Shown here one piece after another: positions 1 through 64,000 of a stretch of 64,000 nucleotides of DNA. How positions within the stretch are numbered: position 1 is the first letter of the stretch; each line of letters starts with the position of its first letter. Below the pieces are notes generated by a model. It was not told the origin of the DNA. It was given only the letters and a program-made list of their open reading frames with translations, and searched no databases. This stretch comes from Gemmatimonadaceae bacterium (GTDB lineage: Bacteria > Gemmatimonadota > Gemmatimonadetes > Gemmatimonadales > Gemmatimonadaceae). The stretch spans positions 124,001-188,000 of the forward strand of contig DASXUN010000030.1 in NCBI GenBank assembly GCA_036504815.1, given 5' to 3'. The position numbers were made by a program, and so were the translations under genes.

Positions 1-1
1 C

Positions 2-871
2 AACGGCGCCGTCTGGCCGTTCGTGACCGGCTGGGTGGCGACCGCGCAGTTCCGCTATGGCAATCCGCAGGCGGGGTGGCAGGCGCTGCGGGCAATCGCC
101 GGCACGACCTTCGATGAGGCACGCGGCCGGAACCCCGAGGTGATCAGCGGCCGCGTGTACAAGCCGCTCGACACCGCGGTGCCGCAGCAGTTCTTCGCGA
201 CGTCGATGATCCTGACACCGCTGCTCCGGGGGCTGATGGGTCTCGAGGTGGATGCGCCGGCGAACACGCTGACGGTGGCGCCGTGGGTGCCGCCCGGCCA
301 CGAACAGGTGCGCGTGGAGAAATTGGCGGTCGGCGGGGTGCGACTGGACCTGTCGGTCACCGATATGGCGCAGCAACCGGAGCGGGTGTTGCTCGTTGCT
401 CCGAGCGCGGGCGTCACGCTCTCGCGGCCGCTCAAGGTCCGCTTTGCACCGCCCGGCGGCGGCGTTGCCGAGGGGGTGCTGGCGCCGGGTGCCCGGTCAT
501 TGCGCCTGGCGCTGGCCAGGGCGCGCGAGTGGAGCGTGATGCTGGCCGATGCCCGGCCGGCCGTGATCGGCGAGCGGTCGAAGAATCCACGGATCGTGGC
601 CGCGCAAGCCGACGGCGCGGGGTACCGTGTGACGGTCGAGGCGTTGGCCGGCAGCATCGTCGCACTCTGGGTGCAGCCCCCGGCGTCCCGCTCGTTCGAG
701 GCGGAGGGCGCCGGGGTTCGCGTGCGCAACATCCCCGCCGACTTCGCTGTCGTCGACTCACCGCTCAAGCGATTCGCCGCCCATGCAGCGCCTGCGGAGA
801 TCACCATGCCCGCGAGCGGCGAGGATGCGGACGGATATGTGAGGAGGGAGGTAGTGTTTAGGGCCAGGTAA
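2..871 (+). CDS. Glycosidase with (alpha/alpha)6-barrel fold, C-terminal part (partial at the left edge)
   Basis: The reading frame is open from the first bases of the window, so the N-terminus lies outside. The visible start NGAVWPFVTGW, followed by AQFRYGNPQAGWQAL and later AVPQQFFATSM, is the pattern of the last helices of amylo-alpha-1,6-glucosidase / six-hairpin glycosidases. After that come about 190 residues that look like beta-strands and are typical of the C-terminal sandwich domain. The substrate cannot be told from this fragment. The stop codon TAA is itself the first base of an inverted-repeat hairpin (871-980). Family assignment is by recall of motifs, not by search. Confidence 0.6.
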   Translation, partial: NGAVWPFVTGWVATAQFRYGNPQAGWQALRAIAGTTFDEARGRNPEVISGRVYKPLDTAVPQQFFATSMILTPLLRGLMGLEVDAPANTLTVAPWVPPGHEQVRVEKLAVGGVRLDLSVTDMAQQPERVLLVAPSAGVTLSRPLKVRFAPPGGGVAEGVLAPGARSLRLALARAREWSVMLADARPAVIGERSKNPRIVAAQADGAGYRVTVEALAGSIVALWVQPPASRSFEAEGAGVRVRNIPADFAVVDSPLKRFAAHAAPAEITMPASGEDADGYVRREVVFRAR

Positions 872-980
872 GAGAGACAACAGCGAGAAAACAGAAAGAA
901 AACAGAGAGACAACAGGACGGCGCTCGCGCGCATCTGTTGTCTCTCTGTTTTCTCTCGGTTGTCTTTCTGTTGTTTCTCT
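871..980. repeat. Gene-junction hairpin, word set A (copy 1)
   Basis: Two 46-base arms (871-916 and 935-980) are inverted copies of each other, with 40 of 46 positions pairing and the inner 20 pairs perfect. The loop (917-934) carries a small GC hairpin of its own. Each arm is built from degenerate purine words such as GAGACAACAG and AGAAAACAG. The left arm starts on the last base of the glycosidase stop codon. It may act as a transcription terminator, but the arms are far longer than a normal one and there is no clear U-tract. Confidence 0.85.
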
Positions 981-991
981 GCCCTTAACGA

Positions 992-1095
992 GTCGCGGTA
1001 GGTCAGCGGTTGACGAGCCAGTGACGGCCCCCCGGCGCACTGTACGCGCCCCCCGCTGTGCCTACCGCGACACGCTGGGTCGCTCGAGGCGACCC
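992..1095. other. Possible structured RNA: nested inverted repeats
   Basis: GTCGCGGTAGG at 992-1002 is complementary to 1061-1071, and the pairing continues inward through CAGCGG with CCGCTG after a small bulge. Inside lies a further CCAGTG...CACTG pair. A separate perfect 7-bp hairpin follows at 1077-1095 (GGGTCGC/GCGACCC). No open reading frame of note is present. This could be a terminator region, a small RNA or a leader. The strand is unknown and no family is recognised. The rest of 981-1213 shows nothing I can name. Confidence 0.35.
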
Positions 1096-1216
1096 TGCGT
1101 TACCTGCTATGTTTGTCTCCGGTGCGGCGCCGCGATCGTTCAGCGCGCTCCCGGTCGCAGAGGGAATGTCTAATTCGGGGCATCGTCGCGGAATGGGGTG
1201 CAATTATGGAAGTTTT

Positions 1217-1254
1217 GTGAGGCAATTCCTCACGAAACCCTTACACCCTAGATT
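1217..1254 (+). promoter_or_regulatory. Putative promoter/operator of the DinB-like gene
   Basis: A perfect 6-bp dyad GTGAGG-5-CCTCAC (1217-1233) is followed 15 bases later by TAGATT (1249-1254), a plausible -10 box 35 bases before the ATG. The same TAGATT occurs before four other genes here. No convincing -35 box is seen, which would fit a site where a protein bound to the dyad helps or blocks polymerase. Confidence 0.4.
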
Positions 1255-1289
1255 CACTCCGGAAAGTGGAATTCCAAAGGGGGATTTAG

Positions 1290-1820
1290 ATGAGCATCGC
1301 CGCGACCATGCGCCCAGGCGCTGATGAGTTTGCCCCATTCTACGCGGGATACGTCGCCGCCGTCCCCGATGGCGACATCTCGCGGACGCTTGCGCAGCAG
1401 GGGGAGGACATGCTCTCCCGCCTCAAAGGGCTCAGCGAGGCGCAGGCCGCGCACGCGTACGCCCCGGGGAAGTGGACGGTGAAGGAAGTCGTCTGCCACA
1501 TCTCCGACGCCGAGCGGATCTTCGCGTATCGCCTGCTGCGCATCGCCCGCGGCGATGCCACGCCGCTCGCGCCCTTCGACGAAGACGCCTATGCCGCGCA
1601 CTGCGAGGCCAACGACCGCACGCTCGACACGCTCCTTGGCGAGTTCGCCGCCGTGCGCGGCGCTTCGCTGGCCCTGCTGCGGTGGCTCCCCGAAGCCGCC
1701 TGGACACGGCGCGGGACCGCGAGCGGCAAGGAGATCAGCGTCCGCGCCCTGGCGTGGATCATGACCGGACACGCCCTGCACCACGTGTCGGTGCTCAAAG
1801 ACAGATACGGGGTGGCCTGA
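1290..1820 (+). CDS. DinB-fold (DinB_2) family protein
   Basis: A 176-residue cytoplasmic protein with the pattern of the DinB/YfiT-like four-helix superfamily. PGKWTVKEVVCHISDAE places a conserved His at residue 70, and TGHALHHV near the C-terminus gives His161 and His165 in an HxxxH spacing; together these make the usual three-His metal site. Family members include thiol-dependent transferases and stress-induced proteins of unknown reaction, so no substrate is assigned. The start is supported by a strong purine-rich site (AAAGGGGG) just upstream. It is convergent with lpdA; the whole space between the two stop codons is an inverted repeat. Confidence 0.8.
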   Translation: MSIAATMRPGADEFAPFYAGYVAAVPDGDISRTLAQQGEDMLSRLKGLSEAQAAHAYAPGKWTVKEVVCHISDAERIFAYRLLRIARGDATPLAPFDEDAYAAHCEANDRTLDTLLGEFAAVRGASLALLRWLPEAAWTRRGTASGKEISVRALAWIMTGHALHHVSVLKDRYGVA

Positions 1821-1937
1821 GAGAGACAACAGAGAGACAACAGAAGAACAACAGAGAAAAAACAGAGGTGCCCACGTTGAATCGGGCACCTCTGTTGTCT
1901 TTCGGTTGTCTCTCTGTTGTTTGTCTGTTGTTTCTCT
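1820..1937. repeat. Gene-junction hairpin, word set A (copy 2), stop codon to stop codon
   Basis: Two 54-base arms (1820-1873 and 1884-1937) pair at 44 of 54 positions, with a 10-base loop. The words are those of copy 1 (GAGACAACAG, GAAACAACAG). The left arm begins on the last base of the DinB-like gene's TGA, and the right arm ends inside the lpdA stop codon, so the repeat fills the complete convergent spacer. The likely role is bidirectional transcript termination or 3'-end protection, by inference only. Confidence 0.85.
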
Positions 1938-3363
1938 AGATGTGAATCGCTCGCCCCAGCGCCGCCAACGCCGCTTCCTTCACCGTCTCGCCGAGCGTCG
2001 GGTGTGAGTGGACGGTCACGCCAATGTCCTCCGCCGTCCCCCGATACTCCATCGCCAGCACCACCTCGCTCAACAGGTCGCTGACGTTGGCGCCGATCAT
2101 GTGGCAGCCGAGGATCTCGTCGGTGTTCGCATCGACGATGAACTTCACGAAGCCGTTCGTCTCGGCCATCGATCGCGCGCGGCCGTTGGCAGAGAAGGGG
2201 AACTTGCCTACCCCGAACGGCCGGCCGCTTGCCTTCACTTCGGCCTCGGTCAGGCCGCAGGTCGCCACTTCGGGCCAGGTGTAGACCACGCCGGGCATGT
2301 TGTGGTAGTGCATGTGCACCTTGCGCCCGGCGATCACCTCCGCGGCGATGACGCCTTCCTCCTCCGCCTTGTGCGCGAGCAGCTTGCCGCCCACCGCGTC
2401 GCCGATAGCGAAGACGTTCGGGAGAGTGGTGCGCATCTGGTCATCCACCGCGATTTCGCCGCGCGCGCCGAGCGCGAGGCCGAGGGCCGCCGCGTCCACG
2501 CCGTAGAGCGCCGGCTTGCGTCCGATGGAGACGAGCACGCAGTCGGCGGTCAATGTCGCCGGTGTCCCGTTCTCCTCGACCTCGATGATCACCTGGTCGC
2601 CCTCGCGCCGCCCGCCGGTCACCTTGGTGCCGGTGTGGATCTCCATCCCCTGCTTCTTGAAGATCCGCGTCGCTTCCTTGGTGATGTCGTCGTCGTTGCC
2701 GGGCAGGATGGTCGGCATGAACTCGATCACCGTCACCTTGGCGCCGAGCCGGCGCCAGACGGAGCCAAGTTCGAGGCCGATGACGCCGCCGCCGATGACG
2801 ATGAGGTGCCGGGGCACCTCGTGCAGCTTGAGCGCGCCGACGTTCGAGACGATGCGCTCCTCGTCGAACTTCAGGAACGGCAGTTCGACGGGGACGGAGC
2901 CGGTGGCGAGGATGACATGCCTGGGCGTGTAGGTGGTCACGGTGCCGTCGTCGCCCTTCACCTCCACGACGTTGCCGGCCTTGAGCGTGCCGAAGCCCCT
3001 GGCCCAGGTGACCTTGTTCTTCTTGAAGAGGAACTCCACGCCCTTCGTGTTCTGGCTCACCACGTCGTCCTTGCGCTTCATCATCCGTTCGAGGTCGAAC
3101 GTGACGCCCTCGTAGTGGATGCCGTGTTCCGCGGCGTGGAGGCGGGCGAACTCGAGATGCTCGGACGAGCTGAGGAGCGCCTTGGACGGGATGCACCCGA
3201 CGTTTACGCAGGTGCCTCCGAGGGTGCGGTCCATCTCGACGCAGACGGTCGAGAAGCCAAGCTGGGCGGCGCGGATCGAGGCGACGTAGCCGCCGGGGCC
3301 GCCGCCGATGACGAGTACGTCAGGGGAAAATTGGTCGGTCACTGGTGTCGGAATTGAAGTCAC
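1936..3363 (-). CDS. lpdA: Dihydrolipoyl dehydrogenase (E3)
   Basis: FAD-dependent E3 component that reoxidises dihydrolipoamide of 2-oxo-acid dehydrogenase complexes with NAD+. It shows the N-terminal FAD Rossmann motif VIGGGPGG (about residues 18-25), the redox pair in GGTCVNVGCIPSK (Cys52, Cys57), a second NAD-binding motif VIGGGVIGLE, and the C-terminal HSHPTLGE with the catalytic His-Glu. Length (475) is normal. The first start is a GTG with only three bases after a TAGATT box; a GTG seven codons later (3342) gives the more usual N-terminus VTDQFSPDVLVIGGG and may be the true start. The partner E2 gene sucB lies 0.9 kb away on the same strand; no E1 gene is in the window. Confidence 0.95.
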   Translation of the reverse strand: MTSIPTPVTDQFSPDVLVIGGGPGGYVASIRAAQLGFSTVCVEMDRTLGGTCVNVGCIPSKALLSSSEHLEFARLHAAEHGIHYEGVTFDLERMMKRKDDVVSQNTKGVEFLFKKNKVTWARGFGTLKAGNVVEVKGDDGTVTTYTPRHVILATGSVPVELPFLKFDEERIVSNVGALKLHEVPRHLIVIGGGVIGLELGSVWRRLGAKVTVIEFMPTILPGNDDDITKEATRIFKKQGMEIHTGTKVTGGRREGDQVIIEVEENGTPATLTADCVLVSIGRKPALYGVDAAALGLALGARGEIAVDDQMRTTLPNVFAIGDAVGGKLLAHKAEEEGVIAAEVIAGRKVHMHYHNMPGVVYTWPEVATCGLTEAEVKASGRPFGVGKFPFSANGRARSMAETNGFVKFIVDANTDEILGCHMIGANVSDLLSEVVLAMEYRGTAEDIGVTVHSHPTLGETVKEAALAALGRAIHI

Positions 3364-3366
3364 TCA

Positions 3367-3372
3367 AATCTA
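3367..3372 (-). promoter_or_regulatory. Putative -10 box of lpdA
   Basis: TAGATT on the minus strand ends four bases before the first possible lpdA start codon. TCGGCA lies 17 bases upstream of it. If used, transcription would begin in or just before codon 1-8, giving a leaderless or nearly leaderless message; this fits the absence of a ribosome site. Confidence 0.35.
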
Positions 3373-3496
3373 CGCTATCCGCGCGGCGATGCCGATGACA
3401 CCCGGAGGGCCGTGCCGCACGCGCCGGCGTCCGGGGGGCTGGCGATCGTGGCGCACGTCGCCCAGAGTGAGGGCGACCATTTCGCGAGCCCTATCC

Positions 3497-4198
3497 ATGC
3501 CTGCTCCGCTGCCCGCCAACGAAGCCGCCCGCCTGGCGGCGCTTCGCCGCTACGAGATCCTGGACACCGCGCCGGAGCAGGCCTTCAACGACCTCTCGCT
3601 GCTCGCGACGTTCATCACGGGCAGCCCCATCGCCACCTTCACGCTGATCGATGAAGAACGGCAGTGGTTTAAGTCGCAGGTGGGGCTGGTCGACTCCGAA
3701 ACGGAGCGCGATGTGGCGTTCTGCGCGTACACGATTCTCGGCGACGACGTGATGGTGGTTCCCGACGCCACGCGCGACGCCCGGTTCGCGGACAACCGTC
3801 TCGTGCTCGGCGACCCCGGCATCCGCTTCTACGCCGGGGCGCCCGTGCGCAGCCGCGAGGGACTGAACATCGGCTCGGTTTGCGTCATCGACCGGCAGCC
3901 GCGCCTGGCGCTGCTCGAGCACCAGCGCCTCGCACTCGAGGCGATTGCGCGCCAGGCGTCAGCGCTGCTGGAACTGCGCCGCACGGCGGCGGAACTGGCC
4001 GGCGTGCTGCGCGACGTGCGACTGCTGAGCGCCCTGCTCCCGATCTGCTCCCACTGCCGCCGATACCGCGAAGGCGCCGACCACTGGATGACCGCGGACG
4101 AGAAGCTGGCCTCCGCGGGGACGCAGCTCACCCACGGACTCTGCCCCGACTGCCTTCGCGAGCATTATCCGGATATTGCGGACACGATCGAACCCTGA
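3497..4198 (+). CDS. GAF-domain protein with C-terminal cysteine cluster
   Basis: A 233-residue soluble sensor-type protein. Residues about 20-155 form a GAF domain with the common opening RLAALRRYEILDTAPEQAF, a sequence seen in GAF modules of bacterial signalling proteins. The last 50 residues carry PICSHCRRYR...THGLCPDC, a CxxC...CPxC pattern often found at the C-terminus of GAF and receiver proteins and possibly zinc-binding. No output enzyme domain is present. I chose the ATG at 3497 because the GAF motif starts directly after it; a longer frame from 3308 would run into the lpdA coding region. It sits between lpdA and sucB in opposite orientation. Ligand unknown. Confidence 0.75.
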   Translation: MPAPLPANEAARLAALRRYEILDTAPEQAFNDLSLLATFITGSPIATFTLIDEERQWFKSQVGLVDSETERDVAFCAYTILGDDVMVVPDATRDARFADNRLVLGDPGIRFYAGAPVRSREGLNIGSVCVIDRQPRLALLEHQRLALEAIARQASALLELRRTAAELAGVLRDVRLLSALLPICSHCRRYREGADHWMTADEKLASAGTQLTHGLCPDCLREHYPDIADTIEP

Positions 4199-4223
4199 CG
4201 GTAGCCGGGGGGGGACCTGTGCA

Positions 4224-4248
4224 AAGGGCCGCGCAGTGCGCGGCCCTT
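4224..4248. terminator. Bidirectional intrinsic terminator
   Basis: A perfect 10-bp stem AAGGGCCGCG/CGCGGCCCTT with a 5-base loop between the convergent GAF gene and sucB. A/T runs at the stem foot serve both directions. This pair uses an ordinary terminator, unlike several other convergent pairs in the window. Confidence 0.75.
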
Positions 4249-4267
4249 CGCGTGATGTTCCGGAAGG

Positions 4268-5575
4268 CTAATCGATCAGCATCGTGGCCGGATCTTCCAG
4301 CAGTTCCTTCATCCGGACAAGGAAGAGCACCGCCTGCTGGCCGTCGATGATGCGATGGTCGTAGGAGAGCGCCACGTACATCATCGGACGGATCACGACC
4401 TGCCCGTTCACCGCCACCGGGCGGTCCTGCGTCTTGTGCAGGCCGAGGATCGCCACCTGCGGGAAGTTGATGATCGGCGTCGAGATGAGCGACCCGAAAA
4501 CACCGCCGTTGGTGATCGTGAACGATCCGCCGGTCAGGTCTTCCATGGTCAGCTTGCCGTCGCGGGCCTTCTTGGCGAGCGCCGCGATATCGCGCTGGAT
4601 GTCGAGCAGGGACTTGCGGTCGGCATCCTTGACGTTGGGCACGACGAGCCCCGCCTCGCTGGCCACCGCGATGCCGAGGTTCACGTAGTGCTTGAACAGG
4701 ATTTCGTCGCCATCCACCTGCGCATTCACCGTCGGGAACGCCTTCAGCGCCAGGCAGGTGGCCTTCGCGAAGAAGGGCATGAAACTCAGCTTGACGCCGT
4801 GCTCCTTCTCCACCTTCTCCTTCATCCGCTCGCGGAGCGCCGAGATGGCGCTCATGTCGATCTCGTTGAAGGTGGTCAGGTGCGCGGTCGCGTGCTGCGC
4901 CTGCAGCAGGTTCTCGGCGATGCGCTTGCGCCGCGTCGTCATCTTCTCGCGGGTTTCGCGCGCGGTGCCCACACCGGCCGATGGCGGACGTCCGATCGGC
5001 GATGCGGCGGGAGCCGGGGTCAACGCAGTGGGAGCGGGTGTCGACGCAGCGTGACCTGGAGTCGGCGCGGCGGTCGACGCCGCAGCGACTGGCGCTGGGA
5101 CCGCGGGCATCGGACGCGCCGGCGTCGGCGAGCTCATTGCGGCAATCACGTCGGGCTTGCTGACCACACCGCCGCGACCCGTGCCGGGAACCGCGCCGAG
5201 ATCCACGCCGGTTTCGGCGGCAAGCCGTGCGGCGCTTGGCGCGGCGCGCACGGCCAGCGCCGGTGTGCTCGGCGCGGCCATTGGTGCCGGCGCGGCTGCG
5301 GGTGACGTTGGTTGGGCTACGGCGGGCGCTGCGCCTGCTGTTCCGCCCTCCTGAATCTCACCCAGCACGTCGTCGACTTTCACCACGTCGCCTTCGAGCT
5401 TCACGCGACGACCCACGACACCCGCCTGCGCGGCCGGCACTTCGACGGTGATCTTGTCCGTTTCGAGCTCGACGAGCGTATCCCCGAGGTTCACGGCCTC
5501 GCCTTCGCGCTTGAGCCAGCGCGAGATCGTGGCTTCGGTGATGGATTCGCCGAGGGGAGGAACGCGGATTTGCAT
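4268..5575 (-). CDS. sucB: Dihydrolipoyllysine-residue succinyltransferase (2-oxoglutarate dehydrogenase E2)
   Basis: Core enzyme of the 2-oxoglutarate dehydrogenase complex, moving succinyl groups to CoA. An N-terminal lipoyl domain (residues 1-77) carries the lipoylated Lys41 in [12 protein letters not shown] long Ala/Pro linker follows, then an E3/E1-binding domain ([20 protein letters not shown]), a second Ala/Pro linker and the catalytic domain ending in [12 protein letters not shown] with the active His and Asp. The motif GESITEATI is typical of SucB rather than of pyruvate E2. I place the start at the ATG at 5575, where the lipoyl domain begins. There is no Shine-Dalgarno sequence; the 5' leader consists of the heptamer repeat (word set B). 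Confidence 0.92.
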
Positions 5576-5576
5576 G

Positions 5577-5772
5577 GGAGGGACAGACGGGAGACGGGAG
5601 ACGGAAGACGGGAGACCGGGCGGTAATGGGACCGGCATTCGGCTGAGCGCCGACACCATCGACGCAAGCTAATATATTCGACCGGTCGAGTGATGCGCTC
5701 CACGCGACGGACCGCGGCCAGCCGAAGGTGGCCCTCGCGTCTTCCGTCTCCCGTCTCCCGTCTCCCGTCTGC
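5577..5772. repeat. Inverted heptamer arrays (word set B) around a divergent promoter region
   Basis: From 5584 the plus strand reads tandem 7-base words GACGGGA / GACGGAA, about five units to 5618. At 5738-5772 the complement recurs (TCCCGTC / TTCCGTC), again about five units. The arms abut the start codons of sucB (5575) and of the oxidoreductase (5778) and enclose about 120 bases with an AT-rich box and a palindrome. Both genes therefore have repeat-derived leaders with no ribosome site. Confidence 0.8.
5670..5689. promoter_or_regulatory. Divergent promoter region with 12-bp palindrome
   Basis: TAATATATT (5670-5678), the most AT-rich spot in the spacer and a possible -10 for either strand, runs into the perfect palindrome TCGACCGGTCGA (5678-5689). 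A regulator binding there could control sucB and the oxidoreductase together. No regulator is identified. Confidence 0.4.
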
Positions 5773-5777
5773 CCCTA

Positions 5778-6818
5778 TTGCGCGCCCTCACCATCTCCGC
5801 CACCGGCTCGCTTGACCACGTCGAGTTCCGAACCGACATCGCCCCGCCGGCACTAACCGGGCCGGGGTTGGTCCGACTGCGGATGCAGGCCGCGCCGCTG
5901 AACCACCTCGATCTATGGACCATACGCGGCCTGCCAAGCATGAAGATCGTCGGGCCGTGGGTGATCGGCGCCGACGGCTGGGGCGTGGTGGCCGAGGCAT
6001 CGGACGACGTGACGTCGGTCCGGCCCGGCGACCGCGTGGTGGTGAATCCGGGACTTTCGTGCCGCAAGTGCGAATACTGCGACGCGGGCGATCAGCCGCT
6101 TTGCGTGAAGTTCCGGGTGCTTGGCGAGCATGTTCCCGGCACCTTCGCCGACGAGCTCGTCGTGCCGGCGGCCAACGTGCGGGCGATTCCCCCGAGCGTC
6201 TCCGACCGCGATGCCTCCGCGTTCGGACTTGCCGCGATGACGGCCTGGCGCATGCTCGTCACGCGGGCGCAGGTGAAGGCCGGGGACGACGTGCTCATCT
6301 GGGGCATCGGCGGCGGCGTGGCGCAGGCGGCGCTGCTGATCGCCAAGGCGCGGGGAGCGCGCGTCTGGGTGACATCCGGATCGGACGCGAAACTCGAGCG
6401 GGCGCGCGCGATGGGGGCCGATGAAATCATCAATCACACGGGACTCGACGTTGGCCGTGAGATCCGCGCCCGCACCGGCAAGCGCGGCATGAACGTGGTC
6501 GTGGACAGCGTTGGGAGCGCCACCTGGGAGCAGTCGCTGGGTGCGCTGGGTCGCGCCGGCCGCCTCGTCACGTGCGGCGGCACCTCAGGACACCAGCTGC
6601 AGACCGACGTCCGGCGCCTCTTCTGGAATCAGTGGACCATCATGGGCTCGACGATGGGGAGCGACGCGGACTTCGATGCCGTCGTCGGCGAACTCGTGGC
6701 CGGGCGGCTCTCCCTCCCCGTGGACTCGACGTTCCCGCTGGAGCGGGGTCGCAAGGCGCTGGAGCACCTGCAGGCCGGCGCGCAGTTCGGGAAGGTCGTG
6801 CTGCAGATCGGCGCATGA
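5778..6818 (+). CDS. Medium-chain dehydrogenase/reductase (structural zinc only)
   Basis: A 346-residue NAD(P)-dependent oxidoreductase of the MDR superfamily. The structural zinc lobe is intact (CRKCEYCDAGDQPLC, residues about 95-110), and the nucleotide-binding fold shows DVLIWGIGGGVAQAALLIAK. The usual catalytic zinc ligands are absent: the Cys of GxCxxD is replaced by NHLD and the GHE motif by GADGWG. It thus resembles quinone oxidoreductase-like MDR members rather than a true zinc alcohol dehydrogenase. The start is a TTG, directly after the heptamer repeat, because no in-frame ATG fits. The stop overlaps the next gene by ATGA. Confidence 0.85.
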   Translation: MRALTISATGSLDHVEFRTDIAPPALTGPGLVRLRMQAAPLNHLDLWTIRGLPSMKIVGPWVIGADGWGVVAEASDDVTSVRPGDRVVVNPGLSCRKCEYCDAGDQPLCVKFRVLGEHVPGTFADELVVPAANVRAIPPSVSDRDASAFGLAAMTAWRMLVTRAQVKAGDDVLIWGIGGGVAQAALLIAKARGARVWVTSGSDAKLERARAMGADEIINHTGLDVGREIRARTGKRGMNVVVDSVGSATWEQSLGALGRAGRLVTCGGTSGHQLQTDVRRLFWNQWTIMGSTMGSDADFDAVVGELVAGRLSLPVDSTFPLERGRKALEHLQAGAQFGKVVLQIGA

Positions 6819-7051
6819 TGGCGCCAGGGCGCGAGCGCGCGCAGTACACCAACGAGGAGCAGCGCAGACTGCGCGACGCATTCACGGCGGGCGAGGCCGT
6901 GCACTGTCCCCGATGCGGTACGGCGATGACGTCGCGCGCGATCGGCGGAGGAAGCTTCGGGCTGGGCTATGCCCGCCGTCGCGAGTGGCTGATGTGCCCC
7001 ACCTGCCGACGGTCGGTGATGTTCGACGTGAAGCGAGGCACGAGAAACTGA
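6815..7051 (+). CDS. Small zinc-ribbon protein
   Basis: A 78-residue protein whose ATG overlaps the stop of the oxidoreductase (ATGA), so the two are likely translated together. Two CxxC pairs, CPRCG and CPTCR, about 35 residues apart form a zinc ribbon; the first 28 residues are charged and helical. A second ATG follows immediately at 6818. The function is unknown. It may bind nucleic acid or assist its neighbour. Confidence 0.75.
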   Translation: MMAPGRERAQYTNEEQRRLRDAFTAGEAVHCPRCGTAMTSRAIGGGSFGLGYARRREWLMCPTCRRSVMFDVKRGTRN

Positions 7052-7173
7052 GTTAGAAGCCTGGCCTCGATCCGGGCTCGTCTGGCCTCCATCCGACCTC
7101 GTCCTTGCACGCCGGCACACGAAACGTCGCGCCGTCCTGAGCCGTCTTTAGAACGACTCCCCAACGCCGACGC

Positions 7174-8334
7174 ATGCGCCGAATCCTCCTCAGCACCGCC
7201 CTCCTCTTCGCGATTCCGCTCTTCGCGCAGGATCCGCCAGGCCTCCCGAAGCCCCGTCCCGATCTGCGGGACACCACGCGACGCATCCCGGAGGCGCCTC
7301 GCCGGGTCCCATCGCGACGGCCGGTCGCCGACACCGGAGTATCCGCGGTCGTGCGGTTGACGAGCACGCCCTTTGTCCGCAATCAGACGCTGCTCGGGGT
7401 TGTGTTGTACGGCCCGGCGTTTGCCGCGACCGTGACGGACCGACCAGTCCCCGCCGCGGCCGCATACCTGGTGATGGCGGGGGGCAGCTTCTTTGCCGCC
7501 GCTGAACTGTCGCGCGACCTGAGCATCACGCCCGCGATGGAGTACCTCGCCACGCGCGCCCCGATCCTGGGCGCCGCCGCGGGCGGTGCCGCGCAGTACG
7601 CCATGACGGGCAAGAAGGACTACGCCGCGGGGATGTTCTTCGGATCGCTCCTCGGCACGACTGGCGCGCTCACCCTGGGGCGGCGACTGTCCACCGGCGC
7701 GGCGCAGGCTGCGGTCTTTGGGGCCGAGATGACGTCTGCGCTGGCCATCGGGACGATGTACGCGTTCGACAAGGACTACACCAACGAACGGGCGCGGGCG
7801 GCGGTCGGCGCCGGCGCGGTCGTCGCCGGGATGCAACTGGGTGCGATGTACGGCACGTACGCGCGGTACAACGTGACGGCGGGCGACATCCGCGCGCTGT
7901 GGACCACGTCGCTGATCGGCGCGACCGCCGGCGGCGCGTTCGTGGCGAACGGCCATCCAGGACACAAGACGAGCACGCTCGCCCTGCTTGGCGGCGCAAC
8001 CGCCGGACTGGTGGCGGGCGACCGCCTGCTCGTGCGGCGCATCGACCATACGAGCAGCCAGGGGACCCTGGTGGGCGCGGCCGCTGTGGCCGGCGCACTG
8101 ATGGGCGGCGGCGTGGCGGTGCTGGTCGGATCGAGCGACCGGTTCAATGCCACGACCGCGGCGCTCGGGGCGGCCGGGGCCGCGGGCGGGGTGTGGATGG
8201 TCGAGCGATGGATGGGGTCGCGCCCCGATGCCGGACGCCGGGTGAGCCAGCGGCTCACGGTGACGCCGGGGGCGCTGGCGCTGGCCGGGGCCGGCGTGCC
8301 GGGAACCCATTCGCTCGTCCGCTTCACGTTCTAG
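7174..8334 (+). CDS. Secreted or envelope protein, Gly/Ala-rich, unknown function
   Basis: A 386-residue protein with a clear signal peptide (MRRILLSTALLFAIPLFAQ, cleavage after AQ). After a Pro/Arg-rich segment comes a series of short hydrophobic Gly/Ala stretches (for example TAALGAAGAAGGVWMVERWMG) in roughly regular spacing, like a membrane-inserted or glycine-zipper protein. No catalytic motif is seen. The next gene begins 34 bases on with a TAGATT box between them. Not recognised; likely lineage-specific. Confidence 0.7.
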   Translation: MRRILLSTALLFAIPLFAQDPPGLPKPRPDLRDTTRRIPEAPRRVPSRRPVADTGVSAVVRLTSTPFVRNQTLLGVVLYGPAFAATVTDRPVPAAAAYLVMAGGSFFAAAELSRDLSITPAMEYLATRAPILGAAAGGAAQYAMTGKKDYAAGMFFGSLLGTTGALTLGRRLSTGAAQAAVFGAEMTSALAIGTMYAFDKDYTNERARAAVGAGAVVAGMQLGAMYGTYARYNVTAGDIRALWTTSLIGATAGGAFVANGHPGHKTSTLALLGGATAGLVAGDRLLVRRIDHTSSQGTLVGAAAVAGALMGGGVAVLVGSSDRFNATTAALGAAGAAGGVWMVERWMGSRPDAGRRVSQRLTVTPGALALAGAGVPGTHSLVRFTF

Positions 8335-8340
8335 TAGATT
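8335..8340 (+). promoter_or_regulatory. Putative -10 box
   Basis: TAGATT 28 bases before the GTG start of the next gene, just after the preceding stop codon. No good -35 partner is visible. Confidence 0.3.
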
Positions 8341-8367
8341 ACAGAGACCCTCTACGAGTCTCTCGTC

Positions 8368-9123
8368 GTGAATTTTCTCGACCGTCTGAAGGAAAGCTTC
8401 GCCGCGTTCTGGGAATACATCCCGGCCCTGTTCGGCGCGGCAGTCGTCCTCCTCGCTGGCTACCTGCTGGCCAAGCTGGTGCAGAAGGCCTCGGCGCGGC
8501 TGCTGCGCCGCCTGCACCTGAACGATGTTCTGCGCAAGGGCGGCGTGGTGCCGCTCGACCGGGTTGGCGCGCACCTGAACCCGACGCTGGCCATCGCGAA
8601 CCTGCTCTTCTGGCTCGTGATGTTCAGCGCGCTGCTGCTGGCCGCGAATGCGCTGGGGCTCGACTCGCTCGCCGCGCTCTTCGGCGAGCTGGTGGGCTAC
8701 GTGCCGAGCGTGGTGGCCGCCGTGGTCATCATCATCGTCGGCATCGTGCTGGGCGATTTCGTGGGCGGGCTGATCGGGGCCAGCACGATCTCGCTGCACG
8801 GCGGGCCGACCCTGGCGCGCGTCGGCAAGGGCGGTGTGGTGCTGCTCGCGGTCTTCATGGCGCTGCAGGAGCTCGGGGTCGCCACGGAGATCGTGACGAC
8901 GGCCTTCGCCATCATCTTCGGCGCCATCGCCCTCGCGCTGGCGCTCTCGTTCGGGCTGGGCAACCGGGACCTGGCCGGCGAGGTCACGCGCGAGTGGTAC
9001 GAGCGCTACAAGGCCGAGCGCGAGGCCATCGACCGCGAGGTGGCGGAGGAGGAGGCCGACGTCCTCTCCGACACCTCGGCGCATCAGACGCCGGCGCCGC
9101 CGGCCCCGGGCGCCGGGGCATAG
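8368..9123 (+). CDS. Conserved TM-helix / MscS-related membrane protein
   Basis: A 251-residue integral membrane protein of the 'conserved TM helix' type (as in CmpX and small MscS relatives). Helices are visible near residues 15-38, 78-100, 108-135 and 150-200, with the repeated pattern VxLLAGYLLAKLV and FGLGNRDLAGE, the latter typical of this family's end. There is no full MscS beta domain, so mechanosensitive gating is not shown. The start is a GTG. The C-terminus is acidic, then Pro/Ala-rich. Confidence 0.75.
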   Translation: MNFLDRLKESFAAFWEYIPALFGAAVVLLAGYLLAKLVQKASARLLRRLHLNDVLRKGGVVPLDRVGAHLNPTLAIANLLFWLVMFSALLLAANALGLDSLAALFGELVGYVPSVVAAVVIIIVGIVLGDFVGGLIGASTISLHGGPTLARVGKGGVVLLAVFMALQELGVATEIVTTAFAIIFGAIALALALSFGLGNRDLAGEVTREWYERYKAEREAIDREVAEEEADVLSDTSAHQTPAPPAPGAGA

Positions 9124-9126
9124 CGC

Positions 9127-9894
9127 GTGCTGGTCGCGCTGGTCCTCGCGGCGTCACTGGCGACGCCGCCCGGGCAGGACAGTCTGGCGTCGGTCCGGAA
9201 GGCCGATTCGCTGCGCGTCGCCATCCTCTCGGCGGCGCGCTTCGTGCACCTCGACACGACGCGATGCAATCAGGGCGTGTTGCGCACGTTCCCGGATTCC
9301 GTCGGTGCCGCGGAGGGCGCGCCGGCCGCGGAACTCGTGGCGCGCCTCGAGCGCCTCATCATCGCCGAGGGAGTCGAGGAGCCGGTCGACACCCCCCGCG
9401 GACACGCGTTGCTGCGCGGGGTGGTGGGGTGGGAGACCGGAACGGCGCGACCCCAGTGGGACGTGCCGGACGGCACGCCGACGTACGCGGCGATTGCGGC
9501 CGGCCTCTCAGGCGAGTTCTGGAATCCCGACGCGAAGCGGTGCGAGCCCTTCGTGCCGCAGGAGCCGCAGTACGTCCTGCTCCCCCCGCTCACCGGTTTC
9601 ACGATGCCGCGGCCGCCGAAGACCGCGCTGACAATCGGGTTCGGCGAACCGGGGCGGTTTGAGTTGCGCGACAGGTTCTACGCCTCGCACCGCGGCGACA
9701 GCACGGCGGTGCTGACGTACACGCAGGTGATTGCGACGGTCCTGTGGCGCGACTACGCCCTCGTGGCGGTAAATCGACCAGCCGAACAGCTGGGTGCGCT
9801 GGCGTTGCGGCGCGGTGCGGGGGGCGCGACGTACCTGTTCCACCTCGTCGCCGCTGAGTGGCGGCTCATGGCCATCGTGCGCACCTGGACCTGA
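9127..9894 (+). CDS. Secreted protein of unknown function
   Basis: A 255-residue protein starting at a GTG three bases after the preceding stop, so probably in one operon with it. The first 14 residues are hydrophobic (MLVALVLAASLAT), a short signal peptide. No known motif; the body has scattered Trp and Pro and ends in predicted strands, consistent with a small periplasmic or secreted domain. Function not recognised. Confidence 0.6.
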   Translation: MLVALVLAASLATPPGQDSLASVRKADSLRVAILSAARFVHLDTTRCNQGVLRTFPDSVGAAEGAPAAELVARLERLIIAEGVEEPVDTPRGHALLRGVVGWETGTARPQWDVPDGTPTYAAIAAGLSGEFWNPDAKRCEPFVPQEPQYVLLPPLTGFTMPRPPKTALTIGFGEPGRFELRDRFYASHRGDSTAVLTYTQVIATVLWRDYALVAVNRPAEQLGALALRRGAGGATYLFHLVAAEWRLMAIVRTWT

Positions 9895-10067
9895 TCGAGA
9901 CGCGGTGCCCCTGGCCTTCGCCGTGTGCCGACGGGCGACGGCGCGAATAGACGGCGGGCCAGTTGGCTCGCCGTTCGCCGTTCGTGGAACCAGGCAAACG
10001 AAGCGATCCTCCGAGGCCGGTGCGCCTCTTGGTCGAGCACGAAAATCGCCAACTTGTAAGTAGTTGA

Positions 10068-10096
10068 TTGACAATCATTTACGCGGTCAATTTACT
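10068..10096 (+). promoter_or_regulatory. gyrA promoter (sigma-70 type)
   Basis: A consensus TTGACA (10068-10073) is followed by exactly 17 bases and TTTACT (10091-10096), about 75 bases before the gyrA ATG. The whole stretch 10050-10140 is strikingly AT-rich against its surroundings. This is the best canonical promoter in the window. Confidence 0.75.
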
Positions 10097-10171
10097 GTTG
10101 CTTTTCTGGCGACGTTTCGGTAAATTTTCCGGATCGATTGCTGGCCTTTTTCCACCCCCCTGGCACGGCAC

Positions 10172-12700
<2,529 letters not shown>

Positions 12701-12724
12701 GCCGTCCGGCGACCCGACCGACGC

Positions 12725-12752
12725 AAAGGGCGCCCGATCTGGGCGCCCTTTT
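12725..12752. terminator. Bidirectional intrinsic terminator after gyrA
   Basis: An 11-bp perfect stem AAAGGGCGCCC/GGGCGCCCTTT with a 5-base loop and a short T-tract, between gyrA and a convergent lipoprotein gene. Confidence 0.85.
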
Positions 12753-12781
12753 GTCGCAGGCGGCCGCCGGACCGGCGGGCG

Positions 12782-13159
12782 CTAGCGGCCGGGAGTCGGC
12801 GCGGCGCGAACCGTGACGACGGTCTGGCCGGTGTGGCCGTCCACCGTGACGGTGACGAACGCCTGCCCCGGACTCACGGCGCTCACCATGCCGTTGGCGT
12901 CCACCGTCGCGATCTCCGGAGCGCTGGACTTCCAGAGGAGCGAATTGGGAATGAAGGCGCTGTTGTTGGTGAGGCGCGGCGTGAACATCAACTGCATCGT
13001 CTCGCCGACGGCCAGGTCGACCGAGACATAGCGCATCGTCACGCCGGTGATGGCGTTGATGGGCGGGGCCGCGCCGAGCGTGGGCTCGCCCGTCGTGTCG
13101 ACGGGCGTATCGAGGCAGGCGGTCAGCAACAGGGCGGCGAGGGCGGTGGCGAAACGCAT
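12782..13159 (-). CDS. Small lipoprotein with bacterial Ig-like (Big_2) domain
   Basis: A 125-residue exported protein. The start at 13159 places a signal peptide MRFATALAALLLTAC with a lipobox (LLTAC) at the N-terminus; the longer upstream frame has no such sense. Residues about 45-120 match the Big_2 pattern: VDLAVGETMQL, then WKSSAPEIATVDANGMVSAV and GQAFVTVTV. Such domains serve in surface proteins and adhesion; here it is alone on a lipid anchor. A GGAGGG lies about 14 bases upstream. Confidence 0.8.
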   Translation of the reverse strand: MRFATALAALLLTACLDTPVDTTGEPTLGAAPPINAITGVTMRYVSVDLAVGETMQLMFTPRLTNNSAFIPNSLLWKSSAPEIATVDANGMVSAVSPGQAFVTVTVDGHTGQTVVTVRAAPTPGR

Positions 13160-13268
13160 GGAATGGAAGTTCCGCCCTCCAATATGCATCGCGAGTCCGG
13201 TGAATCCAGAGGGCGGGCGGGCGTCCAAGGTGGCGCGGTGCCGGAAAGCGGCATACTATGCTCCACAA

Positions 13269-14114
13269 ATGCCTGGGATGAACCGGTCCGTCGTGATTCT
13301 CTGTGATCACGTCGCCATGAAGGTCCGGCTGCGTGACGCGATGACGCCTTACGCTCGCGTCGAGTGCGTCGTCACCGAGCATGACCTGCTCCAGCGCATT
13401 GCGCGTCCGGTGCGCCTGATCGTCATCCACGGCGTTCCGCCCTTTGCCGACGCACGCTTGCCGGCCCGCCTGCGCCACGCGCTGCGCGATGCCGCGGTTC
13501 CCATCGTGGTGGTGACGCACTCGCGCGAACCGGCCTGGCAGCTGGGGCGCGCCCTCATCGCCTCGGGCCAGGTCGAAGACATCATCTACACCGACACGGA
13601 GCGTCCGGACGCGCTGCTGGCGGCGTGGAGCCTGGACAGCGACCGCTGCCGCCAGAAGGTGGAGGCGCTGCGGCTCGCGCATCAGAGCGCGCCGGAGAAC
13701 GTGCACGCATTCCTTGAGGAACTGCTGCTCACCGACACGGCCGACCTGTCGGTCAGCGCGTGGGCGGCCAAGAAGCCGGAAGGGTCGCGCTTTGCGCTGC
13801 ACCGGGAACTGTCCAAGATCGGCGTTTCGCCCTCCACGCTGGTGGACGTGGCGCGCGTGCTGAATGTCGTCACGCGCGTCCTGGTGCGCGGGGGGACGCG
13901 GCTCAAGGGGCGGTTCGCCGCGCTGCCTGACGTACGGGCCGCCCGGCGACTGCTGGCGAGGACGCTCGGCATGTCACCGAGCGACGTCACGCATCTGGCC
14001 CGCGAGCAGGGACCGGACGCGGTGCGCGACCGCACACGGAAGGCGGTCTCACGGATGCTCCGCCCCAACGACGAGCGCCCGGAGGGGGACGCCGGAGCGA
14101 ACGCGAAGAAGTAG
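13269..14114 (+). CDS. Putative regulator: receiver-like N-terminus, HTH-like C-terminus
   Basis: A 281-residue cytoplasmic protein. The first 110 residues (VVILCDHVAMKVRLRDAM...IVVVTHSREP) alternate strand and helix like a receiver or Rossmann-type fold but lack the acidic pocket of a phosphorylated receiver. The last 90 residues hold a possible helix-turn-helix (SPSTLVDVARVLNVVTRVLV...ARRLLARTLGMSPSDV), which recalls AraC-type paired helices. The ATG at 13269 has a second possible start three codons on (13278). No target can be inferred. Confidence 0.5.
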   Translation: MPGMNRSVVILCDHVAMKVRLRDAMTPYARVECVVTEHDLLQRIARPVRLIVIHGVPPFADARLPARLRHALRDAAVPIVVVTHSREPAWQLGRALIASGQVEDIIYTDTERPDALLAAWSLDSDRCRQKVEALRLAHQSAPENVHAFLEELLLTDTADLSVSAWAAKKPEGSRFALHRELSKIGVSPSTLVDVARVLNVVTRVLVRGGTRLKGRFAALPDVRAARRLLARTLGMSPSDVTHLAREQGPDAVRDRTRKAVSRMLRPNDERPEGDAGANAKK

Positions 14115-14270
14115 GCGGGGTTCCCGGGCCGGCACCGGGCTTCCCGCGCGCGAGCCGTCAATTCGTGACGTTGCGGAACCCATTGCGCCAGCGCAGATTA
14201 GTCGCGATCCATCGCGTATTCCGCACTCTCTTGCGGCACCCTCTCCATTTATAGTTGGAGATCAGTTCAT

Positions 14271-15542
14271 ATGGCGCTTGATCCCCGCGAGTCGAACCAC
14301 ACGCGAGGCGGCAGTTCATCCGGCATGGCGCGAGGCGTAGCTCGCACCGTCCTCGCGGTAATTGCCCTCCTCGGAATGACGGCCGCGCTCAGCGCGCAAG
14401 GCGGCGAGAAGAGCCCGGTCGCCGAATCGGTGAAGGCCGACCTCACACGCCTCGCCGACCTCGAGCGCAGCTGGTTCGAGAAGAACCGCACGTTCACGAC
14501 CGACTTGCGGGCGCTGGCCTTCACGCCGTCGAGCGGCGCGAGCATCACCATGGCCTACGCATCGGCCCGCTCCTGGGCGGCCAATGCGACGCACCCGAGC
14601 CTGCAGCCGACGACCTGCTTCATCGTGGTCTCGCAGCCGGGCGGGGGCGGATCGGCCGACCGGCCCTTCTGTTCGGAAGCGGCGGGTGGTCAGGTAGCAG
14701 CGACGCCGGCGCGACAGCAGTTGGCGGCCCCGGCGGCGCGTCAGGAAGCCCGTCCAACGCCTCCGGCGCCACAGGCGGCGGCCCCACAGGCGACCACCGC
14801 GAAGCCGGTGGCACCGCCGCGCCGCGCCGCCCGTCGTGCGGTGGCGCCGACGGCCGCTGCGGTGCCGACGACGGTGGTTGAACTGCCGGCCCGCGCGCCC
14901 TCGAGCGGCGCGGCGCTGGCCGCGACCCGCGCCGCGGGTGGCGTGGCCGACGCGGGCGTGACGGAGGCGGTGACGCCGGCCCAGTTCACCGAGCGCCTGA
15001 ACGCGATCGTTGCGGCAGCGCTCGACATGACCAATGCGAAGATGCCGGAGGTTGCCCGGGATCCGTACGAAAGTTCGGCCGAACATCAGGCGCGCGTGGC
15101 GCAGGCGTACGCGGTGTTCCAGCGCCGCGAAGCCGAGTTCTATGCGCGCAGCACGCGCACCTACCTGGTCTCGATTCCGGTGAAGGCGGTGAAGTACGAC
15201 GCCGATCGCGAGGTCGTCGAGTTTGCCGTGGATCCGATTGCGTTGCCGACGGCGCGTTCGTTCGCGGCGGCCGACGGCGCGCGCCTGAGCGTCGCGTGCT
15301 ACACGCGTCCGTATTTCTGGTGCAGCCCGGAGGCCGGGATGTCGTACGACGGCACGGACCTCTGGCGCATCCCGCGGGCGACCGCCCGGACAGTGGACGT
15401 GCTGAACGCTCCGCTGACGCTGATGGCCCGGTTCGTGGTTGGGCGCCGCGACGATGCGCGTTCCCCGTCGGTCTCGCTGATTTCGATGGAGTTGCAGGCC
15501 AAGGGTACCGCCGTTTCGCGCTGGGACTCCGCCGCGCGCTGA
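14271..15542 (+). CDS. Exported protein with pilin-like globular segment
   Basis: A 423-residue protein with an N-terminal hydrophobic segment (residues 19-42, ending ALSAQ). Residues 50-125 (VKADLTRLADLERSWFEKN, then TFTTDLRALAF and TCFIVVSQ) look like the alpha-beta core of minor pilins or pseudopilins, without the prepilin peptidase motif in front. A 100-residue Ala/Pro-rich linker leads to a second domain (about 245-415) of unknown fold. A good ribosome site (TGGAGATC) precedes the ATG, and TTTATAG just upstream may be a -10. Function unknown. Confidence 0.6.
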   Translation: MALDPRESNHTRGGSSSGMARGVARTVLAVIALLGMTAALSAQGGEKSPVAESVKADLTRLADLERSWFEKNRTFTTDLRALAFTPSSGASITMAYASARSWAANATHPSLQPTTCFIVVSQPGGGGSADRPFCSEAAGGQVAATPARQQLAAPAARQEARPTPPAPQAAAPQATTAKPVAPPRRAARRAVAPTAAAVPTTVVELPARAPSSGAALAATRAAGGVADAGVTEAVTPAQFTERLNAIVAAALDMTNAKMPEVARDPYESSAEHQARVAQAYAVFQRREAEFYARSTRTYLVSIPVKAVKYDADREVVEFAVDPIALPTARSFAAADGARLSVACYTRPYFWCSPEAGMSYDGTDLWRIPRATARTVDVLNAPLTLMARFVVGRRDDARSPSVSLISMELQAKGTAVSRWDSAAR

Positions 15543-15579
15543 GACGGCGCGCCAGGGAGCACACTATGGACAGCAGTTC

Positions 15580-16554
15580 ATGACCGCCGAGCCGATGCTC
15601 GTCGGGATTGACGACGTCCGCCGCGCCGCCGCCGTGCTGCGCGGCGTCGCCGTTCGCACCCCGTTGCTGCGCTCCGAGGCGCTGGCCGCGGCCTGCGGCG
15701 TGCCGGTCTGGCTGAAACCCGAGCAGCTGCAGCGCGGCGGCGCGTTCAAGTTCCGCGGTGCCTACACCTATCTCGCTTCGCTCGGGGCACAGGAACGGGC
15801 ACGGGGGGTGGTGACCGGTTCCAGCGGCAACCACGGGCAGGCCGTGGCGCTCGCCGCGAAGATGTTCGGCGTGCCGGCGACCATCGTGATGCCCACCACG
15901 GCGCCGCGCGCCAAGCGCGCGGGCGCCGAGCGGCTGGGCGCCCGCTGCTTCTACGTCGGGACGACGACCGCCGAGCGTCTGGCCCGGGCGGAGGAACTGC
16001 AGGCCGCCGAAGGGCTCACGTTCGTGCCGCCGTTTGACGACCTCACCATCATCGCCGGCCAGGGGACCATCGGCCTGGAGATCGCGGAGGATCTGCCGGC
16101 GGTGGGAACGGTGATCGTGCAGGTGGGGGGCGGCGGACTCTCGGCCGGCGTCGCGATTGCCATCAAGGCGCTCGCGCCGGGCGCGCACGTGATCGGCGTC
16201 GAGCCGGAAGGATCGCCCAAGCTCACGAAGGCGCGCGAGGCGGGTCATCCGGTGACGATCCCCGCCAACCCGACGGGGCTCGCCGACGGATTGCTCGCGG
16301 TGAAGATCGGCGTGCGGAATTTCGCGCACCTGAACGCGGCGCTCGATGCGGTGGTGACGGTGCCGGATGCGCTGCTCGTCGACGCCATGCGTTTCCTGCT
16401 GGACCGTCACAAGCTCGTGACCGAGCCGAGCGGGGCAATCACGGTCGCGGCACTGCAGGCGGGGCTGCTGAAACCCCGTGGCGACACCGTCTGCATCCTG
16501 AGCGGCGGCAATATCGAGTGGGACGGTTTGCAGGAGCTGCTGGGCGATGAATAG
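15580..16554 (+). CDS. Threonine/serine dehydratase, PLP-dependent
   Basis: Fold-type II PLP enzyme that deaminates threonine (and serine) to the 2-oxo acid. The PLP lysine is Lys57 in GGAFKFRGAY, SSGNHGQAVALAAK binds the substrate carboxylate, and a glycine-rich loop GGGGLSAG holds the cofactor phosphate. At 324 residues there is no C-terminal ACT domain, so it resembles the catabolic or short form rather than allosteric IlvA; serine racemase is an alternative. Its end overlaps the next gene by 8 bases, an unusual coupling with a signalling protein. Confidence 0.85.
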   Translation: MTAEPMLVGIDDVRRAAAVLRGVAVRTPLLRSEALAAACGVPVWLKPEQLQRGGAFKFRGAYTYLASLGAQERARGVVTGSSGNHGQAVALAAKMFGVPATIVMPTTAPRAKRAGAERLGARCFYVGTTTAERLARAEELQAAEGLTFVPPFDDLTIIAGQGTIGLEIAEDLPAVGTVIVQVGGGGLSAGVAIAIKALAPGAHVIGVEPEGSPKLTKAREAGHPVTIPANPTGLADGLLAVKIGVRNFAHLNAALDAVVTVPDALLVDAMRFLLDRHKLVTEPSGAITVAALQAGLLKPRGDTVCILSGGNIEWDGLQELLGDE

Positions 16555-18022
16555 TGAGGCGCGCGTCCTCGTGGTGGACGATGACGAGGGCGTGCGCCGC
16601 TCGCTGGCGACCGCGTTGGGTGACGTGGGCTGCGTGGTGCGCGAGGCCACGGATGCGGCGTCCATGCGCCTGCTCCTCACGGAATGGGAGCCGACGCTGC
16701 TGCTCCTCGACGCCTCGCTCCCCGATGGCGAGGGGACGCAGTTGCTGCAGGAACTGAAGGCGGGCAACGGGACGCGCGAACTGCCGGTGATCCTGCTGGC
16801 CTCGCGGCTCCCGGACGAACTCACCGAGCTGGCGCTCGGGCTTGGCGCGGCCGACGTGCTCCGCAAGCCGTTCCGTCCGCGTGAACTGGTGGCGCGGGTG
16901 CAGGCGCAGCTGCGGCTCCATGCGCTGCTGCGCACCACGCAGGCGGCGCTGCTGTCGGCCGAGGACGAACTCAACCGCGTGCGCGAGGATTCGGAAAACC
17001 GGCGCAAGCTGGTGGACATCCTGCACGAGGTGACCGGCGACCTCTCGTCGGACGAGATCTATCACATCCTCGCGCGGCGCGTGGCGCGCGCGCTTTCGCT
17101 GTCGCGCTGCTCGGTGATCCTGGCGCGGCCGGGCGACAAGGTGGGCGTGGTGGCCACGGCGTTCGACAACCCGGCCATCCGCAACTGGGAGATCAACCTC
17201 GACGCGTATCCGGAAATCCGGGCGGCGCTGGAGCACGGACATCCGGTGCTGGTGGAAGACCTCCACACCAGCCCGCTGTACGAGGACCTGCGCCGGGAAT
17301 GGGCGGCCAACGGCACGCAGGTGCCGATCCGCAGCGTCATCGCCCTCCCCTTCACGCTGGGCAAGGTGCAGGCCGGCGTCTTCTTCCTGCGCCGGATGGT
17401 CAACGAGCCGCCGCTGACCAACGAGGACGTCGAGTTCGCGGACTCCGTCATCAAGGCGGCGGTGGCGGCCATCCACCGCGCGCAGGTGATCGAGACGACG
17501 AAGGCGGACAATGCGCGGCTCGAGGTGCTGGCCCACACCGATCCGCTGACGCAGGTGCTCAACCGGCGCGCGCTGACGGTGCGTCTCGCGTCCGAGCTGG
17601 AGCGAGCCCGCCGGTACGATTCCGTGCTGACGCTGCTGATGGTCGATCTCGACCACTTCAAGAACGTGAACGACACGTACGGCCACCTGGTGGGCGACGA
17701 GGTGCTGCGCGAGGTCGCGACGCTGCTGCAGAACGAGGTCCGCAGCGTGGACGTGGTGGCCCGGTACGGCGGCGAGGAATTCGTCGTCGTGCTGCCCGAG
17801 ACGTCGCTGGTGGGCGCCACGACCTTTGCCGAGCGCATTCGGGAGCACGTCGCGGCCACCCCGTTCGCCGGTTCGCTCGTCGAACCACTGCACCTGACCG
17901 CCAGCATCGGGGTCAGTTCGTATCCGTCGGCGACGATCACCACCGTGGACGACCTCTTTGCCCGGGCCGACGAGGCGCTGTATCGCGCCAAGGCGGACGG
18001 GCGCAACCGGGTTTGCCTATGA
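16547..18022 (+). CDS. Response regulator diguanylate cyclase (REC-GAF-GGDEF)
   Basis: A 491-residue protein that should make cyclic di-GMP. The receiver domain (1-125) has the acidic pocket VVDDDEG and phospho-acceptor Asp55 in LLLDASLP, with the Lys in LRKPF. A GAF domain follows (about 150-315). The GGDEF domain has an intact GGEEF signature (408-412) and, five residues before it, the RxxD product-inhibition site RSVD (399-402), so it looks active and feedback-inhibited. No cognate histidine kinase is adjacent. Its stop overlaps the kinase start (ATGA). Confidence 0.92.
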   Translation: MNSEARVLVVDDDEGVRRSLATALGDVGCVVREATDAASMRLLLTEWEPTLLLLDASLPDGEGTQLLQELKAGNGTRELPVILLASRLPDELTELALGLGAADVLRKPFRPRELVARVQAQLRLHALLRTTQAALLSAEDELNRVREDSENRRKLVDILHEVTGDLSSDEIYHILARRVARALSLSRCSVILARPGDKVGVVATAFDNPAIRNWEINLDAYPEIRAALEHGHPVLVEDLHTSPLYEDLRREWAANGTQVPIRSVIALPFTLGKVQAGVFFLRRMVNEPPLTNEDVEFADSVIKAAVAAIHRAQVIETTKADNARLEVLAHTDPLTQVLNRRALTVRLASELERARRYDSVLTLLMVDLDHFKNVNDTYGHLVGDEVLREVATLLQNEVRSVDVVARYGGEEFVVVLPETSLVGATTFAERIREHVAATPFAGSLVEPLHLTASIGVSSYPSATITTVDDLFARADEALYRAKADGRNRVCL

Positions 18023-19101
18023 GCATGCGCTGTCCGTCCTGCGGCACTCAGTACGGCGATGACGCGAAGTTCTGCACCCGTGACGGCACGCGGCTGCAGC
18101 CCGTGGCCGCCGCGGCCGCGCCCGCACCGCCGGTCGGATCGGCCGGCACGTCGGCGTCGAACACCACGCCGCGCGCGATGACGCCGCCGGTGGGGGTGCA
18201 GAAGCAGTTCAACCCGGCCGCGCTGGCGGGCCAGGTGCTCGAGGGGCGCTACAACATCATCAAGAAGCTCGGCGAGGGCGGGATGTCGTATGTCTACCTC
18301 GGCGAGGACATGTCGACCAAGGAGCAGTTCGCCATCAAGGTGCTGTCGCCCTCGCTCGTGAAGGATGGCAACGCGATGGCGCGGCTGCGGCGCGAGGCGG
18401 CGTTGGGGATGCGGCTCGAGCATCCGAACGTCTGCCACATCGTGCGGCTGGGCGAGACCGAGGACGGCGTGGTCTACGTGGTGATGCCGTTCGTGCAGGG
18501 CGAGATCCTGAGCGACCGCAACAACCGCCGGGGACAGCTCCCGCTGGAGGAAGTGGTGCCGTTCGTCCAGCAGATCGCGGCCGGACTGCAGGTGGCGCAT
18601 GAACTGAAGATCATTCACCGCGACCTGAAGCCCGAGAACATCATGATCACCAAGAACGCGGACGGCACCGAGCGGGCGGTGGTGATGGACTTTGGGCTGG
18701 CGAAGGAGCGCAAGGCGGGCGGCGAGCTGGAGAAACTCACGGCGACCGGGATCATCCTGGGAACCCCCGAGTTCATGAGTCCCGAGCAGCTGCGCGGCAA
18801 GCCGCTGGACCCGCGCACCGACGTCTACTCGCTCTCGCTGATGACGTACGAGATGCTGACGGGGAAGCTGCCGTTCGAGGGAAAGAACCAGCAGGAGATG
18901 ATGATTGCGCGGTTGCGCAACGAGCCCATTTCCATTCGCACGCGGCGCGCCGACATCCCCGAGGCGGTGGACAAGGTGCTGTACAAGGGAATGGCGCGAA
19001 ACGCCGACGACCGGTATCCGACGACAGTGGAATTCGCCAATGAACTGACGGCCGCCGTCGGCGGCAGCGGGGGGCTGCTGGGCAAGCTGTTCGGGCGATA
19101 A
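18019..19101 (+). CDS. Ser/Thr protein kinase with N-terminal zinc ribbon
   Basis: A 360-residue Hanks-type kinase. The N-terminus is a short zinc ribbon (CPSCGTQYGDDAKFCTRDG) joined by an Ala/Pro linker to a complete kinase domain: glycine loop GEGGMSYVY, ATP lysine in FAIKVL, catalytic HRDLKPEN, DFGLAK and the GTPEFMSPEQ activation-loop end. There is no transmembrane helix or extracellular sensor, so it is cytosolic. The ATG overlaps the cyclase stop, placing it in one operon with c-di-GMP synthesis. Substrates are unknown. The upstream 700 bases of open frame belong to the cyclase gene. Confidence 0.93.
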   Translation: MSMRCPSCGTQYGDDAKFCTRDGTRLQPVAAAAAPAPPVGSAGTSASNTTPRAMTPPVGVQKQFNPAALAGQVLEGRYNIIKKLGEGGMSYVYLGEDMSTKEQFAIKVLSPSLVKDGNAMARLRREAALGMRLEHPNVCHIVRLGETEDGVVYVVMPFVQGEILSDRNNRRGQLPLEEVVPFVQQIAAGLQVAHELKIIHRDLKPENIMITKNADGTERAVVMDFGLAKERKAGGELEKLTATGIILGTPEFMSPEQLRGKPLDPRTDVYSLSLMTYEMLTGKLPFEGKNQQEMMIARLRNEPISIRTRRADIPEAVDKVLYKGMARNADDRYPTTVEFANELTAAVGGSGGLLGKLFGR

Positions 19102-19169
19102 CGGTCTCGCCGCGACCGATGCGGGGCGCGACGATGCGTGAGTACACCCAGGCGGTGAGGAAGGGCGCG

Positions 19170-20843
19170 ATGAACGTGACGGGACGACATTTCGTTCGCG
19201 CGTTCCTCGCGCCCTCTGTTGTTACCGCGGCGTTGTGGGGCGCGACGACCGCCGCCGCGCAGCAGGCGACCGGCATGGCCCCGCCCTCCGCGCTGGAGCC
19301 GCGCGTGGAGCATTACGAGTTCGCGCTCGACCTGCCGGCGCAGGGCAAGCACATTGTCGGTGGCGCGCGGCTGACCTTCGCCGCGCCGCTGGGCGCGGAC
19401 ACCGTGCGCCTCGACCTGGACGGCGCAATGCGCGTTTCCAGCGCCTGGGTGGGATGCGCGGACGACCGGCGTGCCGCGGCCTTCGCGCATGCGGGGGCGC
19501 TGCTGAAGGTGGCCGTGCCCTCCGGCGCCGCTGAGGCGCGCTGTCTTGCCCTCGTGTACGACGGCGAGCCCGCCGACGGCCTGATCATCACCACGGATTC
19601 TGCCGGCCGCTGGGCGGCGTTCGGCGACAACTTCCCCAACCGCGCGCGCTTCTGGCTGCCCACGCAGGACCATCCGTCGCGCAAGGCCAGCGTGACGTTC
19701 ATCGTCACGGCACCCGCGGGACGATCGGTCGTGGCGAACGGTGCCCTCGTGAGCGCCGTGACGAATCCGGATTCCCGGGTGACCACGACGTGGCGCACGA
19801 CGCGGCCGATTCCGACCTACGGCATGGTCATCGCGGCGGCGCCGCTGACGGCGTTCAGCCTTGGCGAGACCGCGTGCGGCTTCGCCGAGGACGGCGGGTG
19901 CGTGCCCCAGATGGCCTGGACGGCCCCGGAGCAGGCGGTCTGGATGCCCGGCCACTTCGAGAGCGCCGGCCGCATCGTGGAGTTCTACGCGCGGACGATC
20001 GGCGCATATCCCTACGAAAAGCTCGGACACCTGCAGACGACGACGCGCTACGGCGGGATGGAAAATCCCTCCGCGATCTTCTATTACGACCGTGGATTCC
20101 GTCGGCGCGATGGCATCGCCGAGGATCTGATTGCGCACGAGACCGCGCACCAGTGGTTTGGCAACGCGGTCACCGAACGGGAGTGGGCGCATATCTGGCT
20201 GAGCGAGGGGTTTGCCACCTTCTTCGCGGCGCTCTGGGCGCAGCACGCGCACGGGGACAGCGCGTACATGGCGGAGATGGCCAGCATGCGCAGCGCCGTG
20301 CTGCGTGCCGAGGTCGTGACGCGCCGGTCGGTGATCGACAGCGTGGAAACGGATCCCAACCGCCTGCTCAACGAGAACTCGTACCCGAAGGGCGGTTTCG
20401 TGCTGCGGATGCTGCGCGATGAAGTGGGGGACAGCGCGTTTTTCGCTGGCCTGCGTCGCTACTACACCGCGCACCATCATGGCAACGCGCTGACGGCAGA
20501 CCTGCAGGCGGCCATCGAAGCCTCGGCGGGGCGCTCGCTCGGCTGGTTCTTCGATCAGTGGCTGCGGAAGCCGGGCTGGGCCGAATTGCGCACGTTGTTT
20601 GCGTGGGATTCCGAGACGCAGCGGGTCACGCTGACCGTGGAGCAGGGGGCGCGATTCGGACCGTATCGGCTGACGCTCCCCGTGGAGTTGGTGGATGCGT
20701 CGGGGGTCGTGCATCGCGAGCGGTTGGTGATCGAGGCCGTGACAAGTCAGTCGGTGACGGTGCCGGGGACGTATGCGTCGGTGCCGACGGCGGTGCGGTG
20801 TGATCCGAACTTCACCCTGCTCGCGCTATGCACGGCGAAATGA
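19170..20843 (+). CDS. M1-family zinc aminopeptidase, exported
   Basis: A 557-residue metallopeptidase of the gluzincin M1 family. The zinc site is HETAH (323-327) with the third ligand Glu346 in WLSEGFATFF; the exopeptidase motif is GGMENPSA (GxMEN). The start at 19170 is chosen because AGGAAGG lies six bases before it and the protein then begins with a signal peptide (to about AAAQQ). It probably trims N-terminal residues of peptides in the periplasm or outside. The last 16 bases overlap the next gene. Confidence 0.9.
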   Translation: MNVTGRHFVRAFLAPSVVTAALWGATTAAAQQATGMAPPSALEPRVEHYEFALDLPAQGKHIVGGARLTFAAPLGADTVRLDLDGAMRVSSAWVGCADDRRAAAFAHAGALLKVAVPSGAAEARCLALVYDGEPADGLIITTDSAGRWAAFGDNFPNRARFWLPTQDHPSRKASVTFIVTAPAGRSVVANGALVSAVTNPDSRVTTTWRTTRPIPTYGMVIAAAPLTAFSLGETACGFAEDGGCVPQMAWTAPEQAVWMPGHFESAGRIVEFYARTIGAYPYEKLGHLQTTTRYGGMENPSAIFYYDRGFRRRDGIAEDLIAHETAHQWFGNAVTEREWAHIWLSEGFATFFAALWAQHAHGDSAYMAEMASMRSAVLRAEVVTRRSVIDSVETDPNRLLNENSYPKGGFVLRMLRDEVGDSAFFAGLRRYYTAHHHGNALTADLQAAIEASAGRSLGWFFDQWLRKPGWAELRTLFAWDSETQRVTLTVEQGARFGPYRLTLPVELVDASGVVHRERLVIEAVTSQSVTVPGTYASVPTAVRCDPNFTLLALCTAK

Positions 20844-21826
20844 GTGTTGTGTCGATGTGGCGCGCGCCGCGCCGCGGCGGGATGCTCGGCGTTCTGGCCT
20901 TCGCCGCGCTCGCGGTGTCGGCGTCCGCGCAGGACCGAGGCGCGGTGACCGTTGCGCCGGGGGCGCAGGCAGGCGCGATCGACGTCACCGCCGTCGAACG
21001 CCGCCTGTACGACGCGTTGCGTCGCAGCCCGCGCGATCCGGCGGTGCGCGCCGCGCTTGGCGAGTGGATGGCGTCGCGGGGGCAGTTGAAGGCGGGCGCT
21101 GTGCTGCTCGAGGAGGCGCGGCTCTTCGGCGGGAGCGCCGTCGCGATCGCGGCCCGTCTGCAACACATCTACACGTGGATGCGCGACTGGGAGTCGCTGG
21201 CCGCGCTGCCAGGGTCGCCGTTGTCACCTGGCGAACGGGCGCGCGCCGCCGCGCTCGTGAATCGTCCGACGAGCGCCGTCGGTCCCGACTCCACGGTGGT
21301 GCCGTTCGCGCCGGTGGAGTTTGGCGCGCTTGGACGCCTGCCGCTGATGCTCGGCAACGACACGATATGGGCCGACGTGGATCCGCAGGCGGAAGGCGTC
21401 GTGCTGCCGGGGCTGCGCCGCGGTGCGGGCCTCGTGGAGTTGCAGGGCGAGGATCAGCGCGGGCCGCTGGGGGTGCTGCCCGCGGTAGCGGTCGGGGACC
21501 TCGTGTTGCACAACGTCCCGGTCCGCGTCGATGCCGCACTTGGCGCGGGACGCGCGCGCCTCGGGTTGGACGTGTTCGCGCAACTCGCGCCGACGGTGGA
21601 TACGCGGACGGGGACGGTGACGCTGCGCCGCGCCGGACGCGTGGACGAACCGCCGGGCGCCATGGCGATTCCATTCCTGCTCGGGTTCCCCGGCGTTCGG
21701 CTCGCGCTGCGCGCGGGCGAGGCGCCGGTGCCGATGGCATCGCCGGCGGGGCGCGCCGCGCTGCGGGGGAAGCGCTGGACGGTGGACCTGCGCCGCGGTG
21801 TGGTGTGGGTGGAGTCGGCGCGCTGA
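20828..21826 (+). CDS. Exported protein, degenerate retropepsin-like C-terminus
   Basis: A 332-residue protein overlapping the M1 gene by 16 bases. A signal peptide ends at ASAQ (about residue 36). Residues 50-130 are helical and may be TPR-like. The second half resembles bacterial retropepsin-like aspartyl proteases: a late segment RLGLDVFAQLAPTVDTRTG parallels their LGMDFL...VDxxxG ending. The catalytic Asp-Thr/Ser-Gly is not present; DPQAEG stands in its place, so proteolysis is doubtful. Confidence 0.5.
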   Translation: MHGEMSVVSMWRAPRRGGMLGVLAFAALAVSASAQDRGAVTVAPGAQAGAIDVTAVERRLYDALRRSPRDPAVRAALGEWMASRGQLKAGAVLLEEARLFGGSAVAIAARLQHIYTWMRDWESLAALPGSPLSPGERARAAALVNRPTSAVGPDSTVVPFAPVEFGALGRLPLMLGNDTIWADVDPQAEGVVLPGLRRGAGLVELQGEDQRGPLGVLPAVAVGDLVLHNVPVRVDAALGAGRARLGLDVFAQLAPTVDTRTGTVTLRRAGRVDEPPGAMAIPFLLGFPGVRLALRAGEAPVPMASPAGRAALRGKRWTVDLRRGVVWVESAR

Positions 21827-21864
21827 GCGCACCGCGCCCGTCGGCAGAATCGCACCCGTCAGGG

Positions 21865-21870
21865 TAGATT
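21865..21870 (+). promoter_or_regulatory. Putative -10 box
   Basis: TAGATT 54 bases before the ATG of the dehydrogenase gene. TCGGCA lies 18 bases upstream; the same pair with 17 bases precedes lpdA. Confidence 0.35.
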
Positions 21871-21924
21871 TCACCCTCAGCCCCCGGCGTGACGACTCGG
21901 TTTTCACTCGAACCCATCGTACCC

Positions 21925-23070
21925 ATGAAGATGCTTGTGCTTGGCGCCGGGCTGCAGGGCTCCGCGTGCGCCTACGACCTGCTGCACCAGCCAGACGTCA
22001 CCGAGGTGCGCCTCGCGGACAAGTCGGTGGATCACCTGCCGAACTTTCTGGCGCCCTACATCGGCGGCAAGCTGAAGCCGATGACGCTCGACGTCACGGA
22101 CAAGGCCGCGACGCTCAAGGCGATGGACGGCGTGAAGGCGGTGATGTGCGCCGTCCCGTACTACTTCAACATGCCGATGACCGAGGCGGCCATCGCCTCG
22201 GGCGCGCACTTCTGCGACCTCGGTGGCAACACGGAGATCGTCTTCCAGCAGAAGACGCTGGACGCGAAGGCGGCCGCGGCCGGCGTGACGGTGATTCCCG
22301 ACTGCGGCCTCGCCCCGGGGATGGTGAACATCCTGGCCCAGCTCGGCATCGAGCGCTGCGACACCGTGTCCGCCGTGAAGATCTTCGTGGGCGGCCTGCC
22401 GCAGAAACCCGAGCCGCCGCTCAACTACCAGGTGGTGTATTCGCTCGAGGGCGTGCTCGACTACTACACGACCCTGTCGTGGGTGATTCGCGACGGCAAG
22501 CGCCACCAGGTGAAGGCGCTGTCGGAGCGTGAGCCCGTGGTCTTCACCGAACTCGGCGAGCTCGAGGCGTTCCACACGGCGGGCGGACTTTCCACCATCG
22601 GCTTCCGGTACGAGGGGAAGATCCCGACGATGGAGTACAAGACGCTGCGGTATCCCGGCCACGCGCACATCATGGAGGCGATTCGCGAGCTCGGGCTGCT
22701 CGACCTCGGCGCGATCAACGTGAAGGGGATGCAGGTGGTGCCGCGCGACGTGGCGATCGCCTGCATGGCGCCGCGCCTCAACAAGCCCGACGGGCGCGAC
22801 CTGGTGGCGATGCGCGTCATCGTGCGCGGCGTGAAGGGCGGCAAGCCCGTGACGCACACGTTCGAGATGGTGGACCGCTTCGACGAGAAGACCCACATCA
22901 CGTCGATGGAACGCACGACCGGATTCTCGCTGGCGATCACCGGACTGATGCAGGCGCAGGGACGCATCAAGACGGCCGGCGTGCACACGTCGGACGAATG
23001 CATGCCGGGCGAGGCGTACGTGGCCGAGCTCGCGAAGCGCGGCATCACGATCGTGCAGTCCGTGGCGTAG
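21925..23070 (+). CDS. Saccharopine dehydrogenase / lysine 6-dehydrogenase-like oxidoreductase
   Basis: A 381-residue cytoplasmic NAD(P)-dependent enzyme. The start at 21925 puts a Rossmann motif at the very N-terminus (MLVLGAGLQGSACAYDLL). The segment GAHFCDLGGNTEIVFQ and the loop PDCGLAPGMVNI are characteristic of the saccharopine dehydrogenase family and of L-lysine 6-dehydrogenase, which forms allysine. Alternative substrates such as carboxynorspermidine cannot be excluded. A strong terminator follows, so the gene is probably monocistronic. Confidence 0.85.
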   Translation: MKMLVLGAGLQGSACAYDLLHQPDVTEVRLADKSVDHLPNFLAPYIGGKLKPMTLDVTDKAATLKAMDGVKAVMCAVPYYFNMPMTEAAIASGAHFCDLGGNTEIVFQQKTLDAKAAAAGVTVIPDCGLAPGMVNILAQLGIERCDTVSAVKIFVGGLPQKPEPPLNYQVVYSLEGVLDYYTTLSWVIRDGKRHQVKALSEREPVVFTELGELEAFHTAGGLSTIGFRYEGKIPTMEYKTLRYPGHAHIMEAIRELGLLDLGAINVKGMQVVPRDVAIACMAPRLNKPDGRDLVAMRVIVRGVKGGKPVTHTFEMVDRFDEKTHITSMERTTGFSLAITGLMQAQGRIKTAGVHTSDECMPGEAYVAELAKRGITIVQSVA

Positions 23071-23090
23071 TCGGGCCGGAGGAAGGCACG

Positions 23091-23124
23091 AAGCGGGCGG
23101 AGCCGTCTGGCTCCGCCCGCTTTT
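23091..23124 (+). terminator. Intrinsic terminator
   Basis: A perfect 13-bp stem (AAGCGGGCGGAGC and complement), 6-base loop and TTTT tail, directly after the saccharopine dehydrogenase-like gene. Confidence 0.9.
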
Positions 23125-23255
23125 CGATGCGGCTGAAACCCCGGGGCCGGCGCATTGTTCCGCCTCGTGTGCCACCGACGCTGCCGGCGAGCCCGCGCGC
23201 GCGGATCCTCATGTAAAACGAGGGGTAAATCGCTCAGAACCCTATTGGAGGGACC

Positions 23256-23945
23256 ATGGGTGTGACTCGTCTGGCGGTAGTGGCTGCGATGCTGGCGCTG
23301 AGCGTGCCGGTGTACGCGCAGCCCGGACGCTACGGTGGTGATCGCGGACGCGACGACCGTGGCAAGGATCGCGGGAATCGTTCAGAGGACCGCGACGACA
23401 AGGAACGCGGCAACCGAAGGGAGGGGCGGCGGGATGAGCCGCGGGGTGGAGGCGGCATCATTGGTCGTGTCGAGCCGCGCTATGGCGGACCCGATAACCG
23501 CGACTTTCGCCGCGACCGCCGCGATGAACCCCGTATCGCGGTGCGCACGCCCGTGTACATCGACCGCTACCCGTACCGCGAACGCGGCCCGCGGTTCGTG
23601 CCGCCGGGGCACATGCGCCGCGAGGTGTACTACCGCTACGGCGATCGTGACTGGCGCCAGCGCGAGTACGTGACGATCACGGCCTGGTTCCGGTCGTTGC
23701 CGCCCGCTCGCCTGACGGCGTACGGCTATTACGGGCCGGACTATGGTCATGTCCGTTATGCGTTCCGCCCGGGCATCTACCTGTCGATGGCCGTCTACGG
23801 GCAGCTGGGGATTCTCCCGTATGACCTCGAGGATGAGCTGGGTGAGCTGCCGTGGTATCTCGAACGCCGCATCTACGGCGACACGGTGCTCGTGATCGAC
23901 TCGAGGACAAGGCAGGTGGTGGATATCTTCGAGCTGGACGACTGA
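23256..23945 (+). CDS. Secreted Arg/Asp-rich protein
   Basis: A 229-residue protein with a signal peptide ending VPVYAQ (residue 22) and a strong ribosome site (TTGGAGGG) before the ATG. Residues 24-90 are a low-complexity run of Arg, Asp, Gly and Glu (RGRDDRGKDRGNRSEDRDD). The remainder is Tyr/Arg-rich and probably folded, ending VIDSRTRQVVDIFELDD. Charged disordered tails like this can bind polyanions, mineral or RNA, but no function is known. Its stop codon begins the set-C hairpin. Confidence 0.7.
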   Translation: MGVTRLAVVAAMLALSVPVYAQPGRYGGDRGRDDRGKDRGNRSEDRDDKERGNRREGRRDEPRGGGGIIGRVEPRYGGPDNRDFRRDRRDEPRIAVRTPVYIDRYPYRERGPRFVPPGHMRREVYYRYGDRDWRQREYVTITAWFRSLPPARLTAYGYYGPDYGHVRYAFRPGIYLSMAVYGQLGILPYDLEDELGELPWYLERRIYGDTVLVIDSRTRQVVDIFELDD

Positions 23946-24096
23946 TTGAGGATTGGGAATCCGGATTGCGATGCAGGATGACGAATGCGGATGCCGATAT
24001 GCGATCAACCCCGGGGCCACGCTGGCTCCGGGGTTGATCGTATGTCGCAGTCCGTGATCGCAATCCTGCATCGCAATCCGGATTCCCAATCCTCTA
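23944..24096. repeat. Gene-junction hairpin, word set C (copy 1), perfect 32-bp arms, stop codon to stop codon
   Basis: The 32 bases 23948-23979 are the exact reverse complement of 24063-24094. Inside is a second, terminator-like hairpin (GATCAACCCCGG near 24004 with its complement near 24030). The words GATTGCGAT, GGATTGGGAATCC recur with changes in the remaining parts. The element runs from the stop of the Arg/Asp-rich gene to the stop of dacB, filling the convergent spacer completely. The perfect arms suggest a recent or maintained structure. Confidence 0.95.
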
Positions 24097-25719
24097 TCGT
24101 TGGTAATTCGCCAGCGTCGCTCCCATCGCATCCATCGCTGCCTTCGCGCGCCAGCGATCGCGGCCGTTGTAGATGAACGAAAAAGCGAGGCGCTCGCCGT
24201 CGCGCGAGGTGACGTAGCCACCGAGGGAGGCGACGTCGTTGGTGGTGCCGGTCTTCGCATGAAGGTTGCCCATCGCCGGCGTGTACTTCATGCGGCGCCG
24301 CAGGGTCTCGGTGCGGCCGGCGACGGGCAGCGACTGCTCCAGCACATCGCGCCATGGCGCGCGGGCGGCGTAGCCCAGCAGCTGCACCATCGACCGCGGC
24401 GTGACGCGATCGGCCGTGGACAGGCCGCTGCCGTCCGCCGCGTACACGTCGGTGGGCGGCACCTGCGCCTTCTCCCACAGGAACCGGCGCAGCAGGATGT
24501 TGGAATTCTCCGCCGAACCCACCACGCCGACGCTGCGTGCGGCGTTGCGGAACAGGAGCTCGGCAAAGTGATTGTTGGACTCGCCGTTCATCGTCGTGAT
24601 GAGTTCGCCGAGCGGCGCGGAGGGAAGCGCCGTGACGCGCGGCACGCCGCTGCCGGCGCGGCCGAGCCGGACCGGGCCGCCCACGCTGATGCCCTGCGCC
24701 TCGAGCGCGGCGCGGAACGCAGCCGTCGTGATGAGGGCCGGATGCTCCGCGACGACCTGCACGCTCCGGCCCTTGCCGCCGCCGCCCACCGACCCGCGCA
24801 CTTCGATGCCATTCTCGCGCTGCACGATGCCGATGCGCGCGCCGCGCCCCGCGACGACGCGCACCGCGTTGACGATGGTGATGCCCGACAATGCCGGCTC
24901 GAACGTGATGGCGGCGCTCTTGCCGGCCGGCTTCACCGTCACCTTCAGCAGGTTCTCGCTGTAGGAGAGCGCCGAGACGCGGGCGGCATACGAGGCGCCA
25001 AGGTAGCGTGACCGCCACCCTTCCGGCACGCCGCGATCCTCGAACGCGGAGGCATCCCCGATGACATCGCCCGAAACACGGCGCACGCCGGCTTCGGCGA
25101 CGAGCCGCGCCATGGCGGCCATCGGCGTCTCGCCGGAGGCGCCGTCCGAGAAGCGCCGGCTGAACGACGGGTCGCCCGCGCCGCGCAGCACCAGGTTGCC
25201 GCGCACCGTGCCATCGCCGCCGAGCGCGCCTTCGCGGAGGACCTCGGTGACGAACCGATAGTTGGCGCCGAAGCGCTCGAGCGCGACCGCGGCGGTGAAG
25301 AGCTTCATCGTGCTGGCCGGCAGCAGCTGCCGGTCGGCGTTGCGCGTGAAGAGCGTGTCGCCGTTGTCGAGCGAAAGGACGGCCACGCCCCAGGCGCCGC
25401 TGCGCGACGCACGGTCCAGGATGTTGTCGAGGTCGATGACGAGCTGCGAACCACCGCGCGGGGCGGTGAAGGTGATCGGCGCCGGCGCGGACACGCGCTT
25501 CTTGGCCGCGGTGCGGACCTTGGCCGGCGTGCGACCCGCGACGCGACGGTGCTTCGACGCGGTCCGGCGCTTGTTCGTCCCCCCGGTCTTCCCCGTCGCG
25601 GCGCGCACCGACGCCACGGCCGGATTGGCCTGGGCCGGGAGCTGCGGAATGGCGACCGCCAGCACAACGGCGGCGGCACACCACTGGAAGATCCCACGGT
25701 GGCGGAGCAGGGAGGGCAT
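24094..25719 (-). CDS. dacB: D-alanyl-D-alanine carboxypeptidase/endopeptidase, PBP4 (S13) type
   Basis: A 541-residue periplasmic peptidoglycan hydrolase. The S13 active-site motifs are present in order: Ser136-x-x-Lys in PASTMKLF, SxN as SEN in YSENLLKV, and KTG in HAKTGTTND. A signal-peptide-like segment precedes a basic linker (about residues 44-75: repeated Lys/Arg/Ala/Thr), which is unusual and may bind the anionic wall or lipid. The large insertion between the first two motifs is typical of the family. Presumably trims or cleaves peptide crosslinks. Confidence 0.93.
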   Translation of the reverse strand: MPSLLRHRGIFQWCAAAVVLAVAIPQLPAQANPAVASVRAATGKTGGTNKRRTASKHRRVAGRTPAKVRTAAKKRVSAPAPITFTAPRGGSQLVIDLDNILDRASRSGAWGVAVLSLDNGDTLFTRNADRQLLPASTMKLFTAAVALERFGANYRFVTEVLREGALGGDGTVRGNLVLRGAGDPSFSRRFSDGASGETPMAAMARLVAEAGVRRVSGDVIGDASAFEDRGVPEGWRSRYLGASYAARVSALSYSENLLKVTVKPAGKSAAITFEPALSGITIVNAVRVVAGRGARIGIVQRENGIEVRGSVGGGGKGRSVQVVAEHPALITTAAFRAALEAQGISVGGPVRLGRAGSGVPRVTALPSAPLGELITTMNGESNNHFAELLFRNAARSVGVVGSAENSNILLRRFLWEKAQVPPTDVYAADGSGLSTADRVTPRSMVQLLGYAARAPWRDVLEQSLPVAGRTETLRRRMKYTPAMGNLHAKTGTTNDVASLGGYVTSRDGERLAFSFIYNGRDRWRAKAAMDAMGATLANYQR

Positions 25720-25775
25720 CAGGGGCTTGGCTCTCGACGCAGGGAAGGCGGCCGAGCGGGCGGCCGCCCGGCTCG

Positions 25776-26915
25776 TCAGACCTTCAGGATCAAATTACGA
25801 CGGTGCAACACCGCAAGTACAGCGTACCAGAACAAGACGAAGCAGATCGCAAAAGCCAAGGATGCGTTTCGGGGCTCGAGCCACGAGGCGAACACCGAGT
25901 TATACACCGCGGCCTGCACGGACATTTGCTTGCCGTCGAACTCGACCTTCCACAGCGAGTAGATGATGCGGGCCATCAACCCCGACCCCGCGAATGCCAC
26001 GAGCGGGTTGACACCATATATGACGAGCGGACGGGTCCACCACGTAACACCCTGGATATCGATGATCCAGGTGATGGTGGCGATCGCGACGGCCGCCATG
26101 CCGGACGTGAACAGGACGTAGGAACTCGTCCAGAGGCCCTTGTTGATGGGGAACGCCCAGTTCCACATCAGGCCGACCATCATCAGCAGGGCGCCCACGG
26201 CGAACATCGCGGTCAGCCGGTCGAGAATCGGGCGCTCCGTGAGGGCGAGCCAGCGGCCGAGCAGCACACCGGTCATGGCCGTCCCGATGGCCGGAAGCGT
26301 GGAGAGCGGTCCCTCCGGGTCCCAGGTCTTGGACGACTTCCAGAGGTGCCCGTCGAGCAGGGCCCGGTCGACCCAGGCGGCCAGCGTGCGCGACGGATCG
26401 TTGAGGCAGAGCGCGCCCAGTTCGCAGCCACCGGGAACCGGGAGCAGGGTCATGGCGAACCAGTACCCGTACAACAGTACGGCGAGCATCACGACGATCT
26501 GCTTCACCGAGGCATTGAGCGTCAGGAGCGCCGAGATCATGTACACGACCCCGATGCGGGGGAGGACGCCCGGGATGCGGATCTCGGTGATGCGCTCCAG
26601 CGGATAGTACGGGAAGGCCGCCATCGCCCAGCCGATGAGGACGATCAGCGCGCCGCGGCGCAGGATCTGGCGGCGGAGCACCGCATCGCTGTCCCCGCGC
26701 GCGCGGCGCGCCGAGAGCGACAGGTGCGTCGTGACGCCGACGATGAAGAGGAAGAACGGAAAGATGAGGTCGGTCGGCGTCCAGCCGTGCCACGAGGCGT
26801 GCGCGAGCGGCGGATAGATGGCCCCCCACGTGCCGGGATTGTTCACGAGGAGCATGCCGGCCACGGTCAAGCCGCGAAAGACATCGAGGCTGACGAGACG
26901 TTCACCCTGTTTCAT
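25776..26915 (-). CDS. DUF5009 / heparan-alpha-glucosaminide N-acetyltransferase-like membrane protein
   Basis: A 379-residue polytopic protein with about 10-11 helices. It opens with RLVSLDVFRGLTVAGMLLVN and WTPTDLIFPFFLFIVG, the hallmark of the HGSNAT/YeiB-related acyltransferase family that moves acetyl groups across membranes; the Asp in SLDVFRG is conserved. The bacterial substrate is unknown, probably a sugar or wall polymer given dacB next to it. The ATG at 26915 has an excellent ribosome site (GGGAGGA). Confidence 0.85.
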   Translation of the reverse strand: MKQGERLVSLDVFRGLTVAGMLLVNNPGTWGAIYPPLAHASWHGWTPTDLIFPFFLFIVGVTTHLSLSARRARGDSDAVLRRQILRRGALIVLIGWAMAAFPYYPLERITEIRIPGVLPRIGVVYMISALLTLNASVKQIVVMLAVLLYGYWFAMTLLPVPGGCELGALCLNDPSRTLAAWVDRALLDGHLWKSSKTWDPEGPLSTLPAIGTAMTGVLLGRWLALTERPILDRLTAMFAVGALLMMVGLMWNWAFPINKGLWTSSYVLFTSGMAAVAIATITWIIDIQGVTWWTRPLVIYGVNPLVAFAGSGLMARIIYSLWKVEFDGKQMSVQAAVYNSVFASWLEPRNASLAFAICFVLFWYAVLAVLHRRNLILKV

Positions 26916-26940
26916 CGGGTCCTCCCTAGGACAGCCCAAT

Positions 26941-27084
26941 GTGGGGAAGGCTCAATTGGGGTGCAAGGGCACGGGCACGGTGGGGTGCAAGGGCACGGGC
27001 ACGGTGGGGTGCAAGGGCACGGGCACAGTGGGGTGCAAGGGCACGGGCACAGTGGGGTGCAAGGGAATGGGGGGAGGCGGAATG
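26941..27084. repeat. G-rich 24-bp tandem repeat, left arm of word set D
   Basis: A 24-base unit containing GTGCAAGGGCACGGGCAC restarts at 26961, 26985, 27009, 27033 and 27057 with almost no change, then decays into GGGAATGGGGGGAGG. The plus strand has many G3-G4 runs and could form G-quadruplexes. An inverted, more degenerate copy lies at 27566-27637, so the four-helix gene sits between the arms. The repeat is a multiple of three and gives an open frame, but it has no gene around it, so I do not call it coding. Confidence 0.9.
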
Positions 27085-27127
27085 CATTGGTGCAGCGACC
27101 GATGCTTCCTGCCAATAGGCTGCCGAC

Positions 27128-27565
27128 ATGGACTCCGTCGTCGAGCAGGCCCTCGCCAAGTGGTCGCAAGGAATCGGTCCGGACGAGACTGCCGATCCCA
27201 TCTGGAATCTGTTGGCGTATCGCATCGCCCGGTGCCTGGTCGATCACGCACAAGCGGACGGGGTGTTGCTGGTCGCGCACGTGGATCCCAAGACGATCGG
27301 CCAGCTCTCGCGCGCGGTCGGCTCCATCGCCGCGAATGTCGCCGAGGGGTACAGTCGCCGATCTGCGGCCGACCGCTCGCGTTTCTACGGCTATGCACTC
27401 GGATCGTCGCGGGAAACGACGGTCTGGTACCGCTCAGTAGCCTGGTGCATGGAGCCGACGGACCTGGCCTTGCGGATGGCCTTCCTCACGCAGGAGAGGC
27501 GGCTGCTCGTGGGGATGCTCAAGTCGGTGCAACGCCACGGCGGTCCAACGTTCGAGCCCGGCTGA
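27128..27565 (+). CDS. Four-helix-bundle protein, 23S rRNA intervening-sequence (S23/IVP) family
   Basis: A 145-residue protein with the diagnostic stretch QLSRAVGSIAANVAEGYSRR, followed by FYGYALGSSRETTVWY, which matches the 23S-IVP / four-helix-bundle family. Relatives are encoded inside spacer insertions of 23S rRNA in Leptospira and Coxiella, and the Avd protein of diversity-generating retroelements shares the fold; both are linked to nucleic-acid binding. Here there is no rRNA or reverse transcriptase nearby. The gene is alone on its strand, bracketed by inverted G-rich repeats. The ribosome site is weak. Role unknown. Confidence 0.85.
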   Translation: MDSVVEQALAKWSQGIGPDETADPIWNLLAYRIARCLVDHAQADGVLLVAHVDPKTIGQLSRAVGSIAANVAEGYSRRSAADRSRFYGYALGSSRETTVWYRSVAWCMEPTDLALRMAFLTQERRLLVGMLKSVQRHGGPTFEPG

Positions 27566-27637
27566 TCCCCCCCCTCTCCCTGCACTCCACTGTGTCCGTG
27601 CACCCCACCGTGCCCGTGCCTGTGCACCAAGTGCAAT
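27566..27637. repeat. Right arm of word set D (inverted copy)
   Basis: Begins directly after the four-helix gene's stop. The segment 27598-27625 reads as the reverse complement of the left-arm unit (GCACCCCACCGTGCCCGTGC), with about 24 of 27 matches over the best stretch, flanked by degenerate C-rich copies. The rest of 27638-27683 shows no gene. Confidence 0.8.
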
Positions 27638-27683
27638 GGGGCAGCCACCCGGCCGCCCCATCGTCTTGCGTACAACCAGATCC

Positions 27684-28004
27684 TCACCCCACGCTGAGCT
27701 TCGAGAAGAGAAACAGGAACGCCACCAGCGTGATGCCGGCGATGATGAGCGGTCCGGTGAACAGCTTGCGGAACAGGTGATGATCGTACTTGAGGTGCAT
27801 GTAGAACATCACGACGATCGTGAACTTCACCGCCGACATGATGAGCAGCGAGGGCACGAAGGCCTTGCTCGCCACGAACGCCGGGATGTAGTAGGCCCAC
27901 ACCTCGACAATGGTGATCACGAACAGCCAGAGCGCCACCCACTTGTACTGCTTCCAGGTGGGATGCTCGTGCGGATGGTCGGCGTGGGCGCGGTCGTTGG
28001 ACAT
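27684..28004 (-). CDS. Cytochrome c oxidase subunit IV family protein
   Basis: A 106-residue membrane protein with three helices (about 22-42, 50-72, 83-104) and the segment MFYMHLKYDHHLFRKLF, the His-rich helix end typical of the bacterial prokaryotic-type subunit IV (CtaF/CyoD-like). It is the last gene of the cox cluster, 12 bases after subunit III. A His-rich N-terminus (HADHPHEHP) precedes the first helix. It probably stabilises the oxidase. Confidence 0.88.
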   Translation of the reverse strand: MSNDRAHADHPHEHPTWKQYKWVALWLFVITIVEVWAYYIPAFVASKAFVPSLLIMSAVKFTIVVMFYMHLKYDHHLFRKLFTGPLIIAGITLVAFLFLFSKLSVG

Positions 28005-28016
28005 GGTCGGCGGCCC

Positions 28017-28688
28017 CTACTTGATGAGGTAGACGAGGGTGAAGATCGCGATCCAGACGACGTCGACGAAGTGCCAGTACAGCGCCATGATGTCGATGTT
28101 GATCGCGTCCTTCGGCGTGAGTCCGCGCTTGAAGTCGATGAACAGCATCGTCATCAGCCAGAGCACGCCGACCGCGACGTGCGTGCCGTGGAAGCCGGTC
28201 AGCGTGAAGAAGGACGAGCCGAACAGGTTGGTCTTGATGGTCAGCCCTTCGTGCACGAAGGACGTGAACTCATACGCCTGGAAGCCGAGGAAGGTGGCGC
28301 CGGCCGCCGCGGTGGCCGCCAGCCAGAACTTCGACGAGCCGAGCAGCCCCTCATAGCCGGGCTTGCCCTTGTTCTCGACGGCGGCGAGGGCGAGCACCAT
28401 GAAGAGCGACGACATCAGCAGGACGAACGTCGATGCCGACGTGACGGGGATGTTCAGGATCGGCTTGAACACCTCGCCGGTGGGCGAGGTCCACGTCTCG
28501 TGCGGGAACGGCCCGACGACGGACCGGCCCTTGTAGACGAGGTAGGTCGAGATCAGAGAACCGAAGAGCATGCACTCCGACCCGATGAAGGCCCACATGG
28601 CGATCTTCCGGGAGTTGAGCCCGGTCGTCGTGTAGTGGGTGTGCTCGTGCGCCTCGTGGGCGCCGGCGGCAGCAGCTGCAGTGGCCAC
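28017..28688 (-). CDS. coxC: Cytochrome c oxidase subunit III
   Basis: A 223-residue protein with five helices, the short bacterial form. Marks are KIAMWAFIGSECMLFGSL, FLGFQAYEFTSFVHEG and the closing WHFVDVVWIAIFTLVYLI, all subunit III signatures. The GTG start is preceded by a GGAG site and lies 15 bases after the subunit I stop. A His-rich start (HEAHEHTHY) may be a metal-binding or flexible tail. Confidence 0.93.
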   Translation of the reverse strand: MATAAAAAGAHEAHEHTHYTTTGLNSRKIAMWAFIGSECMLFGSLISTYLVYKGRSVVGPFPHETWTSPTGEVFKPILNIPVTSASTFVLLMSSLFMVLALAAVENKGKPGYEGLLGSSKFWLAATAAAGATFLGFQAYEFTSFVHEGLTIKTNLFGSSFFTLTGFHGTHVAVGVLWLMTMLFIDFKRGLTPKDAINIDIMALYWHFVDVVWIAIFTLVYLIK

Positions 28689-28703
28689 GGTCGTGATCTC
28701 CGG

Positions 28704-30632
28704 TTACTCGAGGGGGCTCGTGAGCCACGCGTAGAGCGAGCCCACCATGAACGCGGCGCCGCCCAGCATCGTCGCCATCGCCAGCGGGAACTTGCCGGCG
28801 TGGAGCACGATGAGGCCGCTGAACAGGACGACGATGCCGAGCGCCACCATGAACGGCCTGATGGTCGGGAATGGCATGGGAATGCCGAGTTCCGCCGCGA
28901 TGCGCCGCTCCGTCTCCTCGTGCACCGGCACGGCGTGCGCCTCGGCGATGACGCTGGCGTCGGCGTGCGAGTGCGCGAGGTCCGCGGTGCGGTCCGGCGC
29001 CTTGAGATCCCACATCGGGTAGCGTGACGTCACCTCGGGGATCTGCGCGAAGTTGTAGTCCGGCGGCGGCGACGGGATGGACCACTCGAGCGTGGGCGCG
29101 CCCCACGGGTCGTTGCCGGCGACGGGGCCGTTCTTGCGGCTGGAGAAGAAGTTCCAGGCGAAGACGAGGCCGGCGATCAGCAGCAGGTACGTGCCGGTCG
29201 TCGACATCAGGTTGAAGAGGTCCCACCCCTGCCCGGCGTCGTACGTGTAGATGCGCCGTGGCATGCCGAGCATGCCGCTGAAGTGCATCGGGAAGAACGT
29301 GAGGTTCAGGCCGACGAAGTTGAGCCAGAACTGCCAGTTGCCGAGCTTCTCGCTCATGAACCGGCCGGTGATCTTCGGGAAGTAGTGATAGATGCCCGCG
29401 AAGATGCCCATCATCGCGCCGCCGTACAGCACATAGTGGAAGTGCGCGACGATGAAGTACGTGTCCGTCTGCTGCAGGTCCGACGGCGGCGACGAGTGCA
29501 TCACGCCGGAGATGCCGCCAATGGTGAACATCGCGATGAGGCCGATGGCGAACTTCATCGACACCGGAAAGCGGAGCGAGCCGCCGTACATCGTCGCGAT
29601 CCAGTTGAAGATCTTCACGCCGGTCGGGATGCCGATGAGCATCGTCGCCACCGAGAAGATGGAGTCGGCCACCGGACCCATGCCGACGGCAAACATATGG
29701 TGCGCCCAGACGCCGAAGCCGAGGAAGCCGATCATGATGCCGGAGTAGGCCATCACGTTGTAGCCGAAGAGCGGCTTGCGGCTGTGCGTGGGCAGCACCT
29801 CCGACACGAGGCCGAAGGCCGGCAGGATGAGGATGTAGACCTCGGGGTGGCCAAAGACCCAGAAGAGGTGCTGCCAGAGCAGCGGGTCGCCACCGGCCGA
29901 CACCTGGTAGAACTGGGTGCCGAAGAAGCGGTCGAACTGCAGGAAGAACAGCGCCGCCGTGATCACCGGGAAGGCGAGGATCACGAGGAACTGCACCACG
30001 AACGACATCCACGTGAACATCGGCATGCGCATCAGCGTCATGCCGGGGGCGCGCAGGTTGATGATCGTGGTGATGAAGTTGAACGCCGCGGCCAGCGACG
30101 AGATGCCGAGGATCTGCAGGCCGAGGACCCAGAAGTCCATGTTGAAGCCGCCGCCGTAGGTGGGGCCGGAGAGCGGCGCGTAGCCGAACCAGCCGCCGTT
30201 GGGGGCGACGCCGAAGAAGATCGGCAGCGTGATGAACAGGCCGCCCAGCGCGTACACCCAGTACGAGAAGGCGTTGAGGCGCGGGAAGGCCACGTCACGC
30301 GCGCCGATCTGCAGCGGAATGAGGTAGTTGAAGAAGGCGGCCGAGAGCGGCATCACGACGAGGAAGACCATCGTGGTGCCGTGCATCGTGAACAGCTGGT
30401 TGTACGTCTCCGCGGAGACGACGCTCAGGTTCGGCCGGGCCAGCTGGGTGCGGATGAGCAGCGCCTCGAGCCCGCCCACGAGCAGGTAGAACAGGGCGGT
30501 GTACAGATAGAGGATGCCGATCCGCTTGTGGTCGACGGTGGTCAGCCAGCTCCAGAGGCCGGACTGCTCCGACGATTGCGACGCGCGGGCGGTGCCCTGC
30601 GCGTGCGTCGGAATGGCGGCGGACGTTGCCAT
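28704..30632 (-). CDS. coxA: Cytochrome c oxidase subunit I (aa3/caa3 type)
   Basis: The catalytic 642-residue heme-copper subunit with twelve or more helices. Key residues are visible: WVFGHPEVYILILPAFG with the His and Tyr of the active-site crosslink, the His pair at ports of CuB (VWAHHMFAVG), and the heme-ligating HFHYVLYGG. The Glu of HPEVY and the D-pathway region GNxxxPxxxGARDVAFPR-like sequence (QIGARDVAFPRLN) agree with A-type oxidases. A C-terminal cytosolic tail of 70 residues precedes two further helices, an added segment found in some caa3 enzymes. Lies 18 bases after coxB. Confidence 0.97.
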   Translation of the reverse strand: MATSAAIPTHAQGTARASQSSEQSGLWSWLTTVDHKRIGILYLYTALFYLLVGGLEALLIRTQLARPNLSVVSAETYNQLFTMHGTTMVFLVVMPLSAAFFNYLIPLQIGARDVAFPRLNAFSYWVYALGGLFITLPIFFGVAPNGGWFGYAPLSGPTYGGGFNMDFWVLGLQILGISSLAAAFNFITTIINLRAPGMTLMRMPMFTWMSFVVQFLVILAFPVITAALFFLQFDRFFGTQFYQVSAGGDPLLWQHLFWVFGHPEVYILILPAFGLVSEVLPTHSRKPLFGYNVMAYSGIMIGFLGFGVWAHHMFAVGMGPVADSIFSVATMLIGIPTGVKIFNWIATMYGGSLRFPVSMKFAIGLIAMFTIGGISGVMHSSPPSDLQQTDTYFIVAHFHYVLYGGAMMGIFAGIYHYFPKITGRFMSEKLGNWQFWLNFVGLNLTFFPMHFSGMLGMPRRIYTYDAGQGWDLFNLMSTTGTYLLLIAGLVFAWNFFSSRKNGPVAGNDPWGAPTLEWSIPSPPPDYNFAQIPEVTSRYPMWDLKAPDRTADLAHSHADASVIAEAHAVPVHEETERRIAAELGIPMPFPTIRPFMVALGIVVLFSGLIVLHAGKFPLAMATMLGGAAFMVGSLYAWLTSPLE

Positions 30633-30650
30633 GGGTGCGGTTCTCCGGGG

Positions 30651-31970
30651 CTATTTGAGGGAGCGCAGATACGCGACGATGTCGGCGATCTGCCTGTCGT
30701 CGAGACCGGCGGCGGCGGGGACCGCGGCCTTGATGGCCGGGTTGTATTCGCCGGCGCCAAACGTCGGCATCTGCGAGCCCGGCTTCATGGCGGGCGCGTT
30801 CTTGATCCAGAGCGCCAGCGTCCTGGCGTCGAGACGGTAGAGGCCGGCGGCGAAGGTGTGGCGCGAGCCGACGTGCGTCAGGTTGGGGCCCTTCGCGTTG
30901 TTGTCGTTGGCGTAGTTGGTCTCACCCTTGATGACGTGGCAGGTGAGGCACGGCGCCTTGCCCAGGTTCGCGGGATTCGTGAGCAGTGCGCGCCCGGCCT
31001 TGGGGTCGCCGGCGGCGAGGAGCGATTCGTCATACCTGGTCGCCGGCATCGGCGTCGACGGAAGCGTGTACGCCGGCATCTTCTCGAGCGGGAACACCCA
31101 TCCGTCCGACGCCGCGGCGGGCTGCGGGGCCGGGGCGACGGTGGGGACGAGCGAGGCGGTCTTGACGACGGGTGCCTTGGCGGCGGCCTTCGCGGCGGAA
31201 TCGGCCGCGGCCGCCGCAGCGATCGCCGCTGGGGAGCCGATCGCTTCCTTCTTCTGGTGCGCCGCCCACTGTTCGAACTCGGCTGGGGTCACCGTGAAGG
31301 TGCGGAAGCGCATGTTGGCGTGGCTCGACCCGCAGTACTCGACGCAGGCGCCGTTGAGTGCCGTCGGTTCCATCGACGCATTCGGCGTGAACCAGATGTG
31401 GTTCACCTTGTTGGCAATCAGGTCGCGCTTGCCGCCGAGCTGCGGGATCCAGAACGAGTGCAGCACGTCGCGCGTCTGCAGCGAGAAGTTCACCGTCTTG
31501 CCGATCGGCAGGTACAGCTCGTTGGCCGTCACGATGCCGTACTGCGGATAACGGAACTCCCACCACCACTGGTGGCCGATCACCTCCACCTGCAGCGCTT
31601 CCGCGGGGGCCTTGCGCTGGTTCTGGAAGATCGTCCGCACCGTGGGCACGGCGATGAAGACCAGGATGAGCGCGGGGATGGCCGTCCAGGTGATCTCAAG
31701 GGCCGCGTTGCCGTGGATCTGGCGGGGGGCCGGTCCACCCTCCCGTCGGCGGAACTTGACGATCGTGTAGACCAGGAGCACCTCGACGACCACGAAGACG
31801 ATCGTCCCGAGGAGCATCATGCGGTCCCAGAGGAAGACCGCTCCCTCGTTGAGCTCGGTGTGCTTGCTGAACGTGGAGTTGGGGTACTCTCCACCACAGG
31901 CAGCAAGCACCAGCAGGGCAACAGCGAGTGCGGCGGCCGGTGCAAACCGGCGCAGATGCGACTTGAGCAT
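30651..31970 (-). CDS. coxB: Cytochrome c oxidase subunit II with fused cytochrome c (caa3)
   Basis: A 439-residue lipoprotein (lipobox LAAC, Cys25) with two helices, then a cupredoxin domain carrying the CuA site CVEYCGSSHANM, and, after an Ala/Pro linker, a cytochrome c domain with heme motif CLTCH and a later Met ligand (PGSQMPTFG). It receives electrons from soluble donors and passes them to coxA. It is the first gene of coxB-A-C-D, with a promoter 75-100 bases upstream. Confidence 0.96.
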   Translation of the reverse strand: MLKSHLRRFAPAAALAVALLVLAACGGEYPNSTFSKHTELNEGAVFLWDRMMLLGTIVFVVVEVLLVYTIVKFRRREGGPAPRQIHGNAALEITWTAIPALILVFIAVPTVRTIFQNQRKAPAEALQVEVIGHQWWWEFRYPQYGIVTANELYLPIGKTVNFSLQTRDVLHSFWIPQLGGKRDLIANKVNHIWFTPNASMEPTALNGACVEYCGSSHANMRFRTFTVTPAEFEQWAAHQKKEAIGSPAAIAAAAAADSAAKAAAKAPVVKTASLVPTVAPAPQPAAASDGWVFPLEKMPAYTLPSTPMPATRYDESLLAAGDPKAGRALLTNPANLGKAPCLTCHVIKGETNYANDNNAKGPNLTHVGSRHTFAAGLYRLDARTLALWIKNAPAMKPGSQMPTFGAGEYNPAIKAAVPAAAGLDDRQIADIVAYLRSLK

Positions 31971-32043
31971 CAGCGGTGATGTTGGGGGGTGAGAGGCCTA
32001 TGCCCGGCAGACTCGGACAGAGGTGTACGGAAAAAGCCGCAGA

Positions 32044-32072
32044 AAGTTAGTGGCTCACGTCGGGCGGTTCAA
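32044..32072 (-). promoter_or_regulatory. Putative cox operon promoter
   Basis: On the minus strand TTGAAC (32072-32067) is followed by exactly 17 bases and TAACTT (32049-32044), 74 bases before the coxB ATG. It is a moderate match to the sigma-70 consensus. Nothing else is seen in 31971-32131. Confidence 0.5.
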
Positions 32073-32131
32073 GCACACGGGAGTCAGGCAACTACCTACA
32101 TCACACCATGGCTGACGACGTGCCGCCCCGC

Positions 32132-32506
32132 TTACTCAGGGGCGAGTGTGATGTCCACCGCGTGCTCGACTTTCACTTTCTTCTGCGCGAAGTCGATGAG
32201 CTGGCGGATATTGGCGACCGCCTCGCGATAGGAGCGAAGCTTCACCTGGTCGCCACCGCCGCGTCCGCCGATGAGGAGCATCGCCGAGACCTGATCGGCG
32301 ATCATGCCGAACTGCCCCTTGAGCTGTCCCTGAAGGGGCATGGCGATCCGCTTCAGTTGCATCGGAAAGACACCCATCGGCTTGCCCGCCTTCATCTCCA
32401 TGGCTGCCCGCTCGACCATGCTGTGGATCTGCGAAACGGTCATCAGCGCCTCTTCCAGCGTCTTCATCTTCTGCGCGCCGGCGCCATCGAGTTTTGTGCT
32501 GGCCAT
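32132..32506 (-). CDS. Conserved small helical protein, unknown function
   Basis: A 124-residue cytoplasmic protein, all helical by eye, with MASTKLDGAGAQKMKTLEEA at the start and a glycine loop LLIGGRGGGDQVKLRSYREA near residue 90. The pattern suggests a long helical hairpin or bundle; no catalytic residues. I take the ATG at 32506; a longer frame runs through the set-E repeat and is not plausible. Its leader is made of the repeat. Not recognised. Confidence 0.6.
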   Translation of the reverse strand: MASTKLDGAGAQKMKTLEEALMTVSQIHSMVERAAMEMKAGKPMGVFPMQLKRIAMPLQGQLKGQFGMIADQVSAMLLIGGRGGGDQVKLRSYREAVANIRQLIDFAQKKVKVEHAVDITLAPE

Positions 32507-32525
32507 GGGGTAATCACCGAATGAG

Positions 32526-32678
32526 GCGGAGAACCACAGAGTACGACAGAGTACGACAGAGTACGACAGTTGAATACTACCACGGCGGAGGGACCCGCGC
32601 GTCAGCTGACCTCCCTCCTGCTCCACGGTCATTCTCTGTCTTACTCTGTCGTACTCTGTGGTACTCTGTCGTACTCTG
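32526..32678. repeat. Gene-junction hairpin, word set E (copy 1)
   Basis: Three perfect 10-base units ACAGAGTACG and a part fourth lie at 32536-32569; the complement (CTCTGTCGTA) is repeated four and a half times at 32634-32678 with single changes. The 64-base middle has its own GGAGGG/CCCTCC hairpin. It spans the spacer between aspA and the downstream small gene, both on the minus strand, and reaches to within four bases of the aspA stop. Confidence 0.88.
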
Positions 32679-32681
32679 CCC

Positions 32682-34526
32682 CTACACCATCCCCGCCGGA
32701 TCCAGCGCCTCGTCCAGCTGCTCGCGCGTGAGGAGTCCGCGTTCGAGCACCAGCTCGTAGACGCCGCGCCCGGACTGCAGCGCTTCCTTGGCCACCGCGG
32801 TGCACGCCTCGTAGCCGATCACCGGGACGAGCGCCGTCACGATCCCCACCGAGCGCTGCACGAAGTCGCGCAGTCGTTCGGGGTTGGCGGTGATGCCCTC
32901 GATGCACTTGGTCCGGAGCATTCTTACCGCCGCGGTCATCGTCCGGATGTTGTGCAGCAGGCGGAAGGCGATGATCGGCTCGAAGACGTTCAACTGCAGC
33001 TGTCCGCCCTCGGCGGCCATCGTCACCGTCACGTCGCCGCCGACGACGTCGAAGCAGACCTGATTGACCGCCTCGGGAATGACCGGATTCACCTTGCCCG
33101 GCATGATGCTGGAGCCGGGCTGCATGGGCGGCAGGTTGATCTCGCCCAAGCCGGTTCGCGGTCCGCTGGAGAGCAGCCGCAGGTCGTTGCAGACCTTGCT
33201 CAGCTTCACGGCGCAGCGCTTGAGGACGCCGGAGAGCTGCACGAACGCGCCGGTGTCCGACGTGGCCTCCACGAGGTCGGGGGCGGTGATCAACGGCAAT
33301 CCGGTGACGGTGCTGAGGTGGACGCGCACCGCCTCGGGATAGCCGGCGGGGGCGTTGATGCGCGTGCCGATGGCCGTGGCGCCCATGTTGATCTCGCGGA
33401 TCAGCGCCTGCGCCTCGCCGAGCCGGTCGATGTCCTCGGCGATCGTGTGCCCGAAGGCGGCGAACTCCTGGCCGAGGGTCATCGGCACGGCGTCCTGGAG
33501 CTGGGTGCGGCCCATCTTCACCAGTTCGCGGAACTCCCCCGCCTTCTGCAGGAACGCGGCGACGAGTTCGCGCATCGCCTCGCGCAGGTCGGCGATGCTC
33601 GCGTGCAGGGCCAGCTTCACTGCCGTCGGATACACGTCATTGGTGCTCTGCGACATGTTGACGTGATTGTTGGGATGGCAGTGGTCGTATTCGCCGTGCT
33701 TGCGCCCCAGCAGCTCGAGCGCGCGGTTGGCGATGACCTCGTTGGCGTTCATGTTGGTGGAGGTTCCGGCGCCCCCCTGGATCATGTCCACGAGGAAATG
33801 CTCGTGATGCCGTCCGTGCTGCACCTCGCGCGCGGCGCGCACGATGGCGTCGGTGATGGCGGGATCGAGGAGGCCGAGGTCGTTGTTGGCGAGCGCCGCC
33901 GCCTCCTTCACCTGGGCGAGCGCGACGATCAGCGTCGGGAACTCACGCAGCGGGATTCCGGTCAGCGGGAAGTTCTCGAGCGCGCGCAGCGTCTGGACGC
34001 CGTACAGCGCCTCGGCGGCAATGTCGCGCTCGCCAAGCAGGTCGTGCTCCCGGCGCGTGCCGCCGCCGTAGTAGCCGAGGGCGCGGCCGTGCCCCACCAG
34101 CGTGGCGCTGGCCACATGCAGGCGCTGCGCGATGGATCGTGCCGTCCGCGAGAGCAGCGCGGCGTGCAGCGCCGGCGTCCGCTCGAGCAGCGGGGCGAGG
34201 TCCGCCTGCCGGAAGAGAAGGGCCTGCGTGATCTCGAGCGCAACCCCCGAGGTGCTGTGCGGTGAATCATCGAGCAGCACCCCCTCGCCGACGACCTCAC
34301 CAGGGCCCAGCGTCGCGAGACGGGTGACGATGCCGCCATGCGACTTCTCGATGCCCACCGAGCCCGTGAGAATGACGGCGAAGAAGGCGCGCTCGCCGCC
34401 CTCGGAGAAGAGCCGGTCGCCCACGAAGAAGGTGGTGGGCGTTGCCGACGTCGAAAGTTGTTGCAGCAGCGGATCGCCGAGTCCGGCGAAGAAGGGAACA
34501 CGCTGCAGGGTCTTGGTAATGGGCAT
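32682..34526 (-). CDS. aspA: Aspartate ammonia-lyase fused to an N-terminal cyclic-nucleotide-binding-like domain
   Basis: A 614-residue fusion. Residues 1-130 match a cNMP-binding (CAP_ED) domain: LQRVPFFAGL, FFVGDRLFSEG, and the phosphate-binding cassette GPGEVVGEGVLLDD. The cassette has Glu, but HSTS replaces the usual R(S/T)A, so cAMP may not bind. Residues about 150-610 are a full aspartase: REHDLLGERD, GGAGTSTNMNANEVIANRA, HPNNHVNMSQSTND, and the family signature GSSIMPGKVNPVIPE. Aspartase makes fumarate and ammonia from aspartate. The start at 34526 begins the sensor domain. It is divergent from an asparaginase gene, which would supply aspartate. Confidence 0.92.
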   Translation of the reverse strand: MPITKTLQRVPFFAGLGDPLLQQLSTSATPTTFFVGDRLFSEGGERAFFAVILTGSVGIEKSHGGIVTRLATLGPGEVVGEGVLLDDSPHSTSGVALEITQALLFRQADLAPLLERTPALHAALLSRTARSIAQRLHVASATLVGHGRALGYYGGGTRREHDLLGERDIAAEALYGVQTLRALENFPLTGIPLREFPTLIVALAQVKEAAALANNDLGLLDPAITDAIVRAAREVQHGRHHEHFLVDMIQGGAGTSTNMNANEVIANRALELLGRKHGEYDHCHPNNHVNMSQSTNDVYPTAVKLALHASIADLREAMRELVAAFLQKAGEFRELVKMGRTQLQDAVPMTLGQEFAAFGHTIAEDIDRLGEAQALIREINMGATAIGTRINAPAGYPEAVRVHLSTVTGLPLITAPDLVEATSDTGAFVQLSGVLKRCAVKLSKVCNDLRLLSSGPRTGLGEINLPPMQPGSSIMPGKVNPVIPEAVNQVCFDVVGGDVTVTMAAEGGQLQLNVFEPIIAFRLLHNIRTMTAAVRMLRTKCIEGITANPERLRDFVQRSVGIVTALVPVIGYEACTAVAKEALQSGRGVYELVLERGLLTREQLDEALDPAGMV

Positions 34527-34540
34527 GGATCCTGAACGAT

Positions 34541-34707
34541 TGAGGATCGGGAATCCGGATTTCGACCTATGAAAGGGAAATCGGACGGCGATTTGCGATG
34601 CATTAATTGTGGCGTTCGGACAGACGCAGGGACAGGTGCGCCGCACTCCGACGAATCGCCAGTCGCCGTCCCGGCTCGCCGTCCTCAATCCCTATCCGGA
34701 TGCCAGA
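34541..34707. repeat. Word set C (copy 2), divergent promoter region of aspA
   Basis: At 34541-34563 the plus strand reads almost the same as copy 1 of set C (GATTGAGGATCGGGAATCC), and related words CGATTTGCGATGC and CCTCAATCC...ATCCGGAT recur at 34590-34605 and 34680-34707. The order in the right part is not a simple reverse complement, so a full hairpin is less certain. The spacer also holds the promoters of aspA and the asparaginase, not otherwise visible. Confidence 0.65.
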
Positions 34708-34752
34708 TCGTCAGTCAAATTCTCACGACCCTCGCTGCCACCGAGCCCATCG

Positions 34753-35820
34753 ATGATTGACCGCCGTGCCTTCCTCGAGAAGTCCGCCCTGCTCTCGGCC
34801 CTCGGCTTCCTGCCGCGCGTGCTGTCAGCGGCGGAGTACGAACGCGACGTGATGGGGGCGGGGTTCGGCACGACGCCCAACTTCCGCGGCCGGCCGTGCG
34901 TGGTGTCGAGCGCCAACGGCATCAAGGGAGTGAAGCTGGCCTACGATCGCATCACGGGCGGCACGGATGCGCTCGACGCGATCATCGCCGGCGTGAACCT
35001 CGTGGAACTCGACCCGAACGATCAGTCGGTGGGGCTCGGCGGGTTGCCCAACGAGGAAGGCGTGGTGCAACTGGACGCCAGCTGCATGCACGGCCCCACG
35101 CGCCGGGCGGGTGCCGTGGGCTGCCTCGAGGAAATCGCGACGCCGTCGCTCGTGGCCAAGGCGGTGATGGACTACACCACGCACGTGCTGCTGGTCGGCG
35201 CCGGCGCCAAGAAGTTCGCGCTGGCGATGGGCTTCACGCCCCAGAACCTGCTGACCGAGAAGAGCCGCCAGGACTGGCTGCGCTGGAAGTCGCGCCTCAG
35301 CAAGACGGACAACTGGCTGGACCACGACGACGACGTGAAGATCAACTGGACGCACGGCACCATCAACATGAACGCCGTCAACGCGGCGGGCGACGTGAGT
35401 TCGGTGACGACCACCAGCGGGCTGGCGTGGAAGCTCGACGGGCGACTGGGCGACTCGCCCATCCACGGCGCGGGCCAGTACACCGACAACGACGTGGGCG
35501 CGGCGGGGAGCACCGGGCTGGGCGAGATCAACATCAAGAGCTGCGGCGGGTTCCTGACGGTGGAGTTCATGCGCCAGGGGGCCACGCCGGAGCAGGCGGC
35601 GCTCAAGACGCTGGAGCGCATGGTGCACGTGACGGAGAAGCGCCTGCTCGACGATGCGGGACGCCCGCGCTACGACATCCAGGTCTACGCCGTGGCGAAG
35701 GACGGGCGCTACGGGGCCGCCACGATGTACGAGGGCGCTTCGTTTGCGGTCTGCGACGAGAAGGGAGCGCGCCTCGAGAAGTGCGCCTACCTCTACAAGG
35801 GATCGGAGCGCCCCCGCTGA
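34753..35820 (+). CDS. N4-(beta-N-acetylglucosaminyl)-L-asparaginase / type III asparaginase-like Ntn hydrolase, exported
   Basis: A 355-residue protein with a Tat-like signal (DRRAFLEKSALLSALGFLP). The self-cleaving nucleophile is Thr203 in WTHGTINMNAV; a Gly precedes it, whereas glycosylasparaginases have Asp (HDT). GDSPIHGAGQYTDNDVGA binds the substrate and is characteristic of the glycosylasparaginase family. It could release aspartate from asparagine or glycoasparagine in the periplasm. Divergent from aspA; the next gene follows after one base. Confidence 0.85.
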   Translation: MIDRRAFLEKSALLSALGFLPRVLSAAEYERDVMGAGFGTTPNFRGRPCVVSSANGIKGVKLAYDRITGGTDALDAIIAGVNLVELDPNDQSVGLGGLPNEEGVVQLDASCMHGPTRRAGAVGCLEEIATPSLVAKAVMDYTTHVLLVGAGAKKFALAMGFTPQNLLTEKSRQDWLRWKSRLSKTDNWLDHDDDVKINWTHGTINMNAVNAAGDVSSVTTTSGLAWKLDGRLGDSPIHGAGQYTDNDVGAAGSTGLGEINIKSCGGFLTVEFMRQGATPEQAALKTLERMVHVTEKRLLDDAGRPRYDIQVYAVAKDGRYGAATMYEGASFAVCDEKGARLEKCAYLYKGSERPR

Positions 35821-35821
35821 C

Positions 35822-36871
35822 ATGAATGACTGGCGTGACGAACTGAACACCCTCGGCCGGCGCATCCTGACGCCGATTGCGGTGCTGTTCGCCACGTACC
35901 TGGTGGGGATCGTCGGCTACAAGTGGATCGGCGGGCGCGATCACTCGTGGCTCGACGCGCTGTACATGACGACGATCACCCTGACCACGACGGGGTACCG
36001 CGAGGTCATCGACATCACCCAGCACCCCGCCGCGATGATCTTCACGATCATCCTCCTGCTGTTCGGGGCGACGGCGGTGGTGATGACGGGATCGATGCTG
36101 ACGGCATACGTGGTGGAAGGCGACCTGACGGCGGGATTCCGGAGGCGGCGGATGCAGAAGCGGATCGACGCGATGCGCGGGCACACCATCGTGTGCGGCG
36201 CGGGGCAGACGGGGACGGCGGTGGTGAGCGAACTCGCGGCGACCGACCGGTCGGCGGTGGCGATCGAGGGCAATGCCGAGCGGGCGGCGGTCTTCGAGCG
36301 CCTGTTCCCGGGCGTGCCGGTGCTCGTGGGCGACTGCACCGACGACGAAGTGTTGACGCAGGCGGGGATCACCCGGGCATCGGGCGTGGTGGTCTGCACC
36401 GACGATGACAAGGTGGCGCTGGTGACGACGGTGCTGGCCCGGCAAATGGCGCCGAAGGCGCGCCTCGTGGCGCGCGCCTCGGATGAGCGGGCCGCGGCGC
36501 GGCTGAAGCAGAGCGGAGCGGACGCGGCCGTCTCGCCCGGCCGGATTGGCGGCATGCGCATGGCGAGCGAACTGCTGCGTCCCAGCGTGGTCACGTTCCT
36601 CGACCAGATGCTGCGTGACGAGAACCGCAACCTGCGGATCGAGGAAGTGCTGGTGGAGCACGGCAGCGCGCTCGACGCGCGGCAGGTGGAGGCGCTGCGC
36701 CTGCACGAGTACGGGACGGGGCTCCTGCTGCTGGCCATGCGGACGCGGGACGGCTCGTACCTGTTCAACCCGCCGGCGTCGAGTCCGGTGAGCGGTGGCT
36801 GCCACCTGATCGTGATGGGCGACCCGGCGTCGGTCACTCGGCTGCAGGAGGCCGGGGTCGCGGCGCGTTAG
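35822..36871 (+). CDS. Two-helix potassium channel with RCK (TrkA-N) domain
   Basis: A 349-residue ion channel. Two helices flank a selectivity filter TITLTTTGYREV (TxTTxGY type) at about residues 55-65; a cytosolic RCK domain follows with the nucleotide-binding motif IVCGAGQTGTAV and a second, C-terminal RCK_C half. It resembles archaeal MthK or bacterial GsuK. It lies one base after the asparaginase stop, so it is probably co-transcribed; the link may be incidental. Confidence 0.88.
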   Translation: MNDWRDELNTLGRRILTPIAVLFATYLVGIVGYKWIGGRDHSWLDALYMTTITLTTTGYREVIDITQHPAAMIFTIILLLFGATAVVMTGSMLTAYVVEGDLTAGFRRRRMQKRIDAMRGHTIVCGAGQTGTAVVSELAATDRSAVAIEGNAERAAVFERLFPGVPVLVGDCTDDEVLTQAGITRASGVVVCTDDDKVALVTTVLARQMAPKARLVARASDERAAARLKQSGADAAVSPGRIGGMRMASELLRPSVVTFLDQMLRDENRNLRIEEVLVEHGSALDARQVEALRLHEYGTGLLLLAMRTRDGSYLFNPPASSPVSGGCHLIVMGDPASVTRLQEAGVAAR

Positions 36872-36874
36872 CGC

Positions 36875-36903
36875 TTGGACGCCTGATCGGGCCGGGCTAG
36901 ATT
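36875..36903 (+). promoter_or_regulatory. Putative leuS promoter
   Basis: TTGGAC (36875-36880) with a 17-base spacer to TAGATT (36898-36903), 75 bases before the leuS ATG. The -10 has the form shared with four other genes. Confidence 0.5.
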
Positions 36904-36977
36904 CCAAGGATCCCTGCGGCCGCGCCACTGCGCCGGGCCACCGCGGGACCCCTCGTACCACCCAGCCACTACCGTAA

Positions 36978-39476
<2,499 letters not shown>

Positions 39477-39479
39477 AAG

Positions 39480-39612
39480 GTGATGGCGGATGGCAGATGA
39501 CGGATGGCAGATGACGGATGGCAGATGGCGGATGGCAGACGGCCGACGGCGTGCAAGCTCACGCGGTCGGCCGTGTAGTATCCGCCATCAGCCCTCTGCC
39601 ATCCGCCATCAC
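39480..39612. repeat. Gene-junction hairpin, word set F, between leuS and the cysteine-synthase-like gene
   Basis: The left arm (39480-39549) repeats GATGGCGGATGGCAGATGACG words; its first 18 bases are the exact complement of 39595-39612, and GGCCGAC pairs with GTCGGCC near the loop. The right arm is shorter (39564-39612), so the repeat is imperfect in the middle. It fills almost the whole convergent spacer; about 16 bases remain before the right-hand stop codon. Confidence 0.85.
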
Positions 39613-39628
39613 TTGCTCTTACGCCGAT

Positions 39629-40726
39629 CTATCCCCGCCCCAAGTGCACTGGCGCCCCGTCCGGATCCGTCGGGTCAAAGCACGCGTCGCACATCCGGTT
39701 GAGCGCGCGGAAGCCACGCAGCTTGACGTCGGTCGACAGGAACCCGTCCTTCACGGGCTCCTCCTGCATCAGGCCGGTGCTCAGGTACTTCTTGTTGTCG
39801 TCGCAGAGTACCGTCACCACCGTCGCGTCGCCGCCCAGTTCGTCCTGCACCTGCAGCGCGGCGAGCAGGTTGCAGCCGCTCGAAATGCCGACGCCGATGC
39901 CGAGCTCCGCGGCGAGGCGCTGGGCCATGATGATGGAGTCCCCGTCGTCGATGGCGACCACCGTGTCGAGCTCGTCGAGCTTGACGATGGCGGGGATGAA
40001 CTCGTCGCTGATCCCCTGGATGCGGTGCTTGCCGACCTTGAAGCCCGTGCTCATCGTCGGCGAGTTGGCCGGCTCGACGGGGAAGAGCCGGATCGCGGGG
40101 GCGCGCTCGCGCAGGAAGCGGCCGGTTCCCATGATCGTGCCGCCGGTGCCGACGCCCGCGACGAACGCATCGGGAACGAGTCCGCGCGCCCGGATCTGCG
40201 CCCAGATCTCCGGGCCCGTGGAGAGTTCGTGCGCCGCGCAGTTCTCGTCATTGGCGAACTGGCGCGGGAGGAAGGCGCCCGGGGTCGCCGCCGCCAGTTC
40301 CTCCGAGAGCCGGATCGAACCCAGAAAGCCGCCCTCGGCGTGCGAGACGAGCCGCACGGTGGCGCCGAACGAGCGGATGAGCTGCTTGCGTTCCTCGCTC
40401 ATCCAGTCGGGCATGAAGATGGTCACCGGATGGCCCAGCGCACGGCCAATTGCGCTGAACGCGATCCCCGTGTTGCCGCTCGTGGCCTCGATGATCATCC
40501 CGCCCGGATGCAGCGCCCCGGTCTCGTAGCCCTTCCGGAGAATGTGAAAGGCCATCCGGTCCTTGATCGAGCCGGTGAAGTTGAGCTGCTCGGCCTTGGC
40601 GTAAATGCGCCGCCGATGCCCGCGGAACTCGCAGTCGATGGCATACATCGGCGTGTTGCCGACGAGGTTGCGCAGTCCCCTGACACGGTCGAGGACGGGC
40701 TGGATCGGGTCGATCTGGACGGACAC
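39629..40726 (-). CDS. Cysteine synthase-like PLP enzyme
   Basis: A 365-residue fold-type II enzyme. The PLP lysine is Lys55 in TGSIKDRMA, the substrate loop is [11 protein letters not shown], and a glycine-rich phosphate loop [10 protein letters not shown] is present. The C-terminus has an added segment with Cys residues ([15 protein letters not shown]) that is uncommon in cysteine synthase A, so a related activity (cystathionine synthase, O-phosphoserine route) is possible. The GTG at 40726 is preferred over an upstream TTG because GGAG lies seven bases before it. Confidence 0.85.
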
Positions 40727-40972
40727 GAGCGGGCTCCGGAGGTTCGGGCAAGGCGCCAAGGGGCGCCCTCAAAAGGTCAGCGCCCGGCCTACGGGACGCA
40801 GTCAGAGAAAGTCGGCGGGACTGTAGGATAATTCACGGCTTGTCGGGGCGTAGTGTTGAACGGCGGCACCCGCGCGGCAGCGACCGGACCTGATGCCGAG
40901 GAAACCCTCCCAGCGGCCCCGGTGACAATTCGGGTGGACGATCGAGCACACCTGATTCACACCGAGGCTTCC

Positions 40973-42154
40973 ATGCGCCGTACCCTCCTGTTTCTGAGTT
41001 CCCTCCTGCTTGCGGCGCCTTTGCCGGCGCAGCAGGACGTGCGCGTCACCACCAAGAGCGACCGCGATGCGGTGCAGGTCGCACGCAGTGAAGCACGCAG
41101 TGACGCACGCAGTGAGCGCGCGATGATTGGCGTGTCCACGTCATCCGGCAGCAAGCGCGATACGCTTGGCGTCCTGGTCTCGTCGGTCACCGAAGGCGGA
41201 CCGGCGGAGAAGGCCGGACTGGGCGAGGGCGATCGCATCCAGGCCATCAACGGCGTGTCGCTGCGCGTGAATCGCGAGGACGCCGGTGATGACGAGATGG
41301 GCGGCATCATGCAGCGCCGCCTCACGCGCGAGCTCGGCAAGGCCAAGGTCGGCGACGAAGTCACGCTGCAGGTCTGGCACGACGGCGTCAGCAAGACGTA
41401 CAAGGTGAAGACCGTCGCCGCCGACGACCTCTACAAGCCGGCCAAGGCCGTGGTGAGCCGCGAGGAGCGCGCCGTGATCGGGCTCGGCTTCGGCCTGACC
41501 GGCAGCAAGCGCGACACGGCCGGCGTCTTCGTGAACTCCGTCACGGAGGACGGCCCGGCGGAGAAGGCCGGCATCGTGGAGGGCGACCGGATTGCCGCGA
41601 TCAACGGCGTCTCGCTCAAGCTGTCGAAGGATGACCTCGACGACATGTGGGTCGCGAACTCCCGGATCAACCGCCTGTCGCGCGAGGTGGCCAAGGCGAA
41701 GGCCGGGGACGTCGTGGAACTGACCGTGGTGTCGGGCGGACGTGCGCGCGCGGTGAAGGTGACGACGGTCAAGGCGTCGGCGCTCAAGAAGGACGGCGCG
41801 CCGGGGTTCATGTACTTCCGCTCGCCGGATGGGGCGATGGCACCGATGGCGCCGATGGCCTTCACCTTCCCGGCGCCGCCGAAGACCCCGGCGCCGCCGC
41901 GTGCCCCGTTGATCCGGCACTACGATGATGCAGGCACCGACGCGGCAGTGCGCATGCATCTCGAGGCGGCGCGCCAGGAGATGCAGCACGTGATGGAAAC
42001 CGAGATGCCGCGCGTCCGCGAGCAGATTGAGCGCGTCATGAAGACCGAGATGCCGCGCGTGCGGCTGGAGACGCAGAAGGCGCTGGATGAGGCGCGCCAG
42101 GAGCTGCAGGCGGCGCGGGTGAACCTGCGGGGATCGCGAATCGTTAGAATCTGA
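40973..42154 (+). CDS. Exported protein with two tandem PDZ domains
   Basis: A 393-residue protein with a signal peptide ending PLPAQ. Two PDZ-like domains, residues about 48-148 and 155-255, are recognisable duplicates (SKRDTLGVLVSSVTEGGPAEK against SKRDTAGVFVNSVTEDGPAEK). The C-terminus is coiled-coil-like with a short repeat (METEMPRVREQIERV / MKTEMPRVRLETQ). No protease domain is fused. It could be an adaptor or chaperone-like periplasmic protein. The first ATG giving a signal peptide is used. Convergent with the M14 gene. Confidence 0.8.
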   Translation: MRRTLLFLSSLLLAAPLPAQQDVRVTTKSDRDAVQVARSEARSDARSERAMIGVSTSSGSKRDTLGVLVSSVTEGGPAEKAGLGEGDRIQAINGVSLRVNREDAGDDEMGGIMQRRLTRELGKAKVGDEVTLQVWHDGVSKTYKVKTVAADDLYKPAKAVVSREERAVIGLGFGLTGSKRDTAGVFVNSVTEDGPAEKAGIVEGDRIAAINGVSLKLSKDDLDDMWVANSRINRLSREVAKAKAGDVVELTVVSGGRARAVKVTTVKASALKKDGAPGFMYFRSPDGAMAPMAPMAFTFPAPPKTPAPPRAPLIRHYDDAGTDAAVRMHLEAARQEMQHVMETEMPRVREQIERVMKTEMPRVRLETQKALDEARQELQAARVNLRGSRIVRI

Positions 42155-42280
42155 AGACGACAGAGTACGACAGAGTACGACAGAGTACGACAGAGTACGA
42201 CAGAGTGCGGCAGCGAAGGCCAACGCGCCTTGCTGCCGCACTCTGTCGTACTCTGTCGTATTCTGTCGTATTCCGTCCTT
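42154..42280. repeat. Gene-junction hairpin, word set E (copy 2), stop codon to stop codon
   Basis: The left arm (42154-42213) has four ACAGAGTACG units and a variant GTGCGGCAG; the right arm (42233-42280) is its complement with a few changes (GTCGTATTCTG). The loop has its own AAGGC/GCCTT hairpin. The arms begin in the TGA of the PDZ gene and end in the TAA of the M14 gene, filling the convergent spacer. Confidence 0.92.
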
Positions 42281-45032
42281 AGAGTGACGGTCCCAGCAAC
42301 ACCGCGTTCATCACCACGCGATCGAGCGCGCGCCACCAGCCGCGGAAGAGCGGATCGTTGGCGAAGAGCACCAGGTGGCCGCGCCCGACTTTCTCCTCGA
42401 CGAGCAGCGCGGTCCCCTTGAGCAGGCGTTCGGTGTTGTCGGGGAAGGTGAAGCCGGCGCGCTTGAGCGGTCCGGTCAGCGGGAAGACCGCCACGTTTGA
42501 TCCATCCTTCGACAGCTTCACGAAGGCGTCCCCGTCCACGAGCACCGTCGTGCGCTGCTTCTCGACGCCGAGCGTGAGCCAGTGCGTCAGGTCGAAGACC
42601 GCGTCGAAGTGCGCGCCCGGAACGGGCTGCGGGAGGTTGGCGTTGGCCCCGGGGCTCTTGATGGCGAGCAGCGAGTCGGTGGGCGCCACCGGCGGGTCGT
42701 CCGACTTCTTCCCCTTGCCGGTGTCGTCGGCGGCGAGAATGCGCGCCGTCGTGAGGCCCACGTCCTCGCGGGCGGCCCACGACGAGGCGCGTCCCATCGT
42801 GATCAGCGTGCCGCCGCGTTCGATCCAGGTCTTGAGGGCGGCGCCCTTGCCGAGCGAACCGACGCCACCGTCAGGGATGATGATCACGTTGAACGGCGAC
42901 AGGTCACCGCCCAGTGACGACAGGGCGACCGGCGTGAACTTGATGCCGTACCGCTGCTCGAGGCTCCACCAGACCGAGCCATACGCGCCAAGCCCGATGC
43001 CCTGATCGGCGACGACGGCGATCTTCGGCTCCTGCACGGCGACCGTGCTTCCCGAGCCGGTGCCGAACTGCGCCGTCTCGGGGAAGGCGGTGTTGACGCC
43101 GCTCACCTCCACGCCCGCCGCCGTCGCGAGCGCGTCGATGCGCGCCGCAAGCGTGGCGTCGTTGCGCGACACGCGGGCCACCCAGGTGCCGCGCGGCCAG
43201 TCGACCTTGCCGGTCTGGATGGGGAGGCTGGCGATGGCGAGCTTGTAGCCCTCCTGCAGCAACTGGCCCGCGAGGCGAGACGCGCCCGCGCGGTCATTGC
43301 GCCACAGATATGCCGACTTGGCGCCGGCGCCGTCGACGATGCCGCCCTTCACGGCGAACGGCAGCACCTCGCCATTGACGCGCGGGGCCGGTTCGCCCGG
43401 CAGCGATAGCTTGTCGCCGCTGAATGGCGCCGCGTCCTCGGTCCACCACGCCTCGACGCCAAACGCCACCGGCAGCGCCCACGCGGTGATGTCGTAGAAC
43501 TCGTACCCCTCGCCGTCGGCATTCTTGCCGCGGTTCAGGTTGCGCCGGAAGTAGTCGAGCTGGGTCTTGGCGAAGACCGGATCGAGCGCGGGGTCGGGCT
43601 CGAGCACCGCCTTGGCGAGCCGGCCGTGCGGTTGCGCGAGGTCGACGACCAGCGACCCGGCGGGGAAGGTGCGCGACGCCACCCCGTCATCGGCGTACGC
43701 ATGCGCCTTGGCGCTCGTGAGCGGCTGCGCGAGCCGATGCACCTCGACGCCGGCACGCAGCAGCGCCGACGCCAGCTCGCCGGCGCGCGCGGGATCGTTC
43801 CCCGGCGCGAAGACGACGCGCTTCATCACCTGCGACCGGCCGTCGGCGATCGCCGACTGACGGAAGGCGAGATAGTCGCGCACGCGCTCCCGCGCGCGCG
43901 CCGCCGTGGTCTCGAACGTGGCGACCGCGGCGGTATAGTGCTTGGCGATGCCGTCGCGCAGCGACAGGAGCGTGCCGTCCTCGCGCCGCTTGAGCAGGGC
44001 GGGGCCGCCATCGGTCTCGTACGTGGCGCCGGTGGCGCCGGTCAGCGACGGCCAGGTGTCGTAGTAGCCCGGGTAGTACAAGTCGAACTGATCGCGCACG
44101 TAGTAGAGCCAGCCGAACTCGTCGAAGGCGCGCGCATTGCCCTGGCCGACCGCTTCATTCCACTTGTTGGGCCAGCCGCTGATGTTCGTGTTGATGGGAC
44201 GCGAAGCGGGGGCCATGTAGTACTGCGCCGTGTAGCCGTGCAGGTCGGCCGTCACCATCGGGTGCCAGCGCAGCATCCCGCCCACGATGTTGCGCACCTC
44301 CTGTTGCGTGGTCGCAATCAGGTCGCGGTTCATGTCGAACCGATAGTGGTTGTACCGGCCGCTGATCGTCCACGGCTGCCCGCGCTGCTGCTCGAGCGCC
44401 ATGCGCTCGGGGCTGCCGACCGCGATGGAGTTCGACCAGACCGAGAAACGCTCGTGGCCGTCGGGATTCGAGGACGGGTTGATGATGACGATCGCGTCCT
44501 TGAGCAGGGCGAGCGTCCGGGGATCCTCGGTGGCGGCGAAGTGATACAGCAACGCCATCGACGCCTCGAAGCCCGGCACCTCGTCGCCGTGCACCGAGCC
44601 GCTGAACCAGACGACCGCCGGCGTGCGGGCGGCCACGGCGTCGAGATCGGCGGCGCTGGCGCCGCGCGGATCGGCGATCCGATTGAGGTCGGCGCGAATC
44701 TGGTCGAGCTTCGCGATGTTCTCGGGCGACGACACGATGAAGAGGCGCATCGTGCGCTTCTCGCTCGTGCGCCCGATCTCCTCCACGCGCACGCGATCCC
44801 CCGCCGCCCTGGCGATGGCGAGGAGGACGCGCTCCTGCGCCGCATACTGCGTGTGCCACGTGCCGATGCCGTACCCGAGCAGGTCATCGGGCTTCGGCAC
44901 CGCGGCGCGGTACGGCCCCTTGGCGTAGAACGAGAACCTGGCGTCGTCGCGCAGCGAGTCGACGGGCGTCCGCTGCGCCGCGAGCGGCAGCGCGGCGCAC
45001 AGGGCGAGAGCGGCGAAGAGCAGTCGGCGCAT
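42279..45032 (-). CDS. M14-type zinc carboxypeptidase, exported, large
   Basis: A 917-residue secreted peptidase with a signal peptide ending PLAAQ. The zinc-binding HxxE is HGDE (148-151) in WFSGSVHGDEVPGFE, the further His in MVTADLHGYTAQYY is the third ligand, and NPSSNPDGHERFS is a substrate-binding loop. After residue 380 comes a long region ending in a glutamine-amidotransferase-like fold (VIIPDGGVGSLGKG...). Target peptides unknown. The family usually includes the second domain in this phylum-type protein. Confidence 0.87.
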   Translation of the reverse strand: MRRLLFAALALCAALPLAAQRTPVDSLRDDARFSFYAKGPYRAAVPKPDDLLGYGIGTWHTQYAAQERVLLAIARAAGDRVRVEEIGRTSEKRTMRLFIVSSPENIAKLDQIRADLNRIADPRGASAADLDAVAARTPAVVWFSGSVHGDEVPGFEASMALLYHFAATEDPRTLALLKDAIVIINPSSNPDGHERFSVWSNSIAVGSPERMALEQQRGQPWTISGRYNHYRFDMNRDLIATTQQEVRNIVGGMLRWHPMVTADLHGYTAQYYMAPASRPINTNISGWPNKWNEAVGQGNARAFDEFGWLYYVRDQFDLYYPGYYDTWPSLTGATGATYETDGGPALLKRREDGTLLSLRDGIAKHYTAAVATFETTAARARERVRDYLAFRQSAIADGRSQVMKRVVFAPGNDPARAGELASALLRAGVEVHRLAQPLTSAKAHAYADDGVASRTFPAGSLVVDLAQPHGRLAKAVLEPDPALDPVFAKTQLDYFRRNLNRGKNADGEGYEFYDITAWALPVAFGVEAWWTEDAAPFSGDKLSLPGEPAPRVNGEVLPFAVKGGIVDGAGAKSAYLWRNDRAGASRLAGQLLQEGYKLAIASLPIQTGKVDWPRGTWVARVSRNDATLAARIDALATAAGVEVSGVNTAFPETAQFGTGSGSTVAVQEPKIAVVADQGIGLGAYGSVWWSLEQRYGIKFTPVALSSLGGDLSPFNVIIIPDGGVGSLGKGAALKTWIERGGTLITMGRASSWAAREDVGLTTARILAADDTGKGKKSDDPPVAPTDSLLAIKSPGANANLPQPVPGAHFDAVFDLTHWLTLGVEKQRTTVLVDGDAFVKLSKDGSNVAVFPLTGPLKRAGFTFPDNTERLLKGTALLVEEKVGRGHLVLFANDPLFRGWWRALDRVVMNAVLLGPSL

Positions 45033-45132
45033 GGCGGTGCGGGCTGGGGAAAAGAAGTCCCCGAAATTGCACCCCGGGCGCAGGAGACGCCACTCGGCGC
45101 CTCGCGCCCGGCCGGCGCTGCCGCGCCGCCCA

Positions 45133-47166
45133 CTAGAACTCGATCTGCGTTCCGAGTTCGACCACGCGGTTGGGCGGCAGCTGGAAGAAGGCCGCAGCCG
45201 ACAGCGCGTTGCGGGTCATGAACGCGAAGAGATTCTTGCGCCAGAGACTCATGGTCATGCCGCCTTCCTTCCACGCCTTCTGCCGCGGAATCAGGAGCTC
45301 GCGCCCGAGATAGTACGACGTCTCCATCGGCCGGGCCTTGATGCCGTACTGTCGCAGGAGACCGAGGATCTCGGTGACGTCCGGCGTCTCCATGAACCCG
45401 TACACGGCCATCGCGCGCACGAAGCCGTGCTCCAGCGTCTCGACCGTCAGGCGCTCGTCGCGGCGCAGCTCGGGGATCTCCGCCGTGGTGATCGAGAGCA
45501 GGATCACGCGTTCGTGCAGCACCTTGTTGTGCTTGAGGTGGTGGAGCAGCACGACGGGCGTGCCCTTGGGCTCGGACGTCATGAAGATCGCGGTGCCGGG
45601 CACGCGCGGGATCCGGCCCGTGGACAGGCTCTTCAGGAAGGCATCCAGCGGCATCGTGATCTCCTGCAGCCGCTCGCGCAGGATCAGGCGACCGCGCTTC
45701 CAGGTGGTCATCAGCGTGAAGAGCGCAATGGCCAGCGCCACGGGAACCCAGCCGCCATGCTCGATCTTGATGGCGTTGGCGCCGAGGAAGCTCACGTCCA
45801 CCGCGAGGAAGAGCAGCGTCAGCGACGCCACGCGCCAGACCGGCCAATTCCAGCGCCGCGAGGCGATGACGAAGAACAGCAGCGTGGTCACGGTCATCGT
45901 GCCCGTGACCGCGATGCCGTACGCCGCGCCCAGCGCGCTCGACGAGCGGAAGCCCAGCACCACCAGCACGGTGCCCACGCCGAGCGCGATGTTGACTTCC
46001 GGCACGAAGATCTGCCCGAACTCCCGCGCCGACGTATGCACGATGGACATGCGCGGACTATACCCCAGCTGGATGCACTGCTGCGTCAGCGAGAACGCGC
46101 CGGAGATGAGCGCCTGCGAGGCAATGATGGTGGCCAGCGTCGCCAGGCCGACCATCGGCAGGAGCAGGTACGATGGCGCCAGGTTGTAGAACGGATTTTC
46201 CACGGCTTCCGGGGTGCCGAGCACCAGCGACCCCTGGCCGAAGTAGTTGAGCAGCAGCGCCGGGAAGACCATCCAGAACCAGGCGGTCCGAATGGGCTTC
46301 TTGCCGAAGTGGCCCATGTCCGCGTACAGCGCCTCGGCGCCGGTGACCGCCAGCACCACGGCGCCCAGCACGGTTACCGCGTGCAGGTCGTGCTGGCGAA
46401 AGAACCGGATGGCCCAGATGGGATTGATCGCGGACAGGATCTCGGCGTCGCGCAGGATCTGCGTGAGCCCGAGTCCGCCGATCGCGACGAACCAGAAGGC
46501 CATGAGCGGCCCGAACGCCGAGCCCACGCGCGTAGTGCCATGCCGCTGCACCGCGAAGAGGCCGACGATGATCACGACGGTGATCGGCACCACCATCGAG
46601 GCCATGTTCTGGTTGTGGACGGTCAGTCCTTCGATGGCGGAAAGGACCGAGATCGCCGGCGTGATCACGCCATCGCCGTACAGGAGGGCGGCGCCGAAGA
46701 GTCCCAGGCCGATGAGCACGACGCGACCACGGCGATACTCGGAGTCCTTCTTCAGGATGAGCGCGAGCATCGCGACGATGCCGCCCTCGCCCCGATTGTC
46801 CGCGCGCATGATGAAGACGATGTACTTGAAGCTGACGACCAGAATCAGCGACCACAGGATCAGCGACAGGACGCCGTAGACGTTCTCGGCAGTCGGGGTC
46901 AGGCCGTATTCCGGCTTGAAGCACTCCTTGAGTGCGTACAGGGGACTGGTGCCAATGTCGCCGAAGACGACGCCGAGCGCGGTCAGGGTCAGGAAGGCGA
47001 GTCGCTTGCCCTTCGGATGCTCCTCGACGTGCGGACGCTCTTGGTGGGGCACCGGGAACTGTGCCGTCGCGCCGTTCAGCGTGGCGCCAGAGGGGTCGGG
47101 TGACCCGGATGCGTCGGGCGCGGGGGTGGGGCTGCTTGAATCAGCCGGCATATATTCGCGGGGCAC
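45133..47166 (-). CDS. kup: KUP-type potassium uptake protein
   Basis: A 677-residue K+/H+ symporter with about twelve helices and a 200-residue C-terminal cytosolic domain. The opening LTLTALGVVFGDIGTSPLYAL is the KUP signature; YGDGVITPAISVLSAIEGL and ADMGHFGKKPIRTAWF follow as expected. A polar Pro/Ser-rich N-terminal extension (residues 1-45) is extra; the true start may be at Met6. Regulation unknown. Separated from padR by an intrinsic terminator. Confidence 0.95.
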   Translation of the reverse strand: MPREYMPADSSSPTPAPDASGSPDPSGATLNGATAQFPVPHQERPHVEEHPKGKRLAFLTLTALGVVFGDIGTSPLYALKECFKPEYGLTPTAENVYGVLSLILWSLILVVSFKYIVFIMRADNRGEGGIVAMLALILKKDSEYRRGRVVLIGLGLFGAALLYGDGVITPAISVLSAIEGLTVHNQNMASMVVPITVVIIVGLFAVQRHGTTRVGSAFGPLMAFWFVAIGGLGLTQILRDAEILSAINPIWAIRFFRQHDLHAVTVLGAVVLAVTGAEALYADMGHFGKKPIRTAWFWMVFPALLLNYFGQGSLVLGTPEAVENPFYNLAPSYLLLPMVGLATLATIIASQALISGAFSLTQQCIQLGYSPRMSIVHTSAREFGQIFVPEVNIALGVGTVLVVLGFRSSSALGAAYGIAVTGTMTVTTLLFFVIASRRWNWPVWRVASLTLLFLAVDVSFLGANAIKIEHGGWVPVALAIALFTLMTTWKRGRLILRERLQEITMPLDAFLKSLSTGRIPRVPGTAIFMTSEPKGTPVVLLHHLKHNKVLHERVILLSITTAEIPELRRDERLTVETLEHGFVRAMAVYGFMETPDVTEILGLLRQYGIKARPMETSYYLGRELLIPRQKAWKEGGMTMSLWRKNLFAFMTRNALSAAAFFQLPPNRVVELGTQIEF

Positions 47167-47214
47167 TGCCCCTGAGAGATCGCGTTGTCACGGGCGGACA
47201 ATCGCCGCCCCATG

Positions 47215-47246
47215 CAAAACGGGCCGCGCACATTGCGCGACCCGTT
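47215..47246 (-). terminator. Intrinsic terminator of the padR-like gene
   Basis: A 12-bp stem with one mismatch (AACGGGTCGCGC / GCGCGGCCCGTT, minus strand) with a 5-base loop and a TTTT tail. It lies between the PadR stop and the kup start. Confidence 0.8.
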
Positions 47247-47299
47247 GTAACATATGGCGCACGCCGCTGGCGTCCAGCGGCCCGGCGGCGACCGGCGCG

Positions 47300-47893
47300 C
47301 TACGGACGCGTCGCCAACGCGTTGATGGCCGTGGCGGCATCCGTGAGCACCTTGGCCACGCCCTGCAGGAACTCGTGATCGTCGAGGCGATGCGACGCCT
47401 GCGAGTAGGTGGCGCGGGCCAGGCGGCCGAACGAACGGTTCAACTCCTGCATGGCGTCGCTGGTGAGTCCGGCGCCCGTCCGCTTGATGCGCGAGAAGAT
47501 GTCGTCCACCGTGCTCCGATGCTCCAGGAGGTGCTGACGCCCCGCCTCGGTGATCTCGTACACGCGCTTGCCCCCCTCGTCCGGCGTGGACTGCGCGAAG
47601 CCCATTTCTTCCAGTAGTGTCAGCGTCGGATACACGGTGCCGGCGCTCGGCTGGTACACCCCCCCCGACCGCTCCTCAATGGCCTTGATGATGTCGTAGC
47701 CGTGACGCGGACGCTCCTCGAGCATCGAAAGAATCACGAGCTTGAGGTCGCCGTGCCCGAAGTAGCGGCCGCCGCGAAACGGCCCACCGCGAAGATGGCC
47801 GCCCATGCGGCCGATGAAGCTGGAGAACTCGGCGTCGAGGCCGCTCCAGCCGCGGCCGGCCCCGCGCTGTTCACCGTTGTTGTAGAAGAACAT
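47300..47893 (-). CDS. PadR-family transcriptional regulator
   Basis: A 197-residue regulator. Residues 45-110 are the PadR winged helix (GDLKLVILSMLEERPRHGYD, then GTVYPTLTLLEEMGFA); residues 110-195 form the dimerisation helices. It has a Gly/Arg-rich N-terminal tail (GGHLRGGPFRGGRYFGHG) not usual in the family. An array of three GATATRTC boxes lies 60-90 bases upstream, likely its own operator. The ligand and other targets are unknown. Confidence 0.9.
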   Translation of the reverse strand: MFFYNNGEQRGAGRGWSGLDAEFSSFIGRMGGHLRGGPFRGGRYFGHGDLKLVILSMLEERPRHGYDIIKAIEERSGGVYQPSAGTVYPTLTLLEEMGFAQSTPDEGGKRVYEITEAGRQHLLEHRSTVDDIFSRIKRTGAGLTSDAMQELNRSFGRLARATYSQASHRLDDHEFLQGVAKVLTDAATAINALATRP

Positions 47894-47951
47894 GAGAACC
47901 TCCCGTTTGACCGGTCAGGCTGACCCGCAGCGGGCCAGCTGCTGACAAATC

Positions 47952-47981
47952 GATATGTCTAAGATATATCTACGATATATC
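47952..47981. promoter_or_regulatory. Likely PadR operator: three GATATRTC boxes
   Basis: GATATGTC (47952), GATATATC (47963) and GATATATC (47974) begin exactly 11 bases apart, one helical turn. Each ATATAT core is itself a palindrome. The region is the only AT-rich patch in the spacer between padR and the divergent tonB-like gene, so it could control both. Confidence 0.6.
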
Positions 47982-48198
47982 GAAATGCAAGTGTCTGGTG
48001 GCCTCGGAGGGATGGTGCGGGACTGGGCTTCTGGTCGCGGGTCGCGGATGCCTTCGCCGAATCGTCACGGAGGGAGTTCTCGTAGAGTCAGTATGGATGG
48101 CGCGAAACCGAAACCGGTCGCGCTATCTGTGCGCACCGGCGTTGTTGTCGACGAGTCACGCCGCCTCGCAATATTCGTCAGGAATTCTCGGAGTCCCC

Positions 48199-48900
48199 GT
48201 GTTCGACCTGCTTCAGCATCCACCGCGCAGCCCCGAGCGCCTTCCGCTAGGTGCGGGCGTGAGCCTAGCCGTGCATGCGGCGCTCGCGCTGTCGTTCGTG
48301 GGTGCTGGAGGCGACGCGCTGCTACAGCGACCGGCGCCGATCACGGAATCGGTCATTGAGTCGGCCATCAAGTACCTGCTGCCGCCCGATCGGCCCGGGA
48401 GCCCGGGCGACGCGGTGCCGGTCAAGTGGTCGGCGACGCGCGGCGGTCTTCCGGAGCCTGCCGCGCCCGATGTCTACACGGAGCGCAAGGACCAGACGGG
48501 GACGACGACACCCGAAACGAAGGACAACGCCGCGCTCGAACCACTGGCCGAGGCGGCCGCGGCGCAGAACGCCTTCACGCTGCTCGGCGTGGACAGCGCC
48601 GCCGTCCGGGACCCGACGAGCGCGGTGCCCGCGTATCCGACCCTGCTCGAGAAGCAGGGTATCGAGGGTGTCGCCGTCGTGCGGTTTGTCGTGGACACCA
48701 CGGGCCGCGCCGATCTGTCCACGTTCCGCGTGGTCGAGACGAACCACTCGCTCTTTGCCGCGGCGGTGCGTGACGCCCTGCCGGGGATGAAGTTTCATCC
48801 GGCGACGGTGGGGCCCAACAAGGTGCGGCAGATGGTCGAGCTTCCGTTCGGTTTCAAGATCGTCCGGCGCGGCGACGCTGCGCGCCGGCCGGACGACTGA
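48199..48900 (+). CDS. TonB-like energy transducer
   Basis: A 233-residue protein. The GTG at 48199 is chosen because GGAG lies five bases before it and the protein then starts VFDLLQHPPRS, followed by a transmembrane helix (about 24-46, LGAGVSLAVHAALALSFVGA). A long linker follows, then a C-terminal TonB domain (YPTLLEKQGIEGVAVVRFVV) that reaches TonB-dependent receptors. ExbB/ExbD are not in the window. It could energise the large receptor at 55473-59258. The frame extends upstream to 47998 but without a better start. Confidence 0.8.
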   Translation: MFDLLQHPPRSPERLPLGAGVSLAVHAALALSFVGAGGDALLQRPAPITESVIESAIKYLLPPDRPGSPGDAVPVKWSATRGGLPEPAAPDVYTERKDQTGTTTPETKDNAALEPLAEAAAAQNAFTLLGVDSAAVRDPTSAVPAYPTLLEKQGIEGVAVVRFVVDTTGRADLSTFRVVETNHSLFAAAVRDALPGMKFHPATVGPNKVRQMVELPFGFKIVRRGDAARRPDD

Positions 48901-48921
48901 TCGCGCTCGCGGTTTTCGCCG

Positions 48922-50145
48922 CTACTCGTAGCGCAACGCCACGATGGGATCCATGATCGCCGCGCGGCGCGCGGGATAGACGCCAAAGACCACGCCGACG
49001 GCGGCCGAGAAGCCGAACGCGAGCGCGACCGCGGTGGACCCGACTTCCGTGGTCCAGCCCATCAGCTTGGTGAACGCGGCGGCACCGCCCGTCCCGACGA
49101 GAATGCCGATGGCGCCGCCGACGAGGCAGAGCACGACGGCCTCGACGAGGAACTGGAACATGATGTTGATCTTCGTGGCGCCCAGCGCCTTGCGAATGCC
49201 GATCTCGCGCGTGCGCTCGGTGACCGACACGAGCATAATGTTCATGATCCCGATGCCGCCGACGATCAGCGAAACGGTCGCGATGCCGGCGAGGAGCAGC
49301 GAGAAGACCTGCGTCGTCTCGCCCAGCGTATTCAGGAAGTCGGCCTGCGAGCGGATGTTGAAATCGTCTTCCTTGCCGGCGCGCAGGCGGTGCTCGCGGC
49401 GCAGGATCTTCTGGATTTCCGCCATCGTCTCGGGAATGTCGTCTTCCGAGGGCGACAGCACGCTCACCGAGCGCACGCGGTTCTGTCCGAGCACGCGGTA
49501 CCGCGCGGTGGTGATGGGAATCAGGACCTGGTCATCGGGGTTGTTGAACGGCGACGCCTGGCCCTTCGACTTGTAGACGCCGATCACCGTGAACTGGATG
49601 CCGCGAATGCGCACCGTCTCGCCGACGAGCGCCTCGGGCGTCTGCAGGCCGAGGTTCTCGACGACGGTCGGCCCCACGATAGCCAGGCGCTGACGCGAAT
49701 TGTCCTCGGCCGTCGTGAAGAACCGGCCGGCGGCCAGCTCGTACTTGCGGACGTGCGGGAAGTTCGACGTGACGCCAACGATCTGCGTATTCGTGTTCTT
49801 GTTGAGGTACTGCACCTGCAGGCTGCCCGACATCTCGGGCTGCACGGCGAGGATCTTGGTGCCGAGGTTCTCGAGCGCTTTCGCATCCTCGAGCGTGAGG
49901 CGCGCGCTGCCGAAGCCGGTGCGCACGCCGCCCATGCCGAAGGCCTGACCCGGGCTCACCGTGAGCAGCGTCGTGCCGAGCGCCGAGATGCGGTCGTTGA
50001 CCGCCTTCTGCGCGCCGCGGCCGAGTGCAACGACCGCGATGACGGCGGCCACGCCGATCACGATGCCGAGCATGGTGAGCAGGGAGCGCAGCTTGTTGGC
50101 CCGCAGCGCGCCCAGCGCGACCATGATGGTCTCACCAAAGAGCAT
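48922..50145 (-). CDS. ABC transporter permease (MacB/FtsX type)
   Basis: A 407-residue membrane protein with an N-terminal helix, a large periplasmic domain (about 45-270, MacB_PCD type) and three C-terminal helices: TREIGIRKALGATKINIMFQ is the FtsX/MacB signature. It has no ATP-binding domain, unlike E. coli MacB, and no ATPase gene is within the operon or nearby, so the nucleotide-binding partner must be elsewhere. It follows the adaptor by three bases. Confidence 0.92.
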   Translation of the reverse strand: MLFGETIMVALGALRANKLRSLLTMLGIVIGVAAVIAVVALGRGAQKAVNDRISALGTTLLTVSPGQAFGMGGVRTGFGSARLTLEDAKALENLGTKILAVQPEMSGSLQVQYLNKNTNTQIVGVTSNFPHVRKYELAAGRFFTTAEDNSRQRLAIVGPTVVENLGLQTPEALVGETVRIRGIQFTVIGVYKSKGQASPFNNPDDQVLIPITTARYRVLGQNRVRSVSVLSPSEDDIPETMAEIQKILRREHRLRAGKEDDFNIRSQADFLNTLGETTQVFSLLLAGIATVSLIVGGIGIMNIMLVSVTERTREIGIRKALGATKINIMFQFLVEAVVLCLVGGAIGILVGTGGAAAFTKLMGWTTEVGSTAVALAFGFSAAVGVVFGVYPARRAAIMDPIVALRYE

Positions 50146-50148
50146 GCG

Positions 50149-51945
50149 TCAGTTCCTCGGGCGCGTGGCGCCGCCGCCGGCCGGCGCCGCGGCCGACGGC
50201 GGGCCGCCACCGCCCGGGCCACCGCGAGCGCCGCCCGTGGCGCCGCCCAGCGGGCTGCCGCCGCCCATCATCTGGCGGGCGCGGTCATTGGCGGCTTGGC
50301 GCTGGGCCTGCATCGCGGCGGCCGACAGCAGCGCCACGCGCTCGCCTTCCTTGAGGCCGTCGAGCACCTCGGTGTAATCGAAGTTCGCGACGCCGAGGCG
50401 AACCATGCGCGGCTCCCACGTGGAGTCGGCCTTCTGCACGAAGACGAGCCCGGTGCGCGTGCGCTGCCGCATCCCTGGCGCCTGCGGCACTTCCACCGCG
50501 CGCGCCGCCTGATCGCCACGCGCGGACGGCGCGACGCCGGCCGATGAACCACCGGTGCGGCCGCCGCCACTCATGCCACCGCCCATCCCGCCACCATTGC
50601 CGCCCTCACGGCGGCGGCAGGCGCCGGCGACGCGGGCGTCCACGCCGAGCTTCGTGTAGAGCTCCTGCGTCTGCGTGAACAGCGCGCGGCGATCGGCATC
50701 CGGGTTGCGCATCTGCTCGCGGAGCGCGTCGAGCTGCTTGGCCACGGCCGGCTGCTTCTTGAGCGCGTCGCTCACCTTCTTGCAGTCGGCGTCGGTGACT
50801 TCCACCGGCTGGAAACCGCCGCCGCCCTGCCGATCGAAACCCTGCGGCAGGAGCTCGACTTCGCCGTTGCTCATCTGCGAACGGCCGCCCTGCCCGCTGC
50901 GGCCGCCGCGGTTGCCGCCGCCACTGGCGCCACCGCTGCTGCCACCGTTGCCGCCGCGGAACATGCTCCCCATGCTGGCGCGCAGCTGGGCGCTGACGCT
51001 GTCGGGGTTGAGGTTGAGCAGCGGGGCGATGGTCTGCACTTCGCGCATGTTGCGCACGGCGTCGTTCGGAATGGCGAGCACGCTCGTGCGGCGATCGACG
51101 AGCACCGACGCCTCGCCGTTCATGCCGGGCTTGAGCAGCCCCTCTTCATTGGTGAGCGAGACGAGGACGGGGAACATGGTGACGTTCTGCTGCACCACCG
51201 CCTGCGGCTCCACCTTCTCGACCTTGCCGCGGAACGGATGATCCGGGAAGGCGTCCACGGTGACCGTCGCCTCCTGTCCCGCGACGATCTGCCCGATGTC
51301 CGTCTCGTTGACGAGCGCGCGGGCGCGCACGCGCGACAGGTCGGCCATCTTGAGGATGGTCGAGCCGCCGCCGACCGACGACGTGCCGGCCTGAATCACC
51401 TGGCCGAGCGAGACCGTCTTTTCGATCACCGTCCCCTCGACCGGCGCGCGCACCGTGGCGTCCTCGAGGCGCTGCTGCGCGAGGTCGAGCGAGGTCCTGG
51501 CGCGCACGAAGCTGGCCTGCGAGTTGGCGAAGTCGAGATTGGCCGTCTCGTTTTCCTGCGCCGTGATGATGCGCTGCTTGAACAGGTCGTCGGAGCGCTT
51601 CTTCTGCGCCGTCGAGGTGTTCAGCTTGGCCTGCGCGGCCTCGAAGTCGGCCTGCGCCTGGTTGGCGGCGTTGGTCAGGTCGCGCGTGTCGATCTGGACA
51701 ATCAGGTCGCCCGGCTTCACGTACGAGCCGACCTCGACCGTCATCTTGGTGATCTGCCCCGACGCGGTCTTGGACTTCACCTCGACGACCTGGATGGGCT
51801 CGATGATCGCGGTGGCCGTGGCGTCGACGACGATGTCGCGGCGCGTGACCGGCGCCGTCTGGATGGCGACCGGCTTCTCGGTCTTCTTGCCGCAGGCGGT
51901 GAACGTCGCCAGGACGGCGAACGCGAGGAGGAATCGGCGGTTCAC
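50149..51945 (-). CDS. Periplasmic adaptor (MacA/HlyD family), lipoprotein
   Basis: A 598-residue membrane fusion protein. From the GTG at 51945 the protein starts with a signal peptide and lipobox (VNRRFLLAFAVLATFTAC); GGAG sits six bases upstream. A GTG at 51984 overlapping the TolC gene is also possible. Barrel-sandwich and coiled-coil regions (IVVDATATAIIEPIQVVEV... LDLAQQRLEDATVRAPVEG) are as in MacA. An unusual Gly/Arg/Met-rich insert (about residues 310-350 and 450-500; GGNGGSSGGASGGGNRGG) splits the C-terminal part. It bridges the permease and TolC. Confidence 0.9.
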   Translation of the reverse strand: MNRRFLLAFAVLATFTACGKKTEKPVAIQTAPVTRRDIVVDATATAIIEPIQVVEVKSKTASGQITKMTVEVGSYVKPGDLIVQIDTRDLTNAANQAQADFEAAQAKLNTSTAQKKRSDDLFKQRIITAQENETANLDFANSQASFVRARTSLDLAQQRLEDATVRAPVEGTVIEKTVSLGQVIQAGTSSVGGGSTILKMADLSRVRARALVNETDIGQIVAGQEATVTVDAFPDHPFRGKVEKVEPQAVVQQNVTMFPVLVSLTNEEGLLKPGMNGEASVLVDRRTSVLAIPNDAVRNMREVQTIAPLLNLNPDSVSAQLRASMGSMFRGGNGGSSGGASGGGNRGGRSGQGGRSQMSNGEVELLPQGFDRQGGGGFQPVEVTDADCKKVSDALKKQPAVAKQLDALREQMRNPDADRRALFTQTQELYTKLGVDARVAGACRRREGGNGGGMGGGMSGGGRTGGSSAGVAPSARGDQAARAVEVPQAPGMRQRTRTGLVFVQKADSTWEPRMVRLGVANFDYTEVLDGLKEGERVALLSAAAMQAQRQAANDRARQMMGGGSPLGGATGGARGGPGGGGPPSAAAPAGGGATRPRN

Positions 51946-51980
51946 GAGGGGCTCCGAGTGGAACGTCGGTCCGTGTCTGG

Positions 51981-53285
51981 TCACTTGAGGTCCCGGCCAA
52001 CGAGGGCTTCGACCTGCGCCTTGGCGATGCGCGCGTCATAGCGCGCCTGGATGAGCGAGGCGCGCGCCTGGTCGAGCGTGGTCTGGGAGGTCAGCAGGTC
52101 GAGCAGCACGGAGGCGCCGAGGTTGTAGCGCTGCTGCTGCACGCGGAGATCCTCTTCCGCCGCGGCGACGCTGGCGAGCTGGATGGCCACGCGCTCCTCG
52201 GCGGTGCGGAAAGCGCCGAGGTACTGCACCAGCGACTGCTGCTGGGCGAGCTTCGCGTCCCGCAGCGACGCGATGGCATTCTCTTCGGCAACCGTCGTGC
52301 GCGTGAGGTTCTCCTCGCGGCTCAGGTTGTTGAAGAGCGGAAAGTTGAGCGAGAAGCGCAGGCTGTTCTGCTTGGGAATGCGGCCGCTGCCCCAGTCGAA
52401 CGTCTCGGAGGTATTGTTGCCGCTGAGGCTGTACGACGACGTGATGGTGGGCATGTATGGCGTGCGGGCCGCCTTCCTCGCGGCGCGGGCCGCGAGGAGC
52501 GCCGACTCGGCCTGCCGCACCGAGGGACCGTCCATCGCCAGGGAGGTGAGCTGCACGCTGTCAATCGCGATGCGCCCCATCTCGGCGGTGTCGGCCGGCG
52601 TCGCCGTCACGATATCGGCCGCCCCGACGAGCCGGGTGAGGCCGGCGTTGGCGACGCGGAGATTGTTCTGCGCGGTCAGCAGGGCGAGGCGGGCGTTGCC
52701 CACCTGGATGGCCGAGCGCAGCGAATCGCTCTTGGTGGCGATCCCGGCGCGGACCTTGGCGGTGGACGACTTGAGCTGTTCCTGCGCCTGCTCGAGCTGC
52801 CGGTTGGCCGCGGACTCGCTCTCGCGCGCCGCGAGCACGGCGAAGTACTGCTGCTTCACCTGCAACGCGATGTTGAAGCGCTGCGAGGTTTCGCCGGCGT
52901 CCGCCGCGTCCACGTTGGCCTGCGCGGCCTTCACGTTGAACCAGCGCCGGCCACCGTCGAAAAGCTCGAGGTTGGTGGACAGGCCGCGCGAGAATGACCA
53001 TGGCACGCCGCTGTACGGCACGAGCTTGCCCTGAAAGAACGTCTCGCCGCCCTGCCGGGAGCCGGAACCCGACACCGAGAGCGACGGGAGGTACTGCGCG
53101 TACGCGGTGCGCACCGCGGCCGCGCTCGTGCGGAGCGCATTGCGGGCCGACACGGCGGCCGGCGCGTTGCGCTGCGCTTCACGCACCGCCTCGTCGAGGG
53201 CGATGGCGCGCGCGCCTCCGCCCGCGGGCTGCTGGGCGACGAGCGCGAACGGCACCGCGAGGAACAAGATGGAAAACCGCTTCAT
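51981..53285 (-). CDS. Outer-membrane efflux channel (TolC family)
   Basis: A 434-residue protein with a signal peptide ending LVAQQ and the two-fold repeated helical pattern of the OEP family (ALDEAVREAQRNAPAAVSARN ... LVQYLGAFRTAEERVAIQ). Ends DLLTSQTTLDQARASLIQARYDA, typical of the second repeat. It is the exit duct of the adaptor/permease set just downstream and lies three bases after the LTxxQ gene. Confidence 0.92.
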   Translation of the reverse strand: MKRFSILFLAVPFALVAQQPAGGGARAIALDEAVREAQRNAPAAVSARNALRTSAAAVRTAYAQYLPSLSVSGSGSRQGGETFFQGKLVPYSGVPWSFSRGLSTNLELFDGGRRWFNVKAAQANVDAADAGETSQRFNIALQVKQQYFAVLAARESESAANRQLEQAQEQLKSSTAKVRAGIATKSDSLRSAIQVGNARLALLTAQNNLRVANAGLTRLVGAADIVTATPADTAEMGRIAIDSVQLTSLAMDGPSVRQAESALLAARAARKAARTPYMPTITSSYSLSGNNTSETFDWGSGRIPKQNSLRFSLNFPLFNNLSREENLTRTTVAEENAIASLRDAKLAQQQSLVQYLGAFRTAEERVAIQLASVAAAEEDLRVQQQRYNLGASVLLDLLTSQTTLDQARASLIQARYDARIAKAQVEALVGRDLK

Positions 53286-53288
53286 GTC

Positions 53289-53654
53289 CTATTTCTTCTC
53301 CTGCGCGCGGGCCTTCTGGTCCCGCTGCATCTGTTCATACACGCGGAGCTGTGCCGGCGTGAGGAGCGCCGAGATCCGGCCGCGGGCTTCGGCCCGAACA
53401 GAGTCCAATCGCGGACGAATCGGGACCACCAGTACCGACTCCGCCCGGAAACGCGCGTCGAGAATGCTGTCCACGGCGGCGCGCTGCGACGCCGTCAAGC
53501 TGAGGTCCTTGGCGAAGCGGTCCCGCATTTCGCGCACCGATGCCCGGGTGGCGATGGGGGGACGAAGCATGCGGTCGGCGGCGACGCCAATGGCGACGCC
53601 GGCTACGGCCGCACCGAGATAAAACGCCAGGGCCAGTCCTTTGGTTCTCGTCAT
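53289..53654 (-). CDS. Periplasmic LTxxQ-motif (Spy/CpxP/CnrX-like) protein
   Basis: A 121-residue protein anchored or exported by an N-terminal helix (GLALAFYLGAAVAGVAIGVA). Two LTxxQ motifs, LSLTASQRAAV and LLTPAQLRVY, are spaced about 50 residues apart, as in Spy, CpxP, ZraP and CnrX. Related proteins sense metal or misfolding and act on a sigma or histidine-kinase pathway. It is cotranscribed with sigma and anti-sigma factors and leads into the efflux genes. Confidence 0.88.
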   Translation of the reverse strand: MTRTKGLALAFYLGAAVAGVAIGVAADRMLRPPIATRASVREMRDRFAKDLSLTASQRAAVDSILDARFRAESVLVVPIRPRLDSVRAEARGRISALLTPAQLRVYEQMQRDQKARAQEKK

Positions 53655-53682
53655 GTGGCCTGCCGGGGGCGGAGCCCTGAGG

Positions 53683-54063
53683 CTACCGCCCGTTGATGTA
53701 GTTGAGCGTCGCCTGCCGTTCCGTCTGGGCGTCGCGAATGGCGATGGTGGGACCGCCGTTCGACGGTCCGAGGACGTTGTCGTACGCCATCTGGCGCTGC
53801 TCGGCGCGCGAGCGCAGGACGAGCGAGCCCGCCACGATGAGGGCGAAGCCGGCTGCAATTAGGCCGAGGCGCGCCCACTGCGTGGGCACGGACCACCAGG
53901 CGTCGAGCGACTCGCCGCCGGCAATGCGGTCCATGATGCGCTGTTCGAGCGCGCTCCAGTAGCCGGGCGCGTCCGGCGCGGTGTAGAGCTGGCGCAAGGC
54001 GTGCGTGAGTTCCGCGTCGGCGTCATCGGGAACGAGGCGCAGCGGGGTGTGGTCGAAGGTCAT
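53683..54063 (-). CDS. Putative anti-sigma factor (membrane-anchored)
   Basis: A 126-residue protein with an N-terminal cytoplasmic part (about 60 residues), one helix (WARLGLIAAGFALIVAGSLVL, residues 63-84) and a periplasmic tail. It overlaps the sigma stop by ATGA, the standard position for an anti-sigma factor. The zinc-type ZAS motif HxxxCxxC is absent. Presumably binds the sigma factor until a signal from the LTxxQ protein arrives. Assignment is from context. Confidence 0.7.
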   Translation of the reverse strand: MTFDHTPLRLVPDDADAELTHALRQLYTAPDAPGYWSALEQRIMDRIAGGESLDAWWSVPTQWARLGLIAAGFALIVAGSLVLRSRAEQRQMAYDNVLGPSNGGPTIAIRDAQTERQATLNYINGR

Positions 54064-54671
54064 TGTGGACTCCGGAGCTGATCGAGCAGGCGTCGCAGCG
54101 CCGACCGGGCGTAATGCAGGTCGGAGCGCGCCGTCCCCTCGGGAATGCCGAGCAGTTTGCCAATCTCGGAATGCTTGAACCCCTCGACGTCATGCAGGAT
54201 GATCACGGCACGCTGGCGCTCGGGGAGCTCGGCGAGCGCGGCCTGCAGGCGCAGGCGCAACTCGTCGCTCTCGGCCGGGTCGCGAAACGGCGAGGCAATC
54301 GTCTCGGGCAGGTCGTCGGCGTCGCGCACCTTGCGGCGTCGCGTGATGTCCAGCGACGCGTTGGCAACGATGCGGTGCAGCCAGGCACCAAACGCCTGGT
54401 CGGGGAGGAAGCGATGCAGGGCGCGATAGGCGTGCAGGAAGGCGTCCTGCACCGCGTCCTCGGCGTCCTCGTGCGTCGTCACGATGGCCCGCGCGACCGC
54501 GTAGGCGCGCCGCTGGTGGCGGCGCACCAGCTCCGAGAAGGCCTCGAGCTCGCCGCGCTGCGCGGAAAGTACGAGGGCCTTCTCGTCGTCGGGGCGGTCA
54601 GGCGCCGTCACGCGTCGGCTGATGCGGCCGGGGAGCGCAACGGACACCGGACGCAGGGCAATGGCGGTCAT
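54060..54671 (-). CDS. ECF-type RNA polymerase sigma factor
   Basis: A 203-residue sigma-70 family protein without region 3. Region 2 is seen as EDAEDAVQDAFLHAYRALHRF and GAWLHRIVANASLDITRRRK, and region 4 as AELPERQRAVIILHDVEGFKHSEIGKLLGIPEGTARSDLH-type sequence. Length and motif match RpoE-like groups. It probably drives its own operon and the efflux set. The GC-rich upstream part has no clear promoter. Confidence 0.95.
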   Translation of the reverse strand: MTAIALRPVSVALPGRISRRVTAPDRPDDEKALVLSAQRGELEAFSELVRRHQRRAYAVARAIVTTHEDAEDAVQDAFLHAYRALHRFLPDQAFGAWLHRIVANASLDITRRRKVRDADDLPETIASPFRDPAESDELRLRLQAALAELPERQRAVIILHDVEGFKHSEIGKLLGIPEGTARSDLHYARSALRRLLDQLRSPQ

Positions 54672-54741
54672 CGCGTCTCGTCACAAGGTGCATTCCATAG
54701 ACGGATGATGAAGGGGAAACGTTGAGGGGGCCCGGTGCATC

Positions 54742-55317
54742 TTAGACCCCCGCCAGCCCGAGAGCGGTTGCATTGCCCTTGAGCGCCTCCACCACGAACG
54801 CAATGTGCGCCTCGAGCTCGACGCCGAGCTCGGCGGCGCCCATCGTGATGTCCTCGCGGGAAACACCGCGCGCGAACGCCTTGTCCTTCATCTTCTTGCG
54901 CACCGACGACGCTTCCAGGTCGAGGATGCTCTTGCTCGGGCGCACGTAGGTGGCGGCGGTGATGAGCCCGCACAACTCGTCCACGGCGAACAGCGTCCTG
55001 GCCATCGGCGACTCGCGGGGCGTGTGCGTGTAGTCGGCGTGTCCCATGATGGCCGTGCAGATCTCCTCCGAGACGCCGAGGGTGCGCAGGTGGCGGACGC
55101 CGTGGGACGGATGTTCCTCGGTCGCCGAGTGCGCGTCGTTGGGAAAACGTTCGTAGTCGAAGTCGTGCAGCAGGCCCGCCAGGGCCCAGGCTTCTTCATC
55201 GGCGCCGAACTTCCGCGCGTACGCGCGCATCGCCGTCTCGACAGCGAGCATGTGCTTGCGAAGCGATTCACTCTGCGTCCATTCGCAGACGAGGGACCAG
55301 GCGGCTTGGCGATCCAT
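54742..55317 (-). CDS. HD/HDIG-domain metal-dependent phosphohydrolase
   Basis: A 191-residue cytoplasmic protein with an HD domain (HMLAVETAMR, LAGLLHDFDYERFP, then HPSHGVRHL). The metal ligands His and the HD pair are visible. Relatives hydrolyse nucleotides or act on (p)ppGpp, but the substrate is unknown. The ATG at 55317 is directly after the G-rich repeat, and no ribosome site is visible; the leader on the mRNA is pyrimidine-rich. Confidence 0.8.
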   Translation of the reverse strand: MDRQAAWSLVCEWTQSESLRKHMLAVETAMRAYARKFGADEEAWALAGLLHDFDYERFPNDAHSATEEHPSHGVRHLRTLGVSEEICTAIMGHADYTHTPRESPMARTLFAVDELCGLITAATYVRPSKSILDLEASSVRKKMKDKAFARGVSREDITMGAAELGVELEAHIAFVVEALKGNATALGLAGV

Positions 55318-55436
55318 TGGGAGAGAGGGGTGCGGGGTGCGGGGGTGGTGCAGGGTGCAGGGAACAGGGTGTGGTGCGGGGTACGGAGTGCGGGGGGTGG
55401 TGCGGGGTGCAGGGTACAGGGGGTGAATTGTACCCC
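55318..55436. repeat. G-rich degenerate repeat, single arm (word set D-like)
   Basis: The plus strand is a string of GGTGCGGGGTGC, GGTGCAGGGTGCAGGG and GGGTACAGGGG words with many G3-G6 runs and no complementary arm. It closes with the small dyad GGGTACAGGGGG...GTACCCCC (near 55412-55436). It fills the spacer between the receptor and the HD gene. It has strong G-quadruplex potential on the strand that is the transcribed template. Confidence 0.8.
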
Positions 55437-55472
55437 CGTGTGCGGGTGGGGAGAACAACCGCCACGGCGAGG

Positions 55473-58400
55473 CTAGCGCGGAGGGACGCGCCGGCCGCCC
55501 GAGGAGCCCGTACCACCTGTGCCGCCGCCGGTGCCGGTTGGCGCCTCCGGCCGACGTCCGCCGGCGCCGCCCCCTGGGCGCAGCGTGGGATTCTTCACCG
55601 ATTCCGGCACCTCGGCCCACTGCTCCGCCGTCAGGGTCCTTTGAATGGACTTGGTCGCTTCGACGTAGCTGTTGCGCGCCTCCTGGAGCAGCGGCTGGAG
55701 CTTGGGGAAGAGCGTCTGCAGGTCGCCGCCGCCCTTCGCCTCCTTCTGCATCTGCGCCTCAAGCCGCTTGGTGACCGCCGCCGTCCTGTCGCTGAGCGAA
55801 TCGCCGATAGCCTTGAGCGCCTCCACCTGGGGTGAGGTCAGCTTCAGCGTCTCGCGCAGATCGAGAATCGGACGGATCGGATCGGGGGCCAGCCGCCGCG
55901 CGAGTGTGCGCACGTCGAGGCCCGGCCGGCGGTTGGCGCCGGCGTTGAGCATTCCCTCGAGCAACTGGCGCTGGCGGTCCACGCCGACCTGCAGGCGTGC
56001 CGTGAGCGAAACCTGGAATGGATTGCGCAGCGCCGAGCGTGAGAGGGCATTGCTCCCGAACCGCTCGTTGACGACGTAGCGGAACGCGTTGGCCGACGGG
56101 TCGAAGCCGCGCACGTACAGCAGCGTGTTGTCCGCAAAGGTGGGCTGACCCCAGCCGCGCAGATGGTCGGCGCCGTGCAGCAGCTGGTCGAGTCCGGCGA
56201 GCGGGTTCACCAGCCCCACCTGCAATTGCAGGCGGCGGCCGATCGTCGGGCCGAGCCGCGGGCGGAGGTTGAGCTGCAGGTCGAGCGACGTGTACCACGG
56301 CGTCCGGCAGCTGTTGCGATCTGCAATGCGTCCCAGTTGCGCGCGCAGGCAGTCACGCGCGGAGCCCGGCGCCGCGGCGAGCAGTCGCTGCATGCCATTG
56401 GAGACGGCGGAGTCGACGGCCGTTCCGGGATCAAAGACGAAGGCGCGGTCGTTGCGCGAGCCATCCCCGTTGATGTCGCCGCCGACACGCGGCGTGTACG
56501 GCTGGCCCGACTGCACGCGCAGCACGCCGGTGATGTCGAGCCACGGGCGCGCCAGCCAGGTGAGCGATCCGTTGAGACCATGCCGGCGTTCCAGGTCGCT
56601 GGTCGTGGCGAGCAGGATGTTGGGATCGCCGGCCGTGGTGGGCGACGCGAATCCGCCCTGCGCGCTGCCGCCGGAGAAGCTCGACTGATCGGTGGACCGC
56701 GTGAAGGTGTACGAAAGGTTCCAGATGAGTTGCCGGAACGAGTTGCCGTTCAGCGACGTGGTGACCTGCGTGGTATGCGACGCGAGCGGCGAGGCCACCC
56801 GCAGCACGTAGCCGTACTCGGGATGGATGCGTGAGGCGGCCAGCGTGGTGACGCCGGTGCGAGGGATGATCGTTGCGGCCGGCACGAAGACCGGGCGATT
56901 GCCCTCGCGCGCCAGCCGGAACCGCGGCGTCTCCGACAGGTTCAGGTCGGTGACGCCATACAGGCTGGTGCCAAGCGAGTACGACGCGTCGACGCTCGCG
57001 TTGTAGCGCTGCCGGAAGCGCTTCGACAGCCCGAGCGACCCGCGAACGGAACGAGGCGTGGCGAAGTCCGGGGCGAAGGTGGTGACATTCGGCCGCGTGC
57101 GACTCAGCGGCACGCCGGGTCCGGAGCCGTCCGCGCACGTCATCGGAATGGTCGAGAAGTCGCGCAGGTAGGCACTCCAGTCGGGCGTCGGGACCGCGCT
57201 CCCGACGCAGACGAGCTGGGTCTCGCCGCCCGGCATGCCGGTGGCGTCGATCGCTGACGAGAAGAGTTGCGTTGGCGCACGGCCTCGGAACTCGCCGATG
57301 CCGCCGCGCACGATCCACGGCTGCGGCACTTGCGGCGTCGGAGCGTTGGGCACGGCGCCGCCGAGCAGTCCTGCGAGACCGCCCATGGCGCCGCCGGGAC
57401 GTCCGGTGCGCCGTCCGGTATCTGGAGACAGTCCGAGCGTCAGCGTGAAGCCGATGCGCGGGCTGACGCGCACATCGGCGGGAATGCGATCGGTGCGCAG
57501 GTCGAACTTGGCGTCGATGTCCGGATTGTAGGCGGGCTGGCCATCGATGGCGCTCCCCTCACCACGCAGTCCATAGGTGAGTTGAAAGGCGCGATTCGGC
57601 CGCCAGATGTCACCGACGTAGATGGCCGCGCTGACCGCGCCGCCCGAACGCTGCGCCGGGGCGAACGACCGGCTGAATTGACTCGGCCGGTTGGCATCGA
57701 AATCCGCGAGCGACAGAAACTGAAAATTCCCCGACCGATTGGAGCCCGCCGTCGTGCGGAAGCCCGAGCGATCGAGGAGCCCGCCCAGCTTCCAGCGGTG
57801 CTTGCCGCCACCGGAGAGCCACGAGAGTTCGTCCGTGACCTCAAGCTGGTTCGACGCATTGTCGTTGGGCAGCGCGCTGTTGCCGCCAAAATCGAGGCCG
57901 CTGATCGCCACCTGGCCGTTCGACAGCGTGCTGCCGACCAGCACGCGTCCTTCGGGAAGGCGGAGATACGGATTGGCGCCCCGCGTCTCGAGGCTGTACG
58001 AACCCTTGAACTCGTTCAGGAACTGGCCGACGACCGACGAGAGCGAGACGAGCCCACCGACACCGCTCTCCTTCTGCTCCCCGGCGTGCGTGGGCACGCT
58101 CTGCGCGGAGCTGCGGAAGCCATCGAGCATCGTCCCCGACATATTGGCGCGCACCGAGAGGGAGTGCGCCTCCGAGAGTTGCTGGTCGACGCGCAGGATG
58201 CCGGTGGCGTTGTCGTTGACGCGATCGTCGGGGACGAGCGCGTTGCGCAGCGGCAGGCCGTAGCGGGTGAGCAGCGACAGGAAGCGCGCCGCCGAGTCGG
58301 GCTGCACGTTGAGCGCTTCAAGCGTCTGCGTGCCGGCGCCCATCAACGACTGCAGGGCATCGAGGCGACGACGCAGCTGGAAGCCGGCGAACCAGAAGGT

Positions 58401-59258
58401 GCGGTCGCGCGCGATGGGCCCGCCCACGCCGCCACTCACCTGATGCTGCGTGTAGGCGCCGCTGTACGAAGTCGAGTTGTCACCCGTGGCGAACTCGAGC
58501 TCCGGGTCGCGCAGGGCGTAGGCGAGCGATCCGGAAACGTCATTGGTGCCGCCTCGTGTGGTGGACGCCACCTGGCCGCCGGTGAACCGGCCGCGGGCGA
58601 TGTCGTACGTGCTCGTGATGACGCGCGTGGATCGCACCGCCTCGGCGGGCACCGATCCGCCAAATGACAAACCGTCCAGCGTGACGAGATTCTGGTCGGC
58701 GCGCTGTCCGGCCACGGAAAAGCCGGCCGCGGTGGAGTCGGTGCCGCTCTGCCCCAGCACGCCCGGAGAGAGCGCGGCGATGGCATTCACATCGGACGCG
58801 TCGATGGGAAGGCGCAGCAGCTGCTCGCCGGTCAGGGCGCGTTCGGTGCTGCCGGGCGTCGGTTGGTTGTCGTTGGAACGCGGCGTCTGCCGGGCGCTGA
58901 CGGTGACGGTGCTCAGAACCGTCGGCGACAGGCGAAAGTCGGCAACGAGGCGGTCCTCATCGGAGAGGCGGATAAGGCTCACCGTTGCCGGCTGCAGCCC
59001 GATGGCGCGCGCCGTCACGTGGTACATCCCGCCGCCGTCAGGGAAGAGCAGCGTGTACTGTCCCTTCTCGTTGGTCGTGCGCACTCGCGTGACGCCCGTC
59101 TCCACCGACGTCACCTCGATGCGCGCATTCGCCACCGGAAGGTTCTCGGCGTTGCGCACCGAGCCCGTGATGATGTCGGTGGTCGCGCCAACCTGCCCGG
59201 CCGCGACATGCGGTACGAGCAGCAGGAGCAGCGACGGCAGGACGATGCGAAGGTTCAT
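55473..59258 (-). CDS. Large TonB-dependent receptor (Oar-like) with LTxxQ-like C-terminal segment
   Basis: A 1261-residue outer-membrane protein. Residues 20-115 are a carboxypeptidase regulatory-like beta domain (TGSVRNAENLPVANARIEV), followed by a plug domain (about 125-240, LPIDASDVNAIAALSPGVLG) and a large beta-barrel. Between about 1120 and 1215 is a helical segment with LKLTSPQVEALKAIGDSL and LTAEQWAEVPESV, which matches the paired LTxxQ motifs seen in the two small proteins nearby, then a Gly/Arg-rich tail. TonB receptors usually end with an aromatic residue at the barrel's last strand. Start taken at the second ATG (59258); the first gives four more residues. Confidence 0.9.
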   Translation of the reverse strand: MNLRIVLPSLLLLLVPHVAAGQVGATTDIITGSVRNAENLPVANARIEVTSVETGVTRVRTTNEKGQYTLLFPDGGGMYHVTARAIGLQPATVSLIRLSDEDRLVADFRLSPTVLSTVTVSARQTPRSNDNQPTPGSTERALTGEQLLRLPIDASDVNAIAALSPGVLGQSGTDSTAAGFSVAGQRADQNLVTLDGLSFGGSVPAEAVRSTRVITSTYDIARGRFTGGQVASTTRGGTNDVSGSLAYALRDPELEFATGDNSTSYSGAYTQHQVSGGVGGPIARDRTFWFAGFQLRRRLDALQSLMGAGTQTLEALNVQPDSAARFLSLLTRYGLPLRNALVPDDRVNDNATGILRVDQQLSEAHSLSVRANMSGTMLDGFRSSAQSVPTHAGEQKESGVGGLVSLSSVVGQFLNEFKGSYSLETRGANPYLRLPEGRVLVGSTLSNGQVAISGLDFGGNSALPNDNASNQLEVTDELSWLSGGGKHRWKLGGLLDRSGFRTTAGSNRSGNFQFLSLADFDANRPSQFSRSFAPAQRSGGAVSAAIYVGDIWRPNRAFQLTYGLRGEGSAIDGQPAYNPDIDAKFDLRTDRIPADVRVSPRIGFTLTLGLSPDTGRRTGRPGGAMGGLAGLLGGAVPNAPTPQVPQPWIVRGGIGEFRGRAPTQLFSSAIDATGMPGGETQLVCVGSAVPTPDWSAYLRDFSTIPMTCADGSGPGVPLSRTRPNVTTFAPDFATPRSVRGSLGLSKRFRQRYNASVDASYSLGTSLYGVTDLNLSETPRFRLAREGNRPVFVPAATIIPRTGVTTLAASRIHPEYGYVLRVASPLASHTTQVTTSLNGNSFRQLIWNLSYTFTRSTDQSSFSGGSAQGGFASPTTAGDPNILLATTSDLERRHGLNGSLTWLARPWLDITGVLRVQSGQPYTPRVGGDINGDGSRNDRAFVFDPGTAVDSAVSNGMQRLLAAAPGSARDCLRAQLGRIADRNSCRTPWYTSLDLQLNLRPRLGPTIGRRLQLQVGLVNPLAGLDQLLHGADHLRGWGQPTFADNTLLYVRGFDPSANAFRYVVNERFGSNALSRSALRNPFQVSLTARLQVGVDRQRQLLEGMLNAGANRRPGLDVRTLARRLAPDPIRPILDLRETLKLTSPQVEALKAIGDSLSDRTAAVTKRLEAQMQKEAKGGGDLQTLFPKLQPLLQEARNSYVEATKSIQRTLTAEQWAEVPESVKNPTLRPGGGAGGRRPEAPTGTGGGTGGTGSSGGRRVPPR

Positions 59259-59347
59259 CAACGGAAGCATGCCACGCGGTAGGCGCGCGCGTTGGATGGA
59301 AGGCAGGGGGACACGCCGTCGGACGCGCGGGGCGCGACGGCGTCAGC

Positions 59348-59863
59348 TCACGGCCGCACGGCCGGCGGGCGTGGCCAGTCACCGGGACCGCGGTTCGACG
59401 GAGCGCCGTCCGGGTAGCGCCGGCGCCGCTCGGCCTCGCGCTTGGCGCGCGCCGCGTCGAGCACCGTGCGCTGCGCCGGCGTGAGGATGCTGTCCATCGA
59501 GCGCTTCGTCTGCGCCATCAGCGAGTCGATGGCCGGCTGCGTGGACTTCCGGATCTCGCGGAAGCCGCGCATCTGGCGTTCGATCAGCGTGTCGATGCGC
59601 ACGGCCTGCGCCTCGGTGAGCTTCAACTCGGCGGGCAGCATGGCACTCGGGCGGCGCGGGGTTCCGCGTCGCTCGCCGCGCCAAGTACCGGCCCGTTCGG
59701 CCCAGGCGCGCGGACGAAGCACCGTGCGCTCGAGCGCCACGCCGCCAATCAACCCGGCGAGGGCGACGATCAGCAGCACGCCGACAGCCAACAGGCGCGT
59801 CGCCCGCGGCGGCGGTGCAAGCGGCGTCTCTTCCGCCGCGTCGAACGAGGTCTTGTCGGTCAT
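59348..59863 (-). CDS. Periplasmic LTxxQ-motif protein (second)
   Basis: A 171-residue protein with an N-terminal cytosolic tail, one helix (LLAVGVLLIVALAGLIGGVA) and a periplasmic part carrying LKLTEAQAVRIDTLI and SILTPAQRTVLDAAR, spaced about 50 residues as in Spy/CpxP/CnrX. A basic Pro-rich C-terminal tail follows. Its start overlaps the anti-sigma stop; the receptor gene follows after 89 bases. Confidence 0.88.
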   Translation of the reverse strand: MTDKTSFDAAEETPLAPPPRATRLLAVGVLLIVALAGLIGGVALERTVLRPRAWAERAGTWRGERRGTPRRPSAMLPAELKLTEAQAVRIDTLIERQMRGFREIRKSTQPAIDSLMAQTKRSMDSILTPAQRTVLDAARAKREAERRRRYPDGAPSNRGPGDWPRPPAVRP

Positions 59864-60249
59864 CGATCCACCGCCATCGCAATGAGGAACTCCGTCGAAT
59901 CGGGGCCGAGGACGGCGTCGGTGACTGCCGTGCGCGAGCCGCCGGCGACCGCGCCCCGCAGGTCGGCAGCGGCCGCCTGCGCGGCGAAGTCCGCCTCGGT
60001 GCGCACCGACCGGTTCAAGATGACCGCGGCGATCAGTGCCGCGGCGATGCCGATCGGCACGGCCGCGCGACCGTAGCGCGCCACCCATCCATACCACGGC
60101 GTCTCGACACGACGCATCCGGCGGAAGCGAGCGGCGACCGCGATGCGCTCACGGAGCCGCTCCTCACGCAGCAGCGCGCCAAGCACGGGATCGGGCGCGG
60201 GATCCCGCGCCAGGAACTCGTCGGTTGGGTCGAACAGGTCGTTGTTCAT
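59860..60249 (-). CDS. Putative anti-sigma factor (second)
   Basis: A 129-residue protein with an acidic N-terminus, a basic stretch (RERIAVAARFRRMRR), one helix (VPIGIAAALIAAVILN) and a periplasmic part. It overlaps the sigma gene by ATGA and the LTxxQ gene by four bases. A GAGGGG ribosome site precedes it. No ZAS zinc motif. Anti-sigma role is from position and topology. Confidence 0.65.
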   Translation of the reverse strand: MNNDLFDPTDEFLARDPAPDPVLGALLREERLRERIAVAARFRRMRRVETPWYGWVARYGRAAVPIGIAAALIAAVILNRSVRTEADFAAQAAAADLRGAVAGGSRTAVTDAVLGPDSTEFLIAMAVDR

Positions 60250-60824
60250 GTCATCCCCTCGTCCCGCAGCGGTGCCAGCGATGCGCGCAGGCTCTTCTTG
60301 GCCTGATGCAGGTGCCACCGCACATTCTCGGGCGTCAGGCCGAGGTGTTCGGCAATCTCGGCGCCCTTCCATCCTTCCACTTCGAATAGCATCACGATCT
60401 CGCGCTGCCGCGGCGTGAGGGCCGCCAGCGCCGCGTCGAACCGTTCCCGCACCTCCGTCCGCACCATCTCTTCGTCGGGCTGGGCGTCGGGCGATGCGGC
60501 ATCGAACGGTTCGGGTTCGGTGTATCGCACGCGCCGGGCGCGCAGCTGATTGATGCCCAGGTTGCGCAGCAGCGTGAAGAACCATGGCCCGAACGGCCGG
60601 CCGGGGTCGAGCAGCGGGAGGCGGTCGAGCGCGCGCAGGAAGGCGTCCTGCACGAGATCTTCCGCATCACTGCGATCCCCCAGCAGCCGTTCAGCGGTTG
60701 CGAGCGCGCCCGGGAGATGGCGACGGACGAGCGCGTCGAACGCCGCCGGGTCGCCGCGCCGTGCGCGGGCGACCAACGCCGATTCGTGGGCGTCGGAGGC
60801 CGGCTCGCGGGTGGGCTCTCGCAT
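60246..60824 (-). CDS. ECF-type RNA polymerase sigma factor (second)
   Basis: A 192-residue sigma factor with region 2 (RSDAEDLVQDAFLRALDRLP, FFTLLRNLGINQLRARRVR) and region 4 (ALTPRQREIVMLFEVEGWKG, LGLTPENVRWHLHQAKKS). The ATG at 60824 has a strong GAGGAATTGG site and is preferred over an upstream TTG. The operon order sigma/anti-sigma/LTxxQ repeats that at 53-54.7 kb. It probably controls the receptor gene. Confidence 0.95.
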   Translation of the reverse strand: MREPTREPASDAHESALVARARRGDPAAFDALVRRHLPGALATAERLLGDRSDAEDLVQDAFLRALDRLPLLDPGRPFGPWFFTLLRNLGINQLRARRVRYTEPEPFDAASPDAQPDEEMVRTEVRERFDAALAALTPRQREIVMLFEVEGWKGAEIAEHLGLTPENVRWHLHQAKKSLRASLAPLRDEGMT

Positions 60825-60843
60825 CCAATTCCTCAAACACGCA

Positions 60844-60872
60844 ACCGGGCGCGGTCGTTAGCCGCGCCCGGT
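60844..60872 (-). terminator. Hairpin terminator before the sigma operon
   Basis: A perfect 11-bp stem ACCGGGCGCGG/CCGCGCCCGGT with a 7-base loop, 25 bases after the small secreted peptide gene and upstream of the sigma gene. The T-tract is poor (TTGCGTGTTT), so it may attenuate rather than stop transcription. Confidence 0.6.
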
Positions 60873-60897
60873 GCCGGGGAGAATCCCACGAAGGTCA

Positions 60898-61041
60898 TCA
60901 CGCAGCCGGCGGCCGTCCGCCGCCTCGTCGGCCGCCGACGTCACCGGCACGCTCACCGCGGCTGTTGACGCTGCGCTGCGCGCCGGCGATCGCGGGGAGC
61001 GCGGCGAGGGTGATTGCGAACAGGGTGTGGTGGATGCGCAC
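60898..61041 (-). CDS. Small secreted Gly/Arg-rich peptide
   Basis: A 47-residue frame not long enough for most gene finders. It starts at a GTG with GGAG seven bases upstream and reads as a signal peptide, MRIHHTLFAITLAALPAIAG, cleaved after AGAQ. The mature part is about 25 residues: RSVNSRGERAGDVGG then RRGGGRPPAA. A hairpin terminator follows, and the sigma operon begins downstream. It could be a signal or a target of the sigma system. It is supported by signal peptide, ribosome site and terminator, not by homology. Confidence 0.5.
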   Translation of the reverse strand: MRIHHTLFAITLAALPAIAGAQRSVNSRGERAGDVGGRRGGGRPPAA

Positions 61042-61156
61042 GTGGCCGCTCCGTTGGGGCCGCATTGAGGGTACGACTCTAGAATGCCAACCGCCGATCC
61101 AACGCGCGAGGGGGCGCGAGCGCTGATCGACGCGGTGCGTGCGCCCCGGGCGCGCC

Positions 61157-62722
61157 CTAGTGCCCGCCGTCGCGTATCACCAATCCGCGCGGGCGCCCGT
61201 TGTGCCAGAACAGCATCAGCGGAAGCGAGGCCATCAGCACGAAGCCGCTGATCCAGTAGATGCGCGAGAAGGCGAGCACGCTCGCCTGCACGCCGACCGT
61301 GCGGTCCATGATGGCGAGCGCCTGCTGGTGCGCCACCGACAGGCTCGCTCCCTTGGCGGTCAGCGCGTGCGTCATCGCCTCCATCCGGGCCTGGACATCG
61401 GGCGCCGTCGCCACGAGATGGTCGGCGAGCAGCGCCTTCTTGGCCTTGGTGATGTGACTCAGCAGCGTCGCCATCACGGCGATGCCGATGGATCCGCCGA
61501 GCTGCCGCGTGAGGTTGAACAGCCCCGTGCCGTTCGCCATGTCGCGCGGCGCGAGTTCGGCGAGCGCGATGGAGTTGAGCGGGATGAACATCATCCCCAT
61601 CGCCACGCCGCGCAGGATCAGGGGCCAGAACAGGTCGTGCGCGCCGCTGTCGAACGACAGGAACGCGAGCTGGTACATGCAGACCCCGAAGAGCGATCCG
61701 CCGACTAGGATGATCGGACGCCCATCGGGGAGCATGCGCAGCCGACGCCCCATCACCGCCATCGTCACCGCCGACGCAATCGCGCCGGGAAGGATCACGA
61801 GGCCGGTCTGGTTGGCGGTGAGGCCGTGCAGGCTCTGCAGGAAGATGGGAAGGACGAAAACCGAACCGAACAACGCGAAGCCAAGCACGGCCCCCATCAG
61901 CACGCCGGTGGCGAGCTGCCGGTTCGTCAGCAGGTGAAAGTTGATGACTGGCTCGTCGGTGCGCAGTTCATGCCAGACGAGCCAGATGAACGAACCGGCA
62001 GATACGACCGCCAGCGTCGTCACGAAGCCCGAGTCGAACCAGTCGTAGCGCTCGCCGCGCTCGAGCATCCACTGCAGCGACCCGATAGCCACGGTGAGCA
62101 GTCCGATGCCCAGCCAGTCCACCTTCTCGGCGCGCTCCTGGTGCTCGGAGTCGGTGACGTACGTCCAGACGAGCGCGGCGGCGAACAGGCCGAGCGGCAG
62201 GTTGATGTAGAAGATCCAGGGCCAGTTCCAGTTGTCGACGATGAAACCGCCCAGCGTCGGGCCCAGCGTGGGCCCGACCATGATGCCGATGCCGAAGATT
62301 GCCTGGCCGATGCCCACTTCGTGGGGAGGGAACGCCTCCCACAGCGTGGACTGCGCCGTGGAGAGCAGCGCCCCGCCGCCGATGCCCTGCACGACGCGCC
62401 AGAAGACGAGCCCCCAGAGCGATGTGGCGGCGCCGCAGAAGAATGACGCCGCCACGAACAGGAGAATCGAGAACGTGAGGTACCGGCGACGCCCGAAGTA
62501 CGCCGACAGCCACGCGGACATCGGGATCACAATAACGTTGGCAATGATGTACCCGACGCTCACCCACGAGATCTCGTCGAGCGTGGCGCCGAGATTCCCC
62601 ATCATGTGGGGAATGGCGACGTTCACGATGGACGTGTCGATGAGCTCGAGCACCGCCGCCATGGTGACGGCGGCGGCGATCAGGTACTTGTGCTGGTACT
62701 TGTCGGGGGGCGAGGGTTGCAC
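61157..62722 (-). CDS. MFS multidrug efflux pump, DHA2 (EmrB/QacA) family
   Basis: A 521-residue transporter with fourteen helices. The opening VLELIDTSIVNVAIPHMMG is the DHA2 motif D1, and WRVVQGIGGGALL and GPTLGPTLGGFIVDNWNWPWIF are motifs B/C. It starts with a GTG and lacks a ribosome site, with the set-B repeat just upstream. It forms a tripartite EmrAB-TolC-type pump with the two genes upstream. Drugs exported are unknown. Confidence 0.95.
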   Translation of the reverse strand: MQPSPPDKYQHKYLIAAAVTMAAVLELIDTSIVNVAIPHMMGNLGATLDEISWVSVGYIIANVIVIPMSAWLSAYFGRRRYLTFSILLFVAASFFCGAATSLWGLVFWRVVQGIGGGALLSTAQSTLWEAFPPHEVGIGQAIFGIGIMVGPTLGPTLGGFIVDNWNWPWIFYINLPLGLFAAALVWTYVTDSEHQERAEKVDWLGIGLLTVAIGSLQWMLERGERYDWFDSGFVTTLAVVSAGSFIWLVWHELRTDEPVINFHLLTNRQLATGVLMGAVLGFALFGSVFVLPIFLQSLHGLTANQTGLVILPGAIASAVTMAVMGRRLRMLPDGRPIILVGGSLFGVCMYQLAFLSFDSGAHDLFWPLILRGVAMGMMFIPLNSIALAELAPRDMANGTGLFNLTRQLGGSIGIAVMATLLSHITKAKKALLADHLVATAPDVQARMEAMTHALTAKGASLSVAHQQALAIMDRTVGVQASVLAFSRIYWISGFVLMASLPLMLFWHNGRPRGLVIRDGGH

Positions 62723-62729
62723 GAGTTCG

Positions 62730-62763
62730 AGACGGGAGACGGAAGACGGGAGACGGAAGACAG
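62730..62763. repeat. Word set B heptamer array in the efflux operon
   Basis: Tandem GACGGGA/GACGGAA units, five in a row, occupy the 49-base spacer between the HlyD-type and MFS genes. This is the same word as at 5577-5772, more than 57 kb away. No complementary arm is nearby. Confidence 0.85.
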
Positions 62764-62771
62764 ACGCGTGC

Positions 62772-63797
62772 TTACTTCACCTGCACGTTCGCGATGACGC
62801 TCATGCCCGGGCGCAGCGGCCGATCCGGGCCGCAGCCCTTGGTGACGGCGATTCGCACCGGTACGCGCTGCACGACCTTGGTGAAGTTGCCGGTCGCGTT
62901 ATCGGGAGGGAGCAGCGCGAAGCGCGCGCCGGTGGCCGCGCCGAGGCTCTCGACCTTTCCCTCGGCCGCACAGCCGGGATAGGCGTCGACTTCGAGCGCA
63001 ACCGGCTGCCCGACCTTCATGTCGGAGAGCTGCGTCTCCTTGAAGTTCGCCGTAACCCAGCTGTTCAGTGCGTCAACGAGGGTGAGGAGCGGCTGACCCG
63101 GCGAGACGAGCTGTCCGACTTCCACCTGCTTCTTGGACACGACACCGGTGAGCGGGGCGCGGGCGCTCGTGTACGAGAGCTGCAGCCGGGCATTGTCGAG
63201 CGCCGCGCGCGCGGCCGCGAGCCGCGCCTGCGCGAGCCGCGTGCCGGCCTGCGCGCCGATGTACTGCGCATCCGCCGACCGCGCCTGCCGCTCCACCGCC
63301 TGCAGGGCGGCGTTCGCCTGGTCAAACGCCGACTGCGCGGCGTCGAGCTGCTGACGGCTGACGATCTGCCGGCCGACGAGTTCCCTGGCACGCGCCAGAT
63401 CGGCGGTCGCCTTGGCCACCTGCGCGCGCGCGGCATCGATCTGGGCGGCCACGACCTGCTGCTGCCCTTCCGCGCCCTTGAGTTGCGCGCCGGCCTGGCC
63501 GGTGGCGCCGGCCACCGAGGCGGCCGCGTCGTACTCCGCCTGCGCCTGCACCACGCGCACCGCGTACTCGGTGCTGTCGATGCGAACCAGCAGGTCGCCT
63601 TCCTTCACCGGCTGGTTCTCGGCCACGGCGAGCTGCGAGACGTAGCCGCCAACCTTGGCGAGCACCGGGACAATGGAGGCATCCACCTGCGCATTGTCCG
63701 TGCTCTCGTGCGCGCGGCGGTACATCGCGGTCTTGCCGACCCAGAAGAGGACGCCGGCGGCGGCGACGATGATGATTGGGATAAGAGGCTTCTTCAT
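62772..63797 (-). CDS. Membrane fusion protein (EmrA/HlyD family)
   Basis: A 341-residue adaptor with an N-terminal helix (PIIIVAAAGVLFWVG), barrel-sandwich strands (VDASIVPVLAKVGGYVSQL, NQPVKEGDLLVRID), a long coiled coil (about 80-200) and a C-terminal beta part (PVRIAVTKGCGPDRPLRPGMSV). It connects the MFS pump to the outer-membrane channel that begins at the right edge. Confidence 0.93.
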   Translation of the reverse strand: MKKPLIPIIIVAAAGVLFWVGKTAMYRRAHESTDNAQVDASIVPVLAKVGGYVSQLAVAENQPVKEGDLLVRIDSTEYAVRVVQAQAEYDAAASVAGATGQAGAQLKGAEGQQQVVAAQIDAARAQVAKATADLARARELVGRQIVSRQQLDAAQSAFDQANAALQAVERQARSADAQYIGAQAGTRLAQARLAAARAALDNARLQLSYTSARAPLTGVVSKKQVEVGQLVSPGQPLLTLVDALNSWVTANFKETQLSDMKVGQPVALEVDAYPGCAAEGKVESLGAATGARFALLPPDNATGNFTKVVQRVPVRIAVTKGCGPDRPLRPGMSVIANVQVK

Positions 63798-63860
63798 ACG
63801 ATTGATGATTGGGAATTCGGATTGCGATCCACGATTGCGATCAGTGATTGCGACTTGCGA
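63798..63860. repeat. Word set C (copy 3) between TolC-like and EmrA-like genes
   Basis: The 63-base spacer between two genes of the efflux operon is made of GATTGGGAATTCGGATTGCGA, GATTGCGATC and GATTGCGACTTGCGA words, closely like the left arm of 23948-23979. No inverted arm is present, so here it is a tandem form only. Confidence 0.8.
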
Positions 63861-64000
63861 TTACGGCAGTTCGGTGACGGTGCCCTCGGCGCGCGCGAGT
63901 GTGACGCGCGCGGTCTGGTATGCGGCGCGGGCGTCGACCACTTGCGTGCGCGCGGCGTTGATGCCGAGCGAGGCAGTGATGACGTCGGCGTTGCCGGAGA
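63861..64000 (-). CDS. Outer-membrane efflux protein (TolC family), C-terminal part
   Basis: A partial gene running past the right edge. The last 45 residues read NADVITASLGINAARTQVVD then ARAAYQTARVTLARAEGTV, the closing helices of an OEP-family channel. As the first gene of the operon with the EmrA-like adaptor and the MFS pump, it completes the tripartite drug efflux set. Confidence 0.75.
   Translation of the reverse strand, partial: SGNADVITASLGINAARTQVVDARAAYQTARVTLARAEGTVTELP

Follow-up and report, generated by a model that had tools for sequence, protein, structure and literature searches.

Introduction

Intervening sequences (IVSs) that encode an S23/IVP protein are found in the 23S rRNA genes of Leptospira and Coxiella. 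To our knowledge, no function has been established for S23/IVP proteins in the decades since their discovery in these IVSs, and we likewise know of no explanation for the spread of heptamer repeats in cyanobacteria and xanthomonads. The origin of IVSs has been called unclear, and the Coxiella IVS has inverted termini and three tandem GACAGAT heptamers 5′ of its S23 ORF (PMC4990558). IVP genes have also been reported from CPR bacteria, within rRNA insertions (PMC11270868), and from cas loci, e.g., between cmr3 and cmr2 (PMC3936711). Described heptamers include GGGAATC in Xanthomonas and GGGGA(T/C)T in Nostoc (PMC4692102; some 70 inverted pairs in each Xanthomonas genome, as a rule unconnected with mobile elements) and the GGGACCG elements of Geobacter metallireducens (PMC2700814); neither of these two papers links the repeats to a protein.

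Here we analyze a 64,000-nt stretch (hereafter, the window; contig C30, positions 124001–188000) from a Gemmatimonadaceae genome of 3.5 Mb in 31 contigs (G000), which contains an S23 gene between inverted tandem arrays. Like a 23S rRNA IVS, this cassette holds an S23 ORF within terminal inverted repeats; unlike one, it lies outside any 23S rRNA gene, its arrays are long and tandem, the unit differs from gene to gene, and gene-free relatives are dispersed through the genome. Its protein is also under purifying selection, whereas the S23p of Coxiella is reported to be decaying. REPIN/RAYT systems (compare PMC3116915 and PMC8049555) share about one gene per family, a gene flanked by the repeat, dispersed elements built as inverted pairs, and mostly vertical inheritance of the gene. 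However, the RAYT is a Y1 (HuH) transposase, which is absent from G000, while S23 is a small four-helix bundle without a known catalytic site, and the arms here are short tandem arrays. Cyanobacterial STRR/heptamer repeats likewise form intergenic arrays of short, G-rich units in tandem, often as inverted pairs, and a period of 7 is the commonest among the S23 loci surveyed below, although the unit in the window measures 24 nt. The Avd protein of diversity-generating retroelements is a four-helix bundle related to PF05635 (PMC10053308), but such a retroelement would include a reverse transcriptase, and G000 has none of the RVT_1 type. As for a classical IS or MITE, the cassette contains no second gene and no duplication was seen at the Nostoc/Calothrix site described below; our transposase search in the rest of the genome covered PF01797 only.

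Results

An S23 gene enclosed by inverted G-rich arrays

A first-pass annotation made from the letters of this DNA alone had described inverted G-rich arrays bracketing a single gene; the arrangement is real, and the positions then given are right to about 20 nt. The left arm (26957–27065, + strand) comprises 4.5 copies of the 24-nt G-rich unit TGGGGTGCAAGGGCACGGGCACAG (98% matches, TRF score 204), the single gene between the arms (27128–27565, +) encodes a 145-aa S23/23S_rRNA_IVP protein of group F, a probable four-helix bundle (AEGYSRRSAADRSRFYGYALGS), and the right arm (27569–27628, −), 3 nt past the stop codon, consists of decayed inverted copies of the same unit. The best inverted pairing joins 27008–27074 with 27569–27628 at a score of 35 (≤17 in shuffles), a repeat search returned 37-nt arms with 86–89% complementarity at a spacing of about 550–600 nt, and the RNA from arm to arm has a folding z-score of −7.1 relative to 20 dinucleotide shuffles. 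In a chance control based on 625 pseudo-genes slid along the window, a score of 20 was reached at few positions only, i.e., at the cassette itself, at one spot between two neighboring hairpins, and in one cluster at 15000. Directly beyond the right arm, the sequence contains a G+C-rich stem (27638–27659) that is probably the terminator of the cox operon; a similar stem is also present at the gene-free orthologous sites of three relatives (G002, G003, and G007). Elsewhere in the window, TRF detected a tandem array resembling the cassette's own unit (GGGGTGCAGGGTACAGGGGGTGGTGC; 55327–55425, +), the pairing of which is unconfirmed.

The cassette is flanked by a membrane-protein gene on one side and coxIV on the other, and an Rfam scan of positions 20000–45000 returned no match of any kind, from which we conclude that it is not an rRNA IVS. 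The earlier suggestion of a free-standing, IVS-like cassette thus holds.

The window protein belongs to the S23/23S_rRNA_IVP family by profile matches above curated cut-offs, both for PF05635 (E = 9e-12, 45.6 bits, cut-off 33.8) and for TIGR02436, "four helix bundle protein" (E = 6e-14, 52.1 bits, cut-off 24). Its AF2 model is all-helical with moderate confidence (mean pLDDT 71). The top PDB match of this model in Foldseek was 2GSC (TM 0.47–0.58), with 2RLD also found and no E-value below 0.001, while the family profile search picked up 2GSC at 5e-40; 2GSC (Xcc0516) and 2RLD are the nearest solved relatives. Among genus orthologs, dN/dS of the gene ranges from 0.05 to 0.21: the protein is under purifying selection, and is therefore kept for a function. 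Profile searches of G000 detected neither an RVT_1 reverse transcriptase (PF00078) nor a Y1 (HuH) RAYT-type transposase (PF01797), the latter being present in 2 of 11 genus genomes. RAYT-driven REPs and reverse-transcriptase-driven retromobility were dropped as candidates for G000 on these grounds.

S23 genes and their arms within the genus

Seven PF05635 genes were identified in G000, six of which lie inside or beside inverted tandem arrays whose unit differs for each gene: AGAGARACAAC, GAGTACGACA, GATGGCG, AGGATTTGGAATCCGG..., GGAACGGGGAGG..., and the 24-mer of the window. One of these, the group E gene (GGAACGGGGAGG), has hairpins on its flanks rather than a clean enclosure, which counts against the reading that we favor below. 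The seventh gene (L007) is without arms, and its ANIAEG motif has been lost; the same double loss is seen in five relatives (L173, L178, L184, L186, and L198), while L020 and L021, which occupy the syntenic locus, retain both motif and arms. This motif-less, armless set (group G) is a natural negative control. Across the genus, inverted arms with a score of at least 22 were found for 42 of 52 S23 genes. For the S23 loci of the relatives, the same score was reached by 25 of 29, although two of these (L019 and L026) resemble coding noise. The family was found in 37 of the 41 genomes searched (G000 and its relatives), and named Gemmatimonadetes and Gemmatimonadaceae MAGs occur among the S23 relatives. 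Within the genus, those cassettes that were tested have kept their positions.

Bracketing across bacterial phyla

Next, we evaluated a panel of S23 loci drawn from 80 named genomes that span many phyla and include one archaeon; 79 S23 genes were testable. The search alignment was built from eight closer proteins, all 24 being too diverse, and the panel was collected through a conserved motif and is thus biased toward S23 genes that retain it. Inverted arms with a score of at least 20 bracketed 56 of the 79 loci (71%), compared to 29 of 5,837 control windows taken at these loci (0.5%; odds ratio about 490), and 61 of 79 loci outscored all of their own control windows. The commonest arm period was 7 (30 of 62 cassettes), followed by 14, 8, 16, and 21, with 51 of 62 cassettes scoring best at a period of 7, 14, or 8, and G exceeded C in the left arm of 59 of 62. 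The arms of one S23 gene from Planctomycetota (L057) are exceptionally long, with an inverted-repeat score of 177. On plasmids, S23 genes are rare (25 of 72,556 records, mainly cyanobacterial); arms were present in four of the five inspected, and the fifth, in a conjugation operon of a Trichormus plasmid, has none, which counts against our preferred reading. A search for S23 on phages found none.

Overall, S23 genes are usually bracketed by inverted tandem arrays, across phyla. The idea, raised from the window alone, that other S23 genes sit within repeats is borne out by five of the six others in G000 (enclosed or adjacent) and by the genus and panel fractions above (42/52 and 56/79). The first-pass annotation had also held that S23 genes without flanking repeats would refute a cassette; such genes do exist, mainly the degenerate group lacking ANIAEG and one copy in a plasmid operon.

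Gene-free hairpins dispersed through the genome

Gene-free relatives of the arms, considered as a possibility in the first-pass annotation, are indeed dispersed through G000, as estimated from sampled stretches and genome-wide pattern counts. The window unit, whose recurrence beyond the window was not known to that annotation, has 40 scattered pattern matches in this genome (1 for a reversed-pattern control), GAGTACGACA (family B) has 112–168, and AGAGARACAAC (family A) has 217–253, the last being a near-palindromic pattern with a high reversed control of 178. A census of 450 kb recovered hairpin families corresponding to five of the six cassette units; the same census contained three families for which no cassette is known (CACGGAG, AACACAG, and AGACGGG), which counts against our preferred reading. 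In 1.12 Mb from G000 and 10 genus genomes, arrays of cassette k-mers numbered 236, versus 3 with reversed k-mers, and paired neighboring arrays in this DNA were oriented inward in 48 cases, outward in none, and in the same direction in 22, i.e., the G-rich arms of dispersed hairpins are directed inward.

Within the window, the hairpin census identified empty hairpins of family A (AGAGARACAAC) at 866–985 and 1820–1937, with the cognate cassette L001 elsewhere in G000; of family D (GATTGAGGATTGGGAATCCGGATTGCGAT, cognate L004) at 23944–24098 and 34538–34716; of family B (GAGTACGACA, cognate L002) at 32525–32680 and 42153–42277; and of family C (GATGGCR, cognate L003) at 39475–39617. The hairpin at 5579–5776, with the unit AGACGGG, has no cognate in G000 but fits the group C cassette of a related genome (G001), and is possibly what remains of a cassette that was lost or altered. 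A further conserved family, TTCTTCACCACGGAGACACGGAG...GGCCACGGAG, was observed at L117:5843–6012, L118:10972–11157, L123:3199–3388, and L131:14947–15137, as well as at the G002 site orthologous to window position 39475; no S23 cassette was found for it in G000. Several contigs of G000 end in tandem arrays (C5:10–59, C10:29–50, and C15:76–97), which break the assembly and may hide cassettes.

Cassettes and dispersed repeats change units together

Group A cassettes occupy one syntenic locus in the genomes compared, so that the unit of the cassette can be set against the repeats elsewhere in the same genome. The cassette unit is AGAGARACAAC in G000, G005, G006, and G008, with 217–253, 309, 90, and 193 matches, respectively, while G002, G003, G007, and G009, in which no group A gene was found, have 0, 2, 0, and 2. 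In G001 and G004, the group A unit is GCAGAGARAAA, which has 128 and 26 matches there and none in nine other genus genomes. Two cases count against this pairing: G010 has 193 family A matches with no group A S23 gene detected, in a genome that is 85% complete, and GAGTACGACA has 20 matches in G002 although the group B cassette of that genome has a different unit (0–3 matches in genus genomes besides G000 and G002). Dispersed repeats in the genus thus largely follow the cassette, with copies of a new unit found only where the cassette unit changed.

The same pattern was recovered from individual hairpins and from distant genomes. By shared 9-mers, the cassette of the own genome was the best match for 31 of 71 hairpins, compared to 14.5 ± 2.6 in permuted data (maximum 26 in 5,000 permutations). 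This test, with its larger sample, replaced an earlier comparison by raw local-alignment scores, which was affected by arm-length bias and gave no signal (5 of 21 versus 4.3 expected). The unit of a Phormidium cassette has 108 matches in its own genome and 0–2 in nine others, and 15 of 46 panel cassettes have an arm copy in their own flanks that outscores 14 other loci, where 3 would be expected. Across phyla, protein similarity and unit similarity are correlated weakly but clearly (Spearman 0.15, reached in 0 of 500 permutations). Beyond the first-pass annotation, then, units are specific to individual cassettes, and a cassette changes in step with its dispersed repeats.

Within single cassettes, the two arms are more alike than are ortholog arms across genomes for groups A, B, C, D, and F, which we take, from sequence comparison, as concerted change; in group E, the arms of one cassette show no such excess of similarity, which counts against our preferred reading. 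Homogenized arms are also what local quasipalindrome correction and strand slippage alone, with template switching between the arms and no role for S23, would produce. Since this leaves the same unit at many unlinked sites, the change in trans, and the 71% association with one gene family all unexplained, we consider it barely tenable.

A more serious alternative is that S23 is a passenger, a hitchhiker with a safe site in the loop of a single hairpin of each family, and that an unknown host or IS system moves the hairpins. It would accommodate a cassette without a catalytic gene, the fixed loci of the genus cassettes, the hairpin families for which no S23 gene was found, and the retention of the family A repeat in G010 with its group A gene undetected. 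It does not account for purifying selection on S23, for there being about one S23 gene per hairpin family, or for the match between protein and unit across phyla, and it fits poorly with the joint loss of motif and arms in group G and the joint change of units in cassette and genome; moreover, G000 has no Y1/RAYT transposase or RVT_1 to serve as the mover. We regard a passenger role as unlikely, without dismissing it.

Occupied, solo, and empty sites

The cassette at the window site is present in G000, G005, G010, G001, and G006 and inverted in G004, reduced to a short solo hairpin with the gene gone in G003 and G007, and absent from G002 and G009, so that the empty sites anticipated in relatives exist. 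A second case is the nrdB–nrdA spacer of plasmid pNe_5 of Nostoc edaphicum, which contains an S23 cassette bounded by TAGGGAG arrays, compared to a plain spacer at the counterpart site of Calothrix sp. NIES-4105, with flanks 85% identical; the two differ by the replacement of about a dozen bases, and no target-site duplication was seen, which counts against our preferred reading. A whole cassette can therefore be present or absent at a site, with the arms as its limits. Separately, plasmids 1 and 2 of Calothrix brevissima NIES-22 contain the same S23 cassette with AGGGTGT arms (L224 and L225); cassette-level transposition was rejected for this pair, as the neighboring genes, including an integrase, are common to both plasmids.

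Dispersed hairpins are similarly variable. At four such sites, species have different hairpin families at one intergenic spot, or none, and these sites often center on a site-specific G+C-rich stem. At the site at 39475, the unit in G000, G004, G010, and G001 resembles the group C cassette of each genome. In G006, the site orthologous to window position 32505 has a left half similar to the family A unit and a right half similar to the G006 group F unit, as if the arms had been gained separately. The sites orthologous to 42153 in G004, G005, G009, and G010 show a C/T-rich array behind a terminator-like stem that is rich in G+C, i.e., a half element abutting a terminator.

Hairpins that surround a G+C-rich stem beside stop codons, as they often do, and that share intergenic spots between species could instead be domesticated terminators or mRNA 3′ ends, with S23 as a host-serving RNA-binding regulator that controls its own expression through its own arms; purifying selection on the protein would suit this as well. 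Yet hairpin families swap or are missing at orthologous sites, units change fast between sister species, which would be odd for a host regulon, and the family is patchy, with members on plasmids and in rRNA. Such a regulatory role appears improbable to us, more so than a passenger role.

Discussion

Taken together, these data make it likely, in our judgment, that the window contains the coding ("master") copy of a dispersed family of inverted tandem repeats. Action of S23 in trans on this family is inferred from correlation only; our preference for it rests on the conservation of the gene and on its pairing with its unit, which is seen across phyla. Against it, the cassettes of the genus are inherited at fixed loci, hence moves of whole cassettes are rare.

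As we envision it, the element would consist of a G-rich short tandem array, an S23 gene, and an inverted array, with nothing else inside. The S23 protein would recognize the arm unit in RNA or DNA, either folded or single-stranded, an inference for which there are no binding data, and would act in trans. As a result, hairpin sites such as terminators would receive copies of arrays, or have their arrays extended or rewritten. Because the cassette has no nuclease, transposase, or reverse transcriptase, we propose that the polymerase would be that of the host, through replication, repair, or transcription-coupled template switching. Landing would then be tolerated at hairpins near terminators and rRNA helices, and a 23S rRNA IVS would arise by insertion of this same element into an rRNA helix. 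Under this model, a 23S rRNA IVS is probably an S23 element in its rRNA-inserted form, and the IVP genes of cas loci could reflect inserted S23 cassettes and not a CRISPR role. A broader proposal, i.e., that S23 proteins are widespread trans factors that spread or rewrite their own hairpins without a transposase or reverse transcriptase, and that cyanobacterial heptamers and 23S IVSs are both products of this activity, is in our view evenly poised between right and wrong. If the link between S23 and heptamers holds, xcc0516, which encodes the S23 protein of PDB entry 2GSC, is predicted to lie between GGGAATC arrays.

In the open literature, i.e., with subscription journals and most preprints outside our scope, we found no report tying S23 genes to dispersed tandem hairpins. 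In our best reading, every S23 gene serves as the coding copy for one family of hairpin repeats, which its protein, by inference, spreads or rewrites in trans, much as in REPIN/RAYT but without relation to it. Such a repeat system would appear to move without a known mobility enzyme (transposases other than PF01797 being outside our search). A protein family and a class of repeats are here joined by their co-occurrence, unit by unit. This provides a testable function for the S23 family, present in many phyla, and a plausible origin for rRNA intervening sequences, with the S23 gene looking like the keeper of its own mobile-repeat family, insofar as its inferred role in trans is correct.
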